Shown in pieces: positions 1 to 64,000 of a stretch of DNA of 64,000 nucleotides. The stretch is taken from assembly GCA_025463985.1 (NCBI GenBank), contig JAODBM010000114.1, positions 45,643 through 109,642 of the forward strand, in the 5' to 3' direction. The position numbers and the translations under genes are program-made. This DNA is from Acidimicrobiales bacterium. Lineage in GTDB: Bacteria > Actinomycetota > Acidimicrobiia > Acidimicrobiales > Iamiaceae. Each line of letters opens with the position of its first letter. Positions within the stretch are counted from its first letter, which is position 1. The notes beneath the pieces were generated by a model. The model searched no databases. It saw only the letters and a program-made list of their open reading frames with translations, and was not told the DNA's origin.

Positions 1-54
1 TGTCGCGAGCTGACCTGGCTGACGCGACCTGACCTGGCGCGTCCGGGGCGGGTC

Positions 55-354
55 TCAGCCGGAGGGGCGGTCGAGCGGGGACGCCGCGCCACGACGACGA
101 CCGGAAGGCCGGCGCCGGAGCCCGGCCTCGCGCAGCCGGCGCACGAGCACCCGTGGGTCGACGACCCGCGCGCCGAGCGCGACGGCTTGGTCCCACCACT
201 CGGCCGGCAGGTCGTAGTGGTCGCCGTGGAACGCGCGCGGCGGCAGCCCGACGAGCGAAGCGAACGCGTGCAGCTCGTCGACGTCGGCGTCGCTGACCAT
301 GTGCGCCCAGCGCCGCCCGTGCGCCGACCAGATCGGCCGGTCGATCAGGATCAC
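55..354 (-). CDS. DUF4031 domain-containing protein
   Basis: Translation from a GTG at 354: VILIDRPIWSAHGRRWAHMVSDADVDELHAFASLVGLPPRAFHGDHYDLPAEWWDQAVALGA; typical DUF4031 motifs. Start overlaps the stop of the upstream SnoaL-like gene by 4 bp. Confidence 0.7.
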   Translation of the reverse strand: MILIDRPIWSAHGRRWAHMVSDADVDELHAFASLVGLPPRAFHGDHYDLPAEWWDQAVALGARVVDPRVLVRRLREAGLRRRPSGRRRGAASPLDRPSG

Positions 355-803
355 GTTCGAGGCACACGGGGCGCGGGGGTTCGGCCGTCGACGCGCACGA
401 TCCGTTCGACGAGGAGCCAGCGTCCGTCCTCGACCCGCAAGCGGTCCCGGTAGCGGCCCCAGTGGTCGGACCCGTCGCCGGTCAGCACGAGGAAGTAGGA
501 GGAGGAGCTGGCCTCGGCGGCCGACTCGAGGTCGATCAACACGCTGGACACGTGGTGACGTCCGGGCGTGGCGCCGTTGCCGCGGCTGGCCGCGCCGCGG
601 GCGATCACCGCGTCGATCTGCGCGGCGATGGCGGCGCGTCCCACCCACCGCCCGCCCGCGTCGCCGACGTCGAGCACCCCGTCCTCGGTGAAGCAGGCGG
701 CGAGGTCGCCGGCCCGGCCGCGGTCGCCGGCATGCGTGTAGCGCGCCAGCGTGTCCCGCACGCCCTCGCGCGCCACGGCCTCCCAAGCTTCCATGGCCCG
801 CAC
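351..803 (-). CDS. SnoaL-like / nuclear transport factor 2-fold protein
   Basis: 150 aa ORF: VRDTLARYTHAGDRGRAGDLAACFTEDGVLDV...GRHHVSSVLIDLES...YFLVLTGDGSDHWGRYRDRLRVEDGRWLLVERIVRVDG; typical SnoaL-like pattern. Confidence 0.75.
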   Translation of the reverse strand: MRAMEAWEAVAREGVRDTLARYTHAGDRGRAGDLAACFTEDGVLDVGDAGGRWVGRAAIAAQIDAVIARGAASRGNGATPGRHHVSSVLIDLESAAEASSSSYFLVLTGDGSDHWGRYRDRLRVEDGRWLLVERIVRVDGRTPAPRVPRT

Positions 804-900
804 GGTAGGCGTCGCGTGTCGACGTCCCTGGGTGGTCCGCGCTCGCCGGCCCGGGGGTCAGGTCCGCGGAGGCGCTGGGGCCCGATACCGTCCAGCGCCG

Positions 901-1635
901 ATGACCGGTCCCGACCGGGGGCACGGCGCGCCCCCACCGCCGCACCCCATCACCGCGAGCCTCGTGCTGGGTCTTGCCGTCGGCGTGTTCGGCATCTCGT
1001 TCGGCGTGCTCGCCGTGTCTGCGGGGCTCTCGCCCAACAAGGCCGTGGCGATGTCGCTCTTGGTGTTCACGGGCGCCTCCCAGTTCGCGGCCGTGGCCGT
1101 CGTGCAGGCGGGCGGCTCACCGCTCGCGGCGCTCGGCGGCGCGCTGCTCCTCGCCGCCCGCAACGGTGCCTACGGCTTGGCGCTCACCGACGTGCTGCGC
1201 GGGCGCCTTCGCATGCGGCTCGTGGCCGCGCAGCTCGTGATCGACGAGTCGACGGCCATGGCCGCCGCGCAGCACGATCGCCGCGACCAGCGCCGCGCCT
1301 TCTGGACCGCGGGCATCGCGACGGGCATCTGCTGGAACATCGGCACGTTGATCGGTGCCCTCGGAGGCGACGCCATCGGCGACCCGGCCCGCTTCGGGCT
1401 CGACGCCGCGTTTCCGGCCGGGTTCGTGGCGTTGCTCGTGCCCCACCTGCGCCACCTCGACGGTCGGCGGGCCGCGGCGCTCGGGGTCGCGGCCGCGCTG
1501 GTGCTGGTGCCGTTCGCTCCGGCGGGCGTCCCGGTCCTGGCGGCAGGAGCGGCCGCGCTGCTCGGGCTACGGGCGCCGCGTCGTGAGGATCGGCCGGCCG
1601 CGCCGCCCGCCCCACCGGTCGAGGACGCCGGGTGA
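901..1635 (+). CDS. azlC: AzlC family branched-chain amino acid ABC-independent permease subunit
   Basis: ATG at 901; GVFGISFGVLAVSAGLSPNKAVAMSLLVFTGASQFAAV...ARNGAYGLAL...DESTAMA; AzlC signatures; followed by AzlD with 4 bp overlap. Confidence 0.85.
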   Translation: MTGPDRGHGAPPPPHPITASLVLGLAVGVFGISFGVLAVSAGLSPNKAVAMSLLVFTGASQFAAVAVVQAGGSPLAALGGALLLAARNGAYGLALTDVLRGRLRMRLVAAQLVIDESTAMAAAQHDRRDQRRAFWTAGIATGICWNIGTLIGALGGDAIGDPARFGLDAAFPAGFVALLVPHLRHLDGRRAAALGVAAALVLVPFAPAGVPVLAAGAAALLGLRAPRREDRPAAPPAPPVEDAG

Positions 1636-1934
1636 GCTGGACCACGCTGCTCGTGCTGGCTGCGGGCGCCTACGGCTTCAAGGTGCTGGGCCTGGTCGTC
1701 CTCGGCCGGCGGGGGCTTCCCGAACCGCTCACGCGCTGCGTCCAGCTGCTCCCGGCCGCGCTGCTGCCCGCGCTCATCGCTATCCAGACGTTGACCACGG
1801 GCCACCGGCTGGTGGTCGACGCGCGGGCCGCCGGGGTGGGCGTCGCGATCCTCGCGGCCTGGCGCCGGGCACCGTTCCCCGTGGTGATCCTCGTGGGCGC
1901 CGCGGTCACCGCCGGCGTCCGCGCCCTCAGCTGA
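1632..1934 (+). CDS. azlD: AzlD family protein
   Basis: 100 aa small membrane protein overlapping azlC stop; VLAAGAYGFKVLGLVVLGRRGLPEPLTRCVQLLPAALLPALIA. Confidence 0.8.
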   Translation: MSWTTLLVLAAGAYGFKVLGLVVLGRRGLPEPLTRCVQLLPAALLPALIAIQTLTTGHRLVVDARAAGVGVAILAAWRRAPFPVVILVGAAVTAGVRALS

Positions 1935-1947
1935 GAGCGCGCCGACG

Positions 1948-3225
1948 TCACGCCGGGGCGTCGGGGTCGGGCTCGGGGTCGTCGGGCGCGTGGTCGGCGG
2001 GGTGGTGGTCGTGCAGGTGGCCGATGTCGGCGTCGCCGCGGTCCGGCGTGGCCGCGTTGGCCGTGCCGTGGTCGTGGCGCCACGTGCTCTCGACCAGCGA
2101 CAGCACCTCCCGCAGCGGGCGACCGCTGCGCCGCGCGAGCTTCGCCGCGTCGTCGAACTCGGCCTTCACCCGGCCGGGGCTGACCTTGACCCGGACGGCG
2201 AGCCCGTCCACCACCACCCGGTCCACGTCGCGTGATGACGGCCACCGCTCGAGCCGCTGGCCCCGCACGCCGAGCGAGCCGGTCTCGGCGATGAGCACCG
2301 CGGTCACCTGGCGCGCCAGGGCGGGGTCGGCCAGCGCGCTGACGGTGTGGGCCGGTCGCCCCTTCTTCATGAGGATGGGCGTGAGCCACGCATCGTGGGC
2401 ACCGGCCTCGAGCAGCGCCGCGATCGCGTGCGCCAGCACCTCGCCGGTCGCGTCATCGACGTTGGCTTCGAGCAGCACGACCGGCTGGCCTTGCTCGAGC
2501 TGCGTGTCGAGCTCTTGGCCGATCACCACTTGCGTGAGGTTGGGGCGCCCGTCGATCTCGCGGCTTCCGGCGCCGAACCCGGTGGCCTCGATGCGCATGG
2601 CCGGCATCGGACCCCACGTGGTGACCGTGGCGGCCAGTAGCGCGGCCCCCGTCGGGGTGGTCAGCTCGACCGGGATGTCGAGGCCCTGTGTCGGCGCGCC
2701 GCGGAGCAGCTCGACGACAGCGGGCGCCGGGTTGGGGATGTGACCGTGCGCGCTGCGGACCATGCCGATGCCGGTGGTGACGGCAGATGAGCAGACCCGG
2801 TCGACGTCGAGCAGCTCGAGCGCCGCGCAGGTGCCCACCACGTCGACGATGGCGTCGATGCCGCCGACCTCGTGGAAGTGCACCTGGTCGGGCGGCCGGC
2901 CGTGCAGGCGCCCTTCGGCCCGGGCGAGCGCCTGGAACGCGGCGAGCGCACGCTGCTGGACCCGCTCGGGCAGGCGCGCCTCGGCCACGAGCCCTTGGAT
3001 GTGGGCGGCCGTGCGCACGACCGTGCTGTCCGCGGCGTGCACGTGGACCTTCGTGCCCGCGATGCCGCCACGCAGCACCGGCTCGGCCTCCAGGCTCCAG
3101 CCGCCGACGGGCAGCGCGTCGAGCATGCGGATGACGCCGTCGATGTCCGCACCGGCATCGATCAACGCCCCGAGGGCCATGTCGCCGGCGATGCCCGAGA
3201 AGCAGTGGAACCAAGCGACGGTCAT
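1948..3225 (-). CDS. larC: Nickel pincer cofactor biosynthesis protein LarC
   Basis: MTVAWFHCFSGIAGDMALGALIDAGAD...HVHFHEVGGIDAIVDVVG...TPTGAALLA...ANVDDATGEVLAHA; ATG at 3225. Confidence 0.9.
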   Translation of the reverse strand: MTVAWFHCFSGIAGDMALGALIDAGADIDGVIRMLDALPVGGWSLEAEPVLRGGIAGTKVHVHAADSTVVRTAAHIQGLVAEARLPERVQQRALAAFQALARAEGRLHGRPPDQVHFHEVGGIDAIVDVVGTCAALELLDVDRVCSSAVTTGIGMVRSAHGHIPNPAPAVVELLRGAPTQGLDIPVELTTPTGAALLAATVTTWGPMPAMRIEATGFGAGSREIDGRPNLTQVVIGQELDTQLEQGQPVVLLEANVDDATGEVLAHAIAALLEAGAHDAWLTPILMKKGRPAHTVSALADPALARQVTAVLIAETGSLGVRGQRLERWPSSRDVDRVVVDGLAVRVKVSPGRVKAEFDDAAKLARRSGRPLREVLSLVESTWRHDHGTANAATPDRGDADIGHLHDHHPADHAPDDPEPDPDAPA

Positions 3226-4061
3226 CGCGTCGCACGACTCGGTTGGCTGGTGTCCGCTGGGTCGCGGTCGGCCGGCGCCGCGGTGGGCGGCTCGGACGGC
3301 TCGACCGGCACGCGGCGGGCCGGGTTGAGGAACAGGCGAACGACGGCGCACGCGGCGCCGAAACCGTTGTCGATGCCCACCACCGTGATGCCCGACGCGC
3401 ACGACGAGAGCATGGCCAGCAGCGCGGTGACCCCTTCGAGGGCGGCGCCGTAGCCGACGCTCGTGGGAACGGCCACCACGGGCGCGCCCGTGAGCCCGCC
3501 GACGAGGCTGGCCAGCGCTCCCTCCATCCCGGCCACGACCACCACGGCGTCGGCATCGACGACCACCGCGGCCTGCGCGAGCAGCCGGTGCACGCCGGCC
3601 ACTCCGACGTCGGTGAGCCGCCGCGGCACGAACCCGTGGGCGCTCAACGTGGCCACGCACTCCTCGGCGACCGGGAGGTCCGCGGTGCCGGCCGTGACGA
3701 CCACGATGCGCTCGGCCCGACGTGGCGCCGGCCGCCACACGACGGTCGTGCCGCTCACGATGCCGCCCGGGTTGGCGTCGAGCACGGCGGTGATCTGCTC
3801 GGCGGAGGCGCGGGTGAGCAGCACCGGCGTGCGGTCCGAGGCCGACAGCAGCTCGCGCACGATCGCGGCGCAGTGCTCGGGCCGCTTGCCGGGCCCGTAC
3901 ACCGCTTCGGCCATGCCCTGCCGCAGCTGGCGGTGGTGGTCGACGGTGGCGAACCCGAGCTCGGCGTAGGGCAGCCGCCGCAGCGCGGCGACCGCGTCGT
4001 CGGGGGTGGCGCGACCGGATCTGACGTCGTCCAGCAATCGGCGCAGCGCGGCCTCGTCCAC
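3222..4061 (-). CDS. larB: Nickel pincer cofactor biosynthesis protein LarB (AIR carboxylase-like)
   Basis: GTG at 4061: VDEAALRRLLDDVRSGRATPDDAVAALRRLPYAELGFATVDHHRQLRQGMAEAVYGPGKRPEH...VVVAGMEGALASLVGGLTGAPVVAVPTSVGYGAALEGVTALLAML; overlaps larC start. Confidence 0.9.
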   Translation of the reverse strand: MDEAALRRLLDDVRSGRATPDDAVAALRRLPYAELGFATVDHHRQLRQGMAEAVYGPGKRPEHCAAIVRELLSASDRTPVLLTRASAEQITAVLDANPGGIVSGTTVVWRPAPRRAERIVVVTAGTADLPVAEECVATLSAHGFVPRRLTDVGVAGVHRLLAQAAVVVDADAVVVVAGMEGALASLVGGLTGAPVVAVPTSVGYGAALEGVTALLAMLSSCASGITVVGIDNGFGAACAVVRLFLNPARRVPVEPSEPPTAAPADRDPADTSQPSRATR

Positions 4062-4191
4062 CGGCCCATCATGCTCCGTCGCCCAGCCATACCTCGCGCT
4101 CGCCGGCCCGCCCCCGCTGCCCGCCTCGACGTCGGCGTCCGGGCGCTGAGGCCTCAGGCCGGCGCGATCGCGCCGGTGGTGGCGTCGGCTC

Positions 4192-5172
4192 GTGCGTATC
4201 CTGCCGGTCGTGTCCGCCGCCGAGCCTGACGTCCGTTCCGCCGCCGCGCCGCTCCGCGTCGGGTTTCTGGGCCCGCTGGGCACCTTCACCGAGCAGGCCC
4301 TCCTGACGCAGCCTGATCTGGCGGAGGCCGAGCTGGTGCCGATGCCGACGATGGCCGACGTCCTGCGGGCCACCGAGACTGGCGCCGTCGACATCGGGTT
4401 CGTCGCTATCGAGAACTCGATCGAGGGCACGGTCAACGTCACGCTCGACACGTTGGCCTTCGACGTCGACGTGCTCATCCAGCGCGAGGTCGTGATCTCC
4501 GTGCAGCAGCACCTGCTGGCCGTGCCCGGCACGGCGCTCGGCGACATCGAGCTCGTGCTGTCGATCCCGCACGCCACCGCGCAGTGCCGCCGCTTCCTGC
4601 AGCGCGAGCTGCCCGGCGTCACCACCCAGGCCGCCAACTCCACCGCCGAGGCCGCACAGCGGGTGGCCGAGTTGGGGCTGCGGACCAACGCCGCGATCGG
4701 CAACGCGCTCGCCGCCAAGATCTATGGCCTCGAGGTCCTAGCCGAGGAGATCGAGGACCATCCGGAGAACAAGACCCGGTTCGTGGCCGCCGGCCGAGGC
4801 ACCGTACCGGCGCCGACCGGGCACGACAAGACCTCGCTCGTCGTGTTCCAGCGGGCCGACCGCCCGGGCAGCCTGCTCGCCATCCTGCAGGAGTTCGCGG
4901 CTCGATCCATCAACCTGACCAAGCTCGAATCGCGCCCCACCAAGCAGGCGCTGGGCGACTACTGCTTCATCCTCGACCTCGAAGGCCACATCGCCGACGA
5001 GGTCGTGGCCGACTGCCTGCGAGCCCTGCACGCGAAGCACGGCGACGTGAAGTTCCTGGGCTCGTATCCGGCCGCGGGCGAGCACGGTCCCGCGGCCCGG
5101 CGGGACAGCGATGCCGCCTGGCTGGCCGCTGACCAGTGGCTGCAGGCCATCCGCGCCCGGGTCCAGGTCTGA
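4192..5172 (+). CDS. pheA: Prephenate dehydratase
   Basis: [16 protein letters not shown]...[22 protein letters not shown]...[53 protein letters not shown]; catalytic and ACT domains. Start codon uncertain. Confidence 0.93.
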
Positions 5173-5208
5173 CCGTCCGTCCGGCCGCGGTGACTCGACG
5201 TTCCTCGG

Positions 5209-5293
5209 CGGAGCGGGAGGGATTCGAACCCTCGGGCCCTTGCGGGCCGCCGGTTTTCAAGACCGGTGCATTCGTCCTCTCTGCCACCGCTCC
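5209..5293 (-). tRNA. tRNA-Ser(UGA)
   Basis: Reverse strand ggagcggtggcagagaggacgaatgcaccggtcttgaaaaccgg...gggttcgaatccctcccgctccg; 7 bp acceptor stem, anticodon loop CTTGAAA, long variable arm. Confidence 0.95.
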
Positions 5294-5406
5294 GCCGAGC
5301 AGCCTACGAGGCGGCGCCCACCCCGCCCGCCGACGTTGGACCCGAGTGACCTGCGATCGTGTGGGCGGCCGCTCGGAGCGGGTGTGTACCATCGGCTCCC
5401 CAGAGA

Positions 5407-5495
5407 GGAGAGGTGCCGGAGTCTGGTTGATCGGGCCTCCCTGCTAAGGAGGTGACGGGGTAACTCGTCCGTGGGTTCAAATCCCACCCTCTCCG
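5407..5495 (+). tRNA. tRNA-Ser(GCU)
   Basis: ggagaggtgccggagtctggttgatcgggcctccctgctaaggagg...gtgggttcaaatcccaccctctccg; anticodon loop CTGCTAA, long variable arm. Confidence 0.95.
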
Positions 5496-5523
5496 CCGAC
5501 ACCTGGCCGTCGTGTCCAGGTCC

Positions 5524-5554
5524 GAACCCCGCCCGCTGCCAGTGGGCGGGGTTC
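5524..5554 (+). terminator. Rho-independent-like hairpin downstream of tRNA-Ser(GCU)
   Basis: GAACCCCGCCC-gctgccagt-GGGCGGGGTTC, perfect 11 bp stem followed by cgtcgtttt. Confidence 0.75.
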
Positions 5555-5813
5555 CGTCGTTTTCGGTGCTGGCGGGCGGCGTGGTCGGGGCGGAGGATCT
5601 CCGTCCCAAGCGCGGCCGACTAGGCCTTTCGGCCCATCTGGTGGCCCGCCCTGTAAGAGCGGCGTCGCGTGAGCCGTCCAAAGCCGCGTCGGAGCCCGCT
5701 TTCCATTGGTGGGCCAGCCGGATGCATGACGGGGGGGACTCTCCTCGGCGGGCTCCAACCGACCGCCGGACGCGCCGCGCCTGGTGTGGTCCACACCACA
5801 GGAGAAGCAGCTG

Positions 5814-6668
5814 ATGAACTACAAGACCAAGGCGATGGCCCTCGGGGCCGTCCTGGCACTGGCGGTGGGCGCGTCCTCTGCGCTCGCATCGCCGGGGTCG
5901 GCCAAGGCGCCGACTGCGAGCCCGCCCAAGGCCTCCAGCAAGGCCGGCAAGTCGCTGGGCGAGTTCGGCATCCAGGGCGCGACGCTCGTGTTGCTCAACA
6001 ACCCGTGTCGCGTGCTGGACACCCGCCAGACCAAGAAGACGCTGGTTCCGGGTGTCCCGCTGGGCGTCCAGTTCACCGGGAGCGGGCTCACCGGCGGTGG
6101 TGAGAGCAACTGCAACATCCCGGACAACGGCATGATCGCCGGCGTCCAGGCGTCGATCAGCGCCGTTGCCCCCTCCGCCACCGGCTACCTGCGGCTCGGC
6201 GTCGATGGCATCGCCGCCGCGACCGAACTGAACTACCAGAAGGGGCAAGGCATCACGACGGGTGCCGCCATCCCGCTCTGCACGTTCGCCGGTTGCGTGT
6301 CGGGACACCAGGTCAACTTCGAGGCCAACCAAGGTGGGACGGACCTCGTGGTCGACGTGCAGGGCTACTACCTGCGGCCGACGGCCACGCAGGTCGAGGG
6401 TGCCAACGCTGGCACCGTCGCCCCCTATGACACCGACGCCACGTCGGGCATGCTCGGCACCGGAGCGCTTCACACGTCGAAGGGCGTGTACGTCCTGGCC
6501 ATGAAGAACAACGTGGCCACCTGCGCACTGAACGTGACGGCGCACAACGGCAACCGGTTCGGTCAGGTCAGCATCAACGATGCGTTCCCGAACACGGCCA
6601 CGGTGTTGATCCTCGACGCTGCGGGCAATCCGCAGGACGCCGACTTCAGCTTCGTCGCCACCTGCTAG
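5814..6668 (+). CDS. Secreted hypothetical protein
   Basis: ATG at 5814 with ggagaa RBS; signal-peptide-like N-terminus MNYKTKAMALGAVLALAVGASSALASPGSA; TDLVVDVQGYYL motif seen in actinobacterial secreted proteins. Confidence 0.7.
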   Translation: MNYKTKAMALGAVLALAVGASSALASPGSAKAPTASPPKASSKAGKSLGEFGIQGATLVLLNNPCRVLDTRQTKKTLVPGVPLGVQFTGSGLTGGGESNCNIPDNGMIAGVQASISAVAPSATGYLRLGVDGIAAATELNYQKGQGITTGAAIPLCTFAGCVSGHQVNFEANQGGTDLVVDVQGYYLRPTATQVEGANAGTVAPYDTDATSGMLGTGALHTSKGVYVLAMKNNVATCALNVTAHNGNRFGQVSINDAFPNTATVLILDAAGNPQDADFSFVATC

Positions 6669-6707
6669 TCACCCCCTAGCACGGCGTCATCGCCGAACGC
6701 TGAGCGG

Positions 6708-6734
6708 CCCGGCTCCTTCGTCGAAGGAGCCGGG
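6708..6734 (+). terminator. Terminator hairpin
   Basis: CCCGGCTCCTT-cgtcg-AAGGAGCCGGG, perfect 11 bp stem 40 bp after the secreted-protein stop. Confidence 0.8.
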
Positions 6735-6790
6735 TCGTTCGCGTTGCGGCTGTCACGCTCGCCGCTCGCCGCTTGCCGCTTGCCGGTCGC

Positions 6791-7192
6791 TCAGCCGGCA
6801 AGGAAGCTGAGCCGGATCGTGCGTTGCGCGTTGTCGACGTTGGTGTCGACCAGCACGATGCTCTGCCACGTGCCGAGGGCAGGCTCGCCGTCCAGCACGG
6901 GCACCGTCAGCGCCGGGCTCACGATCGCCGGCAGCACGTGGTCGGCACCGTGGCCGGGCGAGCCGTGGTGGTGCCCGTACCGCCCATCGCGGGGGAGCAG
7001 CCGCTCGAGCGTCGCCACGAGGTCGTCGTCGCTGCCGGCACCGGTCTCGATCAACGCCAGCCCGGCAGTCGCGTGCGGCGCGAACACGTGGACCAGCCCG
7101 TCGCCGCGCCCGCCACAGAAGGCCACGACCTCGGCGGTGAGGTCGGTGATGACCCTGCGCCCTGTGCGCACCTCTAGCTCCACGCTGTCCAT
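6791..7192 (-). CDS. YjbQ family protein (UPF0047)
   Basis: VELEVRTGRRVITDLTAEV...GLVHVFAPHATAGLALIETG...GHGADHVLPAIVSPALTVPVLDGEPALGTWQSIVLVDTNVDNAQRTIRLSF. Confidence 0.85.
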   Translation of the reverse strand: MDSVELEVRTGRRVITDLTAEVVAFCGGRGDGLVHVFAPHATAGLALIETGAGSDDDLVATLERLLPRDGRYGHHHGSPGHGADHVLPAIVSPALTVPVLDGEPALGTWQSIVLVDTNVDNAQRTIRLSFLAG

Positions 7193-7319
7193 CGCCGGCT
7201 CCTGCCCTCGTCCGACAATCGTCGCCGCCCGCCTGCTGGGAGGCTACGCCCGTCGACCGTTCGCTTTGACCGTTGGAAGCGCTCCAAGGCCTGCGGCTAG
7301 GGTCCGTGGTCCACACGGC

Positions 7320-7363
7320 CTGCGCTCGTAGCTCAATTGGAGAGAGCATCTGACTACGGATCA
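7320..7363 (+). repeat. Left attachment-site core / 5' half remnant of tRNA-Arg(ACG)
   Basis: 44/44 identity to 27313-27356; ends 3 nt into the 3' anticodon stem, then diverges (tcccgg vs gaaggt). Confidence 0.92.
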
Positions 7364-7506
7364 TCCCGGCCTGAGCGCTGTGCTGACCTGCGGATTCCCT
7401 GCAACAGGTCGAGCGGAACCGTCCGAATCAGATGGTGTCGATCCAGGCGAGGGATCAGCTCACCGTGAGGGATCGGCCCATGTGGGGTTCGCCTCGGGCG
7501 TGGGGT

Positions 7507-7905
7507 TTAGGAGGACCACCATGCTGCAATCTCGGCGTCCATGAAGTAGGTCATCCCAGCCCCGGTCTGCATGGACCGCATTGGCCACATCACCTTGCCC
7601 CACAGACGTCGAGTCAGCTTGCTCATCGCTCCGAGGTCGGATGCGATCTGCTTGCGCTCAAGGCGGCAGTTCTCCTGGATCTCGTCAAGGCTGACGGGTC
7701 GCCCTGCATTCGACGCCGCGAGATCGAGAGCGGCCCAGGCTCCCTGGTAGCGGGCGACCTCTTGCTTCAGTTGCCGCACCATTGATTCGGTCCACTCACC
7801 ATTCGCCGGAACGGCTACTCGGCGTTCGCCTGAATCATCGGCGTACGCAGCCAGCTCGAGCATGAGGCGTCGTGGAACTTGGACGTAATCGGATTCTGTT
7901 GGCAT
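7507..7905 (-). CDS. Hypothetical protein
   Basis: 132 aa, MPTESDYVQVPRRLMLELAAYADDSGERRVAVPANGEWTESMVRQLKQEVARYQGAWAALDLAA...; possible wHTH-like C-terminal part, family not recognised. Confidence 0.6.
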   Translation of the reverse strand: MPTESDYVQVPRRLMLELAAYADDSGERRVAVPANGEWTESMVRQLKQEVARYQGAWAALDLAASNAGRPVSLDEIQENCRLERKQIASDLGAMSKLTRRLWGKVMWPMRSMQTGAGMTYFMDAEIAAWWSS

Positions 7906-7970
7906 GAGAGCTCCTTGGTTGGAGCCGAACGTATAGGTACCACCTGATAACTACAACCCGCTATCAGCTG

Positions 7971-8225
7971 TTATGCCAGACCGGCCGATCCCATGGTGAA
8001 CGACACCCGCTCCGCGCCGAGGTCAAGGGCCTCGACCTCTCGACCATTGTCGAGCCACGCGCTCGCGTGGACGTGCCCTTGCGGGTGGTTAGACCAGAAA
8101 GCCGCATAGGTACGCGCAGACGCTGGGAGACCTCCAACGAGGGCGTCGATCTCGCCGAACGTGAGAGTGAGTGGGCCGTCGATCCGGAGGGCCAATCGGT
8201 CCCGCAGTGGGTCGTACTTCGCCAC
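7971..8225 (-). CDS. DUF7662-like small protein
   Basis: GTG at 8225: VAKYDPLRDRLALRIDGPLTLTFGEIDALVGGLPASARTYAAFWSNHPQGHVHASAWLDNGREVEALDLGAERVSF; the KYDPLRDxL...LPASARxYxAxWSN pattern. 8 bp downstream of the nuclease-like gene. Confidence 0.6.
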   Translation of the reverse strand: MAKYDPLRDRLALRIDGPLTLTFGEIDALVGGLPASARTYAAFWSNHPQGHVHASAWLDNGREVEALDLGAERVSFTMGSAGLA

Positions 8226-8233
8226 GGTGCTTC

Positions 8234-9139
8234 CTACTTCGGACTGCCGTAGGCGGCGTGGGCGAGCTTGATGAGGCGGCCAAGAAGCTCTGAGTGGTCG
8301 TCGAGGTCCTTGTCGTGGATCTGCAGACGGTAGGCGCCCCACCGGGCTTGGTAGGTCTGGAGAATGAGACCTGCCTCCTCCATCTCCTGGGTCATCTCGT
8401 CGTCCCGCGGAAGGCGCAGCTCGAGGACGACGTGCTGTCTGCGCGGACGCACCAGCATGAAGTTTGTGGCGACGCCATCGGCGGTGATCCCGATGTAGTT
8501 CTTGTTGTAGTTCGCTTGCGCCTTCGGTTGAGCTTGGCGAGCGAGAGCCACCAGCCGATCGGTGATAGCGAGCGTCGCAGGAGACCCCTTGCTCTCCCAG
8601 TACGACCGATCCCGTGGTTCGGTTCGATCCTCCTCCTCCTCTTCGACTGCAAGTCGGATCGTATCGAGGACCTTAGTTAGGACCACCGTGACTGCCCCGT
8701 TCACCTCCAGGGCCGAGGCTTGGATGGCGACCAGCGGGATGAAGCCGTTGAACAGACTGATCACGTTGAAAAACCGAGAGGTTATGTCCTCGGCGACGAT
8801 CACTCCGACGTGCTCGTACTGGGGGTAGCGGCGACGTTCGATGTCCCAGTACTCGATCGTCCGGATGATGTGGGACTCGTCTGTCGAGCCGAGCTGCAGC
8901 TCGACCTCGTATCGAGTGTTGGCATCCGGGTCTTGGAGCAGGAGATCGAGACGGCCGGCTCTGGGCTGAGAGCGCTCAACGTCCTTCACCTCTAGCTCAC
9001 CGAGGCCAAGGATCGACGGGTCGTTGACGATCAGCTGCTGGAGCCACTTCTCGTCGAACGTCGGATGGGCGCGCATCGAGAGGACGCGATGGGCGACGTA
9101 TCTCGGAGATTCCGTTCCGCCAGCGGTGATGTCAGTCAT
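8234..9139 (-). CDS. PD-(D/E)XK-like nuclease domain protein
   Basis: RAGRLDLLLQDPDANTRYEVELQLGSTDESHIIRTIEYWDIERRRYPQYEHVGVIVAEDITSRFFNVISLF; D-(x)n-ExE core typical of PD-(D/E)XK folds. Start chosen at MTDITAGG (9139). Confidence 0.6.
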   Translation of the reverse strand: MTDITAGGTESPRYVAHRVLSMRAHPTFDEKWLQQLIVNDPSILGLGELEVKDVERSQPRAGRLDLLLQDPDANTRYEVELQLGSTDESHIIRTIEYWDIERRRYPQYEHVGVIVAEDITSRFFNVISLFNGFIPLVAIQASALEVNGAVTVVLTKVLDTIRLAVEEEEEDRTEPRDRSYWESKGSPATLAITDRLVALARQAQPKAQANYNKNYIGITADGVATNFMLVRPRRQHVVLELRLPRDDEMTQEMEEAGLILQTYQARWGAYRLQIHDKDLDDHSELLGRLIKLAHAAYGSPK

Positions 9140-9468
9140 CGGCGGCAGGCTAGGTGATGCCCTGCGGCCTGGCGCTCGCCTGCATTCAGTTGAAGCGGGG
9201 GGTTCCTCGTCCGACGTCAGGGAGTCCGGATGGCGTAGCTGGCCTGCGCGAGCGATGCCGGGGGGTAATGGCAAGCGCCTCAACATGTCTGGCCTTGACC
9301 GCGTGCAACACGTCACTGCAGGCCCCCGGCGGGTCGTGGGTGGCCCCCAGGCTGTCAGACGCCCTGCGTAGCGTTGACGGCGTGAAATCCACGAGGCGCC
9401 CTGCTCGAGCCCGACCGGTAGTCGATCCTCCCCGACACCTTCGCCCGGGTCCTCTACCGTTGCAACAC

Positions 9469-11292
9469 ATGCTGCCCTCGCCGGACACTGACGAGTTCGA
9501 TGCTTCCGGAGATGGGCCGATGGGCAGCGACTCGCCGCTGTACGGGGAGCCCCTCCCCTCGGCGCGGACCGGTGCGCTCTACAACGCTTTCTCGTACCCG
9601 ACCAAGATCGACGCCGAATCGGTCGCTCTGTTCATCGCTTCGCACACGAGGCCAGGCGACACGGTCCTTGACCCGTTCGGCGGAAGCGGGGCCACCGGAA
9701 TCGCGGTGATGCTGTGTGACCGGCCGACGGAGGGTATGCGCCGTAGAGCCGCTGCTCTTGGGATGGAACCAGTTTGGGGTCCCCGTTCGGCTGTTTTGTA
9801 CGAGCTCAGCGTCATAGGATCACTCCTTGGACAGGTGATGACGAACCCCCCACCCCGGGAGCGCTTTCTGCAGGCGGCATCGCAGGTCCTACGGCGTGTC
9901 CACCGCAAGCTGGGTTGGTGCTACGAGACCGTCTCGCCGAGCGGTGAGGCGGGAGAAATCCGGCATGTCATCTGGTCTGAAGTGCTTCGCTGCCCCTCGT
10001 GCGGCGAGGACATGTTGTTCTTCGACCTTGCCGTCAGGCGCAACCCGGCCAAGATCCTGCCTGCGGGTTCCTGTTCGTCCTGCAATGCGGCCGTGGTGGT
10101 CGCGGAGGCCGAGCGCAGGCTGGAGACGACGGTTGATCCCGTTACCGGGGAGAGGGTGCTCGGGCGTGTACGGGTTCCAGTGTGGGTCTACGGCAGCGCA
10201 GCATCTGGAAACTGGAGTCGTCGGGCCACCGAGGAGGACGTGGCTGCACTCGCTCGAATCTCCGACCTGTCCCCTGAGGCTTGGGTGCCGTCGTCCTCGG
10301 TCGAGTGGGGTGATCTGTACAGGTCCGGCTACCACCAAGGGATCTCGAGGGTCCATCACTTCTATACCCGGCGAAATCTGCTCGTCATGTCAGAACTCTG
10401 GGCAGAGGTCGATCGCCATCCCAAGTTCCTCGGAGATGCGCTTCGACTGTGGGTCCTTAGCTACAACTCGTCGCACTCGACCCTGATGACCCGGGTTGTT
10501 GCGAAGTCTGGTCAGCCCGATCTCGTTCTCACCGGAGCGCAATCGGGAGTCCTGTACGTGAGCAGCCTCCCGGTCGAGAAGAACATCCTCAAGGGACTTC
10601 AGCGAAAGTCGGCCGTCTTCGCCGATGCATTCTCCCTCACCGAAGGGTCGCGCAGCGCGGTTCAGGTGCTCAACGCGTCCAGTACATCGATGCAGCTGGA
10701 GGACTGCTCGGTTGACTACGTGTTCACGGATCCCCCCTTCGGCGGTTTCATTCCGTACTCGGAGATCAACTTCTTGAATGAAGCCTGGCTGGGCCGCCTT
10801 ACCGACACGCAGGATGAGGCGATCGTCAGCCCAGCGCAGGGCAAGGGCATCGCGGACTATCAGCTTCTGCTCAAGACCGTCTTTCGTGAGGTAGCGAGAG
10901 TTACGACCGAGCGAGCTCCTATGACGGTCATCTTCCACAGCTCACAGCCGGCCGTCTGGGAGGCAATCGGGGAGGCGTTCAGCTCGAACGGGCTCGTGGT
11001 CCTCAGGACCAGCGTTCTCGACAAGCTGCAACCGAGCTTCAAGCAGGTCGTCTCTGACGGCGGTACCCGTGGGGATGCGATCTTCCTGCTCGAGCACTCG
11101 GGAGCGAGTCGCCGTGCGGGTGCCGTGTCGGCTGGTGAACCCGATCCCCGTCAGGTCTCGGGACCAGTGGCGGTCTCGGGTGACCCCAAGCGCCTCTACT
11201 CGCTGTACGTGGGCGACTGCCTGAAGCGCGGCCACCGGGTCGTCCTGAGTGCACCCGAGTTCTACGCGCAACTACCAGCCCGCGAACCATGA
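9469..11292 (+). CDS. DNA methyltransferase with zinc ribbon (DUF1156/DNA methylase-like, DPPF motif)
   Basis: ATG at 9469; SAM motif VLDPFGGSGATGIAV, catalytic VFTDPPFGGFIPYSEINFLNEAWLG, CPSCGED...CSSCNA zinc-ribbon pair. Confidence 0.75.
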   Translation: MLPSPDTDEFDASGDGPMGSDSPLYGEPLPSARTGALYNAFSYPTKIDAESVALFIASHTRPGDTVLDPFGGSGATGIAVMLCDRPTEGMRRRAAALGMEPVWGPRSAVLYELSVIGSLLGQVMTNPPPRERFLQAASQVLRRVHRKLGWCYETVSPSGEAGEIRHVIWSEVLRCPSCGEDMLFFDLAVRRNPAKILPAGSCSSCNAAVVVAEAERRLETTVDPVTGERVLGRVRVPVWVYGSAASGNWSRRATEEDVAALARISDLSPEAWVPSSSVEWGDLYRSGYHQGISRVHHFYTRRNLLVMSELWAEVDRHPKFLGDALRLWVLSYNSSHSTLMTRVVAKSGQPDLVLTGAQSGVLYVSSLPVEKNILKGLQRKSAVFADAFSLTEGSRSAVQVLNASSTSMQLEDCSVDYVFTDPPFGGFIPYSEINFLNEAWLGRLTDTQDEAIVSPAQGKGIADYQLLLKTVFREVARVTTERAPMTVIFHSSQPAVWEAIGEAFSSNGLVVLRTSVLDKLQPSFKQVVSDGGTRGDAIFLLEHSGASRRAGAVSAGEPDPRQVSGPVAVSGDPKRLYSLYVGDCLKRGHRVVLSAPEFYAQLPAREP

Positions 11293-13367
11293 GTGTGACA
11301 CTGAGTCCTGACCTTCAGGCAGAGGAACGAAAGCGCCTAGGTCAGTACTTCTCGGGGCGTCGGCTCGCGCTACTACTAGCGCATCTGGCCCGAGCGGGGG
11401 CGGCCAAGTCGGTCGTCGATCCGATGGCGGGCGTGGGCGACATGTTGGCGGCCTCCCTCGAGCTGGGCGGCGGCACGGAGCGTGTGTACGGCGTGGAGAT
11501 TGACCCTGGTGCGGTAGAGCAGTCACGACAGCAGTTGCGGACCGCTTCAGGGTCGATCCTCGTGTCGGAGGGCGATGCCTTCAGCAGAAGCTCGTGGCCC
11601 GACCTCAGGCAGTGGTCACTTGTCATCACGAACCCGCCGTACGTTCGCTATCAACGTGGGGCGGGTGGATCCTTGGCAGGCCTCACGCTGCCCAGCCCCT
11701 CGGACGTCAGATGTGGATTGCTGTCCCTGGTGGAAGCAAACGAGGAACTATCGGTTGAAGAGCGACGCGTGTTTGCGGCCCTAGCTGCGGGCTACGGAGG
11801 ACTTGCCGATCTGGCCGTCCCGTCCTGGCTGCTCAGCGCCTCTCTCGTTCGGGAGGGTGGGACTCTGGCGATGGTGGTGCCGGACACCTGGCTTAGCCGG
11901 GACTACGCGGCGTCGGTTCTCTATGCGCTTTGCCGGTTCTTCAAGGTTGAGTTGGTCGTGGAGGATGCAGATGCCGTGTGGTTTCCCGATGCGCTGGTGC
12001 GCACCACCCTGCTTGTTGCTCGCCGGGTTGCTGACAGGGGAACGGCGTTCGCTGCTTCTGGCACGGGTTACCTCCGCGCCCGGCTGAACTCGTCGACGGT
12101 GGGGCCAGGAAGTGTTGTTGAGAGGATCTTTCCCGATCGTCCGGATCCGGACCTCGCCTTCACTGAGCGTCTCTACGAACTGCTCGAGGCACGATCAGAG
12201 TTCCAGAGTGGGCAGTGGTCCGCTAAGTGGCACGACGACCGAACACTGAGCGATCTCCTGCGGCAACGACAGGGTCCGACCTGGGTCGGCGTGTGTGAAG
12301 GACCGGGTCCTCGCGTCGAGAGCGGTTCACCGGCTCGGGCTCGCATCTGCCTTCCAGGAGACCTCCGCACCGCGCTCGAGGTTCCAGACACAGAACTACA
12401 GGGGATCGATTCGTTTGGGTGGACGGCAGGTCAGGGTCTGCGTACTGGCGGCAACAGATTCTTTTACCTTGACTTAGTCGCAGCAGGCACGAGCGAATCG
12501 CGTCTCTCACCCGGTGGGCTGAAAGGGCTTCCCGAACTCTCGGTACCGAATGTTCTGCTTGCGCCTGTCGTGCAGCGTCAGAGGGACTGTGATGCGGGGT
12601 TCGTCCAAACTGCCGAGGTTCGATCTCGGGTCCTCCTGTTGCGTGGCTGGGCGCTCGCCGAGGACATTGCCTTCACGAGGGAGGCCGGCGTTGCATGCCA
12701 TGACCGGCCACTGCCCGAGGCGCTTGCCGAACATATCCGACGGAGTGCGCACCTAAATGTCGGGTCGGCCGAGGAGCCTCGAAGACTTCCAGAGCTTTCG
12801 GCAGTTCGAACGAACGTAAAAGCACCCGATTCGGCTAGGCCTGACCGATCCCCGAGCCATTGGTACCAACTGCCGGCACTTGCTCCGCGCCACACCCCGA
12901 ACCTCTTCCTTGCGAGGGTCAACCATCTCCACCCTCGGGCGCTTCGGAGTGCGACGCCCGGATTGATCGTCGACGCGAACTTCACCACCTTCTGGCCAAC
13001 CAGTGCAGGGGCCGTTTCGGAGCATGTCATTCTTGCCCTGATGAACAGTTCCTGGGTTCGAGCTCAGCTGGAGCTCTCGGCGACGGTGCTCGGAGGAGGG
13101 GCCTTGAAGGTCGAGGCAGCACATGTTCGACGGCTCGCGTTTCCATCGCCTTCGCCGTCCGCGCTCGAGTCATTGGAAACCTGCGGGCGCGCTCTGGGCG
13201 AGCCCCGTCAGTCTGAGGCGGCTCTCACGATGATCGATCGAACGCTGATCGAAGCCCTTCCCGGGCCAGGTGCGGACGAACGCCAGAATGTCTTAGCCAG
13301 ACTCTCTGCGGATCGGCTGATCACTAGGTCCTCGCGGCTCTCGCTCCGGCACGCCGGAGAGCGTTAG
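11289..13367 (+). CDS. N6-adenine-type DNA methyltransferase (NPPY)
   Basis: RKRLGQYFSGRRLALLLAHLA...VVDPMAGVGDMLAAS...VYGVEIDPGAVEQSR...LVITNPPYVRYQRG; 4 bp overlap with the preceding methylase. Confidence 0.85.
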   Translation: MSVTLSPDLQAEERKRLGQYFSGRRLALLLAHLARAGAAKSVVDPMAGVGDMLAASLELGGGTERVYGVEIDPGAVEQSRQQLRTASGSILVSEGDAFSRSSWPDLRQWSLVITNPPYVRYQRGAGGSLAGLTLPSPSDVRCGLLSLVEANEELSVEERRVFAALAAGYGGLADLAVPSWLLSASLVREGGTLAMVVPDTWLSRDYAASVLYALCRFFKVELVVEDADAVWFPDALVRTTLLVARRVADRGTAFAASGTGYLRARLNSSTVGPGSVVERIFPDRPDPDLAFTERLYELLEARSEFQSGQWSAKWHDDRTLSDLLRQRQGPTWVGVCEGPGPRVESGSPARARICLPGDLRTALEVPDTELQGIDSFGWTAGQGLRTGGNRFFYLDLVAAGTSESRLSPGGLKGLPELSVPNVLLAPVVQRQRDCDAGFVQTAEVRSRVLLLRGWALAEDIAFTREAGVACHDRPLPEALAEHIRRSAHLNVGSAEEPRRLPELSAVRTNVKAPDSARPDRSPSHWYQLPALAPRHTPNLFLARVNHLHPRALRSATPGLIVDANFTTFWPTSAGAVSEHVILALMNSSWVRAQLELSATVLGGGALKVEAAHVRRLAFPSPSPSALESLETCGRALGEPRQSEAALTMIDRTLIEALPGPGADERQNVLARLSADRLITRSSRLSLRHAGER

Positions 13368-14833
13368 CCCAAGCTGGCTGTGAGGCTTTCGCCGGCTGCC
13401 CTCTGGAAGTCGTCCCACGCCAAGTCGCTAGCGGTGTCGGATGGCTGTGGGTACGGCAGGGCGATCAATGTGAGGCGCATCTGCCCGTCTCGCTGTCGGA
13501 CCAGCTCGCGTACCACCCGGCCTTGTCCATTCGCGGGGTAAATCAGGGCACACCGGTCGACTGCGCTGCCGCCAAGATGCGCCAGATGACCGTACGCGAA
13601 GATCTGGTTGGAGTCTTCCGCCTGTGGGAGGTTCCGGGGTTCGTCCTTGTACTTGGCATCGAGGCACCAGACGGCATCAACGCCTCCGGTGGTGAGCCGG
13701 GCGAGATAGTCCGGGTAGCGATCGGAGGTCTCGGTTCCGTTGGCTGAGTGCCATGGGGCTGGGACCTCAACGTCGGGTCCTCCCGCTCGGTTGTCGGCGT
13801 TGATCCTGAGCGTGCTTACCCGAGGCGAGCGCAGCAGTGCATCGCCAACCAACTTCTCCCAAAGTTTGTCCGTCGGGATGGAGAGAACGAAGCCCGGAGT
13901 GTCATCAGGTGTGGGCGGTGCGGGGGTCCGTGGATCGTCGATGAGGATGGTTCGAGCGACTTGTAGGGGTGAGCGGAATGTTCGCTCATACCTTGAGAGC
14001 CGAATGGACCTCGACAGCCGGAATGCGATCCGGCGGTCGATGATCGGGACCGCCTCGAGCCCTCGGACAAGCCGCACGGCTCGGCTCTGAATCGGTCGGA
14101 AGAGCTCGTTCGTCTCCTGTGTTCCGGGATAGCGCGCAACCACGTGGAGCGCTGCGAGGAGCACCTTCGCCAGATCTGTCGCCGTCGAGTGCTCATCGAA
14201 TCGGCAAAGCACCCTGGGCTGTCGGGTGGCGAGAGTGACTGCAAACGAGGAATCGAGGATGCGGCCCTTTGGGGAAAGCAGCCACTCGTCCGTCTCGACG
14301 TAGTGCGCCCTTAGACGGTTGAGCAACGGCTCGACCTCTGAGACAAATCGCCTGTAGGCGATCAGTCTGAGGAGGATGTGGCGATCTCCGCCCGTTGGAA
14401 TTTGCTCGTCAACCAGGCTGAGTTGGCAACGATCGAATAGCTCGACCATGTCCAGGAGCGACCCCACACCGGGAGTCGGCCCACCGATCGTTTCGGCTCG
14501 GAAATCCCGCCCGATCGATTGCTCGACCTCCAGGAGCTCGGGGTCGGAGTGAGATGCCGTCGCCAGCCAACTGCGCAACGCGTCGAGTAGCGACGTGGGC
14601 GCGTCAACCGCGATGACGTCACCTTCGTAGGCCACGAGACTCAACGGCTGGTTGCTCTCCCATTGAGTCCGGATCAGCCGGGCCTCTCCATCTCGCCATA
14701 CCTTCGGGAGGACGGTCAGGCTCATGCTTCCACCTTTGCTGGCGAAGGCGAGGAAGCCAACTCGCTTGCGCTTGGGAGAAGCCCGCAGGAGCAGCTCAGC
14801 CATCGCCAGGTGCCGCCACGGCATCACCAACAT
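13364..14833 (-). CDS. McrC-like PD-(D/E)XK restriction subunit
   Basis: YERTFRSPLQVARTILI...FVLSIPTDKLWEKLVGDALLR...GGPDVEVP...GGVDAVWCLDAKYKDEP...DSNQIFAYGHLAHLGG; McrC architecture. Start uncertain (ATGs at 14833, 14803, 14725). Confidence 0.75.
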   Translation of the reverse strand: MLVMPWRHLAMAELLLRASPKRKRVGFLAFASKGGSMSLTVLPKVWRDGEARLIRTQWESNQPLSLVAYEGDVIAVDAPTSLLDALRSWLATASHSDPELLEVEQSIGRDFRAETIGGPTPGVGSLLDMVELFDRCQLSLVDEQIPTGGDRHILLRLIAYRRFVSEVEPLLNRLRAHYVETDEWLLSPKGRILDSSFAVTLATRQPRVLCRFDEHSTATDLAKVLLAALHVVARYPGTQETNELFRPIQSRAVRLVRGLEAVPIIDRRIAFRLSRSIRLSRYERTFRSPLQVARTILIDDPRTPAPPTPDDTPGFVLSIPTDKLWEKLVGDALLRSPRVSTLRINADNRAGGPDVEVPAPWHSANGTETSDRYPDYLARLTTGGVDAVWCLDAKYKDEPRNLPQAEDSNQIFAYGHLAHLGGSAVDRCALIYPANGQGRVVRELVRQRDGQMRLTLIALPYPQPSDTASDLAWDDFQRAAGESLTASLG

Positions 14834-16517
14834 CTGGTGGTGTATGACCTGGATCTTGAGGATCTGGCGCTGCGTCCTGAACGTCGGCTTCGGCCGGGTC
14901 TAGTGGTGCCTGCGCTGGGTCCGGCGTAGCAGATGCAATGTCCGGGGGAGCCTGGTCCAGAATCACGAGGGTTCGACCCAGGTCGTGGCCGACCACGCGT
15001 AGCCAGATAGACATCTCAGCCAAGAAGTGGTCGAACTGGGTCAGTGCTGGGCCGTTCGCTGGCGAACCGTGCGTTGCCTGCCAGCTCGCCCTCTGGGTCG
15101 TATCGAGCAGATCCTCGATTCCGTTTGAAACCGCAAGCTCCACGAGCTGGGGGAGTATTGCGTAGCGCCAGGTCAACCTAGGTTCGCTCGCATTCGAGGC
15201 CCGCAACTTTGGCATGTCGAATAGACCAAAGTCGCGTCCGCTTGCATTGGCAACAGACCGGTCGTGCCAGGCGCTTAGTGCCTTCAGGACGGCGATCCGG
15301 GCATCGCTCCGATCAATGCGTTGCAGGACTAGATCTCCATTCTCTGCCACTGACCAGATGAGGATGCGGTGCTCGAAATGCTTCGCCTCGGGATGGTCCG
15401 CCACCCCGTCGATCTGGTTGGCGACTGCGCTGAGGTTCTCTCCATCCGCCGTCGTGCCCTGCAGGCGGATCCGCCATACGGGCGAGGCGTTGTAAAGGAT
15501 CTGGTTGTCGGTGTAACGGTCGCCCTCATATCTGACTACGAACGAATCGACGCGCTGGCGGTCAGGGTCTGGCTCGCCAATCGGCGCGTCCGGCGGTCCG
15601 AGTGGGTAGAACAACTCCAGGCTGCCCCCCATGCCACTCACACCGTGCTCAGCGAGGTCGAACTGATTCCGACTGCCACCATTTCCGGAACGGACCTCAG
15701 TCCAGAACGCGCGCTCCGCACCAGCCTGGGCCGCACCGAGTGCCAGCGCGAGACCAGGGTCATTCGTCGAAGCGATGTCGAAGAGATAGCTGTGACCGAG
15801 TTCGCCGTCCGGTCCGAGCGCAGGTCGGAGGACGTCCTTGTTGACTGAAGTGAGCATCGCAATCGATTCCGCGGCCAGGGCGGCTACCTGCGGACCGCGC
15901 GCCTGAGCGAGGCGTTCGCTGAGCATGGCACCGCCGAGCGGTGGAACCCGGACAAACGCGAAACGTCGACGGAGGGCAGCGTCCAGCGGGGCGATCGACT
16001 GGTCCGACGTGTTCATTGTCCCGAGGACATAGATATTGTCAGGGACCGAGAATTGCCGAGCCGAGTAGGGCAAGGTAACGATCGAGCCGCTCGTCCAAGT
16101 GCCGGCTGCTGCATCCCACCGAGTTCTCTTCGATTTCTCGAGCGTCAGTAGAAGGTCGCCCAGGACCTTTGGCACGTTGGACCGATTCACCTCATCCAGA
16201 AGTAGGAGGAAATCGGCACCGGGGTTGGCTTCTGCGATGACTACGGCTCGGGTCATGAAGCCGTTGCGCAAGGCGAAGGCTCCTGTGTGCTCGTTGTAGC
16301 GCAGGCCCTCCACGAAGTCCTCATACGAGGTACTTGGGTGCATTGTGATCGCGTATTCTCCCTGGCCCGCTCCGAGGAGCGGCCGACCCGTGAATGCGCT
16401 CCACCGCTCGGCAATCTCATCCACGACGAACGTCTTTCCCGTGCCGGGGGCCCCCTCAAGGATCACGTTGTGAAAACGTTGAAGTGCTGCGATCGCCTCG
16501 TCTGCGAGAGACACCAC
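14796..16517 (-). CDS. McrB-like AAA+ ATPase/GTPase
   Basis: Walker A EGAPGTGKT; ITMHPSTSYEDFVEGLRYN; Walker B LLLLDEVNRSNVPKVLGDLLLTLE; NIYVLGTMNTSDQSIAPLDAALRRRFAFV (McrB-type signature). Confidence 0.85.
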   Translation of the reverse strand: MVSLADEAIAALQRFHNVILEGAPGTGKTFVVDEIAERWSAFTGRPLLGAGQGEYAITMHPSTSYEDFVEGLRYNEHTGAFALRNGFMTRAVVIAEANPGADFLLLLDEVNRSNVPKVLGDLLLTLEKSKRTRWDAAAGTWTSGSIVTLPYSARQFSVPDNIYVLGTMNTSDQSIAPLDAALRRRFAFVRVPPLGGAMLSERLAQARGPQVAALAAESIAMLTSVNKDVLRPALGPDGELGHSYLFDIASTNDPGLALALGAAQAGAERAFWTEVRSGNGGSRNQFDLAEHGVSGMGGSLELFYPLGPPDAPIGEPDPDRQRVDSFVVRYEGDRYTDNQILYNASPVWRIRLQGTTADGENLSAVANQIDGVADHPEAKHFEHRILIWSVAENGDLVLQRIDRSDARIAVLKALSAWHDRSVANASGRDFGLFDMPKLRASNASEPRLTWRYAILPQLVELAVSNGIEDLLDTTQRASWQATHGSPANGPALTQFDHFLAEMSIWLRVVGHDLGRTLVILDQAPPDIASATPDPAQAPLDPAEADVQDAAPDPQDPGHTPPDVGDAVAAPGDG

Positions 16518-17196
16518 CGTGCTGTAACCCCCCTGATCTGACAGCGGTGCGCTGCCTGATCTTGCAACTGGCTGAGGCCGGTCATCCTTGCAGGTCCGCT
16601 GGTCGAGGTGTCTTCGAAGGACGCCACCACATCGCCCTCGGTTGTGCTGGCGCCTCGGGTCGGGGCCATGCAGGCGAGGCGCGAGAGATCAGGGGCGTAG
16701 GTCGGGTGGGGTGAAGGTCCCAGGAACTGCGTCGAACGCTCCATCGAGGTTGGTAGTTGGGTGTGCGATTACCTGGCTGAACGCAGCTCGCATGGTCAAC
16801 AGACGTGGGCTTCACCCAGGACCTCCCAGAGACACTCAGAGATGCTCGTCTGTCCCTCGCCTAGCGGCGACTCGATCGGAACTAGCGGCTTGCCGACGCT
16901 GTGACCAGAGCCTGTCCCCACCGATCCCGGCGGCAAGACCCGGCTGGGCTCGAGCTCTGCCTCGATCGCAGCAGCGGCTTCCTCCCACTGCCCGCAGACC
17001 GCCGACCGCCGGATGATGGGCTCTCGACCAGCTAACGGAGGACGAGATGACCACGATCGTGTCCGACCGAACGCGGACGTGCGTGTCACGCAAAAGCGAG
17101 GGCGGTCCCTGCACGGCTAGCGTTTCGCCGGCGGCAAGTCAGGTTTCAACTGTTCCGAACACATGCGAACGCACGAGGTGCGTCAGAGAGGGATTT

Positions 17197-18456
17197 ATGA
17201 GGCTCACCGGCCTGACTGTGGAGAACTGGAAGTCCTTCCGAGAGCCATCCCACTTGGAGCTCAGGCCACTGACCATTCTTCTGGGCCGCAACAATGCCGG
17301 CAAGAGTGCTCTGACGAGGCTTCCCCTTCTTCTTGCCGCTGGGTTCGGCGGACAAGTTGGACCGCCACTTCCCTTTGATCTCTCACAAGCCGACGTCGGG
17401 CGGATCCTTCCCGATGTAATCTATAAACGCCTCGCTCACGGAAGTGTCACCCTCGCAGCGGATTTGCAGACCCAGGCGAGTGATTCTCTCAGGGTGACCT
17501 TCCGGGTCCAGAATATTGATGAACTAAAGCTGCAGCTGCTGACAGAATGGTCGGTCAGCAAGAACGGCGACAAGGTCGCAGAGCTATTGTGGATTGGTAG
17601 CGATCCTCGTGCCTCGATCCAACCATATCGAGACAGCGTTAGTGACGTCGATATCCTTCTTGCCTTTGATGGGTTGGTACCCCGGCCCGATCAAGACAGC
17701 GAACTCACTGAAGTATTCACCAGCGTCTTGTCCGACCTTTCTGAGAAGCTGTTTGTCACTTACCTCGGACCGTTTAGAGAACAACCGAAGCGGAGCTATG
17801 AGTATCCGGGAACCGATCCAGACCACGTAGGTACGCACGGAGCGGGAGTCGCTGGGATCCTTGGCTCCGATGCACTCCGACGACAGGGTCGCCTTGTTGG
17901 CCAGGTCGCAGACGGCATGGAGGATCTGATTGGCCCATGGCGTCTTGCTGTCGAGCCATCGGGAGATGCTTTCAGGTTGGAACTCGTGTCGACTTCAGAC
18001 GCCGCGCTGCGGATAAACCTGGTTGATGTCGGGACCGGGGTGTCTCAGGTCATGCCGATCGTGGTGCAACGTGTCATGGATCGCAACCAGGAGGATCATG
18101 ATTTCCTTGAGGTCGTCGAACAGCCAGAGCTACACCTTCACCCTCGGGCGCACCTGCCGCTTGCTGATCTCTACATAACGGGGGCTCAGCGCACGGGTGC
18201 ACAGTTCGTTGTGGAAACCCACTCAGAAAACTTCGTGCTTCGAGTTAGGCGCCGCATTGCCGAGGGGTTGTTCGATCCAGATCTACTAGCGCTCTACTAC
18301 ATCGAGCACGACGGACAGGAAGCGACTGTTCGAAGGATCGAAATAGGCCCACTCGGGGATGTGGACTATTGGCCCTCGGGTGTCTTCTCCGAAGACTATG
18401 AGGAGACACGCCACTTGGCGGAGGCGCAGTTGGCCCGGGATCCAGATGCTGGTTGA
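17197..18456 (+). CDS. ABC/SMC-type ATPase, DUF3696/OLD-like
   Basis: ATG at 17197: MRLTGLTVENWKSF...ILLGRNNAGKSAL; YLGPFREQPKRSYEYPG; DVGTGVSQVMPIVV; VEQPELHLHPRAHLPLADLYI; FVVETHSENFVLRVRRRIAEG; WPSGVFSEDYEE. Confidence 0.82.
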   Translation: MRLTGLTVENWKSFREPSHLELRPLTILLGRNNAGKSALTRLPLLLAAGFGGQVGPPLPFDLSQADVGRILPDVIYKRLAHGSVTLAADLQTQASDSLRVTFRVQNIDELKLQLLTEWSVSKNGDKVAELLWIGSDPRASIQPYRDSVSDVDILLAFDGLVPRPDQDSELTEVFTSVLSDLSEKLFVTYLGPFREQPKRSYEYPGTDPDHVGTHGAGVAGILGSDALRRQGRLVGQVADGMEDLIGPWRLAVEPSGDAFRLELVSTSDAALRINLVDVGTGVSQVMPIVVQRVMDRNQEDHDFLEVVEQPELHLHPRAHLPLADLYITGAQRTGAQFVVETHSENFVLRVRRRIAEGLFDPDLLALYYIEHDGQEATVRRIEIGPLGDVDYWPSGVFSEDYEETRHLAEAQLARDPDAG

Positions 18457-19390
18457 GGTTTCTGCGGATCTCCTAGGTGACCCGGATGGCCATGGATGCT
18501 GTGACGCGATGCTGCTGATGTGGACTCGGCGGAAGCACGAATGGGCACTGTCATCTCCGGCCGGGCTCGATCAACTCCTGAGCAGCAGCTGGTACGAGTC
18601 TGGCCTCACGGCCGACCGTAAAAAAACGGTTCGGGCGCTCGCGGAGCATGGGTTTCAGGCCCAGGCCGCTTACGGAGGTCCCCAGACCACCATAGGCTTA
18701 GTCGGTGGAGACGATGGCGCCCGCCAGATTGAGAGTCTGTTCCACCCAGCGGTTCTTGTCGTGGAAAACGCCGAATCCGACTCCACCTTCGTTCGGTCAA
18801 TCCTGCAGGCATACGACGAGCGAGCGCTCCTTGAGGCGATCGACAAGTCGTGGATTGTGTTTCGCCACAGTGGCGGGTCTGGCGGGGTTGTCGATCGAAT
18901 GTTGGCCGAGCTGCGAGTCGTCGGATACGCGGAGCGCCTTGCAGCGCTTCTCGACTCGGATAGTCGCTGGCCCGGTGAGGTGACGGTCAATCATAAGAAG
19001 GCACAACAGTTGGCGGACGAGGGTATGCGAGTGCACGTCCTCGCCAAGCGCGAGGTCGAGAACTACATTCCCAACCGAGCACTGGCGGTTCGGGTGAGTT
19101 GCCGGGATCTGATTCGGTGGCTCAAATTGCTCAGTCATGAGCAGCGTTCTTACTACGATATGAAGAAGGGATTTCCTGCCGCGGCCCCAGTCGATGAGGC
19201 CTACGTCTCGCTATGGGAGGATCTCGACGCAGGAGCTAGGACGCACCTCGAAGAAGGCCTCGGTGATAGCGTCCTCGGAGTGCTCCCGATTGCCATAGCC
19301 TCACTACGGCCCGCCGACTTCGATGGTCCCGACCTTAACGCCAGCGCGGAACTTCTCACCCTAATTGAGTTGTTGAAGAGCATGGTCTGA
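18446..19390 (+). CDS. TOPRIM/DUF4435-like protein, putative nuclease partner of the upstream ATPase
   Basis: ATG at 18446 overlaps ATPase stop by 11 bp; VLVVENAESDSTFVRSIL (candidate catalytic E), RHSGGSGGVVDRM, LLDSDSRW (DxD), VHVLAKREVENYIPN reminiscent of OLD/AriB-like TOPRIM proteins. Confidence 0.5.
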   Translation: MLVEVSADLLGDPDGHGCCDAMLLMWTRRKHEWALSSPAGLDQLLSSSWYESGLTADRKKTVRALAEHGFQAQAAYGGPQTTIGLVGGDDGARQIESLFHPAVLVVENAESDSTFVRSILQAYDERALLEAIDKSWIVFRHSGGSGGVVDRMLAELRVVGYAERLAALLDSDSRWPGEVTVNHKKAQQLADEGMRVHVLAKREVENYIPNRALAVRVSCRDLIRWLKLLSHEQRSYYDMKKGFPAAAPVDEAYVSLWEDLDAGARTHLEEGLGDSVLGVLPIAIASLRPADFDGPDLNASAELLTLIELLKSMV

Positions 19391-19395
19391 AATCT

Positions 19396-21042
19396 ATGTC
19401 TTCACCATTCGTAAAGCCAGATATTGCTCTGCTTCAAGACCTCATCGCCGAGGTTCAAGCCGGCGATCTGCGGGTGCCCCGGTTTCAGCGTCCATTTGTC
19501 TGGAGCCCTGCGAAGATGCTCGCTCTTTTCGACTCGATCGATAAGGGGTATCCGGTAGGAAGTCTGCTTCTGTGGGAGACACCCGCTCCTATTCAAAGCA
19601 TCGGAATGGTCGGGTGCGTACCGGTGGCGCCGAGTCCTTCGTCGTCCAAGACCTCCTACGTACTGGACGGGCATCAGCGTCTGTCGACTTTGTTCAGCTG
19701 TCTGTCGCCCGAAAGCTCATTGGACTCCGGGACGCGCGAATGGTGGTGGGAGATTTACTGCGACTTGAGCGTGCCAGAGGGGGATCGGACGAATCGGTTC
19801 CGTCATTGGCGTAGCGCCGTTCCGCCGCCAGCGTCGTACATGTCGCTTCGTCACGTGCTCAGGACCATGGACTTCCTTGGGTTCGCCCGCAGGTTAGAAG
19901 CACAGTCGGTGAAGCGCAGCGACGTCGATGCCTTCGTCGCCACAGCGGAGGTCATCGCCCAACGGATCAAGTCATACCGATTTGCGGTAGTTCGCATCGT
20001 CGGGGGAACCCTCTCCGAGGCGGTCGAGATCTTCTCGCGCTTGAACAGCAGCGGGCAGTCGATGACGGCTGACCAGATGGTGTCGGCGCTCACCTTCTCA
20101 ATGGACGGCCCTTCGCTGGCAGATGGGATCGACCAGGTTCTGGAGGACGTGGCCCGCATTGGCTTCGGCCAGTTGCCTCGCCCGCCGGTGTTCCGCGCAG
20201 CGCTCGCTGTCAGTGGGGAGAGGGACATCCAGGACGCACGGTGGGAAACCATCGCCCAGAGGCTCGGGGGACGAATAGGGGAGGTGGTCGAATCCACTTC
20301 AGATGCAGTTGCTCAAGCGGTCGAGTTTCTGCAGACCGAGGTTGGTGTTCCGCTGGCGCGTCTCATTCCCTACGGCCTTCAAACCACCTTGCTCGCCGCC
20401 TATTTTCACCATGCCGCCCCGGAGCAGTCCGATGAAAACTTGAGCGTGCTCCGGACGTGGTTTTGGGCTACCTCGTGGTCGGGTTGGTTCGCAGGCGCAA
20501 ACACCACCCAGGTGAAAGAGGACCTCGAGGCGATGGTGGCTTTCGCGTCCGGCAGCGGAACACCGACAGGTCTGGCGGCTGCACCACAAGGTTTCCCGGA
20601 GAGCTTCGACCTCCGATCTGCTCGAGTCCGCACGCTCCTGATCTGGTTCCTGCGAGATCGGGTGCTACTCGACCCGAGTGGTAACGAGTTCGATGCTCGG
20701 GGGTACATCGCCGCTCTCGACACCGACGCGTTCAGACAGGTGATCCGGGACCCGAGAGCTGCGCGGTCGCATCCCGCTAATCGGGTGGTGCTCCCTACGG
20801 ATCGGGGGGTTTCAGTTCGCGCAGCTCTCATCGCTCTCGCACCCGAGAACGTCGAAGCCGTTTGCGAGTCACACCTGATCCCATTGGAAGCTCTCGACCG
20901 GCTTCGTCAGGGCAACAACGAGGATTTCGTACGGCTGCGTACCGACCGTCTGGCCGCGTCGGAGCGCTCGTTCATGACAGAGGTTGGCGTGGTCGCTGAA
21001 TCGACGTTGTCCACGGCGGAAGACCTGTTCGACTCGGACTGA
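19396..21042 (+). CDS. DUF262 domain protein (GmrS/SspE-like ParB-fold NTPase domain)
   Basis: LIAEVQAGDLRVPRFQRPFVWSPAKMLALFDSIDKGYPVGSLLLWETP...YVLDGHQRLSTLF; C-terminal SHPANRVV...SHLIPLEAL...DFVRLRTDRLAASE. Starts 6 bp after the previous stop. Confidence 0.85.
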   Translation: MSSPFVKPDIALLQDLIAEVQAGDLRVPRFQRPFVWSPAKMLALFDSIDKGYPVGSLLLWETPAPIQSIGMVGCVPVAPSPSSSKTSYVLDGHQRLSTLFSCLSPESSLDSGTREWWWEIYCDLSVPEGDRTNRFRHWRSAVPPPASYMSLRHVLRTMDFLGFARRLEAQSVKRSDVDAFVATAEVIAQRIKSYRFAVVRIVGGTLSEAVEIFSRLNSSGQSMTADQMVSALTFSMDGPSLADGIDQVLEDVARIGFGQLPRPPVFRAALAVSGERDIQDARWETIAQRLGGRIGEVVESTSDAVAQAVEFLQTEVGVPLARLIPYGLQTTLLAAYFHHAAPEQSDENLSVLRTWFWATSWSGWFAGANTTQVKEDLEAMVAFASGSGTPTGLAAAPQGFPESFDLRSARVRTLLIWFLRDRVLLDPSGNEFDARGYIAALDTDAFRQVIRDPRAARSHPANRVVLPTDRGVSVRAALIALAPENVEAVCESHLIPLEALDRLRQGNNEDFVRLRTDRLAASERSFMTEVGVVAESTLSTAEDLFDSD

Positions 21043-21098
21043 TGGCTCACGCTGGTAAGGGCTGACCGTGCCGTCCGACCGGAGAGCCTGGCAGGCTG

Positions 21099-21776
21099 CT
21101 AGGTCGGCGGAACTCGTGATGTCCAGACGTTTCGTACTGTGGCCGGGTACCACTCCCGGCCCCCGTGCGCAGTGGGTACGGACTCGGCGTTCAGGCGACG
21201 GGCGATCGAGGACCAGCCGTTGCCCGCATCGTGCTCGGCAAGGATTCGGTTGGCGGTCTCGTCTGGCAACTGCCGAGGTCGGCCGAGCTTCACGCCCTGT
21301 GCGCGTTTTATCACGAGAGCGTCGCGAGTTCGCTGGCCGATGATGCGTCGCTCCCACTGGGCGGCAGATGCCATGACGCTTGCCATGAACTCGCCAGCGG
21401 GCGTGCTCAGGTCGATCCCAAGATCGAGGGCGACGAGATTCCAGCCGTTTGCCTGTGCATCCGACATGAGGCTGGCGAAGTCGAGCAACGATCGTGAGAG
21501 CCGGTCGAGCTTCGACACCATCAGGGTTCCGGCTCGTCCCGAGCGAACCTCCGCGAGCCCGTCTGCCAGGCCGTCCCGATTGCGAAGAGACTTGCCGGAT
21601 GCGCCTGCGTCAACGTGTACGCCCACGAGCGTCCACCCTCGGCGCTGGCACTCCGCCTCGATGGCTGCGCGCTGGGAATCGAGGCCGAGCCCGCTGTCGG
21701 CTTGCTCGGCCGTGGACACCCGTAGGTAGGCGACGACGGTGTCTGGACCCGCGCTCTGTGGTCGTTTGCGAGGCAT
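21099..21776 (-). CDS. Serine recombinase (resolvase/invertase family)
   Basis: VVAYLRVSTAEQADSGLGLDSQRAAIEAECQRRGW...LMVSKLDRLSRSLLDFA...TPAGEFMASVMASAAQWERRIIGQRTRDAL...GVKLGRPRQLPDE. Confidence 0.92.
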   Translation of the reverse strand: MPRKRPQSAGPDTVVAYLRVSTAEQADSGLGLDSQRAAIEAECQRRGWTLVGVHVDAGASGKSLRNRDGLADGLAEVRSGRAGTLMVSKLDRLSRSLLDFASLMSDAQANGWNLVALDLGIDLSTPAGEFMASVMASAAQWERRIIGQRTRDALVIKRAQGVKLGRPRQLPDETANRILAEHDAGNGWSSIARRLNAESVPTAHGGREWYPATVRNVWTSRVPPT

Positions 21777-21779
21777 GTT

Positions 21780-21807
21780 CTTATAGTAAACCCTCGTTTG
21801 CTATAAG
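21780..21807. promoter_or_regulatory. AT-rich inverted repeat immediately upstream of the serine recombinase
   Basis: CTTATAGTAAAC-CCTC-GTTTGCTATAAG; 12 bp arms with one mismatch, 3 bp from the start codon. Confidence 0.6.
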
Positions 21808-21834
21808 CACGCCGGCAGCGTTGGAAACTGAAAC

Positions 21835-21865
21835 ACTGTGAGTGTGCAAATTCTCGACTCACAGT
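21835..21865. promoter_or_regulatory. Second inverted repeat upstream of the serine recombinase
   Basis: ACTGTGAGT-gtgcaaattctcg-ACTCACAGT; perfect 9 bp arms, 13 nt spacer. Confidence 0.55.
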
Positions 21866-22087
21866 AGGCGGACTGACTCGCTCCTCATTAGTGAGGCGGA
21901 GTTCGTGCCGAGGTGGGACGCACCTTTCGGGCCCCGGGGGGGTCAACGGCGCCTCTTCGCCCTGTTCGTACATATCAGAGACTCGCGAAAGCGCCGGACC
22001 TCCGGCGTACTGATCCGCTTCTCCACCAGCGGCTCCAGGCCGAACCCGTCTGACGACGCCCTGACGTCTTCCGATACCGTCGGGCGC

Positions 22088-22474
22088 ATGTCCTTCCTGC
22101 ATCCACAGGAGCAGCGCGTATGCAAGTCGTGCGGCTGGCAATGGTACGCGGAGAAGTGGCCGAAGGCTCGTCCTTCGACGCTCAGCGCCATCGGATCTGA
22201 TGCCTGGGTACCCGGCAGTGGCGCCGCGAATGCGATCAACCAGGTGGACCGCCTGAGGAAGTACGAGCGGTGGGCCGTATGCCCAAAGTGCGGGAGCAAC
22301 AAGATACGCACCGTGAAACGCGGTCCGTTCGAGCCATCGGCCGCCGCTCCCTCCTCAGACCCACCGGCGAGGGCGCGTACGCCACCGGCGAGCATCCATC
22401 AGTGCCCATGCGGCATGGCGCTGTCGCCAGCGTGGCGGTTCTGTCCAATGTGCGCATCCCCGGTCGAGCCGTGA
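22088..22474 (+). CDS. Zinc-ribbon hypothetical protein
   Basis: MSFLHPQEQRVCKSCGWQWYAEKWPKA...WAVCPKCGSNKIRTVKRG...CPCGMALSPAWRFCPMCASPVEP; several CxxC pairs. Confidence 0.65.
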   Translation: MSFLHPQEQRVCKSCGWQWYAEKWPKARPSTLSAIGSDAWVPGSGAANAINQVDRLRKYERWAVCPKCGSNKIRTVKRGPFEPSAAAPSSDPPARARTPPASIHQCPCGMALSPAWRFCPMCASPVEP

Positions 22475-22674
22475 GTCGTCCACATGGTGGACATTCGGTT
22501 GCCCTAGCCATGTTCTGATCGTGGGCCGTTGCGTGGCCCGGCCCGTCCGGCTATTGCCCTTCGTAGGGCCTGCCGACTCGGCCGTCGTCGGTCTGGGTTC
22601 GTCGCATAACCGCTCTGCCGGTGATAACCGTTTTACGGGTATCACAGCGACGAACCGCGCCGGCGGTCCGGACT

Positions 22675-23130
22675 TCAGGCGCGATCGTCGGCGGGCCAAG
22701 GGGGCGAGGGACCGAGGAGGCGGGCCTTGGCGACCTTGGGCGGCGCGGCCGATTGCGCTGGGGGGGCGATCGCAGCGCGCATGGCGGCAAGGTCGACAGG
22801 GCGAGGAACGTGTCGGGCGGTGGCGGTGCCGTGCTGGTTGCGCCCCCCGCAACCCGGCGTGTCTCGGCAGGTCGACCATGTGTCGCGGGGCTTGCCGCCT
22901 GCCGATTTCGCCGCAGTCATGGTCGCTGCTCCACAACATTCGCAGAATGCGAGGAGATGGCCGGTGCTGCGGCCGAGCAGGTGCGCATCGAGCAGATCAC
23001 GGTGCTCCGTGATGTGCGGGCCCAGGTCGGTGATTGCAGAGCGCGATCCTGTAGCAACGATCCTTTCGCGGGTCTTCGCCAGCGAGACGCCTTTTGCGTC
23101 GAGCGCATCGAGGAGGTCCCGCAAATGCAT
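22675..23130 (-). CDS. Hypothetical protein, possible zinc binding
   Basis: MHLRDLLDALDAKGVSLAKTRERIVATGSRSAITDLGPHITEHRDLLDAHLLG...CECCGA...CRDTPGCGG; stop abuts the region downstream of the primase operon. Confidence 0.55.
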   Translation of the reverse strand: MHLRDLLDALDAKGVSLAKTRERIVATGSRSAITDLGPHITEHRDLLDAHLLGRSTGHLLAFCECCGAATMTAAKSAGGKPRDTWSTCRDTPGCGGRNQHGTATARHVPRPVDLAAMRAAIAPPAQSAAPPKVAKARLLGPSPPWPADDRA

Positions 23131-25503
23131 CTAGAAAACCGCCTCGATCACCTCGTCTGGCTCGCCTTGATTGGCTCGCTCGGATGCGGTCGCTACGGCA
23201 ATAACGGCAGTTTTCGGCTGATCGTCCCCCGGGTGAGGATCCGAATCCTGATGCTCGTTCTCACGCATGGGAGGAGAGGGGCTGAATTGCCGTAACCGCC
23301 GTTCGTCGCCCGGTGGAACGGTTGTTTCCGGCGAGGAGGGCGCTGCATCCGCATCGTTCGGACGGGGGCCTGCCGCTGGGACGGCAGTTACGGCAGTGTC
23401 CGGCGAGGAGATCGTGCCGACGGCGGTGTGGCCAGTCGGGTCCCCCGGACCCGGTGCAGCGGTGACTTCCGCTTTTGGGCCAGATGCGCTGGCAGGCAAG
23501 GAGGCCGTACTGGCTTCCGGTGGCCCCCACTCGTCGTCGGGCCGCAGTGTGATTCCTCGGATCACAACGGTACCGGCGCCGTTCTTTCCCACCCCCAGAC
23601 CCGCCGAGCGGACCACCTCGTAGAACTTGTGCTTACCGAGCAGGTTGCGGCGGTTGTCTGCGCACCACCTCTCGAATGCGCGCCACAGCTCGGTGCGGGG
23701 CACACCGCCGTGTGGGACGGGCTGTGTGGCTTCAGCGAGGAACAGCCGCACACGATCCGAAGCCTGAGCGAACTCGTCAGCGGCGCGACGAGTAGCGGGA
23801 GTCTCGAGGTATGCCCCGCGTGCCGCATGCGCGTGGTAGGCGCCCTGGAGCCGTACGAGGATGCCGGACAGCTCCTTCACCAACTGGTCCTCGATGGTCG
23901 GGTCCTCGTGACTGGCGAAGCTGTTCGGGAAGGGGAAAGGACGTATGCGGTTGAGGTACGCGGTCGTCACCTCGGACGCGGTGGGGATGGAGTTGGCGCT
24001 GAACACGAACAGGCATCGGGCATGGAAGATGAATGGCTGGCCATACTTGCGCTGGGCGCGCACCAGATCGTCACCGGTCAGGGCCTTGAAGGTCGACAGG
24101 TCCTCGAGATGAGCGGCCGAGAGGTCGGCTGCGCTGTTGAGGATGGAACCGGCAAGGTCTGCGGCAGCGAAGGTGTCTCGCGCGAGCTGGCCGAGAGTGA
24201 CCGCGGAGCGGTGAGGCCCTACAAGGTGTTCAAGAATGCGTAGGAACGTCGACTTACCCGACCGACTCGGACCATGGAGGAACAGCGCCCGCCTCTGTTG
24301 GCGGTTCGGCCGCGTCTCCAGCAGTTGAGAAGCTGACTCCAGGAGATCCTCGACGAGGCCATCGCCAACGACGGTGGGGAGCCAGCCGTCGAACGTCGGG
24401 CAGGTGGCGGACGGATCCCACGCCACCGGGAGCTGCACGAGCGAGAGGTGGGCGGGGTCGTGGTCGTGGAGCAGGCCGGTGAGTGGATCGAGCATGCCAT
24501 TGGCGACGTTTACGAGCCCTGGGTGGGGGTCGTCGCTCGCCACCCGACCCTCGGCCCGAAGCCGGCCCTGCGCGTACTCAGTCAGCGTCCGCGCGTGCTG
24601 GGGCCGATAGGCGTCGCCGAGTAGTCCGGTGAGGATTGCGCCCCAGTCGGCGGCATCGGTTCGGTCTGCCCGGTAGACGCCATCGGAGTAGGTGGCGACA
24701 CGGCCGGAGCGGTCGAGGCAGAGGTGATGCTCGGCCCGAATCGCGGCCAGGGCGGCGTCGGCCCGGATGCCGCCGTCGGTATCGAGCAGGGGCGACTTGT
24801 GTCGGATCGCCTTAGGTCGCCGGCCGAGCTTTTCGGCCATGTCGACCAGCCGGGCCAAGACGTTGGCGCGGTCGACCTGCTCGGCATTGGCGAGGTAGTC
24901 GTCAAGGCCGATCTTGGGCCCGGCGGGCAGCGCGACGAACTTGACGGTCTTTGCACCCAGCACCTCGAGGTGGGTGCCAAGGCGAGCGCCCGCATCATGG
25001 ACGTCGGGGTTGGTTGCCACATCGGCGTCGAGGGCGATGACGACGGGCAAGCCGGCGATACCGAGCCGTCCGAGCTCGGGGTTTGCGAGCTTGTCGCGAG
25101 ACCAACCCCAGCAGCCGGCCATGCCGATCACGAGCACGTCCGATGGCGCGTAAGCGATGGCGGCAAGGGTCTGGCGGGTGCCCTCTACAATCAGCACCCA
25201 GCTGGCAGAGCCGATGCGGGCGCGCATGTCGGGAACGATGTTCAGTGGCGCCGGCCCGGCAGGGAAGACGTATTTTCGAAGTCGGCCCTTGGCGTCGGGC
25301 GTCGGGGAGTCGGGGCGGTACTGCGGCACGGGCGGACCGTCGAGCGGGCAGAGCTGGAACACGATTCCCGGTCCATCCCAACGGAATCCAGTAGGGAGCT
25401 CACAGGATGACATCACGCTGTAAGCGCCGGCACTTTCTGCCACGTTCTTTGGGATGGCAGTAGCGGCGAGGAAGTGGGCATGGTCCGAACTGAGACCATG
25501 CAT
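23131..25503 (-). CDS. Phage/plasmid primase-helicase, P4/D5 family
   Basis: VNVANGMLDPLTGLLHDHDPAHLSLVQLPVAWDPSATCPTFDGWL...ALFLHGPSRSGKSTFLRILEHLVG...ADLSAAHLEDLSTFKALTGDDLVRAQRKYGQPFIFHARCLFVFSANSIP; N-terminal TOPRIM-like/DUF3854-like part. Confidence 0.88.
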   Translation of the reverse strand: MHGLSSDHAHFLAATAIPKNVAESAGAYSVMSSCELPTGFRWDGPGIVFQLCPLDGPPVPQYRPDSPTPDAKGRLRKYVFPAGPAPLNIVPDMRARIGSASWVLIVEGTRQTLAAIAYAPSDVLVIGMAGCWGWSRDKLANPELGRLGIAGLPVVIALDADVATNPDVHDAGARLGTHLEVLGAKTVKFVALPAGPKIGLDDYLANAEQVDRANVLARLVDMAEKLGRRPKAIRHKSPLLDTDGGIRADAALAAIRAEHHLCLDRSGRVATYSDGVYRADRTDAADWGAILTGLLGDAYRPQHARTLTEYAQGRLRAEGRVASDDPHPGLVNVANGMLDPLTGLLHDHDPAHLSLVQLPVAWDPSATCPTFDGWLPTVVGDGLVEDLLESASQLLETRPNRQQRRALFLHGPSRSGKSTFLRILEHLVGPHRSAVTLGQLARDTFAAADLAGSILNSAADLSAAHLEDLSTFKALTGDDLVRAQRKYGQPFIFHARCLFVFSANSIPTASEVTTAYLNRIRPFPFPNSFASHEDPTIEDQLVKELSGILVRLQGAYHAHAARGAYLETPATRRAADEFAQASDRVRLFLAEATQPVPHGGVPRTELWRAFERWCADNRRNLLGKHKFYEVVRSAGLGVGKNGAGTVVIRGITLRPDDEWGPPEASTASLPASASGPKAEVTAAPGPGDPTGHTAVGTISSPDTAVTAVPAAGPRPNDADAAPSSPETTVPPGDERRLRQFSPSPPMRENEHQDSDPHPGDDQPKTAVIAVATASERANQGEPDEVIEAVF

Positions 25504-25569
25504 CAGGTCCGCTCCGGAGCGGCGAAAGCCCTGTGCTCGGCCGCCTTGAATCCGTCATTAGCCAGATCT

Positions 25570-25830
25570 CTATTTCGGGTCGACATCGACGCCCTTCCGG
25601 GCTCGTGACTGCGCGCTCTTTAGAGCAAGACGCTTGAAATAGGCTCGCTTGGCGCATTCGGCCCGGCGCCGCCGTTCGTCGGCTGAGAGGACGCAACCGG
25701 GGTCCACCTCGCGTTCGAATCGAGCCATGAAGGCACGCCGGGCGGGGGCAGTAACCTCTCGACTGTCGTACTTGGAGTGCAGGCTGTAAGCGGCGATGCT
25801 CGCCCTGAGGCTTCGCTCGCTCGCAGTCAC
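25570..25830 (-). CDS. Small hypothetical protein
   Basis: 86 aa, overlaps the stop of the HTH gene by 4 bp; MTASERSLRASIAAYSLHSKYDSREVTAPARRAFMARFEREVDPGCVLSADERRRRAECAKRAYFKRLALKSA. Confidence 0.6.
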   Translation of the reverse strand: MTASERSLRASIAAYSLHSKYDSREVTAPARRAFMARFEREVDPGCVLSADERRRRAECAKRAYFKRLALKSAQSRARKGVDVDPK

Positions 25831-26012
25831 GTGTTCGCCTCGTGGGACGGCAGCGTCTGAAGGAATCGCGCGAAATCTTCACTCCGCACGCGCCGGAAAC
25901 GACCTAGATGGACACTTCCGAGTTGACCCGAACGGAGAAGATCCCACACCTTTCGATTAGAGAGACCGAGTCGCTGCGCCACTTCTGGAACTGTAAGCAA
26001 GAGGTCTGACAT
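25827..26012 (-). CDS. Excisionase/AlpA-like helix-turn-helix DNA-binding protein
   Basis: MSDLLLTVPEVAQRLGLSNRKVWDLLRSGQLGSVHLGRFRRVRSEDFARFLQTL; typical excisionase-family HTH. Confidence 0.85.
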   Translation of the reverse strand: MSDLLLTVPEVAQRLGLSNRKVWDLLRSGQLGSVHLGRFRRVRSEDFARFLQTLPSHEANT

Positions 26013-26288
26013 AGTTCCTCACGCGCTGGTCGGACGCACAGGCGCCGCCCTCAAGCGATCACCTTGCCTGGAACCGGCGATGCCGGCACGGACCCCACGA
26101 TTGCCGGGTGCAGCATCATGCGTCCAGCAGGCTTTAGCAGTTCTTTTCGACGCATCGGCGTGCACGACTTTTGTGAGATCGGCCCGTAAAGGAGTGCGAG
26201 ATCTCCAAAAGGTGCAGTCGCGCATGCCCCAGGCTGGAAAAGTGAATGCCTTGCTTTCGTCGTTGTCTTTTCCGCTGGATTTGCGGCC

Positions 26289-27230
26289 CTATAACCGGTC
26301 GCCGGGCGATAGGCGCCGGTGAGCCTCGCGTGCCCGTTGTGCGGCGGCTGACGATGCGTAGCGGGCCAGCATGTCCCGGCTGGTCCACCCGGCGACCTGC
26401 ATCAGGTCGCCCTCGTTGCCGCCCTCGGCGAGCCAGGTGTGGGCCATCGTGTGACGGAACCGGTGCGGGTGTACGTCGGCCACCTTCGCCTCGAGGCCTC
26501 GGCGTCGCATCATCTGGGAGATGCCCGACGGGGTCATGGCCCCTCGGTTGCCGATCCAGAGCGACGGCGAGTCGGCATGGATGTGGTTCGCCCGACGCCG
26601 GATGTAGCGGTCGAGCTCCTTGACGGCCTTCGATCCGATCCTCAGGTGGCCCATGCGCCGTCCCTTGCGGGTCACGGTGATGAGGTTGACGTCGAGATCG
26701 AGGTCGGACAGCTCGGGGGCGTCAGGGTGGTGCCTCAGGCCGGCGATCTCCGACACCCGAGCGCCGGTGTCGATGAACAACCGGAACAGCGCCCTGTCTC
26801 TCAGGTCATCGAACGACTTGCCGGCACAGGTTCCGAGCAGGCGCCGCATCTCGTCCTCGCTGAAGATCGGGACCGGCTGCTCGGGAACCTTGGGTGGGCG
26901 CATCTTCGCCATTGGCGAGGCGACGATCTCTCCCTCGTCGACCAGCCACCGGAAGAGCTGCTGCAACGAGCGAAACCGGTTGGCGGCGGTTGAGGCGGAG
27001 TGCTTGGTCAGCAGCTGCTCGAGGAAGCTCTCGATGTGCTCCCTGGCGATGCCGGTAGGAGAAGTGGGCATCCCGGCGGCGTTGAGGAAGGCGGCCAGCT
27101 GGGTCCCGGCCTCAACGTAGGACTGGATGGTCCTTGGGCTGAGGTTCGCCGCCCGGAGGTGGCGCTGCCAACTGGGGAGCAGTGATTCCACGTCCGGTAA
27201 GGTGCGGGGCGTCGACGTCCTCTCGGCCAT
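26289..27230 (-). CDS. Tyrosine recombinase/integrase
   Basis: [20 protein letters not shown]...[19 protein letters not shown]...[55 protein letters not shown]...HxxR...Y catalytic pattern; 84 bp from tRNA-Arg. Confidence 0.95.
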
Positions 27231-27314
27231 ACCAAATCATACGCTGTAGAAGCGGTGTGCTGGGAGGGTCGACATGACCAAGGGAGAGAAAACCCTGGTC
27301 AGAGCAGTGAATCT

Positions 27315-27388
27315 GCGCTCGTAGCTCAATTGGAGAGAGCATCTGACTACGGATCAGAAGGTTGGGGGTTCGAGTCCCTCCGAGCGCG
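27315..27388 (+). tRNA. tRNA-Arg(ACG), reconstituted by the integrated element
   Basis: gcgctcg ta gctc aattggaga gagc a tctga ctacgga tcaga aggtt ggggg ttcgagt ccctc cgagcgc g; full cloverleaf, anticodon ACG. Confidence 0.95.
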
Positions 27389-27624
27389 CTGAGTTCTTCC
27401 GGCGAATGCGCTGGTCATGGAGGTGCGCCATGGCCGCACCACTTTCTGGCAGGCAGTCAAGGATGTGGGGGAAGCACTGACCCGCCTGGGGCACGTGAGA
27501 GCGCGCTGACATGCAGCTCTGCACCCAGAACCTTCTGATGACTGAATCAGACGATTGGACTCGCCAACAGGGACGCTCGCGAGTCGGCTTCGCGTCGCGG
27601 GAACGGCGCGTCGAGCGCGTTCGG

Positions 27625-28080
27625 TCAGGTTGGGTTCGAGTAGACGCGGGTCGGCGTGACGAAGACGGCGGCTCGGCGTTCGTCGCGCATCGTTTGGTCG
27701 TATGCATCCCAGTCGTCGTGGGTTCCGCCTGCTGCGGCGTAGACGTCGCGCAGCATCAGCCGGAGCTGTTCGGCGTCGACGTCGGAGTGGGGATCGTCGG
27801 GTCCGATCAGTTCGGCGGTGCCCTCGACCGTCGTCCATTGCCAGCCGGCTCGGACGACGACGGCGATGGTGTGGTTGGTGCGCAGATGGGCGAGCTTGCG
27901 AGTTCCACCTGCGGACACGAACGCGACCGTGTCCGCACCAGTGCGGGGGTGGGGAAGGACGCCCGCGTTCACGACGACCGAGGCGGGACTGTGATCGGCG
28001 CGGAGCGTGACGACGACGCTCAGCCCGTGGTCGAGGGCGACCAGGTCGGCGAAGGGGGTGAGGTCGGACATGTTCGTCAT
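27625..28080 (-). CDS. PPOX-class F420-dependent oxidoreductase-like protein
   Basis: FADLVALDHGLSVVVTLRADHSPASVVVNAGVLPHPRTGADTVAFVSAGGTRKLAHLRTNHTIAVVVRAGWQWTTVEGTAELIGPDDP; pyridoxamine 5'-phosphate oxidase-like split barrel. Confidence 0.8.
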   Translation of the reverse strand: MTNMSDLTPFADLVALDHGLSVVVTLRADHSPASVVVNAGVLPHPRTGADTVAFVSAGGTRKLAHLRTNHTIAVVVRAGWQWTTVEGTAELIGPDDPHSDVDAEQLRLMLRDVYAAAGGTHDDWDAYDQTMRDERRAAVFVTPTRVYSNPT

Positions 28081-28108
28081 CTCCTCAATAGAGCCCGGCG
28101 CGGCTGCC

Positions 28109-28516
28109 TCATGCCGCGAAGTTGAGCTGCCAGGTGACGCCGTAACGATCAGCGACCCACGCGAACGCGGTGCTGAAGCCGTAGTCATCGAGCGGCATGA
28201 GCATCACTCCGTCTTGGCGGAGCGTCGCCGCGAGACGATCGATCTCCTCGCGTGTGGAGCATTCGACCCAGATCGAGATCGCTGGGGTGAACGTGAAGGC
28301 GTGCGGTGCGGCACTGTCGATCGCCATCAAGCGGTGACCGCCGAGCTCGAAGACGGCCACGCGGACCGTGCCCTCGGGTTCGGAGTCACCCGGGCCGTAG
28401 TAGGTGATCTCAACGACGCTCGACTGGTCGAAGATCGAGCAATACCAGCGGATCGCCTCTTCGGCCTTGCCGTGCTGTTCGCCGCAGAACATGAGAAACG
28501 GGTTGAGTGCGCGCAC
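28109..28516 (-). CDS. VOC family / PhnB-like protein
   Basis: LNPFLMFCGEQHGKAEEAIRWYCSIFDQSSVVEITYYGPGDSEPEGTVRVAVFELGGHRLMAIDS...FSTAFAWVADRYGVTWQLNF. Confidence 0.85.
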   Translation of the reverse strand: MRALNPFLMFCGEQHGKAEEAIRWYCSIFDQSSVVEITYYGPGDSEPEGTVRVAVFELGGHRLMAIDSAAPHAFTFTPAISIWVECSTREEIDRLAATLRQDGVMLMPLDDYGFSTAFAWVADRYGVTWQLNFAA

Positions 28517-28531
28517 CCGCAGATCCTGCCA

Positions 28532-29089
28532 TCACGCGGGGCGGTAGCAGAGGTAGACGACGCCGTTGCTGAATCGGCGCTCGTCGAGCAGCTCGAGATC
28601 GACGCGCATGTTGGTCGGCAGCGCCGGCTTGCTTCCGCCGAGGACGACGGGCCAGATGAACAGGTGGCACTCGTCGACCAGCCCAGCCGCGATTGCCTGT
28701 GCCGCGAGGTTCGGACCTCCGACGATGAGATCGCTTCTGGCCGTGGCCTTCATGTCGAGCACCGCGCCCGGGTCGAAGTGGCGTTCGAGCCGGGTGTTGG
28801 CGGTCGGCGCCGCGGCCAGGGTCGTGGAGTAGACGACCTTGTCCGCCGCCTGCCAGACCTTCGCGAAGTTGCTCGTGAGGTCCGACTGAGCGGCCAGGGC
28901 GCCATCGGTCTCCCACACGGCCATCGCGTCGTACATGCGCCGCCCGTAGAGATACGTGTCAACGGGCCGCAGGAGGCCGGTGGTGAACGCGAACACGTCG
29001 TCGTCCGGTGTGGACCAGTCGAAGGCGCCGCGTTCGTCCTCGGTACAGCCGTCGAGGGACACGTTCGACGCGTAGATCAGCTTGGCCAT
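28532..29089 (-). CDS. Dihydrofolate reductase family (RibD C-terminal-like) protein
   Basis: AKLIYASNVSLDGCTEDERGAFDWSTPDDDVF...TYLYGRRMYDAMAVWET...DLIVGGPNLAAQAIAAGLVDECHLFIWPVVLGGSKPALP. Confidence 0.88.
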   Translation of the reverse strand: MAKLIYASNVSLDGCTEDERGAFDWSTPDDDVFAFTTGLLRPVDTYLYGRRMYDAMAVWETDGALAAQSDLTSNFAKVWQAADKVVYSTTLAAAPTANTRLERHFDPGAVLDMKATARSDLIVGGPNLAAQAIAAGLVDECHLFIWPVVLGGSKPALPTNMRVDLELLDERRFSNGVVYLCYRPA

Positions 29090-29269
29090 CGCCCTCCTCC
29101 ACATCCGCCGACACCATCTCCACGAGCTTGCTGTCGCCGACCGTAGTGGGCGTCGATCGGTGACTGGCCGGGATGACCCGCGAACTCGTCGTGGTGGGTC
29201 GAGAAGACCACCTCCGACTGGCCCGCAAGGCATCGGTGCCCGGCTCATCCTCGGCGGCGAACCCCGAGA

Positions 29270-29497
29270 TCACATGCGCAGGTTCTCGCGGTCGTCGCCC
29301 CTGAGGTGCCCACTGCGCACGGACTCTCCGATCTCGTCGCGCAGCGCGAGGAGCCGCATGATGCGGTCGTGCCCGGATCGCGACTCGGCCGCGACGGCAT
29401 GAGCGAAGAACTCGATCCACGGTGCCCAGTCGCCTGACGTGCTGACCGCGAGGAGATGATCGCGAGTGAAACTTGGAATTGCATCTTTGTAATCCAA
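29270..29497 (-). pseudogene. Probable 3' remnant of a Fic family gene
   Basis: DYKDAIPSFTRDHLLAVSTSGDWAPWIEFFAHAVAAESRSGHDRIMRLLALRDEI resembles the C-terminal GDWEPWIxFF region of Fic proteins; no HPFxxGNGR Fic motif found nearby. Confidence 0.5.
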
Positions 29498-29548
29498 GTT
29501 GCGGGGCCCAGACTCCCGACCGCTGTCGACGACTGTCCAACTGAGTGA

Positions 29549-30610
29549 TCAGGACGTGGTGGGTGGCTCGGCGTTGACCTGGTCGACGAGCTCGAGGAGG
29601 TGGGCGAGGTCGGCGAGCTTGCGGTCGAGCTCGTCGTCCGTCGGGCCGCCTTGGAGGCCCACGCGCAGCGTGTTGACGCCGGCGTCGCGGTAGAGGCGGA
29701 GGCGGTCTCGGACGAGGTCGTCGGTGCCGATGAGGTTGGTGCCAACCCCGATGGCGGTTGGGACGCGGTTGCGAGCCGCCTGCCGGTCGCCGGCCAGCCA
29801 GAGGCGTTGGACCGCGCGGACGTCGTCTCCGTAGCCCTGGCGTTCGAACGCGTTGTTGTAGAAGTTCGTGCTCGCCGATCCCATGGCCCCGAAGGTGAAG
29901 GCGTAGCCCTCGGCGTGACGGCGGCCGGCGGCTTCGACGTCGTCGGTGAGCTCGAGGCCGACGGCGACGGTGAGGTCGATGTCGGACAGGGCGCGGCCGG
30001 CCGCTTCGGCGCCGTCGCGCATGGGTCCCAGGAAGACGTCGGCGCTCTCGGGGAAGAACGAGTTGCCGATCCAGCCGTCGGCGAGCTCGCCGGTGAGCCG
30101 CAGGTTCGCGGGTCCGAGCGACGCGAGGTAGATCGGGATGTGCGTCGGGGGCATGAGCGAGCGGATGCTGCGGCCTTCGCTGTCGGGCAGTGGCAGCTCG
30201 TAGATCTCGCCGTGGTGGTCGAGTCGTTCGCCGGCGCTGATGGACCGGATGATCTCGATGGTCTCGCGGGTGCGGCGGACGGGCCGGTCGAAGCGCACGC
30301 CGTGCCAGCCCTCCATCACCTGCGGTCCGCTGGTGCCGATACCGAGCACGAACCGACCGTCGGAGAGCGCCTGGAGCGACATGGCGGACATCGCGAGCAT
30401 CGCTGGCGTGCGGGCGCCGAGCTGCACGATGCCGGTGGCGAGCCGGATGCGGGTGGTGCAGGCGGCGAGGTAGGCGAGCGGGGTGAGGGCGTCGCCGGCC
30501 CAGAACTCGGGCACCCACACCGAGTCCACGTCGAGGTGCTCGGCCTGGCGGATCAGCTCGACCCCCTGGGACGTCAAGGGCGCGGCGGCGATGCCCACGC
30601 GCAGGGTCAC
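29549..30610 (-). CDS. LLM class F420-dependent oxidoreductase
   Basis: LRVGIAAAPLTSQGVELIRQAEHLDVDSVWVPEFWAGDALTPLAYLAACTTRIRLATGIVQLGARTPAMLAMSAMSLQALSDGRFVLGIGTSGPQVMEGWHG. Confidence 0.9.
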   Translation of the reverse strand: MTLRVGIAAAPLTSQGVELIRQAEHLDVDSVWVPEFWAGDALTPLAYLAACTTRIRLATGIVQLGARTPAMLAMSAMSLQALSDGRFVLGIGTSGPQVMEGWHGVRFDRPVRRTRETIEIIRSISAGERLDHHGEIYELPLPDSEGRSIRSLMPPTHIPIYLASLGPANLRLTGELADGWIGNSFFPESADVFLGPMRDGAEAAGRALSDIDLTVAVGLELTDDVEAAGRRHAEGYAFTFGAMGSASTNFYNNAFERQGYGDDVRAVQRLWLAGDRQAARNRVPTAIGVGTNLIGTDDLVRDRLRLYRDAGVNTLRVGLQGGPTDDELDRKLADLAHLLELVDQVNAEPPTTS

Positions 30611-31098
30611 GGTTGCGTCTCGGCGAGGTGCTTGATCCCCTCGAGGGTGGCGCGCATGTTGGTCTCGTACTCGCCGAGGCGGCGGGCGATGATCCGCTCC
30701 TCCTTCTCGGGCATCGCGGTGATGGCGATCGTGAGGCCCGACGGTGCCGGGCCGATGCGCGTGCCTTGCCGGAGCCGGACCCCGTCGTGCTCCTCCTCCA
30801 GCTCGAACCACCAGGTGGAGGACGGGTTGTCGGGATCGGTCACGGCCCAGCCGAACGCGCGCCCGGGCTCGTAGCGGTTCACGAAGGAGGTGGTCTCCCA
30901 CTCGCCCAGCGCTTGGTGGTGGTTGCGACCCAGGAAACGGGCGCCGAGGCCCGGCACGTCGTCGAGCCAGCGGGCGCCGAGGAGCTCGGTCGAGAACTGG
31001 GCGGGCAGGTCGATGTCGGTGACGAGGTGCCAGACCCGCTCGATCGGGGCGTCGATCAGCACGTCGACCTCGGTCGACGGGCCGTCCTCGTATCTCAT
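30607..31098 (-). CDS. SRPBCC family protein
   Basis: STEVDVLIDAPIERVWHLVTDIDLPAQFSTELLGARWLDDVPGLGARFLGRNHH...SSTWWFELEEEHDGVRLRQ; 4 bp overlap with LLM gene. Confidence 0.85.
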   Translation of the reverse strand: MRYEDGPSTEVDVLIDAPIERVWHLVTDIDLPAQFSTELLGARWLDDVPGLGARFLGRNHHQALGEWETTSFVNRYEPGRAFGWAVTDPDNPSSTWWFELEEEHDGVRLRQGTRIGPAPSGLTIAITAMPEKEERIIARRLGEYETNMRATLEGIKHLAETQP

Positions 31099-31317
31099 GC
31101 CCCGCGCTCTCGACCGCTGGCCGCGGTTCGGGTCGCGGCGGGTGCTGCTCCGTCGCCGCCCGGTCCGCTAGTCAGTTGCGTCATGTAACGGACTCTAGGG
31201 CTCACCATCCTCACCCGCCGGGCTGCTTGCCCGGCGGGCGACCGTGTCCGCGCTCGGCGCACCACGAGTCCTGACGACGTGCAACGGGAGCTGCGGGTTC
31301 GTGCCGTGGGATCGCCG

Positions 31318-32247
31318 CTACACGTGGGGGAGGACTTCCCTCGCGACGAGGCGCAGGTGGTCGAGGTCGTGGAGGTCGAGCACCTGGAGGTAGGCCCGGG
31401 TCGCACCGAGCGCGCCGAAGGCTTCGAGCCGTTCGACGACCTCTGCCGGCGTGCCCGTGGCCCCGTGTTGGCGCAGGTCGTCGAGGTCTCGTCCGATGGC
31501 GGCGGCGCGTCGCTCGATCTCGGCGTCGTCCGATCCGCAGCACACGACCTGAGCCGCGGAGAACACCATCGACGCGGGGTCGCGGTCGACCGCTTCCATG
31601 GCGGCCCGCACGCGGTCGAACGCCGCGGCGGTGTCGTCGAGCGACTCGAACGCCACGTTGAACTCGTCGGCGTAGCGCGCCGCGAGCCGCGGGGTGCGCC
31701 TCGGCCCGGTGCCGCCCATGACCAGCGGCGGGTGAGGCTGCTGGACCGGCTTGGGGAGGGCGGGCGAGTCGATCAGCTCGTAGTGCTCACCGCGGTGGGT
31801 GAACGTGCTGCCGAGCGGGGTGTCCCACAGGCCGGTGATGATGGCCAGCTGCTCCTCGAGGATCGCGAAGCGCTCGCCCACGGGCGGGAACGGAATGCCG
31901 TAGGCCCGATGCTCGTCGTCGAACCAACCGGCACCGAGGCCGAGCTCGACCCGGCCTCCGCTCATCGCGTCGACCTGCGCGACAGAGATGGCGAGCGGAC
32001 CCGGCAGCCGGAACGTGACCGGCGTGACGAGCGTGCCGAGCCGGATCGTCGAGGTCTCGCGCGCCAGGCCGGCCAGGGTGATCCAGGCATCGGTCGGGCC
32101 CGGGAGTCCGTCGCCCTGCCCCATCACGAGGTAGTGGTCGGACCGAAAGAACGCGTCGAACCCCAGCTCTTCGCTCAGCTGAGCCACGGCGAGGAGGTCG
32201 TCGTAGCTCGCGCCCTGCTGCGGCTCGGTGAAGATCCGGAGGTCCAT
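31318..32247 (-). CDS. LLM class F420-dependent oxidoreductase
   Basis: MDLRIFTEPQQGASYDDLLAVAQLSEELGFDAFFRSDHYLVMGQGDGLPGPTDAWITLAGLARETSTIRLGTLVTPVTFRLPGPLAISVAQVDAMSGGRVELGLGAGWFDDEH. Confidence 0.92.
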   Translation of the reverse strand: MDLRIFTEPQQGASYDDLLAVAQLSEELGFDAFFRSDHYLVMGQGDGLPGPTDAWITLAGLARETSTIRLGTLVTPVTFRLPGPLAISVAQVDAMSGGRVELGLGAGWFDDEHRAYGIPFPPVGERFAILEEQLAIITGLWDTPLGSTFTHRGEHYELIDSPALPKPVQQPHPPLVMGGTGPRRTPRLAARYADEFNVAFESLDDTAAAFDRVRAAMEAVDRDPASMVFSAAQVVCCGSDDAEIERRAAAIGRDLDDLRQHGATGTPAEVVERLEAFGALGATRAYLQVLDLHDLDHLRLVAREVLPHV

Positions 32248-32316
32248 GGCCGCACGGTATCCCTGGAGCGCTGGGGCGCCACGGGCCGGAGGCGGCACGG
32301 CTCGGCGCCGCCGCGG

Positions 32317-33419
32317 TCAGCTGGCGAAGTCCACCGCGGCCAGCTGCGCGTTCCGCACGGTCGCCAAGCGCTCGGCCTCGGCCGCGAGGGCAGCTCGCAC
32401 GGCCCCGCTGGGGCTCGTCCAGAGCTGCACGGCCACGCTGAGGTTGGAACCGGCCTTGCGGGGCCGCCAGATGCCCGAGACCTCGCCGTCGACGAGGACC
32501 GCGCCGGGACGACCGAGCACGGGCCACAGCGCCTTGGCCCGGGCCGCGTCGCTGACGAGGAGCGAACGGTCTTTGGACTGGAGCAACGGATCGAACGGTC
32601 CCAACAGCGTCGTGACCTTGGCCGGACCCGCGGTCAGCCGATCCTCGTCGCGGGCGAGCACCCACCGGGGCTCTCCAGCGACCATGACCTCGACGGCATC
32701 GGCGGGCCAGCGGGCCTCGATCTCCTTCACCGGCGCGTCCACGTACGCGGCGACATGAGCGCGGGAGCCGCGGGACCGAGGAGGCGCAGGTAGGCGCGCA
32801 CGACGTCATGGTCCGGTCGCGGCTCCGCGGCTGGTACGAAGCCGGCGATGCGCTGCAGCACCGGTGGTGACGTGTCGGGCTGCAGCTCGAGGCCGGCCCG
32901 CAGCGCCGCGAGCCGGAACGGCATCTCGTAGAGGTGGGTCGCATCGCACGACCGGCAGAAGCGCAGGTACGGCTCGTCCATCAGCGCTGCGAGCCGCGTC
33001 GAGACCTCGCCCTTGACCAGCGGCTTGGTCACCACCTTCCGCATCGCCGACGCCACGGCGTCGAGCGCAGCGAGGCTGTCGATGCCGGCGGCCTTCAACG
33101 GCCTGCTGGCGTCGAAGATCCGCTTGCGGGCGTCGGCCTCGGAGAACGGTTGGACCGCGGCCGCGACCGAAGCCAGGTCGGCGCGGCGGTAACGATGGGG
33201 CGCCCCGCGCAGGGTCCACGCGACGACGAGGTCGTCGGCATCGACCGTCGACAGGTCGACGCCGCGGCCGGCCAACGCCCAGCGCGCGCCGTCCGCGCCC
33301 GTGTCCTGCACGCCGAGGTCCAGCGCGGCCGTGTCCTCGAGCCGGCCCGCGTCGCGATCGAGCTGCTGCGCCCGAAGCCGGAAGCCCAGCGCCTCAACCC
33401 GCGTCATCGAGGCAACCAT
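32317..33419 (-). pseudogene. Winged-helix (HTH_42/AlkZ-like) protein interrupted by a frameshift near 32735-32765
   Basis: Two adjacent frames (32727-33419 and 32317-32742) encode the N- and C-terminal parts of one family; the -1 frame reads AHVAAYVDAPVKEIEARWPADAVEV through the junction. Confidence 0.7.
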
Positions 33420-33439
33420 GAGCTCACCCTAAGGAGTCG

Positions 33440-33830
33440 GACGATGCCCCGCGAGCCCGGGACGCGGGCGGGCGGTCGGGCGGTTGGCCGTGTTGGCCGG
33501 GCGGGGCGTGTTGAGCGGCGACGGGTGCGGGTGACGGGTGCGGTTGGTCGGGCGGGCGCGTTTGGTGGTGACGGGGCGCGGGTGCGGGTGACGGGCGCGG
33601 TTGGTCGGGCGGGCGCGTTTGGTGGTGACGGGCGCGGGCGCGGGCGGGCCCGTCGGGCGGGTGCGGGTGCGGGTGCGGGTGTGGGTGTGGGTGTGGGTGG
33701 TTGGGCGGTGACGGGCGCGGGCGCGGGTGCGGGTGACGGGTGCGGGCGACGAGCGCGGGTGCGCGTGACGGGCGCGGGTGGGGGTGCGGGTGGTTGGCGT
33801 GGACGGGCCGCGGTGGTTGTCGGGCGGGGT
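33440..33830. repeat. G-rich low-complexity intergenic repeat
   Basis: 51 bp direct repeat at 33525-33575 and 33582-33632 (one mismatch) plus repeated GGGTGC/GGGTGT tract around 33655-33697. Confidence 0.85.
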
Positions 33831-34187
33831 TCAGCGGCCGCGGAAGCGGTCGATGTCGCGGCGCTCGCGCTTGGTGGGTCGTCCGGCGCCGGGAGTCCGG
33901 CGCAGCACTGCGGGGTCGCGGGTCGGTGGGGGCGGGCTGTGGTCGACCAGGCACTCGGCCGCAACCGCGGCGCCGACGCGCTTGTCGATGAGGCGGACCA
34001 CCTCGACCACGCGATCGCGTTCGGCGACCCTGGCCTCGACCCGAGCACCAACCGCGAGCGGCGTGGCTGGCTTCGCGGCCGTGCCGTTGACCCGGACGTG
34101 GCCGGCCCGGCACGCCGCCGTCGCCGCGGAACGCGTTCTGAACAAGCGCACCGCCCACAACCACTGGTCGACCCGGGTGGCCTCGAT
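33831..34187 (-). CDS. S4 domain RNA-binding protein (Hsp15-like)
   Basis: RVDQWLWAVRLFRTRSAATAACRAGHVRVNGTAAKPATPLAVGARVEARVAERDRVVEVVRLIDKRVGAAVA; start codon uncertain. Confidence 0.8.
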   Translation of the reverse strand: MEATRVDQWLWAVRLFRTRSAATAACRAGHVRVNGTAAKPATPLAVGARVEARVAERDRVVEVVRLIDKRVGAAVAAECLVDHSPPPPTRDPAVLRRTPGAGRPTKRERRDIDRFRGR

Positions 34188-34300
34188 CCGGCCATCGTTG
34201 CAGCATCGGGCGCGGCACGCCGCTCCTCCGGCGACCGGTACGCCGAGGGTGTCCTGGTGGCGGGCGGTTTGAGCGGCGGCGCTGGGGGTAGACCGAACAT

Positions 34301-35587
34301 ATGTTCGCTACGATGCTTGACCGGCTGGCAACGGTTGCCGACGATCCGCAGGCGGTCACCGATGAGGAGCTGGCGGAGTGCCTGGTCGAGATCGGGCGAA
34401 TCGAGGCGCACGTGCTTGCGATCACGGCCAAGCTCACCGCGGCGTGGGACGGCCGGATGGTCTGGGCCGCCGATGGTGCGCTGTCGGGTGGCGCCTGGCT
34501 GGCGCGGCACGCCGAGGTGTCGCGGGCGCAGGGTCATGCGCAGGTGCGCCTGGCGCGTCGGTTGGTGGAGATGCCCGGCACGCTGTCGGCCCTGCAAGAC
34601 GGCGCGATCGGCGCCGCGAAGGGGCGGCTGCTGGCCGGTGCGCGCCGCGACGATCGGGTCGAGCAGTTCGCCGTGGCCGAGGCCGCGCTGATCGACCATG
34701 CGCAGCGCTTCACCGTCGACCAGACGGCGCGGATCGTGCGCCACTGGCTGCAGGTGACCGAGCCCGACGGGGGCGCTCACGAGGCGGCCGCCGCGCGTGA
34801 GCGCAGCGAGGTCCACCTGTCCGCCACGCTCGACGGCGTCCACGTGCTGGCCGGCCAGCTCGACCCCGAGTCCGGGGTGATCGTGCGCCGCCAGCTCGAC
34901 GCCATCGCCCGTGAGATCTACCTCGCCGAGCGCGAGGCGACCGGCGCTCCCGAGCGAACGCCGGCCCAGCGTCGGGCCGAGGCACTCGTCGAGATGGCTC
35001 GGCGCTCAGGGGCGCTTCAGGCGGCGACCGGCCGTCCGGTGCGGCCGACGCTGCTCGCCATCTGCGACCTCGGCGTCCTCCACGGCGATCAGGGAGAACC
35101 AGTCCCGTTCGGGACGATCTGCGAGATCGACGGTATCGGTCCCATCCCGGCTGAGACCGCCCGGCGGCTGGCCTGCAACGCCACGATCACCGACGTGGCG
35201 CTCGGCGCGGAGGGCAAGGTCCTCGACGTCGGCCGCAGCTCGCGGCTGGCCACCAGCGCACAGCGCAAGGCGCTGCTCGTGCGCGATCAGGGCTGCGTGT
35301 TCCCCGGGTGCGACCGGCAGGCCGACTGGTGCGAAGCCCACCATGTCACCGAGTACCGCCACGGCGGAGCCACCGACCTCGCCAACCTCTGCCTCCTCTG
35401 CAGCCGTCACCACCACCTCGTCCACGAAGGCGGGTTCGGGCTGGCACGCGGCCCCGACGGCCTGCGCGTCACCCGGCCCGACGGCACGGTCATCGCGAGC
35501 CACACCCCCAATCACGTCCCCATGAGGATCCGCGCGCCGGCCTGCGAGCGTCGGCCTGTCCCCACGGGGCGCCTGCCAGCCAGCTGA
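34301..35587 (+). CDS. DUF222/13E12-type HNH endonuclease domain protein
   Basis: AWLARHAEVSRAQGHAQVRLARRLVEMPGTLSAL...ALLVRDQGCVFPGCDRQADWCEAHHVTEYRHGGATDLANLCLLCSRHHHLVHEGGF. Confidence 0.92.
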   Translation: MFATMLDRLATVADDPQAVTDEELAECLVEIGRIEAHVLAITAKLTAAWDGRMVWAADGALSGGAWLARHAEVSRAQGHAQVRLARRLVEMPGTLSALQDGAIGAAKGRLLAGARRDDRVEQFAVAEAALIDHAQRFTVDQTARIVRHWLQVTEPDGGAHEAAAARERSEVHLSATLDGVHVLAGQLDPESGVIVRRQLDAIAREIYLAEREATGAPERTPAQRRAEALVEMARRSGALQAATGRPVRPTLLAICDLGVLHGDQGEPVPFGTICEIDGIGPIPAETARRLACNATITDVALGAEGKVLDVGRSSRLATSAQRKALLVRDQGCVFPGCDRQADWCEAHHVTEYRHGGATDLANLCLLCSRHHHLVHEGGFGLARGPDGLRVTRPDGTVIASHTPNHVPMRIRAPACERRPVPTGRLPAS

Positions 35588-35773
35588 CCCCGGGGGGCTC
35601 AGACCCAGTCACCGAGCCACGCAGCCATCGAGCCACCCAACGATCGACCCGGCGCCGCCGGAGGCGTCGGCGCCGGCTGGAAGCGAGGCGTGATCTCGCG
35701 ACCTCGGGACTCATGCCGGGCATGGCCGCCAGCGACGGCTTCGACGCTGGGGTGAGAAGCGTGGGTGGCTCGG

Positions 35774-38431
35774 TCAGCCCGGCGGGCGGCGCTCGAGGAT
35801 CAGCAGGGCGACGAGCGCGGTCCAGCCGGTCTGGTGGCTGGCGCCTAGGCCGGCGCCGTCGTCGCCGTGGAAGTACTCGTGGAACTGCACGTGCTCGTTC
35901 CAGGCCGGGTCGTGCTGCTGCCGCTCCGTGCCGCCGAAGCAGGGTCGCGTCCCGTCGGCCCGCCGGCGGAACAGGGTCACGAGGCGGTCGGACAGCTCGT
36001 CGGCGACGGCACCGAGGTCCAGGCGGCGTCCCGAACCAGTCGGACACTCGACCGTGAACGTCTCGCCGAGATCGTCGTGCAGCCGCCGCAGGCTCTCGAT
36101 GACCAAGTAGTTGACCGGGAACCAGACGGGCCCCCGCCAGTTCGAGTTGCCGCCGAACAGGGCGGTGGTGGATTCGGCCGGCTCGTAGTCGAGCCGCATC
36201 ACCGAGCCGCCGATCTCGAACTCGAGCGGGTGGTCCCGGTGCCAGCGCGACAGCGAGCGGATGCCGTAGGGGGACAGGAACGCTTCCTCGTCCAACATGC
36301 GCTCGAGGATGCGCTCCACCCGCTCGGGCGGGACCAGCGTCATGAGCGTGCGCCCCTGCACGTTGCGCCAGCAGTGCGCGATCGCCTCCATCTCCGCCCG
36401 ACGGAAGCGCAGCAGCCGGCCGATCGTGGCGTTGAGCTCGCCCAACGAGCTGCGGGCCGACTCGTGCATGACCGCGGTGGCGGTGAGGGGCAGGAGTCCG
36501 ACCAGCGAGTACGACTCGACCTGGCGCACCGTGCCATCGGGCAGCCGCAGCTGATCGTGGTAGAAGCCGTCCGCCTCGTGCCACATGCCCTGCCGTTCCA
36601 TCGCCGCAGCGATCAGGGCGAAGTGCTCGAAGAACTTGATCGTGATGTCCTCGTAGACCCGATCGCGCAGGGCCAGCGTCAGCGCGATGTCGAGCATGTC
36701 GAGGCAGTAGCGCGCCATCCACGCCGTGCCGTCGCTCTGTTCCAGCACGCCGCCCCCGGGGATGGGCTTGCTCCGGTCGAACGGGCCGATGTTGTCGAGG
36801 CCGAGGAACCCGCCCTCGAAGACGTTGTCGCCCTCGACGTCCTTGCGGTTGACCCACCAGGTGAAGTTCAGGAGCAGCTTGTGGAAGACCCGCTCCAGGA
36901 AGTCGGCGTCGCGGCTGCCGTCGATCTCGAAGACCCGCCGCGCCGCCCACGCGTGCACCGGGGGGTTCACGTCGTCGAACGACCACTCGTACGCGGGCAG
37001 CTGGCCCTCCGGGTGCATGTACCACTCGCGCCCGAACAGGACGAGCTGCTGCTTCGCGAACGTGGGGTCGAGGTGCGCATAGACCACGCAGTGGAACGCG
37101 AGGTCCCAGGTCGCGTACCAGGGGTACTCCCACGGATCGGGCATCAGCACCACGTCGGCGTTGCGCAGATGGCGCCAACCACCGTTGCGGATGTGGCCTC
37201 GACCGGGCGGGGGCGCCGGGCTGGCCGGGTCGCCGTCGAGCCAGTGCGCGACGTCGAAGTGGAACCACTGCTTCGACCAGCAGAGTCCGGCGAACGCCTG
37301 CCGCGCGATCGACCGGGCCTCCTCGTCGACCCCGTCCGGCACGACCGCGGCGTAGAACGCGTCGGCCTCCCCCCGCCGCACCGCGAACAGATCCGCCCGT
37401 GCCGCAGCCGGTGCCGGAGCCGGAGCGGGAGCCAGAGCCGGAGCCAGAACCGCAGCGCTCACGGCGTCCTCGCGGCGGGGCTCGCGGCTGAGCCGCAGCT
37501 CCAACGTGACGGTTGCCCCTGGTGCCACCTGCACGACGTGATGGAGCGCGGCCTTGGTGCCTTCGAGCGCGGGGTTCACCGTCGCCGCGCCCGTCAGGAC
37601 GTGGTCGCCGATGCCGTCCTTGGGGAACGGGGTGGTCGGCTCGCTCTGGAACACGCGGGCCGTGTTCGTCTCGTTCTCGCAGAAGAGCGGGTCGTGCTGG
37701 CCGTCGCTGCGCAGCGAGTACCGACCCAGGAACTCGTGCTCGGCCTGCACCGCACCGTCCTCCCACCACAGGCGCGGACGGCGATCGTCCCGACCCCAGG
37801 ACCAGGTGTTGCGGAACCAGAGCGTCGGCAGCACGTGCAGCGTCTCGACCTCGGGCGACAGGTTGCGCGCCGTGATGCGCCAGCTCAGGTCGTCGGCGCT
37901 CGCCTTGGCCACATCGACGTCGATTTGCCAGAAGCCATCGTCGAACACGCCGGTGTCGAGCACCTCGTATTCGGGATCGGCGCGGGTGCGCCGCCCGTTC
38001 TCGGCGCGAAGGTCGTCGTAGGGGAAGGCCCGGCGCGGATAGTGGTAGCGCCAGGACATCCACGAGTGGGTCGGCGTGCCGTCGACGTACCACCACGCTT
38101 CCTTGGCGTCCTCGCCATGGTTCGCCTGGTGCTGGTCGAGCCCGAAGATCCGCTCCTTGAGGTGCGCGTCGCGCCCGTTCCAGAGCGCGAGCGCGAGGCA
38201 GAGGAACTGGTGGTCGTCGGACCAGCCACAGAGCCCGTCCTCGTTCCACCGGTAGGTCCGGGACCGCGCGTGCTCATAGGGGAAGAACGACCAGGCGTCG
38301 CCATCGGCGGAGTAGTCCTCGCGAACGGTCCCCCATGCACGCTCAGCCAGATACGGGCCCCACTGCCGCCAGGGGGCGACGCCCGCGTCCGCGTCGGCCA
38401 AGCGGTCGTGCTCAGGAGTCGTCACGCGCAC
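35774..38431 (-). CDS. MGH1-like / GH63-type glycoside hydrolase
   Basis: WGPYLAERAWGTVREDYSADGDAWSFFPYEHARSRTYRWNEDGLCGWSDDHQFLCLALALWNGRDAHLKERIFGL...WYATWDLAFHCV...WRGPVWFPVNYLVIESL. Confidence 0.85.
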   Translation of the reverse strand: MRVTTPEHDRLADADAGVAPWRQWGPYLAERAWGTVREDYSADGDAWSFFPYEHARSRTYRWNEDGLCGWSDDHQFLCLALALWNGRDAHLKERIFGLDQHQANHGEDAKEAWWYVDGTPTHSWMSWRYHYPRRAFPYDDLRAENGRRTRADPEYEVLDTGVFDDGFWQIDVDVAKASADDLSWRITARNLSPEVETLHVLPTLWFRNTWSWGRDDRRPRLWWEDGAVQAEHEFLGRYSLRSDGQHDPLFCENETNTARVFQSEPTTPFPKDGIGDHVLTGAATVNPALEGTKAALHHVVQVAPGATVTLELRLSREPRREDAVSAAVLAPALAPAPAPAPAAARADLFAVRRGEADAFYAAVVPDGVDEEARSIARQAFAGLCWSKQWFHFDVAHWLDGDPASPAPPPGRGHIRNGGWRHLRNADVVLMPDPWEYPWYATWDLAFHCVVYAHLDPTFAKQQLVLFGREWYMHPEGQLPAYEWSFDDVNPPVHAWAARRVFEIDGSRDADFLERVFHKLLLNFTWWVNRKDVEGDNVFEGGFLGLDNIGPFDRSKPIPGGGVLEQSDGTAWMARYCLDMLDIALTLALRDRVYEDITIKFFEHFALIAAAMERQGMWHEADGFYHDQLRLPDGTVRQVESYSLVGLLPLTATAVMHESARSSLGELNATIGRLLRFRRAEMEAIAHCWRNVQGRTLMTLVPPERVERILERMLDEEAFLSPYGIRSLSRWHRDHPLEFEIGGSVMRLDYEPAESTTALFGGNSNWRGPVWFPVNYLVIESLRRLHDDLGETFTVECPTGSGRRLDLGAVADELSDRLVTLFRRRADGTRPCFGGTERQQHDPAWNEHVQFHEYFHGDDGAGLGASHQTGWTALVALLILERRPPG

Positions 38432-38466
38432 AAAGGTCGCACACGCAACGGTGCGATGATGCGGCA

Positions 38467-39516
38467 GTGCGCGCCCTCACCGTCCTGCCCGGTACCGCGA
38501 GCTCGGCGGCGGTGACCGACATCGACGAGCCGCCCGAGACCGATGGGTCCGTCCTCGTCGAGACGCTGGCGATCGGCGTGTGCGGGACCGACCTCGAGAT
38601 ATGCCGCGGCGACTACGGCACCGCGCCGCCGGGCAGCGACCGGCTCGTCATCGGCCACGAGTCGCTCGGGCGCGTGATGGAGGCGCCAGCGGGGGCGGGC
38701 CTGGTGGCCGGCGATCTCGTGGTCGGCATCGTGCGCCGGCCCGACCCCGTGCCGTGCCGACACTGCGCGATCGGCGAGTGGGACATGTGCCGCAACGGCC
38801 GCTACACCGAGCGAGGCATCAAGGACGCCCACGGCTACGCGTCCGAGCGGTACCGGATCGACCCGTCGTTCGCGGTCAAGGTCGACGCCAAGCTCGGCGA
38901 CCTCGGCGTGCTGCTCGAGCCCACGAGCGTGGTCGCCAAGGCGTGGGACCACATCGAGCGCATCGGCGCTCGGTCGCCGGCATGGGTGCCGGAGCGGATC
39001 CTCATCTGCGGCGCCGGCCCGATCGGTCTGCTGGCCGCGCTGCTCGGCGTCCAGCGCGGCCACGACGTGCACGTCGTCGACCTCGCCACCGACGGTCCCA
39101 AGCCGTCCCTCGTCGCCGACCTCGGGGCGACGTACCACGCCGATCCGGTGGGGAAGGTGACGGGCACGGCCGACGTGATCATCGAGTGCACCGGCGTGCC
39201 ACAGGTGGTCGTGGACGTGCTCGGCCACAGCGCCACCGACGCCATCGTCTGCCTCACCGGGGTCTCCTCGGGCGGCCGGACCATCCCGTTCGATGCCGGC
39301 GAGGTCAACCGGGACATGGTGCTCGGCAACGATGTCGTGTTCGGCTCGGTCAACGCCAACCGGCGCCACTACGAGGCGGGCGCCGCCGCGCTCGCGATCG
39401 CCGACCCCGCTTGGCTGGCCCGCCTGATCACGCGGCGCGCTCCCTTGGAGCAGTTCGCCGACGTCCTCGAGCGCCGCCCCGACGACGTCAAGACCGTCAT
39501 CACCATCGGCTCGTGA
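38467..39516 (+). CDS. Glucose 1-dehydrogenase-like zinc-dependent dehydrogenase
   Basis: GTG at 38467; LAIGVCGTDLEICRGDYGTAPPGSDRLVIGHESLGRV...CRHCAIGEWDMCRNGRYTERGIKDAHGYASERYRIDPSFAVKV...ILICGAGPIGLLAALLG. Confidence 0.88.
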   Translation: MRALTVLPGTASSAAVTDIDEPPETDGSVLVETLAIGVCGTDLEICRGDYGTAPPGSDRLVIGHESLGRVMEAPAGAGLVAGDLVVGIVRRPDPVPCRHCAIGEWDMCRNGRYTERGIKDAHGYASERYRIDPSFAVKVDAKLGDLGVLLEPTSVVAKAWDHIERIGARSPAWVPERILICGAGPIGLLAALLGVQRGHDVHVVDLATDGPKPSLVADLGATYHADPVGKVTGTADVIIECTGVPQVVVDVLGHSATDAIVCLTGVSSGGRTIPFDAGEVNRDMVLGNDVVFGSVNANRRHYEAGAAALAIADPAWLARLITRRAPLEQFADVLERRPDDVKTVITIGS

Positions 39517-39624
39517 CCGCCCCCGTGATGCGTGATCTCGCCGCCCTCCACGAGGTCTGTCATAACGTGGCTCGCCGCCGGCTGCGTGTTCCCGGGGCGC
39601 GTGTTCGCGGCCAGTTGGTGACGG

Positions 39625-40356
39625 TCACTCCATGCCGGCGCCGTCCCAGAGCTTGATGCCGCCGAGGAGGCCGTCGTCGTTGTCGACGAGGCTGACCTTG
39701 GGGCCGAGGTCGGCGGTGATCTTCTGCGCGTTGCCGCCGCCGATCAGGATCGCGTCCGGCGTGATGAGGAGGTCGAGGAGGCCGATGGCCTTGGCGACCC
39801 GCTTGTTCCAGCGCTTGGCGCCGACCTTCTTGCGGGCCGCGTCGCCGAGGTAGTCGTTGTAGGTCTCGTCGGTCTTGATCGGGTGGTGGGCCAGCTCGAG
39901 GTGCAGCGCGAGCTTGCCGTCGTCGAACACCGCGCTGCCGACGCCAGTCCCGAGCGTGATGACCAGCTCGATGCCCTCGCCCTTCACCGCCCCGGCTCCC
40001 TGCACGTCGGCGTCGTTCGCAACCTGCACCGGCTTGCCGAGGCGCTTCGCGAGCGCGCCGGCCAGGTCGACGTCCGCCCACGCCGCGACGAGGTCGTGGT
40101 CGACCTTGCTGCCGAGCCCGGCGACGGTCACGAACGCGGGCGCGGTGCGGATCCGGCCACGGCGCACCACGCCGGGGAAGCCGACCGACACGCGGTCGTA
40201 CGGCGGCAGCGGCTCGACGAGCCCGGCCAGGTCGGCGACGAGCTTGTCGGGCGGGCAGGGGAACGTGGTCGGGATCCGCACCCGCTCGTGCTCCTCACGA
40301 CCCGCGGGGTCGAGCACCGTGGCCTTGAGCCCGGTGCCCCCGATGTCGATGGCCAA
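39625..40356 (-). CDS. ppgK: ROK family / polyphosphate glucokinase
   Basis: MAIDIGGTGLKATVLDPAG...DRVSVGFPGVVRRGRIRTAP...VQVANDADVQGAGAVKGEGIELVITLGTGVGSAVFDDGKLALHLELAHHP. Start may be slightly upstream. Confidence 0.85.
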   Translation of the reverse strand: MAIDIGGTGLKATVLDPAGREEHERVRIPTTFPCPPDKLVADLAGLVEPLPPYDRVSVGFPGVVRRGRIRTAPAFVTVAGLGSKVDHDLVAAWADVDLAGALAKRLGKPVQVANDADVQGAGAVKGEGIELVITLGTGVGSAVFDDGKLALHLELAHHPIKTDETYNDYLGDAARKKVGAKRWNKRVAKAIGLLDLLITPDAILIGGGNAQKITADLGPKVSLVDNDDGLLGGIKLWDGAGME

Positions 40357-40401
40357 GGTGTGCTCGTCGATGCGGGCAACGTAGTGCGGTTTGCAGCAGC
40401 G

Positions 40402-40797
40402 TCAGTCGAGGATCCTGGCGTAGGCGTTGGCCCAGAAGTCCTGGCACACGGGCGGCGGCAGCGGTGAGCTCCACATCTGGGTGGTGAGCAGGATGCCGGT
40501 GAGGTCGGCAGCTGGGTCGTTCGCCCAGGACGTGCCCAGGCCGCCGTCCCAGCCGGAGCGGCCGACGGGCTCGGTGGGGCCGCCCGCGCCGACCCGGACA
40601 CCGACGCCGTAGCCCCAACCGACCTGACCGTCGGGCTCGGGACCGGACGTGACGCGCTGCTCGGTGGTCAGGTGATCGGTCGTCATCCCGGCTCCACTGC
40701 CCGAGCGACGAGCCAGACCAAGCCGTCGACGTCCGCCGCGCTCGGCATAGCCGGCCATCACGTCCAACCGCCCGGGGTCGAATGCTGCGCTGTCCAC
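40402..40797 (-). pseudogene. 3' remnant of a serine hydrolase (beta-lactamase family) gene
   Basis: MTTDHLTTEQRV...GWGYGVGVRV...VGRSGWDGGLGTSWANDPAADLTGILLTTQMWSSPLPPPVCQDFWANAYARI is a typical C-terminus; SxxK/YxN core not present upstream. Confidence 0.65.
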
Positions 40798-41013
40798 GAA
40801 ACGTCCTCGGCCGTGTGGGGCTCACCGTCAGCATGTCGGACGGGCTCGCCGGAAGGAGCTCATCGCGACGCACGCCGGCACGCGATCGCTTCGCCGGCAA
40901 CCGTCGACTGGGCAACAAGTTCTGTGCGGCCCCGTCCTGGGGCAAGTGAATGTCGCCTCGACACTCGGCGGGGTCGCCGGTCACGGCCGGCCCATGAAGG
41001 AGCGTGGAACCGA

Positions 41014-41103
41014 ATGCTCACCATCCTGTTGCTCGTGCTGCTCGTCGTCCTGCTCACCGGTGGCGGCGGCTACTACTACAACGGTCGTCGCCGGCGCCTC
41101 TAG
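41014..41103 (+). CDS. 29 aa small hydrophobic protein
   Basis: MLTILLLVLLVVLLTGGGGYYYNGRRRRL; aaggag RBS at 40997; single TM helix plus Gly/Tyr and basic tail. Not in the supplied ORF list as a separate entry but in-frame within 40672-41103. Confidence 0.6.
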   Translation: MLTILLLVLLVVLLTGGGGYYYNGRRRRL

Positions 41104-41244
41104 ACGTCGTCGCGGCGGCATCCCGCTCGGCCCCGGCGCCTTCGGGCGTCGGTGGCCGAGGAGGGGATCGCCTGGTGCGGGATGTGACGATGACGGTCGA
41201 CGCCAACCGGCACGACCCCGGCCCCCTGATGAGGCGTTGCATCC

Positions 41245-42921
41245 ATGGAGCTGTCCTTCAAACCGCGACACCTCGTGCGCTATCGCGAGGTCGCGTCCCT
41301 GCTCGTCCGCCATGGGCTGCCCGTCTGGCGCGCGGGCAACGGAGGCGACGATGCCGCGCTGACCGCTGAGGAGACGGCCGACCTCGACGAGGCGGGCGAG
41401 AAGCTCGCGGCGTCCCTCGAGTCGATGGGGCCGACGTTCGTGAAGCTCGGCCAGATGCTGTCGACTCGCGCGGACCTGCTGCCCGCGCCGTATCTCGCCG
41501 CGCTCGCCCGCCTCCAGGACAAGTGCGAGCCGTTCGGGTTCGCCGAGGTGGAGAAGCTGGTCAGCACCGAGCTCGGCGTGCGGCTCTCCGACGGCTTTCA
41601 GTCCTTCGATCACGAACCGTTGGCGGCAGCATCGCTCGGTCAGGTACATCGAGCCACGCTGCGCGACGGGCGCGACGTGGTGGTCAAGGTGCAGCGGCCG
41701 AACATCCGCGCGCAGATCCTCGACGACATGGAGGTCATCTCCGAGCTGGCCGCCTTCGTCGATGAGCGGACGCAGACCGGCCGTGACATCGGCTTCGCCC
41801 CGATGGTCGAGGAGTTCCGCCGCTCGCTGCTCGGCGAGCTCGACTACAAGCGGGAGGCTTCGAACCTCACGCTGCTCAGCACGCAGCTCACCGACCACCC
41901 GCACCTCCTCGTGCCGTGCCCGATCGCGGACTACACGACGTCGCTCGTGCTCACGATGGACCATGTGGCCGGCCGCAACGTGGGTGCGCTCGGACCGCTC
42001 GCGCAGCTCGACATCGACGGCGTCGCGCTGACCGAGGAGCTGTTCGACGCGTACCTCGACCACATCCTCGTGGACGGGTTCTTCCATGCCGACCCGCACC
42101 CCGGCAACATCCTGCTCACCGACGACGGCCGCCTCGCGCTCATCGACCTCGGCATGGTCGCCCGGGTCACGCCGCCGCTGCAGGACGCGCTGATCCGCCT
42201 GCTCGTCGCCATCGGCGAAGGCCGCGGTGATCAGGCGGCGGAGGTGCTCGCGGGCCTCGGCGAGCCCCAGCCCGGCTACGACGCGGCCGCCTTCCGGAAT
42301 CGCACGGTCGCGCTGCTCGACGAGTACCGGTCGGCGAGCCTCGCGGACATCCAGGCCGGCCGGCTCGTCGGCGAGCTTGCCCGCATCTCGGGCGCCGCCG
42401 GGCTGCGGCCGCCGCCCGAGCTCACGATGGTCTCGAAGGCGCTGCTCAACCTCGACGAGGTGGCCCGGCGGTTGGCGCCGACGTTCGATCCGAGCGAGGA
42501 GATCCGGGGTCACCTCCAGTCGATCCTGCGCCGGAAGATGGCGGCCAGCGCCTCGCCCGGCAACCTGCTCCACGCCGCGCTCGACGCCAAGGAGTTCGCC
42601 GAGAAGCTGCCCTCGCGCGTCAACAAGGTGATGGACGCCCTCGCCGAAGGGCAGCTCACGCTCAACGTGCAGGGCATCGACGAGGCCGAGCTGATGCGCG
42701 GCATCCAGAAGCTGGCCAACCGCGTCACCGCCGGCCTGGTCGTGGCCGCGCTCGTGCTCGGTGCGGGCTTGTTCGGCGGGGTGCATTCGGGCCGCACGAC
42801 GTTCGGCTATCCCACGCTCTCGGTCGTGCTCCTCGCGCTGGCCGGCCTCGTGGGTGCCTGGCTCGTCACCTCCGCGCTGCGTCACGACCTGCCCCAGGCC
42901 GCCAAGCGTCCGAAGCGCTAA
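41245..42921 (+). CDS. ABC1/AarF/UbiB family atypical kinase
   Basis: GPTFVKLGQMLSTRADLLPAPYLAALARLQDKCEPF...PLAAASLGQVHRATLRDGRDVVVKVQRPNIRAQI...GFFHADPHPGNILLTDDGRLALIDLGMVARV. Confidence 0.93.
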   Translation: MELSFKPRHLVRYREVASLLVRHGLPVWRAGNGGDDAALTAEETADLDEAGEKLAASLESMGPTFVKLGQMLSTRADLLPAPYLAALARLQDKCEPFGFAEVEKLVSTELGVRLSDGFQSFDHEPLAAASLGQVHRATLRDGRDVVVKVQRPNIRAQILDDMEVISELAAFVDERTQTGRDIGFAPMVEEFRRSLLGELDYKREASNLTLLSTQLTDHPHLLVPCPIADYTTSLVLTMDHVAGRNVGALGPLAQLDIDGVALTEELFDAYLDHILVDGFFHADPHPGNILLTDDGRLALIDLGMVARVTPPLQDALIRLLVAIGEGRGDQAAEVLAGLGEPQPGYDAAAFRNRTVALLDEYRSASLADIQAGRLVGELARISGAAGLRPPPELTMVSKALLNLDEVARRLAPTFDPSEEIRGHLQSILRRKMAASASPGNLLHAALDAKEFAEKLPSRVNKVMDALAEGQLTLNVQGIDEAELMRGIQKLANRVTAGLVVAALVLGAGLFGGVHSGRTTFGYPTLSVVLLALAGLVGAWLVTSALRHDLPQAAKRPKR

Positions 42922-43019
42922 CCGGCTCACCCGACCCAACCCGACCCGCCGCGCTGCTCGGATCACGATCGCCGACGTCGAGATGGACGGTCTCCCGGAG
43001 CGGCGGCCTGCAGGCTGGA

Positions 43020-43735
43020 TGGTGGGCGACCAGCACGTTGAGGTGCTGGTAGGCCGTGCGGTGCGGGCTGGATGGGTGGGCCGGCGACTGGGCCGAGGTG
43101 CTGGTAGGCGGCGTGGGTGCGGGCTGGATGGGTGGGCCGGCGACTGGGCCGGGGTGCTGGTAGGCGGCGTGGTGGAGGCTGGATCGGTGGGCGACGACCG
43201 GGCCGGGTGTTGGTAGGCGGCGTGGTGCAGGCAGGTGGGCGTCGACCAGGCCGGGGTGCTGGTAGGCCGTGTGGTGCGGGCTGGTTGCGTGGGCGCGACC
43301 AGGGCGAGGTGCTCGCAGTCAGTGTCGTGCGGGCTGGATCGGTGGGCGTCGACCGGGTCGGGGTGCTGGTAGGCGGCGTGGTGGGGGCTGGATTGGTGGG
43401 CGTCGACCAGGCGGGGTTGCTGGTAGGCCGTGTGGTGCGGGCTGGTTGCGTGGGCGCGACCAGGACGAGGTGCTCGCAGTCAGTGTCGTGCAGGCTGGAT
43501 AGTGGGCGTCGACCGGGTCGGGGTTGCTGGTAGGCGGCGTTGTGCGGGCTGGGTCGGTGGGCGCCGACCGGGCCGAGGTGCTCGCAGTCAGTGTCGTGCA
43601 GGCCGGATTGGTGGGCGACGACCAGGGCGAGGTGCTCATAGGCCGTGTGGTGCAGGCTGGATCCGTGGGCGACGACCAGGCCGAGGTGCTCGTAGGCGGC
43701 GTGGCCAACGCGGGGGCCGTGGTGCGGGTGGGTCG
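43020..43735. repeat. Degenerate minisatellite, ~49-56 bp period, running into the 5' end of the downstream gene
   Basis: Repeated GGTGCTGGTAGGCSGYGTGGTGCRGGCTGGATSGGTGGGCGNCGACC; unit starts at about 43041, 43096, 43152, 43205, 43254, 43307, 43361, 43411. Confidence 0.9.
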
Positions 43736-44465
43736 TCACGTCCTGCGGCCGAGCAACCGGCACTCGGACACGATCCACGAGCTGCTGCGTCACGTCCGCG
43801 CCGCCGGCTGCCTCGGCGTGCCCGAGGTCGTGGGCGTCGAACCCGATGGGCGTGAGCGGCTGGTGTTCGTGCCGGGGGACGTCCCCGTGCCGCCGTACCC
43901 GGCCTGGTCGCTGGCCGACGCGGTGCTGGCCTCCACCGCCCGCGTGCTGCGTCGGTTCCACGACGCCACCGTCGGCTTCGTGGCCACGTCAGCCGCGGGC
44001 TGGAGCGACGAGATGCGCGACCCCCTCGGCGGCGACGTGATCTGCCACAACGACGTCTGCCCCGAGAACGTCGTCTACCGCAGCGGGACTGCGATCGCGC
44101 TGCTCGACTTCGACTTCGCGGCGCCCGGCCGGCGGGTCTGGGATCTCGCCGCGTTGGCCCGCATGTGCGTGCCGGTCGACGCCGACGAGGATGCCGCCCG
44201 CACGGGACGCGGCGGGCTCGACGTCGGTGGCCGGTTGCGCGTCGTCGCTGACGGCTACGTGCTGGGGCCCGCCGAGCGCCTCGAGCTGCTCGACGTGCTG
44301 GGGCACCAGATCGAGCACGGCGGCGAGTTCGTGCGTCGCCGGGTCGCGGCCGGCGAAGCCGCGTTCATCGAGATGGACCGGATGATGGGCGGACCGGCCC
44401 GGTTCGATCGCCGTCGCCGCTGGTTCGCCGACCACCACGCCCGGTTCGCCCACCACCTGGCCTGA
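43524..44465 (+). CDS. Aminoglycoside phosphotransferase-like (APH family) protein; true start uncertain because the 5' end merges with the minisatellite
   Basis: VVRVGRHVLRPSNRHSDTIHELLRHVRAAGCLGVPEVVGVEPDGRERLVFVPGDVP...VICHNDVCPENVVYRSGTAIALLDFDFAAPGRRVWDLAALARM. Confidence 0.8.
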   Translation: MLVGGVVRAGSVGADRAEVLAVSVVQAGLVGDDQGEVLIGRVVQAGSVGDDQAEVLVGGVANAGAVVRVGRHVLRPSNRHSDTIHELLRHVRAAGCLGVPEVVGVEPDGRERLVFVPGDVPVPPYPAWSLADAVLASTARVLRRFHDATVGFVATSAAGWSDEMRDPLGGDVICHNDVCPENVVYRSGTAIALLDFDFAAPGRRVWDLAALARMCVPVDADEDAARTGRGGLDVGGRLRVVADGYVLGPAERLELLDVLGHQIEHGGEFVRRRVAAGEAAFIEMDRMMGGPARFDRRRRWFADHHARFAHHLA

Positions 44466-44507
44466 GCCGGGTGCGAGACGCCGCATCGGGCCAGCCGGTG
44501 TGTGCCG

Positions 44508-45170
44508 TCAGGCCTGCGGGAGGCTGGCGACCAGGGCGGCGCGTGCTGGCTGCCACTGTTCGGCCAGCAGGGCCTGCACCGGGGGAGGGAGCGGGCTGGT
44601 GATGCGCGCTGCGACGTCGGCGGGTGCGCCGTCGAGGAGCCAGGGGAGGAAGCGCGGCGGCACCGCTTCGGCCTGGCGCCGCTCGAGGAACGCCGCCATG
44701 TAGGCGTCGTCGGCGGCGCGCCGGATCAGCGGCACGCAGTCGCGCTCCTCGTGCGCGAGGTGCGCGGTCGTGACCTGCTGAGCCGCGGTGATGGCGTCCC
44801 GGGCGTGGGCCGCGCGTTCGGCCGTGGGGTCAGCGACGAGCGCCTCTACTGTCTGCCGCGCTCGATCGATCGCCGCGACGAGCTCGTCGTGCTCGGTCGC
44901 CATCGCCGCCAGCACGGGGCTCGCCTCGTGGCCGACGGAGGCAGCCACCTGCACGTAGATCTCATCGTCCTCGACCCGGTGGTGGTCGTGCAGCTCGATC
45001 TCGAACGCCGTCCAGTAGCGCTCGATCGCCGTGGCGTCGGCCATCGCTGGCCGGGTCCTCTCGGCCTGCGCGAGCACCGCGGTGGCGGCGACCAGCCGCT
45101 CGAGGTCGCGCCGGAAGGCGTCGTGCATCGCCATCAGGGTGGCCAGGCCGGTCTCGACCAGTGCAGTCAC
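44508..45170 (-). CDS. Hemerythrin HHE domain protein
   Basis: MAMHDAFRRDLERLVAA...IELHDHHRVEDDEIYVQVAASVG...EHDELVAAIDRARQTVEALV...LAHEERDCVPLIRR. Confidence 0.85.
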   Translation of the reverse strand: MTALVETGLATLMAMHDAFRRDLERLVAATAVLAQAERTRPAMADATAIERYWTAFEIELHDHHRVEDDEIYVQVAASVGHEASPVLAAMATEHDELVAAIDRARQTVEALVADPTAERAAHARDAITAAQQVTTAHLAHEERDCVPLIRRAADDAYMAAFLERRQAEAVPPRFLPWLLDGAPADVAARITSPLPPPVQALLAEQWQPARAALVASLPQA

Positions 45171-45236
45171 GGAAGCTCCTTTGGTGCGACGGGATGGCGG
45201 CGTCGTTCGCCGCGCACTTTCTGTGTGGATCAACAC

Positions 45237-45246
45237 TCTGCGCAGA
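45237..45246. promoter_or_regulatory. Palindrome in the divergent hemerythrin/TetR promoter region
   Basis: TCTGCGCAGA perfect 10 bp palindrome between the divergent starts at 45170 and 45266. Confidence 0.4.
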
Positions 45247-45265
45247 ATCAAGTTATGATGTCAAC

Positions 45266-46006
45266 GTGGACGTTGCCGGGAAGCGCAGCTACGACGCGGC
45301 GAAGCGCAAAGCACGAGCGGCCGTGGAGCGGGATGCGACGCGGCGCAAGGTGGTGGAGGCCGCGCGTGACCTGTTCGCCAGCCGCGGCTATGTCGCGACG
45401 ACGGTGCAGGACATCGCGACCGAAGCCGGCGTGGCCCTGCAATCCGTCTACAACGCGGGTGGCAGCAAGGCCGAGCTGCTCCACCTGGCCGCCGACCTCG
45501 CGGTCGCCGGGGACCACGGCGACCAGAAGCTCGTCGCCCGGCCGGCCATCGGCGACATCGGGGCCGAGCCCGACCTGCGTCGCCAGCTCGCGATGTTCGC
45601 CCGCTTCGTCGCGACCACGATCGACCGCGCGCTGCCGATCTTCACGGCCGAACGCGAGGCGGCGGCGGTCGACCCTCGCGCCGCGGCCCACCTGCAGGAG
45701 GCCAGGTCGTTGCGGCTCGAGACGTTCCGCGGCATCGTGCGGCTGCTCGCGCTCGACCAGGCCGATGGCGTCGCAGCGACGCCGGCGGCGGTCGACGAGC
45801 TGGCCACGACCATCTGGTCGATCGCCAGCCCCGAGGTCTTCCTCCTGCAGAGCGCGACCCTCGCCTGGTCCGGCGCCGACTTCGAGCCCTGGCTCATCGA
45901 GCTCTTCACCCGCCTCGTAGCCCCCCGCCCCCCCACCCAGTCGGGCCGGCCCGGCAGATCCGGCCGGCCCGGCAAGAAGCGCCCGCCCGGCAGGTCGACC
46001 GCGTGA
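45266..46006 (+). CDS. TetR/AcrR family transcriptional regulator
   Basis: RRKVVEAARDLFASRGYVATTVQDIATEAGVALQSVYNAGGSKAELLHLAADLAVAGD. Confidence 0.88.
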   Translation: MDVAGKRSYDAAKRKARAAVERDATRRKVVEAARDLFASRGYVATTVQDIATEAGVALQSVYNAGGSKAELLHLAADLAVAGDHGDQKLVARPAIGDIGAEPDLRRQLAMFARFVATTIDRALPIFTAEREAAAVDPRAAAHLQEARSLRLETFRGIVRLLALDQADGVAATPAAVDELATTIWSIASPEVFLLQSATLAWSGADFEPWLIELFTRLVAPRPPTQSGRPGRSGRPGKKRPPGRSTA

Positions 46007-46195
46007 ACCCGCCGCGTGCGAGTTGAGTCGCCCCCACCCCCCCGCCCACCACGTCGGGCCCGTCCACCAAGTCGGGCCTGCCACCAAGACGGGCCGAACC
46101 GGCCAGTCGGGCCGCCGCCATGCGAGTTGACGCGGCCCCGCCGACGGCGCCCTGGCCTGGTCTGGCCTGGCCTGGCCTCGCCGCGTCAGCTGCCG
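45915..46195. repeat. Low-complexity tract (cccaccacgtcgggcc / ggcccggc / tggcctgg motifs)
   Basis: Iterated short words spanning the 3' end of the TetR gene and following intergenic region. Confidence 0.45.
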
Positions 46196-46498
46196 TTAGA
46201 GGCGCTCGAAGGCGACGCGGGCAGCGTCCGACTGGCGCCGCTCCTGGGCCACCGCCCACTGGCGGGTGGGACGATCCACGGCGACGGTGGTCCATCCCGG
46301 TCCGTCCTCGTCGCTGAGGTGGATCAGCAGCGTGTGCGGGTCGTGCTCGACGCGCAGGCGGTGGCGGGGGTTGACCTGCTCGTGCAGGGAACGGAAGACG
46401 GTGCCCGGCGTCGCGTCCTCGGCGACGAAGGAGGTCCAAGCGCCGCCGGCCGCCTTCGGTCGGGTGGGACGTTCGGCGTCACGAGGATCGGTGAACAT
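46196..46498 (-). CDS. Hypothetical protein
   Basis: MFTDPRDAERPTRPKAAGGAWTSFVAEDATPGTVFRSLHEQVNPRHRLRVEHDPHTLLIHLSDEDGPGWTTVAVDRPTRQWAVAQERRQSDAARVAFERL. Confidence 0.65.
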   Translation of the reverse strand: MFTDPRDAERPTRPKAAGGAWTSFVAEDATPGTVFRSLHEQVNPRHRLRVEHDPHTLLIHLSDEDGPGWTTVAVDRPTRQWAVAQERRQSDAARVAFERL

Positions 46499-46573
46499 GG
46501 GCGCGACCTTTCCGAACCGGCAGGGCCGCGCCATGGTGGCACCCGTCCCACCCGAGCGCCGTGGCCGCGCGTG

Positions 46574-47311
46574 CTAGCCGCGCTGGCGGCTCACGGCCTC
46601 GTTCACGACCCGCTGGACCGCGGCGAGATCCACGGGGTCGTCGAGCGCGAGGAACCGGATCGTCGTGGCGACCGCTCCGGTCCGCACGGTGACCGTGCCG
46701 GTGTGGAGCGCGTGCTTGGCGCCGGTCGGTGAGGTCACGACGTACTCGCCGGTCGTGTTGACCATCTGCGTGGCGCGGCTGAGGAAGCGGCCGCCCGGCA
46801 GGATGCCACCCTGGACCTTGGCGCCGAACTGGGCCCGCACCGCCCGATCCAGGCAGCTCGTCCCCGGGGGCGTCGACACGGTGGCCACGCTCCACTGCGC
46901 ATGTCCGGCGTCGACGAAGACCGTGGTGCGCACGGAGATCAACGAGCCCGGACCGGTCGGCAGATGCCCGCGGACGAGGTCGGCGCTTGCGTGGCCGGCC
47001 AACTCGGCCGCCGATCGGCTCGCCTCGGGCGGGCAGCGGAGCGCGTCGGCGCTGCTGGGACTGCTCGTACGCCACCCGCTGCCGGCCGCCGAGAGCGCGA
47101 CGTCGACCGCGTCAGCGCGTCCCTTCGGTTCGCCGCGCCCCCAGTCGGCGCCGACGCCGTTCGAGCGGAGCAGGCTCGTGGACGGACGACGGCTGAGCAG
47201 GGTCATGGCCCCGATCGAGATGATCGGTATGCACAGCGCCAGCGTGAGCGAGCGACTGGTGATCCGCGCCGACGGCGCGGACTTCTGGCGGGTCGACGAC
47301 CTCTTCGACAT
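46574..47311 (-). CDS. Hypothetical membrane-anchored protein
   Basis: N-terminal TM segment LTLALCIPIISIGAMTLL; CPPEASRSAAELAGHASADLVRGHLPTGPGSLISVRTTVFVDAGHAQWSVATV. Confidence 0.6.
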   Translation of the reverse strand: MSKRSSTRQKSAPSARITSRSLTLALCIPIISIGAMTLLSRRPSTSLLRSNGVGADWGRGEPKGRADAVDVALSAAGSGWRTSSPSSADALRCPPEASRSAAELAGHASADLVRGHLPTGPGSLISVRTTVFVDAGHAQWSVATVSTPPGTSCLDRAVRAQFGAKVQGGILPGGRFLSRATQMVNTTGEYVVTSPTGAKHALHTGTVTVRTGAVATTIRFLALDDPVDLAAVQRVVNEAVSRQRG

Positions 47312-47433
47312 CGCCTTCCATCGGCACCACCGCGCAGCAGCTGAGCCCATGGCACACGTTCGACGGGTTTCGCCGCGCATCCTCCACAGCGATCACCGCC
47401 TGGGACACCGACCAACAGCCGCTGGCGGTACCG

Positions 47434-49260
47434 CTAGCCGGCCGGGACGATGCGGGCCACGGCGCCGGAGCGCAGGCAGAGGCGCTCGCCGGGCTGCAGG
47501 CCGAACCCGAGGCGTTCGGCCCCGAAGGGGAGCGGTGTGACGGCCCAGCGCTGACCGATGGCCGGCGGGTGCGGCACGAAGTCGGCCCGTCGAGGAGCGC
47601 CGCTGCCGGTCGCCGCCCACAGCGCCGGTCGGGACGAGTCGAGCCACGAGGACCCCGGCCGGACGTCGAGCTGCAGGACCCAGCTGCCGAGCGGCACCCG
47701 GCTGGAGAGTGGCACCCAGACCACGAGCGGTCCCGACGACGCGTCCCAACACCGCCCCGCCGCCGCGGCCCGATCGACCATCAGCGAGGCCTGGCCCACC
47801 AAGCCGACCGGGCGCACGATGCCCTTCAGGCCGGGAGCGACGAGCTGCCGGCTGAGATCGTTGAAGCGCATGTCCCGCACGGCGAAGCTCATGGTGCGCG
47901 AGAGGAACGTGAAGCGGGCGAGCAGGGCGGGGGCCAGGTCCGGTCCGGCGGGCACGTCGAGCATCGAGAGGCCGGGCCGCACGCTCCGCTGCTCGCGGTA
48001 GCTCGCCACGAAGCGGTCGCGATAGGCGCGGCTGGCCCGGGGGCCGATGGACCGGGCCTGTGCGGCTTGGCCGAGGAGACCGAGCGCAACGAGCACGCCG
48101 GTCACGACGAAGGCGGTGCGGTGGCTGACGCTTCGGTCTCGTCCGGCCTCCGGCGGCCGCCGCTCCGGCCGCTCCCGCGTCCAGGTCGCCGCGAACAGCA
48201 CCGGTGCGATCCAGGCGAGATCGGCGTCGTAGCGCTGGTCAGACGCGGCCGACCAGCCGAGCAAGCCGAACCGAGCCCACGCCACCAGTACGGCGCGGAC
48301 CGAGACGACGACCACGACGATCGCCACCGCCCACCAGCCACGGTGCCCGACCACGCGCGACCACCAGGCGAGTCCGAGGCCGCCGGCAGCGAGGGCCACG
48401 GCCACGGTCAGCGCTTCTGACCCCCCGAGCTGGAGCCCGCCCACGCCGGTGCCGAGCAGGCCCGGCAGGTAGCCCCGGGCCACAGCCACGAACGGGAACT
48501 GCAGGAGCGTCGCGGGCCCCGGACGTCCGGCGCCGATGCCCGGGCTCAGCGTGCTCGTGAGCACCAGCGAACCGATGCACGGCACCGCGTAGGCGGCCCA
48601 GGCCGGCCACCGCGCCGCCAGCCCGCGCACCCGCTCAGCCGGCCCGCCCGTGGTGAACCAGGCGAGCGTGATGGCCACGACGAGCACCACGAAGACGATC
48701 GAGCCTTCTTGCACCGACAGGGCGCCGGTCAACCCCAACGTGGCGGCGAGCAGCGACCGGCGGCTCCGCCGCTCGAGCCAGCGCACGTGCCCCAGCACGA
48801 ACACGAGCGCACCCGCCGCACCGGGCACGGCGTTGAGCCCGGCCGACCACCAAGTGGTCGCGCCCACCCACAGGGTGCTGGCCCCCGTGAGCGCCACCGC
48901 GGCGAGCGCGGCCCGCCGCGAGGCCCCGAGGGCGCGCGCCAGCGGACCGACCAGCGCGAGCACGACCGCGTAGGCGCCGATCATCTCGGCTTGCGCCCAG
49001 CCGTAGCGTCCGTCGCCGGGCCGTGCCACCAGCCACGCGAGCGCCATGAAGCCAGGCACCACGTGTCCGAACAGATTGCGGGTCAGGTAGTGCCACCCGA
49101 ACCCCATCGAGCGGGCCTCGGTCAGGTTGTAGAGGTCGTCGGAGAAGAACCAGCCCCGGTTGACCAGCACGGCCATCCAGGCGCTGAGGGCGACGACCGT
49201 GACCAGCGCGGCCACGTGTGAGCGCTCGACCACGTGTCGGCGCACGCCCGCTGACCCCAT
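47434..49260 (-). CDS. Multi-pass membrane protein
   Basis: 608 aa, many TM segments; NRGWFFSDDLYNLTEARSMGFGWHYLTRNLFGHVVPGFMALAWL... resembles bacterial GT-C-like membrane proteins. Confidence 0.7.
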   Translation of the reverse strand: MGSAGVRRHVVERSHVAALVTVVALSAWMAVLVNRGWFFSDDLYNLTEARSMGFGWHYLTRNLFGHVVPGFMALAWLVARPGDGRYGWAQAEMIGAYAVVLALVGPLARALGASRRAALAAVALTGASTLWVGATTWWSAGLNAVPGAAGALVFVLGHVRWLERRSRRSLLAATLGLTGALSVQEGSIVFVVLVVAITLAWFTTGGPAERVRGLAARWPAWAAYAVPCIGSLVLTSTLSPGIGAGRPGPATLLQFPFVAVARGYLPGLLGTGVGGLQLGGSEALTVAVALAAGGLGLAWWSRVVGHRGWWAVAIVVVVVSVRAVLVAWARFGLLGWSAASDQRYDADLAWIAPVLFAATWTRERPERRPPEAGRDRSVSHRTAFVVTGVLVALGLLGQAAQARSIGPRASRAYRDRFVASYREQRSVRPGLSMLDVPAGPDLAPALLARFTFLSRTMSFAVRDMRFNDLSRQLVAPGLKGIVRPVGLVGQASLMVDRAAAAGRCWDASSGPLVVWVPLSSRVPLGSWVLQLDVRPGSSWLDSSRPALWAATGSGAPRRADFVPHPPAIGQRWAVTPLPFGAERLGFGLQPGERLCLRSGAVARIVPAG

Positions 49261-49443
49261 CGCACCCGACGCTAGAGGAGCACCCCCCGGCCCCCGCAGC
49301 TCATTCCCCGCGCCGACTCGCTCGCCGTCTGCGCTGGTCAGTCGTGCATCCAGCGCCGAGGCGCTCGCCGTCCATAGTCGGGCTTCGTCTGCCGTGGCGT
49401 CGGCCGCTGTTGCTTGGTGCGAGGGGTCGTGGTCGCTTGGTGG

Positions 49444-51198
49444 TCAGGCCGTGGGGTCAGCCTGGCTGCCCGCGCCGACGCGCTCGCCGTCCGTTGTCAC
49501 GGCTTCATGGGCTGTGGCTTCACGTGACGTGTCAGCCGCTGGTGCTCGGTGTGACATGTCCTCCGGGCTGGCGAGCAGGTCACCGAACGCGGGCGGCACG
49601 CCGGCGAGCCCGACCTCGGCCACGTGCTCGGCTGCGTCCCGCGCTCCGTCGGCGGGGTGCCCGTGACCGTGGGTGACCCGGTGCGGCAGGTAGCGCAGCA
49701 CGATGACCGCGGCGAGCACCGCGAGCACCGCCCCGACCGTGACCGCGAGGTGGACGCCGTCGATGAACGCGACCTCCGCGCCCTGGGTCAGCGGCCGGCC
49801 GATCTGCGCGGGCAGCTGTGCGGCCGTCTGCAGGGCGCCGGCGAGCGACGTGCGGGACGCGGCCCGCGCGGCAGCCGGAAGGTTGGCGGTGAGGCCGTCG
49901 ACCCGGCCGGCGTACTGCGAGGCGGCGAGGCTGCCCATGATCGCGACGCCCAGGGCCGCGCCCAGCTCGCGGGTGGCGTCGTTCATCGCCGATCCGGCAC
50001 CGGCCCGCCGTGGCGGCACCGCGGACATGATCGCCGAGGTCATCGGCGACATCGAGAGCGCCATGCCGCTGCCCAGCGGAACGAAGCAGGCGAGGATGTA
50101 CGGGTACGAGGTCGACGTTCCGATCCCGCGGAACATCAGCAGCCCGACGCCGGCGAGGAACATGCCGCTGGAGACGGCACGGTTCGCGCCGAACCGCTCG
50201 CTCAGGCGGGGGGTGAGTGGGGCCACGACGATCATGATCGGCCCCATCGGGAGGACCCGCAGCGCCGCGCCCATGGCCGAGTAGTGGAGGATCAGCTGGA
50301 GGTACTGCGTGATCAGGAACATCACGCCGAACATCGCCATGAACACCAGGACCATGCCGGCGGTGCTCGTGCTGAACGCACCGTTCTTGAAGTACTGCAT
50401 GTCCAGCATCGGCACGGGCGTGTGCCGCTCCCAGAGCACGAAGAGCACCAGCACGACCGCGCTGGCGGCGAACGCCCCGAGGGTCGTGGCGCTGGCCCAG
50501 CCTGTGGTTGGCGCCTCGATGAGGCCGTAGACCAGGGCGACGATGCCGAGGATCGACAGCCCGGCACCGACCGGATCGAGCTGGCCCTGCTCGTGGTCCC
50601 GCGACTTCGGGATGAGCAGGTAGCCAGCGACCAGCGCCAGCGCCACGATCGGGACGTTGACGAGGAAGACCGAGCCGTACCAGAAGTGCCCGAGCAGGAA
50701 GCCGCTGGCCACCGGCCCGATCGCGCCGGCGCCCCCGGCGACCGCTGCCCAGATCGAGATGGCCTTCGTGCGCTCTTCTGCCGGGAAGACGTTGACGAGG
50801 ATCGACAGCGTCGACGGCATGATGAACGCCGCCCCCGTGCCCATCAGGGCGCGGCTGGCGATCAGCTGCCACATCTGCGTCGACAGCGACGCCGCGACGC
50901 ACGAGATGAGGAACAGCACGAGCCCGAGCTGCAGCGCCCCCTTGCGGCCGAACCGGTCCCCAATGGCGCCGGTCGAGAAGAGCAGGCCCGCGAACACCAG
51001 CGAGTAGACGGCGATCACCCATTGCAGCTGCGACTCGGTGGCGCGCAGATCCCGCGACAGCGTCGGGATCGCGACGTTGAGGCTCGAGTTGCCCACCACG
51101 ATGATGAGCAGGCTCATGCAGAGCACCGACAAGATCAGCCAGCGTCGGCGATGGACGCTCTCGTCGGCGATGGGTTTCAGGGTTCGGGGGGACGTCAT
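49444..51198 (-). CDS. MFS transporter, DHA2/EmrB-QacA family
   Basis: LSVLCMSLLIIVVGNSSLNVAIPTLSRDLRATESQLQWVIAVYSLVFAGLLFSTGAIGDRFGRKGALQLGLVLF...GTGAAFIMPSTLSILVNVFPAEERTKAISIWA. Confidence 0.93.
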   Translation of the reverse strand: MTSPRTLKPIADESVHRRRWLILSVLCMSLLIIVVGNSSLNVAIPTLSRDLRATESQLQWVIAVYSLVFAGLLFSTGAIGDRFGRKGALQLGLVLFLISCVAASLSTQMWQLIASRALMGTGAAFIMPSTLSILVNVFPAEERTKAISIWAAVAGGAGAIGPVASGFLLGHFWYGSVFLVNVPIVALALVAGYLLIPKSRDHEQGQLDPVGAGLSILGIVALVYGLIEAPTTGWASATTLGAFAASAVVLVLFVLWERHTPVPMLDMQYFKNGAFSTSTAGMVLVFMAMFGVMFLITQYLQLILHYSAMGAALRVLPMGPIMIVVAPLTPRLSERFGANRAVSSGMFLAGVGLLMFRGIGTSTSYPYILACFVPLGSGMALSMSPMTSAIMSAVPPRRAGAGSAMNDATRELGAALGVAIMGSLAASQYAGRVDGLTANLPAAARAASRTSLAGALQTAAQLPAQIGRPLTQGAEVAFIDGVHLAVTVGAVLAVLAAVIVLRYLPHRVTHGHGHPADGARDAAEHVAEVGLAGVPPAFGDLLASPEDMSHRAPAADTSREATAHEAVTTDGERVGAGSQADPTA

Positions 51199-51286
51199 CG
51201 GGCTCCTCGCCATGGCGGCCGGCGGGATGGTTGTGCGGGCAAAGGGTATTCTGGCACTCAGTAACATTTCAGTTCAAGTCCTAAAA

Positions 51287-51322
51287 GAATCTGAGTTTCT
51301 ATTGGGTCATCGACTCAGATTC
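51287..51322. promoter_or_regulatory. Inverted-repeat operator candidate in MFS/TetR divergent region
   Basis: GAATCTGAGT-16 nt-ACTCAGATTC, perfect 10 bp arms; another ACTCAGT at 51256. Confidence 0.6.
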
Positions 51323-51338
51323 CGCTAGACTGCTCGTC

Positions 51339-51998
51339 GTGGATCGCACCCCACCCCCGCCGGACGCCCGAGTTGCAGGCGTCGAGCCCGCCGCGCTGGG
51401 CCTGCGCGAGCGCAAGAAGTTGCGCACGCAGAAGGACCTGCAGGCGGCCGCGCTCCGGCTCTTCGCCGAGCACGGGTTCGACCACGTGAGCACCGACGAC
51501 ATCGCCGCGGCTGCCGAAGTGTCGAAGACGACCTTCTATCGGTACTTCGACTCGAAGGAAGACGTGCTCCTCGGCGACAAGGCCGAGGCGCTGTGCCACA
51601 TGCGCGACGCGCTCGCCGGCCGGCCCGACACCGAGCCCCCCTTCGAGGCGCTGCGGGGCGCAGTCAAGGAGGTCGTCGGCCACTTCGCGCTCGACCGCGA
51701 GGCGTCTGGGCTCCGGCAGCGCCTGATGCGCGAGACGCCGTCGGCGATGGCTCGCAACCTCGAGCGGCAACGCGAGTGGGAGACGCTCGTGGCCGACTTC
51801 GTACGGCCCCGCCTCGCCCCCGGCGCGAACCGCGACCTGCTGGCCCGCGTCTATGCGGCCAACACCATGGCCACGATGCGGGCCACCATCGAGCACTGGC
51901 TCGACTCCGATGGCGCCGACGTCTCCGAGCTGCTCGACGAGGCCCTCGCCGCCTTCGCCGTCAGCGACGACCGCCGCCCCGCCCCCGCCCCGGCCTGA
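51339..51998 (+). CDS. TetR/AcrR family transcriptional regulator
   Basis: ALGLRERKKLRTQKDLQAAALRLFAEHGFDHVSTDDIAAAAEVSKTTFYRYFDSKEDVLLGDKAEAL. Confidence 0.92.
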   Translation: MDRTPPPPDARVAGVEPAALGLRERKKLRTQKDLQAAALRLFAEHGFDHVSTDDIAAAAEVSKTTFYRYFDSKEDVLLGDKAEALCHMRDALAGRPDTEPPFEALRGAVKEVVGHFALDREASGLRQRLMRETPSAMARNLERQREWETLVADFVRPRLAPGANRDLLARVYAANTMATMRATIEHWLDSDGADVSELLDEALAAFAVSDDRRPAPAPA

Positions 51999-52262
51999 CC
52001 TGAGTCGTGTTGGACGTGTTGGTGGCGCCGGTGCGCGCCGCGCGGGCCTGACCTGAGTCGGGCCGGACGTGTTGGTGGCGCCGGTGCGCGCCGCGCGGGC
52101 CTGACCTGAGTCGGGCCGGACGTGCTGGACGTGCTGGTGGCGCCGCCCGGGCCTGACCTGAGTCGGGCCGGACGTGCTGGACGTGCTGGTGGCGCCGCCC
52201 GGGCCTGACCTGAGCCCTCAGCCTGCGCGACCCCGTGCTGGATGTGCTGGACGGGCTGGACG
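51993..52262. repeat. 52-53 bp tandem repeat, 4 copies plus partial, starting on the TetR stop codon
   Basis: Units at 51993, 52046, 52099, 52151, partial 52203, each beginning GCCTGACCTGAGTCGGGCCGGACGTG. Confidence 0.92.
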
Positions 52263-52277
52263 GGCTTGCCGTGCTGG

Positions 52278-54011
52278 TCAGCGGGGGCGGTGGTCCGGGC
52301 CGGAGACAACCGTGACCTGATGGACGCCCGGGTCGTAGGTGATGTAGCCGTGGGCGAAGCGGGCGACGAGGAGCTGCCGGTCCTTCGTGATGGAGCCGAT
52401 CGGCGGCCCGAGGCGTCCACCGACGCTGCCGGTGTTCACGTACGCGGCGTAGATCGGTCCGAAGAGCGTGGAGAGGCCGGTCGGCGTGAGGTACACGGCG
52501 CCGTGCTCGAAGCTCGTGATGCCGATGCCCTTGAACGACCACGGGTCGGTGACCGGGTAGCCGAGGGGGCCGGTCGGGCCGCCGGCGGCCGCCCAGCCGA
52601 ACTCGAAGACCGGGAGCAGCACGTGATACCCGCTCGCGCTGCTGCCCCACAGGGAGCCGCCCTGGAACCGCTGGGTCACGCCCCGGCCGTCGCCGACGGC
52701 CTGCCCGTCGCCGGTCGGGTAGCCGAGGATGCCCCGCTCGGCGCCTTGCGCGGCCCACGCGAACCAGAGTGGGCCGTGCAGCTCATGGGCGCCGCTGCCC
52801 GGACTCCAGTAGATCGCTCCACCGGCGAAGGCGTTGAAGCGACCGACGCCGTCCGCGGCGGCGCTCTCGTCCGTGGTGGGCTCGCCGAGGAAGCTCGGCG
52901 CGCTGCCGAGGTCGCGCCAGTGGCGCCAGATGAAGCCGTGGACCTCGCGCAGGCCGGCGGAGGACTGCACGACCGCGCCGTCGCCGAACACGGCCCAGCG
53001 TCCGCCGCGACCATCGGGTCCTGGCCCGCCGACCAGCCCGCCGAGCGGCCCGTACTGCCCGCCGAACACCTGCCAGCGCTGCAGCACCGGATCTCCGGTC
53101 GGGAGCGTGAGGGACAAGCCGTTCGATTGCGCGTCGACCATGAAGCGATCGAGGTCGGAACCAAGCGGGCGGAGCTGCAGGGAGAAGAAGTCGGCGATCG
53201 CGGCGCGGGTGCTGTCCGCCTGCGGGCCCGAGCCGAAGTAGGCGCTGGTGTGCGACGCCCCGCCGAGAGAGATCCAGGCCTTCGGTGCGGCGGCCGTGTC
53301 GTAGACCATGCGCGTGAACGGGTAGTCGCCGAACTCGTTGTTCGTCCCGGCCATGGCGAGCAGCGGGGCGGTGTTGCGAGGCCCGAACGAGCCGCCGATC
53401 CGGAACGAGAGCACGCCCGACAGCACCGCGAACGCCCGGAAGCGATGGTCCTGATAGCCGTCGTGCAGGGCCAGCGCCGCGACGGTCGAGCCCCCGTCGC
53501 TGTGGCCGGCCGCGCCGATGGACGAGAAGTCGATGTCGCCGGGCGCATTGGCCTGCAGCCAGCCGATCAGGAACCCGAGGTCTTGCGCCTGGTTGCCGAC
53601 GTCGTTGTGCGAGGGCGAACCGGGATAGCCCGAAGCCGAGCCCGGGAAGGCGGGCGCGGCCACCACGAACCCCGCCGACGCCAGCGCCTGCAGGAGCGCG
53701 GCGTTGAACGAGGGGCCGACGTTCCAGCCGTGCGCCCAAAGGATGAGCGGCCACGGGCCGGGCAGGGCCGGCCGGTAGATCGTCGTGACGAGGGTGCGGC
53801 CGGCATGTCCGGGCACGCTGCCGCGCGGCGGCGTCGAGCGCGACCCGTCGTACGCCGTCACCTGGGACACCGCGACCGGGTAGGTGCCGACCGGTCGGGT
53901 CGGCGGCGGCGCGGAGGGCTGGCACGCCGTCAGGGCGGCGACGGACAACGCCATCGCCGCGATCCCGCCCGCCACGCGACGGAGCGGCAGCTTGGTCGAC
54001 ACGGGCGACAT
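52278..54011 (-). CDS. Lipoprotein alpha/beta hydrolase with C-terminal LGFP-type repeats
   Basis: Lipobox-like SVAALTACQPS; PLILWAHGWNVGPSFNAALLQALASAGFVVAAPAFPGS...GAAGHSDGGSTVAAL; WAAQGAERGILGYPTGD and AAGGPTGPLGYPVTD LGFP-type repeats. Confidence 0.82.
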   Translation of the reverse strand: MSPVSTKLPLRRVAGGIAAMALSVAALTACQPSAPPPTRPVGTYPVAVSQVTAYDGSRSTPPRGSVPGHAGRTLVTTIYRPALPGPWPLILWAHGWNVGPSFNAALLQALASAGFVVAAPAFPGSASGYPGSPSHNDVGNQAQDLGFLIGWLQANAPGDIDFSSIGAAGHSDGGSTVAALALHDGYQDHRFRAFAVLSGVLSFRIGGSFGPRNTAPLLAMAGTNNEFGDYPFTRMVYDTAAAPKAWISLGGASHTSAYFGSGPQADSTRAAIADFFSLQLRPLGSDLDRFMVDAQSNGLSLTLPTGDPVLQRWQVFGGQYGPLGGLVGGPGPDGRGGRWAVFGDGAVVQSSAGLREVHGFIWRHWRDLGSAPSFLGEPTTDESAAADGVGRFNAFAGGAIYWSPGSGAHELHGPLWFAWAAQGAERGILGYPTGDGQAVGDGRGVTQRFQGGSLWGSSASGYHVLLPVFEFGWAAAGGPTGPLGYPVTDPWSFKGIGITSFEHGAVYLTPTGLSTLFGPIYAAYVNTGSVGGRLGPPIGSITKDRQLLVARFAHGYITYDPGVHQVTVVSGPDHRPR

Positions 54012-54056
54012 CCTGGCACCCGAGCCCGGGTCCTCGCCCAGTGTCGTCGGTCTGGA

Positions 54057-55235
54057 TCAGACGAGCGCGTTGCCGCCGAACCCGCAGAGCGTGCGGAGGT
54101 CGGCGGCGGTCTGCGGCGGGCTGAACACGTGGCCGAACGCCCCGTGGCAGCCGAGCGCGCGCACGACCTCGAGGTCCGCAGTGGTCTCGATGGCCTCGGC
54201 CGTCACCGTGGCGCCGAGCGAGGCCGCCATGAGCAGGGCCCGGCGCACCGTCTCCTGCTGCGTCGGCGAGGCACTGATGCCGCTGGTCAGGCTGCGATCG
54301 AGCTTGATCGCCGTCGTACGGATGCCGTCGAACGTGCCGGCGGTGGCCGACCCGTTGACGTCGTCGATGATCACGCTGACGCCCTCGGTGTCCAGGTCCG
54401 CCGCCACGCGCCGCGCCCGCATCGGCATGTCGCTCAGGGCCGAGAAGGGCATCTCGACCGCGAGGCACCGGCGGGGCACGCCGGTGACGGTCAGCGCCCG
54501 CCGGAAGCGATCGACCAGCTCGGGGTCCTCGAGGTGATGGTGCGAGAGGTTGACCGACACGCGGATGGGCCAGCTCTGATCCGCCCAGGTCGCCGCCTGT
54601 CGGCACGCCGCGAACACCGACCACACCTCGAGGCCGGCCAGGCGCATGGCCCACGAGGCATCCGCCAGCGCCGCGCCCGGTGAGACCGTGCCCAGGCCGG
54701 GGTGGTGCCAGCGCAGCAGCGACTCGGCGGAGGCGACGACCCCAGTGCGCAAGTCGATCTCGGGCTGGTAGTAGAGGACGAAGCGCCCCGGGAGTCCGCT
54801 GACCTGGTAGGCGTCCCGCGGGTCGGGGCCGTCGGGCGGAGCGACGCCGTGGACGGGGCGGATGACCATGATCACGCCGGAGGGCACGCCGGGCGAGCCG
54901 CGGAGCGTGCACGCGGTGATGGTGGCATCGAGCTCGCCGCCGTCGCGCCGGCGCAGCACGGTCTGACCCTCCCAGCGCCCGCGCACGGCCAGCGTGGTCT
55001 GCATCGACCGGCGCACCGCCGGGTCCATCACCGACCAGGACGTCTGGTTGAGGGCCTGCACGAGGTCGTGCGCCGTGTCCCAGCCGAGCAGCGCGGCGGC
55101 CGCGTGGTTCGCGGCCCGCACGTCGAGCGTGTGGTCGCTGCGGATCACGCCCTCGGAGAGGGGCAGCACCGACTGCAGACGGTCCATGCCCTCGAGCAGG
55201 TCGAGGTCGGGGTCCGTCACGTTCACCGTGGTCAT
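54057..55235 (-). CDS. PAS-EAL domain protein, possibly degenerate
   Basis: FVLYYQPEIDLRTGVVASAESLLRWHHPGLGTVSPGAALADA...VSVNLSHHHLEDPELVDR...SVIIDDVNGSATAG...IKLDRSLTSGI...TAEAIETTADL. Confidence 0.85.
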   Translation of the reverse strand: MTTVNVTDPDLDLLEGMDRLQSVLPLSEGVIRSDHTLDVRAANHAAAALLGWDTAHDLVQALNQTSWSVMDPAVRRSMQTTLAVRGRWEGQTVLRRRDGGELDATITACTLRGSPGVPSGVIMVIRPVHGVAPPDGPDPRDAYQVSGLPGRFVLYYQPEIDLRTGVVASAESLLRWHHPGLGTVSPGAALADASWAMRLAGLEVWSVFAACRQAATWADQSWPIRVSVNLSHHHLEDPELVDRFRRALTVTGVPRRCLAVEMPFSALSDMPMRARRVAADLDTEGVSVIIDDVNGSATAGTFDGIRTTAIKLDRSLTSGISASPTQQETVRRALLMAASLGATVTAEAIETTADLEVVRALGCHGAFGHVFSPPQTAADLRTLCGFGGNALV

Positions 55236-55400
55236 CGCCTGGTTCAACCTCGTTGGCCAATCATCTGCCGGCCCACCAGGAGAGTGCCGGACGAACGATG
55301 AACGCGTCGTGAACACGCGTGGGGGTCGGCGGTCGCTTCGTGAGCCTCGTCGGGCACGATGGAGGGCGGCCAGCGCGGCACGTCGATGTGAGGAGACCCC

Positions 55401-55850
55401 ATGCTCAGCGATCAGCTCCAGGCGGACCTGACCACGGCGATGAAGGCCCGGGACGAGCTGTCCATGTCGGTGCTGCGCCTGGCCATCGCCGCGATGAAGG
55501 AGGAGGCCGTGGCCGGGAGCGCGGCTCGCGAGCTCTCCGACGACGAGGTCCGCAAGGTGCTGGCTCGCGAGGTCAAGCGGCGCGACGAGGCGGCCACGGC
55601 GTTCATGGCCGGTGGCCGAGCCGAGCGTGCCGCCCGTGAGCAGGCCGAACGCGACGTCCTCGCCCGCTACCTGCCGGCGGCGCTCGGCGAGGACGAGCTG
55701 ACGGCGATCGTGGACGAGGCGCTGACCGAGGGCGGGTTCGACGCCCCGTCCCAGATGGGCCTCGCCATGAAGGCGGCCATGGCCCGGCTCGGCGGCCGGG
55801 CCGACGGCAAGGCCGTCTCAGCCATCGTCAGGTCCCGACTGGGCGGCTGA
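55401..55850 (+). CDS. GatB/YqeY domain-containing protein
   Basis: MLSDQLQADLTTAMKARDELSMSVLRLAIAAMKEEAVA...LAREVKRRDEAATAFMAGGRAERAAREQAERDVLARYLPAALGEDEL. Confidence 0.93.
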   Translation: MLSDQLQADLTTAMKARDELSMSVLRLAIAAMKEEAVAGSAARELSDDEVRKVLAREVKRRDEAATAFMAGGRAERAAREQAERDVLARYLPAALGEDELTAIVDEALTEGGFDAPSQMGLAMKAAMARLGGRADGKAVSAIVRSRLGG

Positions 55851-56081
55851 CCACCGCTCTGACTCCGACTCCGGATGCCGACACCCACGCGGTCGGTGTC
55901 CTCCCTCGCGTCCGGCCTGCTCTCGGGGCTGACGGTGCCCGCCGTAAGCAACGGCGCCCTGAACCGTCCTTAGGCCGTGGGGGTGCACAGGCCGCGGCCT
56001 GGACCACCCGGTCGTCGACCCCCGCGCTGTGACTGGCGAGCACACCGGCGAGCGGTGGCGAGCACGACCTTCGGAGGAACG

Positions 56082-56330
56082 ATGCACGAGAGCTGGATGG
56101 ACGAAGCACGCTGCCGGAGCTTTCCGCCCGACCTGTTCTTCCCGCACAACGGCACCGGCGTGGTCGCCGCATCCAAGGTGTGCGCCGTCTGCAAGGTGCG
56201 CACCGAGTGCCTCGAGCACGCGCTGAAGAACCGCATCGCCGACGGGGTGTGGGGCGGGTGCTCGGAGCGCCAGCGGCGCCGCATCATCAAGGCCCGGCGC
56301 GAGGAGCAAGAGGCACAGCTTGCGGAGTGA
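56082..56330 (+). CDS. WhiB family Fe-S transcriptional regulator
   Basis: WMDEARCRSFPPDLFFPHNGTGVVAASKVCAVCKVRTECLEHALKNRIADGVWGGCSERQRR; four Cys and GVWGG motif. Confidence 0.92.
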   Translation: MHESWMDEARCRSFPPDLFFPHNGTGVVAASKVCAVCKVRTECLEHALKNRIADGVWGGCSERQRRRIIKARREEQEAQLAE

Positions 56331-56378
56331 GCGAGATGGGCTCGACCAGCGAGGTCTCGCGTGCCGCGCGGGTGCGGG

Positions 56379-56912
56379 TCAGGGCATCTCGTCGAGGCGG
56401 GCCAGGTCCGAGCCGTACTGGGCCAGGATCGACGCGTGCGAGATGCCCTTGAAGGACGAGATGCGGTCGAGCGCCACCTCGTCGGCTTCGACGAGCGCGA
56501 CCCAACGGGCCAGCTTGGTCGACGCCCGCAGCGGCTCGGTTCGCATGGCCAGACCTGGCGCGGGCGACCCGGCGAACGTCTGCGCCCAGTCGCGGGCGCC
56601 GCGGACCGTCGCTTCGGCGCCGGCGGGGACCTTCACCTCGACCCGTTCCCAGATCCAGCGCTGCACGGTGGCCGCGGGATCGGCCGTGTACTGGGCCAGG
56701 ACCTGGACCTGGCCCCGCAGCAGGTTCGCCGCCGCGACGCAGCGCCGCACCCAACAGGCCATGCCCGAGGGGCGGGTCATGTCGGCCACGAGCATCCAGC
56801 CGATGCGGTCGAGGTCGTCGCCCCCGTCGAGCCGGCGCGTCATCTCGGCGATGACGCGCCCGTAGTCGTCGGAGGTGGGTCGTTCCCGGAAGCCAGTGCG
56901 CTCGTGCTCCAT
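56379..56912 (-). CDS. Hypothetical protein
   Basis: YGRVIAEMTRRLDGGDDLDRIGWMLVADMTRPSGMACWVRRCVAAANLLRGQVQVLAQYTADPAATVQRWIWERVEVKVPAGA. Confidence 0.65.
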   Translation of the reverse strand: MEHERTGFRERPTSDDYGRVIAEMTRRLDGGDDLDRIGWMLVADMTRPSGMACWVRRCVAAANLLRGQVQVLAQYTADPAATVQRWIWERVEVKVPAGAEATVRGARDWAQTFAGSPAPGLAMRTEPLRASTKLARWVALVEADEVALDRISSFKGISHASILAQYGSDLARLDEMP

Positions 56913-56994
56913 CGTCCTTCGGACGTCCGATTGGTGCATCCACTTACCGTCTGACGAGGGCTGACGACCGACCCGGGGCGTACCCTTGTCACCC

Positions 56995-58779
56995 GTGGCC
57001 AACCGTCCTGTCGTGCCCGCGCCCCACCGTGCCACCGACGATCCGCCGGTGTTGATCCGTGGCGGCACCGTCTTCGACGGCACTGGCCGACCGGGCCTCG
57101 TCGCCGACGTCCTCGTGCGCGACGGCGTGGTGGCCGCCATCGGGTTGGCGCTGGACGCACCGCCCGACGCCACCGTGGTCGATGCGACCGGGCGCTGGGT
57201 CACCCCCGGGTTCATCGACCTGCACACGCATTACGACGCTGAGGTCGAGCTGGCGCCGGGCTTGGGCGAGTCGGTGCGCCACGGTGTCACGAGCGTGCTC
57301 GTCGGCAGCTGCGGCCTGTCGTTCGCCATGGGCACGCCCGAGGATCTCGCCGATCAGTTCTGCCGCGTCGAGGCGGTGCCGTACGACACGGTCCGGCCGC
57401 TGCTCGAGAAGATCAAGGACTGGGAGACGCCCGCGGAGTACCTCGACCACCTCGAGGCCCTGCCGCTCGGTCCCAACGTCACGGCCCTCTTCGGCCACTC
57501 GGCCGTGCGGGCCGCGGTGATGGGCCTGGGCCGCTCGGTGGACGACCGCGAGCGCCCGACCGCCGTCGAGCTGGCCACGATGGTCCGCCACCTCGACGAC
57601 GCGCTCGACGCCGGCTACCTCGGCATGTCGTTCAACACGCTGCCGTGGGACAAGCTCGACGGCACCCGGTTCCGCTCGAGATCGACGCCCTCGGTGTACG
57701 CGAAGTGGTCCGAGTACCGCACCTTTGCGCGGCGGCTGCGGGCGCGCGACCGCCTGCTGCAGATGGTGCCGGACCTGCAGGGCCGCTGGAACATGAGCCT
57801 CATCCTCGGGCTCAGCACCGGCGTGCGCCGCAAACCGCTGCGGACCATGGTCATCTCCCTGGTGGACTCGATCGCGCTGCGCGGCATGCACCGCGTCGCC
57901 GGCTCGGTCACCGATTGGGCCAACCGGCGGCTCAACGCCGACATGCGCTGGCAGTCGCTGCCGGTGCCGTTCGAGCTGTGGGTCGACGGCCTCGAGGTCC
58001 CGGTGATGGAAGAGCTCGGTGCCGGCACCGAAGCCCTGCACGAGATCGACGTCGCCGTGCGCCAGCAGCTGCTGGCCGACCCCGCCTTCCGCGCCCGGTT
58101 CCGCAAGCAGTGGGCCAACCCGTTCGCCCCGAAGGCCTGGCACCGCGACCTCGGTGAGCCCCGCATCGTCGGCTGCCCCGACGGCACGCTCGTCGGTCGC
58201 TCGTTCGCCGACGTGGCCGCCGAGCGCGGCGTCGATCCGCTCGACCTGTTCCTTGACCTCCAGCAGCAGTACGGCAACGACCTGCGCTGGTACACCGTGG
58301 TCGGCAACGACCGCTTGGCCGAGCTGGAGTACGTGGTGACGCATCCCGCCGTGCTCATCGGCTTCTCCGATGCCGGCGCGCACCTGCGGAACATGGCGTA
58401 CTACGACTTCCCCCTCCACCTGCTGCGCCTGGTGCTCCGGGCCCAGGCCGAGGGACGCGAGCTGATGTCGGTGGCGCGCGCGGTCCACCGCCTCACCGGC
58501 GAGATCGCCGACTTCCTGGGCATCGACGCCGGGTCGCTCGCCGTCGGCCGGCGCGCCGACATCGCGGTCGTCGATCCGGGGGCGCTCGACGAGCGGCTCG
58601 ACGAGATCAGCGAGCACGAGATGGTCGGCATGCCCGACCTCCAGCGGCTCGTGCGGCGCCACGACGAGTGCGTCCCTGCGGTCGTGATCAACGGCCGTCT
58701 CGCGTGGCACGACGGCGCCTTCGCTCCCGGCTTCGGTGACCGCCCGGGCTACGGCACCCTCCTCCGCGCCCAACCCTGA
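56995..58779 (+). CDS. Amidohydrolase, N-acyl-D-amino-acid deacylase-like
   Basis: PPVLIRGGTVFDGTGRPGLVADVLVRDGVVAAIG...VTPGFIDLHTHYDAEVELAPGLGESVRHGVTSVLVGSCGLSFA...VLIGFSDAGAHLRNMAYYDFPLHLL. Confidence 0.9.
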   Translation: MANRPVVPAPHRATDDPPVLIRGGTVFDGTGRPGLVADVLVRDGVVAAIGLALDAPPDATVVDATGRWVTPGFIDLHTHYDAEVELAPGLGESVRHGVTSVLVGSCGLSFAMGTPEDLADQFCRVEAVPYDTVRPLLEKIKDWETPAEYLDHLEALPLGPNVTALFGHSAVRAAVMGLGRSVDDRERPTAVELATMVRHLDDALDAGYLGMSFNTLPWDKLDGTRFRSRSTPSVYAKWSEYRTFARRLRARDRLLQMVPDLQGRWNMSLILGLSTGVRRKPLRTMVISLVDSIALRGMHRVAGSVTDWANRRLNADMRWQSLPVPFELWVDGLEVPVMEELGAGTEALHEIDVAVRQQLLADPAFRARFRKQWANPFAPKAWHRDLGEPRIVGCPDGTLVGRSFADVAAERGVDPLDLFLDLQQQYGNDLRWYTVVGNDRLAELEYVVTHPAVLIGFSDAGAHLRNMAYYDFPLHLLRLVLRAQAEGRELMSVARAVHRLTGEIADFLGIDAGSLAVGRRADIAVVDPGALDERLDEISEHEMVGMPDLQRLVRRHDECVPAVVINGRLAWHDGAFAPGFGDRPGYGTLLRAQP

Positions 58780-58820
58780 CCACCCACCGCTCCGGTGCGG
58801 GACGGGCATACATCAGCTCG

Positions 58821-59978
58821 TTAGTCCGCGGCGGCGACGGACTGGTAGGCGGCGAACGTGAGCATGGCGCCGCGTAGGTCGCCCAGCAGGGCGGGGGCCA
58901 TGCGGTTCATCACGTAGGAGACGGTCATCTGGGCATCGAGGTCGATCACCGCGATCGAGCCGCCCCAGCCGCCCCAGAAGAACGCCCGCGGGTTGGGGCT
59001 GAGCGGGATCAGCTCGCTCATCAGGCCGAAGCCCATGCCGTGGCGCATGGGGACGCCCAGCACCCGGTCGCGGCCGTCGCTCTGCAGCTCGAGCACGCGC
59101 TCGACGCCCGCCAGCGAGAGCAGCCGGACCCCGTCGACCTCGCCGCCGCAGGCCAGCGCGGAGTGGATGCGCCCGACGGACCGCGCGTTGCCGGTGCCGT
59201 TGACCGCCGGCAGCTCGGCCGCGCGCCACTCGCGCGTCCGCGGCTCGAGCCCGGTGAGCGGGCAGCTGGACAGCGTGCGGAGCGCCATCGATCCTTCGGC
59301 GAGGCCGCCTTCGACCGGTTGGCCGCGGCCGGCGATGCCCATGGCCGGCGCGACGAGGTCGGCCACGCGGTGGTCCTCCGACGCGGGCAGCCCGATGTGG
59401 AAGTCGGCGCCGAGCGGTTCGGCCACCTCGGTGCGGAAGAACGTGCCGAGCGTCTGGCCGGTCACCCGCCGCACGATCTCGGCCTGCAGCTGGCCTTGGG
59501 TGATGGCGTGATAGCCGGCCTGCGTGCCCGGCTCCCACCACGGCGCCTGCGCGGCGAGGTGGGCGGCGACGACGTCCTGGTCGTAGAGCGTCTCGGGGCT
59601 GATCGGCGGGTCGAAGCCCGCGAGCCCCGCGGTGTGGCCCATCACCTGCCGGACGAGCACGGCGTCCTTGCCGTTGGCCGCGAACTCGGGCCAGTAGCTG
59701 GCCACCGGCGCGTCGAAGTCGAGGCGCCCGCGGTCGGCGAGCATCAGCATGCAGGTGGCGGCCATCGTCTTGGTCGTCGAGTACACGTTGACGATCGTGT
59801 CTCGCTCCCATGGCCGGCCGTGGTCGTCCGCGTCCCCCGCCCAGAGGTCGACCACCGGCTCGCCGCCGACGGTGACGGCGACGCTCGCGCCCTGCTCCAA
59901 GCCCTCCTCGAAGTGCTTCTCGAACGTGGTGCGGACCGGCTCGAACGCCTCGTTGCAGGTTCCATGGATCTCGGTCAC
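58821..59978 (-). CDS. Serine hydrolase, beta-lactamase/esterase family
   Basis: VAVTVGGEPVVDLWAGDADDHGRPWERDTIVNVYSTTKTMAATCMLMLADRGRLDFDAPVASYWPEFAANGKDAVLVRQVMGHTAGLAGFD; STTK motif. Confidence 0.92.
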   Translation of the reverse strand: MTEIHGTCNEAFEPVRTTFEKHFEEGLEQGASVAVTVGGEPVVDLWAGDADDHGRPWERDTIVNVYSTTKTMAATCMLMLADRGRLDFDAPVASYWPEFAANGKDAVLVRQVMGHTAGLAGFDPPISPETLYDQDVVAAHLAAQAPWWEPGTQAGYHAITQGQLQAEIVRRVTGQTLGTFFRTEVAEPLGADFHIGLPASEDHRVADLVAPAMGIAGRGQPVEGGLAEGSMALRTLSSCPLTGLEPRTREWRAAELPAVNGTGNARSVGRIHSALACGGEVDGVRLLSLAGVERVLELQSDGRDRVLGVPMRHGMGFGLMSELIPLSPNPRAFFWGGWGGSIAVIDLDAQMTVSYVMNRMAPALLGDLRGAMLTFAAYQSVAAAD

Positions 59979-60248
59979 AGCTGCTCCCTCGGGCCGCACG
60001 ACGACCGGCGGACCCTAGCGAGGTCGCCTCCGGCCCGGAGGGTCGTCGGCGTGCTCGAGGCTCGGTGCGCTCGGCCCATGGCTCAGGACGTTGGAGATAT
60101 GAGGGTTTTGTCCGGTCCATGGCTGGGCAGGCTCGGCGGGCTCAGGATGGGGTGCGCAGCCTGAGCCCGCCGGTCGTCCGGTCTCACCCGCTCATCGCGC
60201 TGCGGGGTCGCGTTGCCGGCCCGCGTCGCCCTCCCCGCCTGGAGCCTC

Positions 60249-63200
60249 ATGCGTCGCCGCCTGTTCCCGTCCGCCCTCGCGCCGATGGCGGTGTCCGTCG
60301 TGGTCGTCAGCCTCCTCGGGTCGGCCTCGGTCGCCGCGCCGTCGGCGGCCGCGGCTAGCTGGGCGCCGAGCGTCTCCTGCAGCGAACCGCCGAGCCACAC
60401 CATCGCCCAGGTGCAGGGTCCGGGCGCCACGTCGCCCATCCCGCCGGACACGCCGGTGAGCGTCGAGGGCGTCGTCACGGCCGATCACCGCGTCGGCGGG
60501 TTCGCCGGCGTCTACATCCAGTCGATCGGCAGCGGGGCCGGGCGACGCGTTGCGGCCGGGGTGCCGTCCGACGGGCTCTTCGTGGGGCTCGGTGCCGTGC
60601 CCGGCGCCGGGCCGCTCGCCATCGGCGAGCGTCTGCGGGTGGCTGGCACCGTGGCCGAGCGCGGTGGCCTCACCGAGCTGGTCGTCGCCACGGCCACCGA
60701 CCTCGCCTCGTGCGGCACCGCGCCGTCGCCCGCACCGGTGCCGCTCGCGCTCCCGGCGTCGGACGCGGAACGGGAGTCGGTCGAGGGCATGGCCGTGCGG
60801 CCGGTCGGGCCGTTCACCGTCTCCGACGTGGCTGGCCTCGACCGCTACGGCGAGGCGGTCCTGCGCGCCGGCGCCGAGCCCGCGGTCGTCCCCACCGATG
60901 CCTACCGGCCGCGGTCGGCCGCTGCAATCGCGCTCGCGGCGCGGAACGCGGCGCGTCGGCTGGTCCTCGACGACGCCCGCAGCGCCCGCCTCAGCAACCG
61001 CGTCGAGCCGCCGTACGAGTCGAAGACCAACCCGGTGCGGGTCGGCGACCGCGTCGCACGCTTCGGCCCGACCGTGCTCTCGTTCGCGTTCGGTGACTGG
61101 CGGCTGCAGCCGACCACGCCGGTGGACGCGTCCACGCCGGCCGCGGCGCGAACCACCTTCACCCGCACCAACCCGCGGGTGCCAACTCCGGATCGGGTGG
61201 GCGGCGACCTGCGGCTGGCCGGCCTCAACGTCCACAACTACTTCGTGCACTTCGGCGGGCTGGCGCGCGGCGCGGCCGACCCCGCGGCGCTCGCTCTGCA
61301 GCAGGCGAAGATCGTCTCGGCTGTCCGAGGGCTGCAGGCCGACGTGGTGGCCCTGTCGGAGGTCGAGAACTCGGTTCGCTTCTCGCCCGACCAGCCCCAG
61401 CTCGCGCTCCAGCAGCTGGTGGGCGCGCTCGACGCCGCCGATCCCGCCCACCCGTGGGACTACGTCCGGACGCCGAGCGGCCTGCGCCCGCCGGAGCGCC
61501 AAGACGTGATCACCACCGCCATCATCTTCCGGCCGGCCGCGGTGACGCCGGTGGGCCCGAGCGTCACCGGCGACGACGAGCGGGTGTGGTCGAACGCTCG
61601 TCCGCCCCTCGCCCAGACGTTCCGCCGTGGCGCCGCCACCTTCACCGTCGTCGCCAACCACCTCAAGTCGAAGAGCGCGGGGGTGCCCCCCACGGGCGAC
61701 AACGCTGATGCTGGCGACGGGCAGGGGCCGTACAACGGCGATCGCACCCGTCAGGCCGGGTCCTTGGCCCAGTTCGTCGACCGGCTGAAGGCGTCGAGCG
61801 GCAGCTCCGACGTGGCCCTCCTCGGCGACTTCAACGCCTATGGGCACGAGGACCCCATCCAGGTGCTCGCCGGCCACGGCCTCATCGACGTCGAGCAGGC
61901 CCGGGGCCACGGTGAGCACTCCTATGTGTTCGGTGGTGAATCGGGGTCGCTCGATCACGTGCTCGTCACGCCGTCGCTGCTGTCCAAGGTCACCGGCATC
62001 GACATCTGGAACGTGAACGCCGAGGAATCGGCGGCGTTCGACTACGCGGGCTACCCGCCGTACTACGACCGCGGGCCGTTCCGCTCCAGCGACCACGATC
62101 CCGTGGTCGTCGGGCTCCGCACGAGCTCGCGACCGCTCCCGCCGATGCCACCGGCGCCGCCAGCGCGACCGTCTCCGGTCCCGATCGAGCTGCAGGTGCT
62201 GGCGATCAACGACCTGCACGGGCGGCTCGAGGCGCCGGCCAGCCTCCCCCCGCCCGACCGACGGCCGATCGGCGGCATGGGCCAGGTGGCCGGCTTGGTC
62301 GGGCAGCTGCGCCTGGCAAATCCCAACACGGTCTTCGTGTCGGCCGGCGACAACATCGGTGCGTCGACGTTCGTCTCGGCTGTCGACGGCGACACGCCGA
62401 CCATCGATGCGCTCAATGCGTCCGGCCTTGCGGTCTCCGCGCTCGGCAACCACGAGCTCGACCGGGGGTTTGCCGACCTCGAAGGCCGCGTCGTGCCGCG
62501 CGCCCGCTTCCCGTACCTGGCGGCCAACGTGTACAAGGACGGCCGGCGCGCGCTGCCGGCCTTACGGATCCAGCGGATCGGCGGCGTGCGCGTCGCCACC
62601 ATCGGGGTGGTCACCGAGGAGACCCGCTCGCTCGTGAACCCCGCGGGCATCGCTGGCCTCGAGATCCGCGATCCCGTCGCCGAGGCCGACGCCGTCGCCG
62701 CGCAGCTCAAGGACGGCAACCCGGCCAACGGCGAGGCCGACGTCGTCCTGCTGTTGGCGCACGAGGGCGCGGCACCCGATCACACTGGGTCACCGGGCGC
62801 GCTCGCGGCCGACCCGACGTTCGGCCCGTTCGTGCGATCGAGCCCCGCGATCGACGCGGTCATCAGCGGCCACACGCATCAGGCGTACGCGTTCGAGGTC
62901 CCGCTCGCGGCGCGAGTGCCGCTGGCGACGGCGCCCGACGACTGGAGCCGCGGGTTGCGGCCGGTGGTCCAAGCCCTCGACTACGGCGTGAAGCTGGGTT
63001 GCATCACGCTCACGTTCGATCCGGTCGCCCACCGCGTCGTCCGGTCGCGAGCGGAGCTGCTGGACGTGGTCGGCGCACCGGTCGACGCACGGGTCCAGGC
63101 CATCGTCGACGCGGCCGAGGCGAAGGCGGCCGTGCTCGGCCTGCGGCCCGTCGGCTCGATCACCGCCGACATCCTGCGCGGGCGACCGGGCGCACCCGAG

Positions 63201-63773
63201 GACCGTGGCGTGGAGTCGGTGCTCGGCAACTTCATCGCTGACGTCCAGCTCGCCGCGACCCGGGACACCGGCCGCGGCGGCGCGCAGCTCGCGCTCACCA
63301 ACGCCGGTGGCCTGCGTGCGGACCTGCGGCGCGGCCCCAAGGGGGTAGTCAGGTACGCCGACGCGTTCGCCGTGCAGCCGTTTGCCAACGACGTCGTGAC
63401 CAAGACGTTCACGGGCGCCCAGCTCGCCGATGCCCTCGAGCAGCAGTGGCAGCCGGCCGGCACGGGGCAGCGCGTGCTGTGGCTCGGGGTCTCGAAGGGC
63501 GTGACCTACAGCTACGAACCCGCCGCGCCGCTCGGCCACCACGTCCGGCGCGCCACGTTGCGCCTTGACGGGCGACCGGTCGACCCGGCGGGTTCCTATC
63601 GCGTGACGTCGAACTCGTTCCTCGCCGCCGGCGGTGACCACTTCACCGCGTTGGCCGCCGGCACCGACCGCTCCACGACCGGCGACAACGACCTCACGAT
63701 GCTCGTCGCCTACCTCGCCGCACACTCCCCCGTCACCCCCGACCCCACCCCCCGCACAACCCCCGTCTCCTGA
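60249..63773 (+). CDS. Secreted ExeM/NucH-like endonuclease fused to a 5'-nucleotidase/metallophosphatase
   Basis: Signal peptide MRRRLFPSALAPMAVSVVVVSLLGSASVAAPSAAAA; VEGVVTADH...GGFAGVYIQ; NVHNYFVHF...ALSEVEN...VVANHLKSKSAG...LGDFNAYGHEDP...DHDPVVVGL; then LQVLAINDLHGRLEAP...SAGDNIGASTFVSAVDGDTPTIDALNASGLAVSALGNHELDRG. Confidence 0.92.
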   Translation: MRRRLFPSALAPMAVSVVVVSLLGSASVAAPSAAAASWAPSVSCSEPPSHTIAQVQGPGATSPIPPDTPVSVEGVVTADHRVGGFAGVYIQSIGSGAGRRVAAGVPSDGLFVGLGAVPGAGPLAIGERLRVAGTVAERGGLTELVVATATDLASCGTAPSPAPVPLALPASDAERESVEGMAVRPVGPFTVSDVAGLDRYGEAVLRAGAEPAVVPTDAYRPRSAAAIALAARNAARRLVLDDARSARLSNRVEPPYESKTNPVRVGDRVARFGPTVLSFAFGDWRLQPTTPVDASTPAAARTTFTRTNPRVPTPDRVGGDLRLAGLNVHNYFVHFGGLARGAADPAALALQQAKIVSAVRGLQADVVALSEVENSVRFSPDQPQLALQQLVGALDAADPAHPWDYVRTPSGLRPPERQDVITTAIIFRPAAVTPVGPSVTGDDERVWSNARPPLAQTFRRGAATFTVVANHLKSKSAGVPPTGDNADAGDGQGPYNGDRTRQAGSLAQFVDRLKASSGSSDVALLGDFNAYGHEDPIQVLAGHGLIDVEQARGHGEHSYVFGGESGSLDHVLVTPSLLSKVTGIDIWNVNAEESAAFDYAGYPPYYDRGPFRSSDHDPVVVGLRTSSRPLPPMPPAPPARPSPVPIELQVLAINDLHGRLEAPASLPPPDRRPIGGMGQVAGLVGQLRLANPNTVFVSAGDNIGASTFVSAVDGDTPTIDALNASGLAVSALGNHELDRGFADLEGRVVPRARFPYLAANVYKDGRRALPALRIQRIGGVRVATIGVVTEETRSLVNPAGIAGLEIRDPVAEADAVAAQLKDGNPANGEADVVLLLAHEGAAPDHTGSPGALAADPTFGPFVRSSPAIDAVISGHTHQAYAFEVPLAARVPLATAPDDWSRGLRPVVQALDYGVKLGCITLTFDPVAHRVVRSRAELLDVVGAPVDARVQAIVDAAEAKAAVLGLRPVGSITADILRGRPGAPEDRGVESVLGNFIADVQLAATRDTGRGGAQLALTNAGGLRADLRRGPKGVVRYADAFAVQPFANDVVTKTFTGAQLADALEQQWQPAGTGQRVLWLGVSKGVTYSYEPAAPLGHHVRRATLRLDGRPVDPAGSYRVTSNSFLAAGGDHFTALAAGTDRSTTGDNDLTMLVAYLAAHSPVTPDPTPRTTPVS

Positions 63774-63779
63774 CCCACC

Positions 63780-64000
63780 CGCCCGGCCCGCGCCGACGTG
63801 CTGGCCGCGGCGGGGTGGCGGGGTGGCGCGGGGCCGCGGGGCGCGGTTGGTGGTGGGCCTTGGGCGGTTGGCGCGAGGCGGTGGGCGGTTGGCGCGGTGC
63901 GGGTGGTGCGGGTGGCGGGCGCCGGGAGGCGGTGGCAGTGATGTGCCGCGGGTGGCGTGCGCGGGTCGGCGGACGCCGGTCATGTGCGTGGGCGGCGTGC
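63780..64000. repeat. G-rich low-complexity tract (gcggggtggcgg / gggcggttggcgcg), truncated by window end
   Basis: Iterated words gcggggtggcggggtggcgcgggg...gggcggttggcgcgaggcggtgggcggttggcgcggtgcgggtggtgcgggtggcggg. Confidence 0.75.

What the first reader, a model, noticed from the sequence alone, without database searches (positions are those of the whole stretch)
17197..21042. Three-gene operon: DUF3696/OLD-like ATPase + TOPRIM/DUF4435-like protein + DUF262 protein (candidate new defence system)
Seen: three same-strand ORFs, the first two overlapping by 11 bp and the third starting 6 bp later, preceded by a ~680 bp non-coding stretch. Established: ABC-ATPase plus TOPRIM pairs form OLD-family systems such as PARIS (AriA/AriB) and Gabija (GajA single-chain with a UvrD helicase), and DUF262 proteins occur in GmrSD and SspE where they sense modified DNA. 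Inference: the fusion of an OLD-like sensor/nuclease pair with a DUF262 gene as one transcription unit is not a layout I recognise, and may be a system that reads both an infection trigger and DNA modification state.
Basis: partly seen in the sequence, partly recalled or inferred. Interest (0 to 1): 0.85.

Follow-up and report, generated by a model that had tools for sequence, protein, structure and literature searches.

The report
Three-gene ATPase–nuclease–DUF262 phage-defence cassette
Three bacterial genes that are almost always inherited together encode an ATPase, a nucleic-acid-cutting enzyme and a sensor-like protein that has lost its own cutting site; they very probably form an anti-virus module that a software catalogue already lists as an untested candidate, here carried on a 20-kb mobile element.

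Summary
In detail: three same-strand genes (A 17197-18456, B 18446-19390, C 19396-21042) encode a DUF3696/OLD-type ABC ATPase, a TOPRIM nuclease and a DUF262 protein, active-site motifs intact. The trio is a real module: 66 further full-length A-B-C sets, always in that order, in about nine phyla; in a sample of 395 Actinomycetes, strong B and strong A matches fall in the same 8 genomes, adjacent, with C downstream. It is not unlisted: each protein is a full-length match to PADLOC's candidate system PDC-M55, for which I found no published description. It resembles PARIS (ATPase + TOPRIM) and Menshen (DUF262 + DUF3696 ATPase), but Menshen's NsnC is unrelated to B. New here: B is shown to be an OLD-type TOPRIM (no Pfam family hits it); C is BrxU/GmrSD-like but lacks the HNH motif that stand-alone relatives keep (0 of 67 have it); motif loss goes with having a partner gene (TOPRIM pair here, putAbiC in a sister group); some trios sit beside or inside Pgl/BREX, DISARM-type or McrBC loci. 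In this window it lies on a 20-kb element flanked by 44-bp tRNA-Arg repeats. Likely mechanism: C senses DNA state or infection, A gates, B cuts. Function untested.

The parts
17197..18456 (+). Gene A: OLD/DUF3696-type ABC ATPase (PDC-M55A), 419 aa; Walker A GRNNAGKS (K36), E308 and H342 intact
   Evidence: PADLOC PDC-M55A 6.8e-131 full length; Pfam AAA_15 1.2e-17, DUF3696 6e-5; K36 100%, E308 99%, H342 99% over 67 loci
18446..19390 (+). Gene B: OLD-type TOPRIM nuclease (PDC-M55B), 314 aa; E107..D112, G143-G144, D170-S-D172, R202..E205-N-Y intact
   Evidence: PADLOC PDC-M55B 1.1e-63 full length; invariant residues; AF2 pLDDT 93.8; hhalign to OLD TOPRIM 97.7%, 1.8e-12 and to DUF4435
19396..21042 (+). 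Gene C: DUF262 (GmrSD_N, ParB/Srx-like NTPase) protein (PDC-M55C), 548 aa; DGHQR 91-95 intact; C-terminal HNH-derived region without the HHIFP motif
   Evidence: PADLOC PDC-M55C 7.5e-205; PDB BrxU 7p9k by sequence 5.5e-20 and fold E 1.1e-10; motif absent in 67/67
16518..17196 (.). Intergenic region upstream of the trio; probable regulatory region between the divergent McrB gene and A
   Evidence: no supported gene, no Rfam match, no sigma-70-like site
7320..7363 (+). Left copy of the 44-bp direct repeat (attL-like): 5' half of tRNA-Arg
   Evidence: exact 44-bp repeat of 27313-27356
27313..27356 (+). Right copy of the 44-bp repeat inside intact tRNA-Arg(ACG) 27315-27389 (attR-like)
26289..27230 (-). 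Tyrosine recombinase (integrase) of the 20-kb element that carries the trio
   Evidence: Pfam Phage_integrase 2.5e-20; lies next to the tRNA-Arg
13364..16517 (-). McrC-like (13364-14833) and McrB-like (14796-16517) genes, defence neighbours on the same element
   Evidence: Pfam McrBC 8.1e-13, AAA_5 2.7e-15; NCBIfam McrB 1.4e-27, below its cut-off
9154..13367 (+). Two DNA methyltransferase genes (9154-11292 PglXI-like; 11289-13367 N6-MTase), defence neighbours on the same element
   Evidence: PADLOC PglXI 8.6e-114, MTase_II 1.1e-21; Pfam N6_N4_Mtase, N6_Mtase

Best explanation
The trio is one transcription unit and one functional module, an instance of the uncharacterised PADLOC candidate PDC-M55. 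A and B together are a split OLD nuclease: an ABC ATPase gate (A) and its TOPRIM nuclease effector (B), as in PARIS. C is a GmrSD/BrxU-type DUF262 NTPase that has lost its own HNH active-site motif; it most likely acts as the sensor of foreign or wrongly modified DNA, or of a failed modification barrier, and passes the signal by nucleotide hydrolysis to A. A then releases or activates B, which cuts nucleic acid (DNA or tRNA) and stops phage replication, probably at the cost of the cell. Shown here: gene composition, co-inheritance, B's TOPRIM identity by profile, conserved catalytic motifs in A, B and the NTPase half of C, loss of the HNH motif in C, mobile-element and defence-locus settings. 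Inferred: co-transcription, defence function, direction of signalling, what C senses and what B cuts.
For: Full-length matches to all three PDC-M55 models (B in 63/63 homologues). 67 conserved A-B-C sets and co-occurrence in the 395-genome sample. Correlated divergence of the three proteins, Mantel r 0.86-0.89 against a permutation maximum of 0.19 (shared taxonomy contributes). B aligns with OLD TOPRIM domains over the E..D, GG, DSD and ENY motifs, and the B profile hits the C-terminal part of OLD ATPase-TOPRIM fusions whose N-terminal part is hit by the A profile, so A+B correspond to a split OLD protein. A also matches AriA of PARIS, 2.8e-20. C is BrxU-like over its length but lacks HHIFP in 67/67, while solitary relatives keep it. 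Defence setting: McrBC and methyltransferases in the window; PglW and PglX flank the trio in seven Micromonosporaceae loci and lie nearby in two more; BrxH in two loci, DrmA in two. TOPRIM-linked OLD ATPases inside BREX loci are reported independently and read as backup effectors (PMC12839542).
Against: No phage-challenge or biochemical data. Foldseek found no significant PDB or viral match for the B model (best relevant: PARIS entry 8ux9_A, E 0.096, TM 0.24), so TOPRIM identity rests on profile and motif evidence plus the order of strands and helices. The sensor role of C is by analogy with SspE/BrxU. Most of the loci I inspected have no recognised Pgl/BREX neighbour, so a strict dependence on such systems is unlikely. 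No structure of the A-B-C complex could be predicted.
Confidence: 0.6

Rival explanations
1. Modification-directed restriction (type IV-like): C is the targeting subunit that binds modified or unmodified phage DNA, and B is the nuclease that cuts that DNA in place of C's lost HNH domain; A is a loading or coupling ATPase. No cell suicide is needed.
For: C is homologous to BrxU/GmrSD modification-dependent enzymes; loss of the HNH motif is matched by presence of a nuclease partner; neighbours in the window are modification genes.
Against: A is closest to NsnB and AriA-type ATPases rather than to translocases; the sister group of C pairs with putAbiC, named a putative abortive infection protein, rather than with a DNase.
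Confidence: 0.25
2. The trio is a subtype of Menshen: a DUF262 + DUF3696-ATPase core with an exchanged third protein.
For: A matches NsnB (PADLOC 2.7e-43; hhalign 99.9%, 1.4e-33) and C's N-terminal half matches NsnA (hhalign 97.5%, 7e-12). A review says one Menshen component carries an OLD-type TOPRIM domain (PMC10952713).
Against: B and NsnC are unrelated (hhalign 1.3%), NsnC matches no TOPRIM profile, gene order differs (DUF262 first in Menshen, last here), and C is usually longer, with an HNH-derived region. The 2025 paper on Menshen domain polymorphism (gkaf357) is not held and could not be read.
Confidence: 0.25
3. PARIS-like backup: A senses a phage anti-restriction protein that disables the neighbouring BREX or restriction system and unleashes B; C only regulates.
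For: A-B composition as in AriA-AriB; position inside Pgl loci; backup role proposed for OLD-TOPRIM pairs in BREX loci (PMC12839542).
Against: Many trios have no such recognised neighbour in the inspected flanks; C is the best conserved of the three against the nearest relatives (51% against 42% for A and 27% for B in L010), which argues for a central role.
Confidence: 0.2
4. Not a defence module: a mobile-element maintenance or DNA-repair module.
For: Lies on an integrative element in this window and on plasmids elsewhere.
Against: Domain make-up and repeated defence-gene neighbourhoods; inclusion in PADLOC as a defence candidate.
Confidence: 0.08

Closest known systems
PDC-M55 (PADLOC-DB 2.0.0 phage defence candidate, genes A, B, C)
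   Same: All three proteins match the three models over full length; all 63 homologous B proteins match PDC-M55B.
   Different: Nothing in composition. It is a catalogue label; no paper in the held library mentions PDC-M55.
PARIS (AriA/AriB)
   Same: OLD-type ABC ATPase plus separate TOPRIM protein; A matches AriA at 2.8e-20.
   Different: Has no DUF262 gene; A carries DUF3696; no AriB model among the hits of B.
Menshen (NsnABC)
   Same: DUF3696 ATPase (A ~ NsnB) and DUF262 protein (C ~ NsnA).
   Different: Third protein NsnC unrelated to B; DUF262 gene first rather than last and usually shorter.
GmrSD / BrxU / SspE (DUF262 proteins)
   Same: C aligns with BrxU by sequence (5.5e-20) and by fold (1.1e-10), and keeps the DGxQR NTPase motif.
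   Different: The HNH motif in the C-terminal half is absent in 67/67; C is encoded with A and B.
Gabija GajA and other single-chain OLD nucleases
   Same: A and B match the ATPase and TOPRIM parts of single-chain OLD proteins; A has weak GajA matches.
   Different: Split in two genes, no UvrD helicase (GajB) gene, DUF262 gene added.

Membership tests
PDC-M55 | Adjacent genes matching PDC-M55A, B and C | tested here: met
   6.8e-131, 1.1e-63, 7.5e-205, each over essentially the whole profile
OLD-family TOPRIM nuclease (for B) | TOPRIM motifs E, G-G, DxD in order, followed by the OLD/DUF4435-type ENY motif | tested here: met
   E107, G143-G144, D170xD172, E205-N-Y conserved 96-100%; hhalign to OLD TOPRIM 97.7% with all motifs aligned
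OLD-family TOPRIM nuclease (for B) | TOPRIM fold by structure comparison | tested here: inconclusive
   Confident model (pLDDT 93.8) with alternating strands and helices carrying the motifs, but no significant Foldseek match
PARIS | AriA-type ATPase | tested here: met
   AriA profile 2.8e-20, ranking behind PDC-M55A, NsnB and HEC-03B
PARIS | AriB-type TOPRIM partner and no other core gene | tested here: not met
   No AriB model among the families hit by the 63 B proteins; third gene C present in the conserved unit
Menshen | NsnC protein | tested here: not met
   B vs NsnC hhalign 1.3%; NsnC vs TOPRIM profiles 0.1-0.2%; caveat: only four NsnC sequences, and the 2025 polymorphism paper could not be read
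Menshen | NsnB-type DUF3696 ATPase and NsnA-type DUF262 protein | tested here: met
   hhalign 99.9% and 97.5%
GmrSD/BrxU type IV restriction enzymes | DUF262 NTPase domain with DGxQR | tested here: met
   GmrSD_N 2e-23; motif 100%
GmrSD/BrxU type IV restriction enzymes | Active HNH (DUF1524-type) nuclease domain | tested here: not met
   HHIFP motif absent in 67/67; only one His column above 40% in the C-terminal part, at 76%
Anti-phage defence system | Protection against phage | not testable with these tools
   needs experiment

The most novel reading that the evidence does not exclude
DUF262 proteins of this clade are exchangeable sensors. One form carries its own HNH nuclease and stands alone; where the HNH motif is lost, a trans-encoded effector takes over: either an OLD ATPase + TOPRIM pair (this trio) or a putAbiC gene (sister group). 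In Pgl/BREX-2 loci the trio is wired into the modification system as a second, suicidal layer that checks DNA state.
Probability: 0.35. Interest if true: 0.7.

Novelty: new variant of a known kind. Interest (0 to 1): 0.5.

Why it matters
If the reading is right, the trio joins two large defence families, OLD ATPase-TOPRIM effectors and DUF262 modification sensors, in one unit. It gives a concrete, testable route by which DUF262 sensors swap their own nuclease for partners in trans, and it offers a compact three-gene module, found in about nine phyla and on conjugative plasmids, in which the direction of signalling between sensor, gate and nuclease could be worked out.

Tried and rejected
Foldseek of the B model against PDB and viral structures gave no significant match; profile comparison decided the TOPRIM question instead. 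Pfam and PDB sequence searches with B were negative. Menshen membership was tested with fetched NsnABC loci and rejected for B. A search of plasmids with A first led to a different DUF3696 system, ATPase + small protein + RNA-ligase-like gene. Searching for AriAB fusions returned generic P-loop matches only. No viral contig carried a relative of C. The paper on Menshen domain polymorphism was not held. Two candidate recurrent neighbours proved ordinary: a flavoprotein (L025) and a histidine kinase (L067).
Full report
Observation. A has AAA_15 and DUF3696 domains, C has the GmrSD_N (DUF262) domain, and B has no Pfam family.

Already catalogued. Scanning PADLOC-DB gave full-length matches to the three models of the candidate system PDC-M55: A 6.8e-131, B 1.1e-63, C 7.5e-205. 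No paper in the held library uses that name. So the gene set itself is not new, but I found no published description of it.

Co-occurrence. A scan of one genome per species with the C profile gave 337 relatives; among the best 80, the plasmid hits and the window, 67 loci carry full-length A, B and C in the same order and strand. Record titles name members of Actinomycetota, Myxococcota, Pseudomonadota, Desulfobacterota, Acidobacteriota, Binatota, Gemmatimonadota, Bacteroidota and Schekmanbacteria (assignment of genera to phyla is my own knowledge). Plasmid examples are Paracoccus yeei pYEE5 and two Leclercia IncFII plasmids, one of the latter with an IS1 inside B. That scan started from C, so I also sampled 395 Actinomycetes with B and with A: strong B in 8 genomes, strong A in the same 8, adjacent, with C downstream in all, one with a deletion spanning B and C. 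Weaker A matches in two more genomes have no B. Distances among the three proteins correlate (Mantel r 0.86-0.89, permutation maximum 0.19); shared species history contributes to this.

What B is. The 63-sequence alignment has invariant or nearly invariant E107, D112, G143-G144, D170-x-D172, R202, E205-N-Y and P209. AlphaFold2 gave a confident model, pLDDT 93.8, in which E107, the GG pair and the DxD follow successive strands. Foldseek found no significant match. Profile comparison settled it: B against OLD-family TOPRIM domains 97.7%, E 1.8e-12, score 88.7 against 24.9 for the best of 40 column shuffles; B against DUF4435, score 37.2 against 16.7 for the best shuffle. The B profile also hits the C-terminal part of single-chain OLD proteins whose N-terminal part the A profile hits. 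A and B therefore look like a split OLD nuclease.

What C is. C matches BrxU, a GmrSD-family enzyme, by sequence (5.5e-20) and by predicted fold (E 1.1e-10, probability 1.00, TM only 0.37). In the DGxQR motif D, G, Q and R are invariant. In the C-terminal half, stand-alone relatives keep a YHHIFP motif of the HNH nuclease type, and all 67 trio members lack it. Among the 15 inspected relatives without A and B, seven keep the motif and none of these has an overlapping or abutting partner gene; eight lack it, and seven of those have one. All six of the upstream partners tested are putAbiC proteins; the seventh partner lies downstream and is annotated as a HipA-family toxin. The pattern is small in number and not corrected for ancestry, but it suggests that the effector function moves to a partner gene.

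Relation to Menshen. Menshen loci were fetched through the NsnC model. A is homologous to NsnB and the N-terminal half of C to NsnA, but B is not related to NsnC, which shows no TOPRIM signal. A review states that one Menshen component has an OLD TOPRIM domain (PMC10952713), and the 2025 paper on Menshen polymorphism could not be read; this leaves some chance that specialists would file the trio as a Menshen variant.

Setting. In the window the trio lies on an element of about 20 kb bounded by a 44-bp exact repeat (7320-7363 and 27313-27356), the right copy inside an intact tRNA-Arg, with a tyrosine recombinase next to it, a D5/DUF3854 primase-like gene, a serine resolvase, McrBC-like genes and two methyltransferase genes. 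The element has 59-67% G+C, lower than most of the flanking DNA at 70-76%. Elsewhere, seven Micromonosporaceae trios lie between PglW and PglX, with PglX starting 19-35 bp after C in all seven and PglW directly upstream of A in four; two more loci have PglW and PglX nearby. Two loci adjoin BrxH and two DrmA. PglY (BrxC) is found beyond PglX in four of the Pgl loci. A recent survey describes TOPRIM-linked OLD ATPases in BREX loci as backup effectors (PMC12839542), so the association is partly known, though the parts I read do not describe this trio.

Mechanism. The best reading is sensor (C), gate (A), nuclease (B). PARIS provides the precedent for A and B: AriA detects Ocr and activates AriB, which cuts tRNA (PMC12839542). 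SspE and BrxU provide the precedent for C: NTP binding or hydrolysis coupled to recognition of modified DNA (PMC10952713). What C senses, what B cuts and whether the cell dies are all unknown.

Verdict. A real, conserved, probably defensive module, already listed as an untested candidate; a new variant of known kinds, with two findings worth following up: the trans-effector exchange in DUF262 proteins and the placement of the trio inside Pgl loci.

Noticed in passing
window 7320-27356: About 20-kb integrative element with 44-bp exact direct repeats made of the 5' half of tRNA-Arg(ACG), integrase 26289-27230, primase-like gene 23131-25503, resolvase 21099-21776; lower G+C than most of the flanking DNA.
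   Followed up: partly
window 8234-16517: Cluster of a DUF5655/NucS-like gene (8234-9316 -), two DNA methyltransferases (9154-13367 +) and convergent McrC/McrB-like genes (13364-16517 -); possibly a modification-linked McrBC system. Conservation was not tested beyond the flanks of the trio loci, where no relatives were found.
   Followed up: partly
L006, L075, L076, L077, L080, L088: DUF262 relatives without the HHIFP motif are preceded by an overlapping or closely spaced putAbiC (PF16872) gene: a separate two-gene candidate system, also on a Klebsiella plasmid.
   Followed up: partly
L031, L032, L036, L038, L041, L042, L073 (also L037, L039): PDC-M55 trio lying between PglW and PglX of Pgl/BREX type 2 loci in Micromonosporaceae; in L037 and L039 PglW and PglX lie nearby.
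   Followed up: partly
L090, L091, L092, L093: Another DUF3696 ATPase system: ATPase followed by a small protein and an RNA-ligase-like (or HNH) gene, on plasmids.
   Followed up: no
L009 5917-7635: In one Leclercia plasmid gene B is interrupted by an IS1 element, while a related plasmid (L005) has it intact.
   Followed up: no
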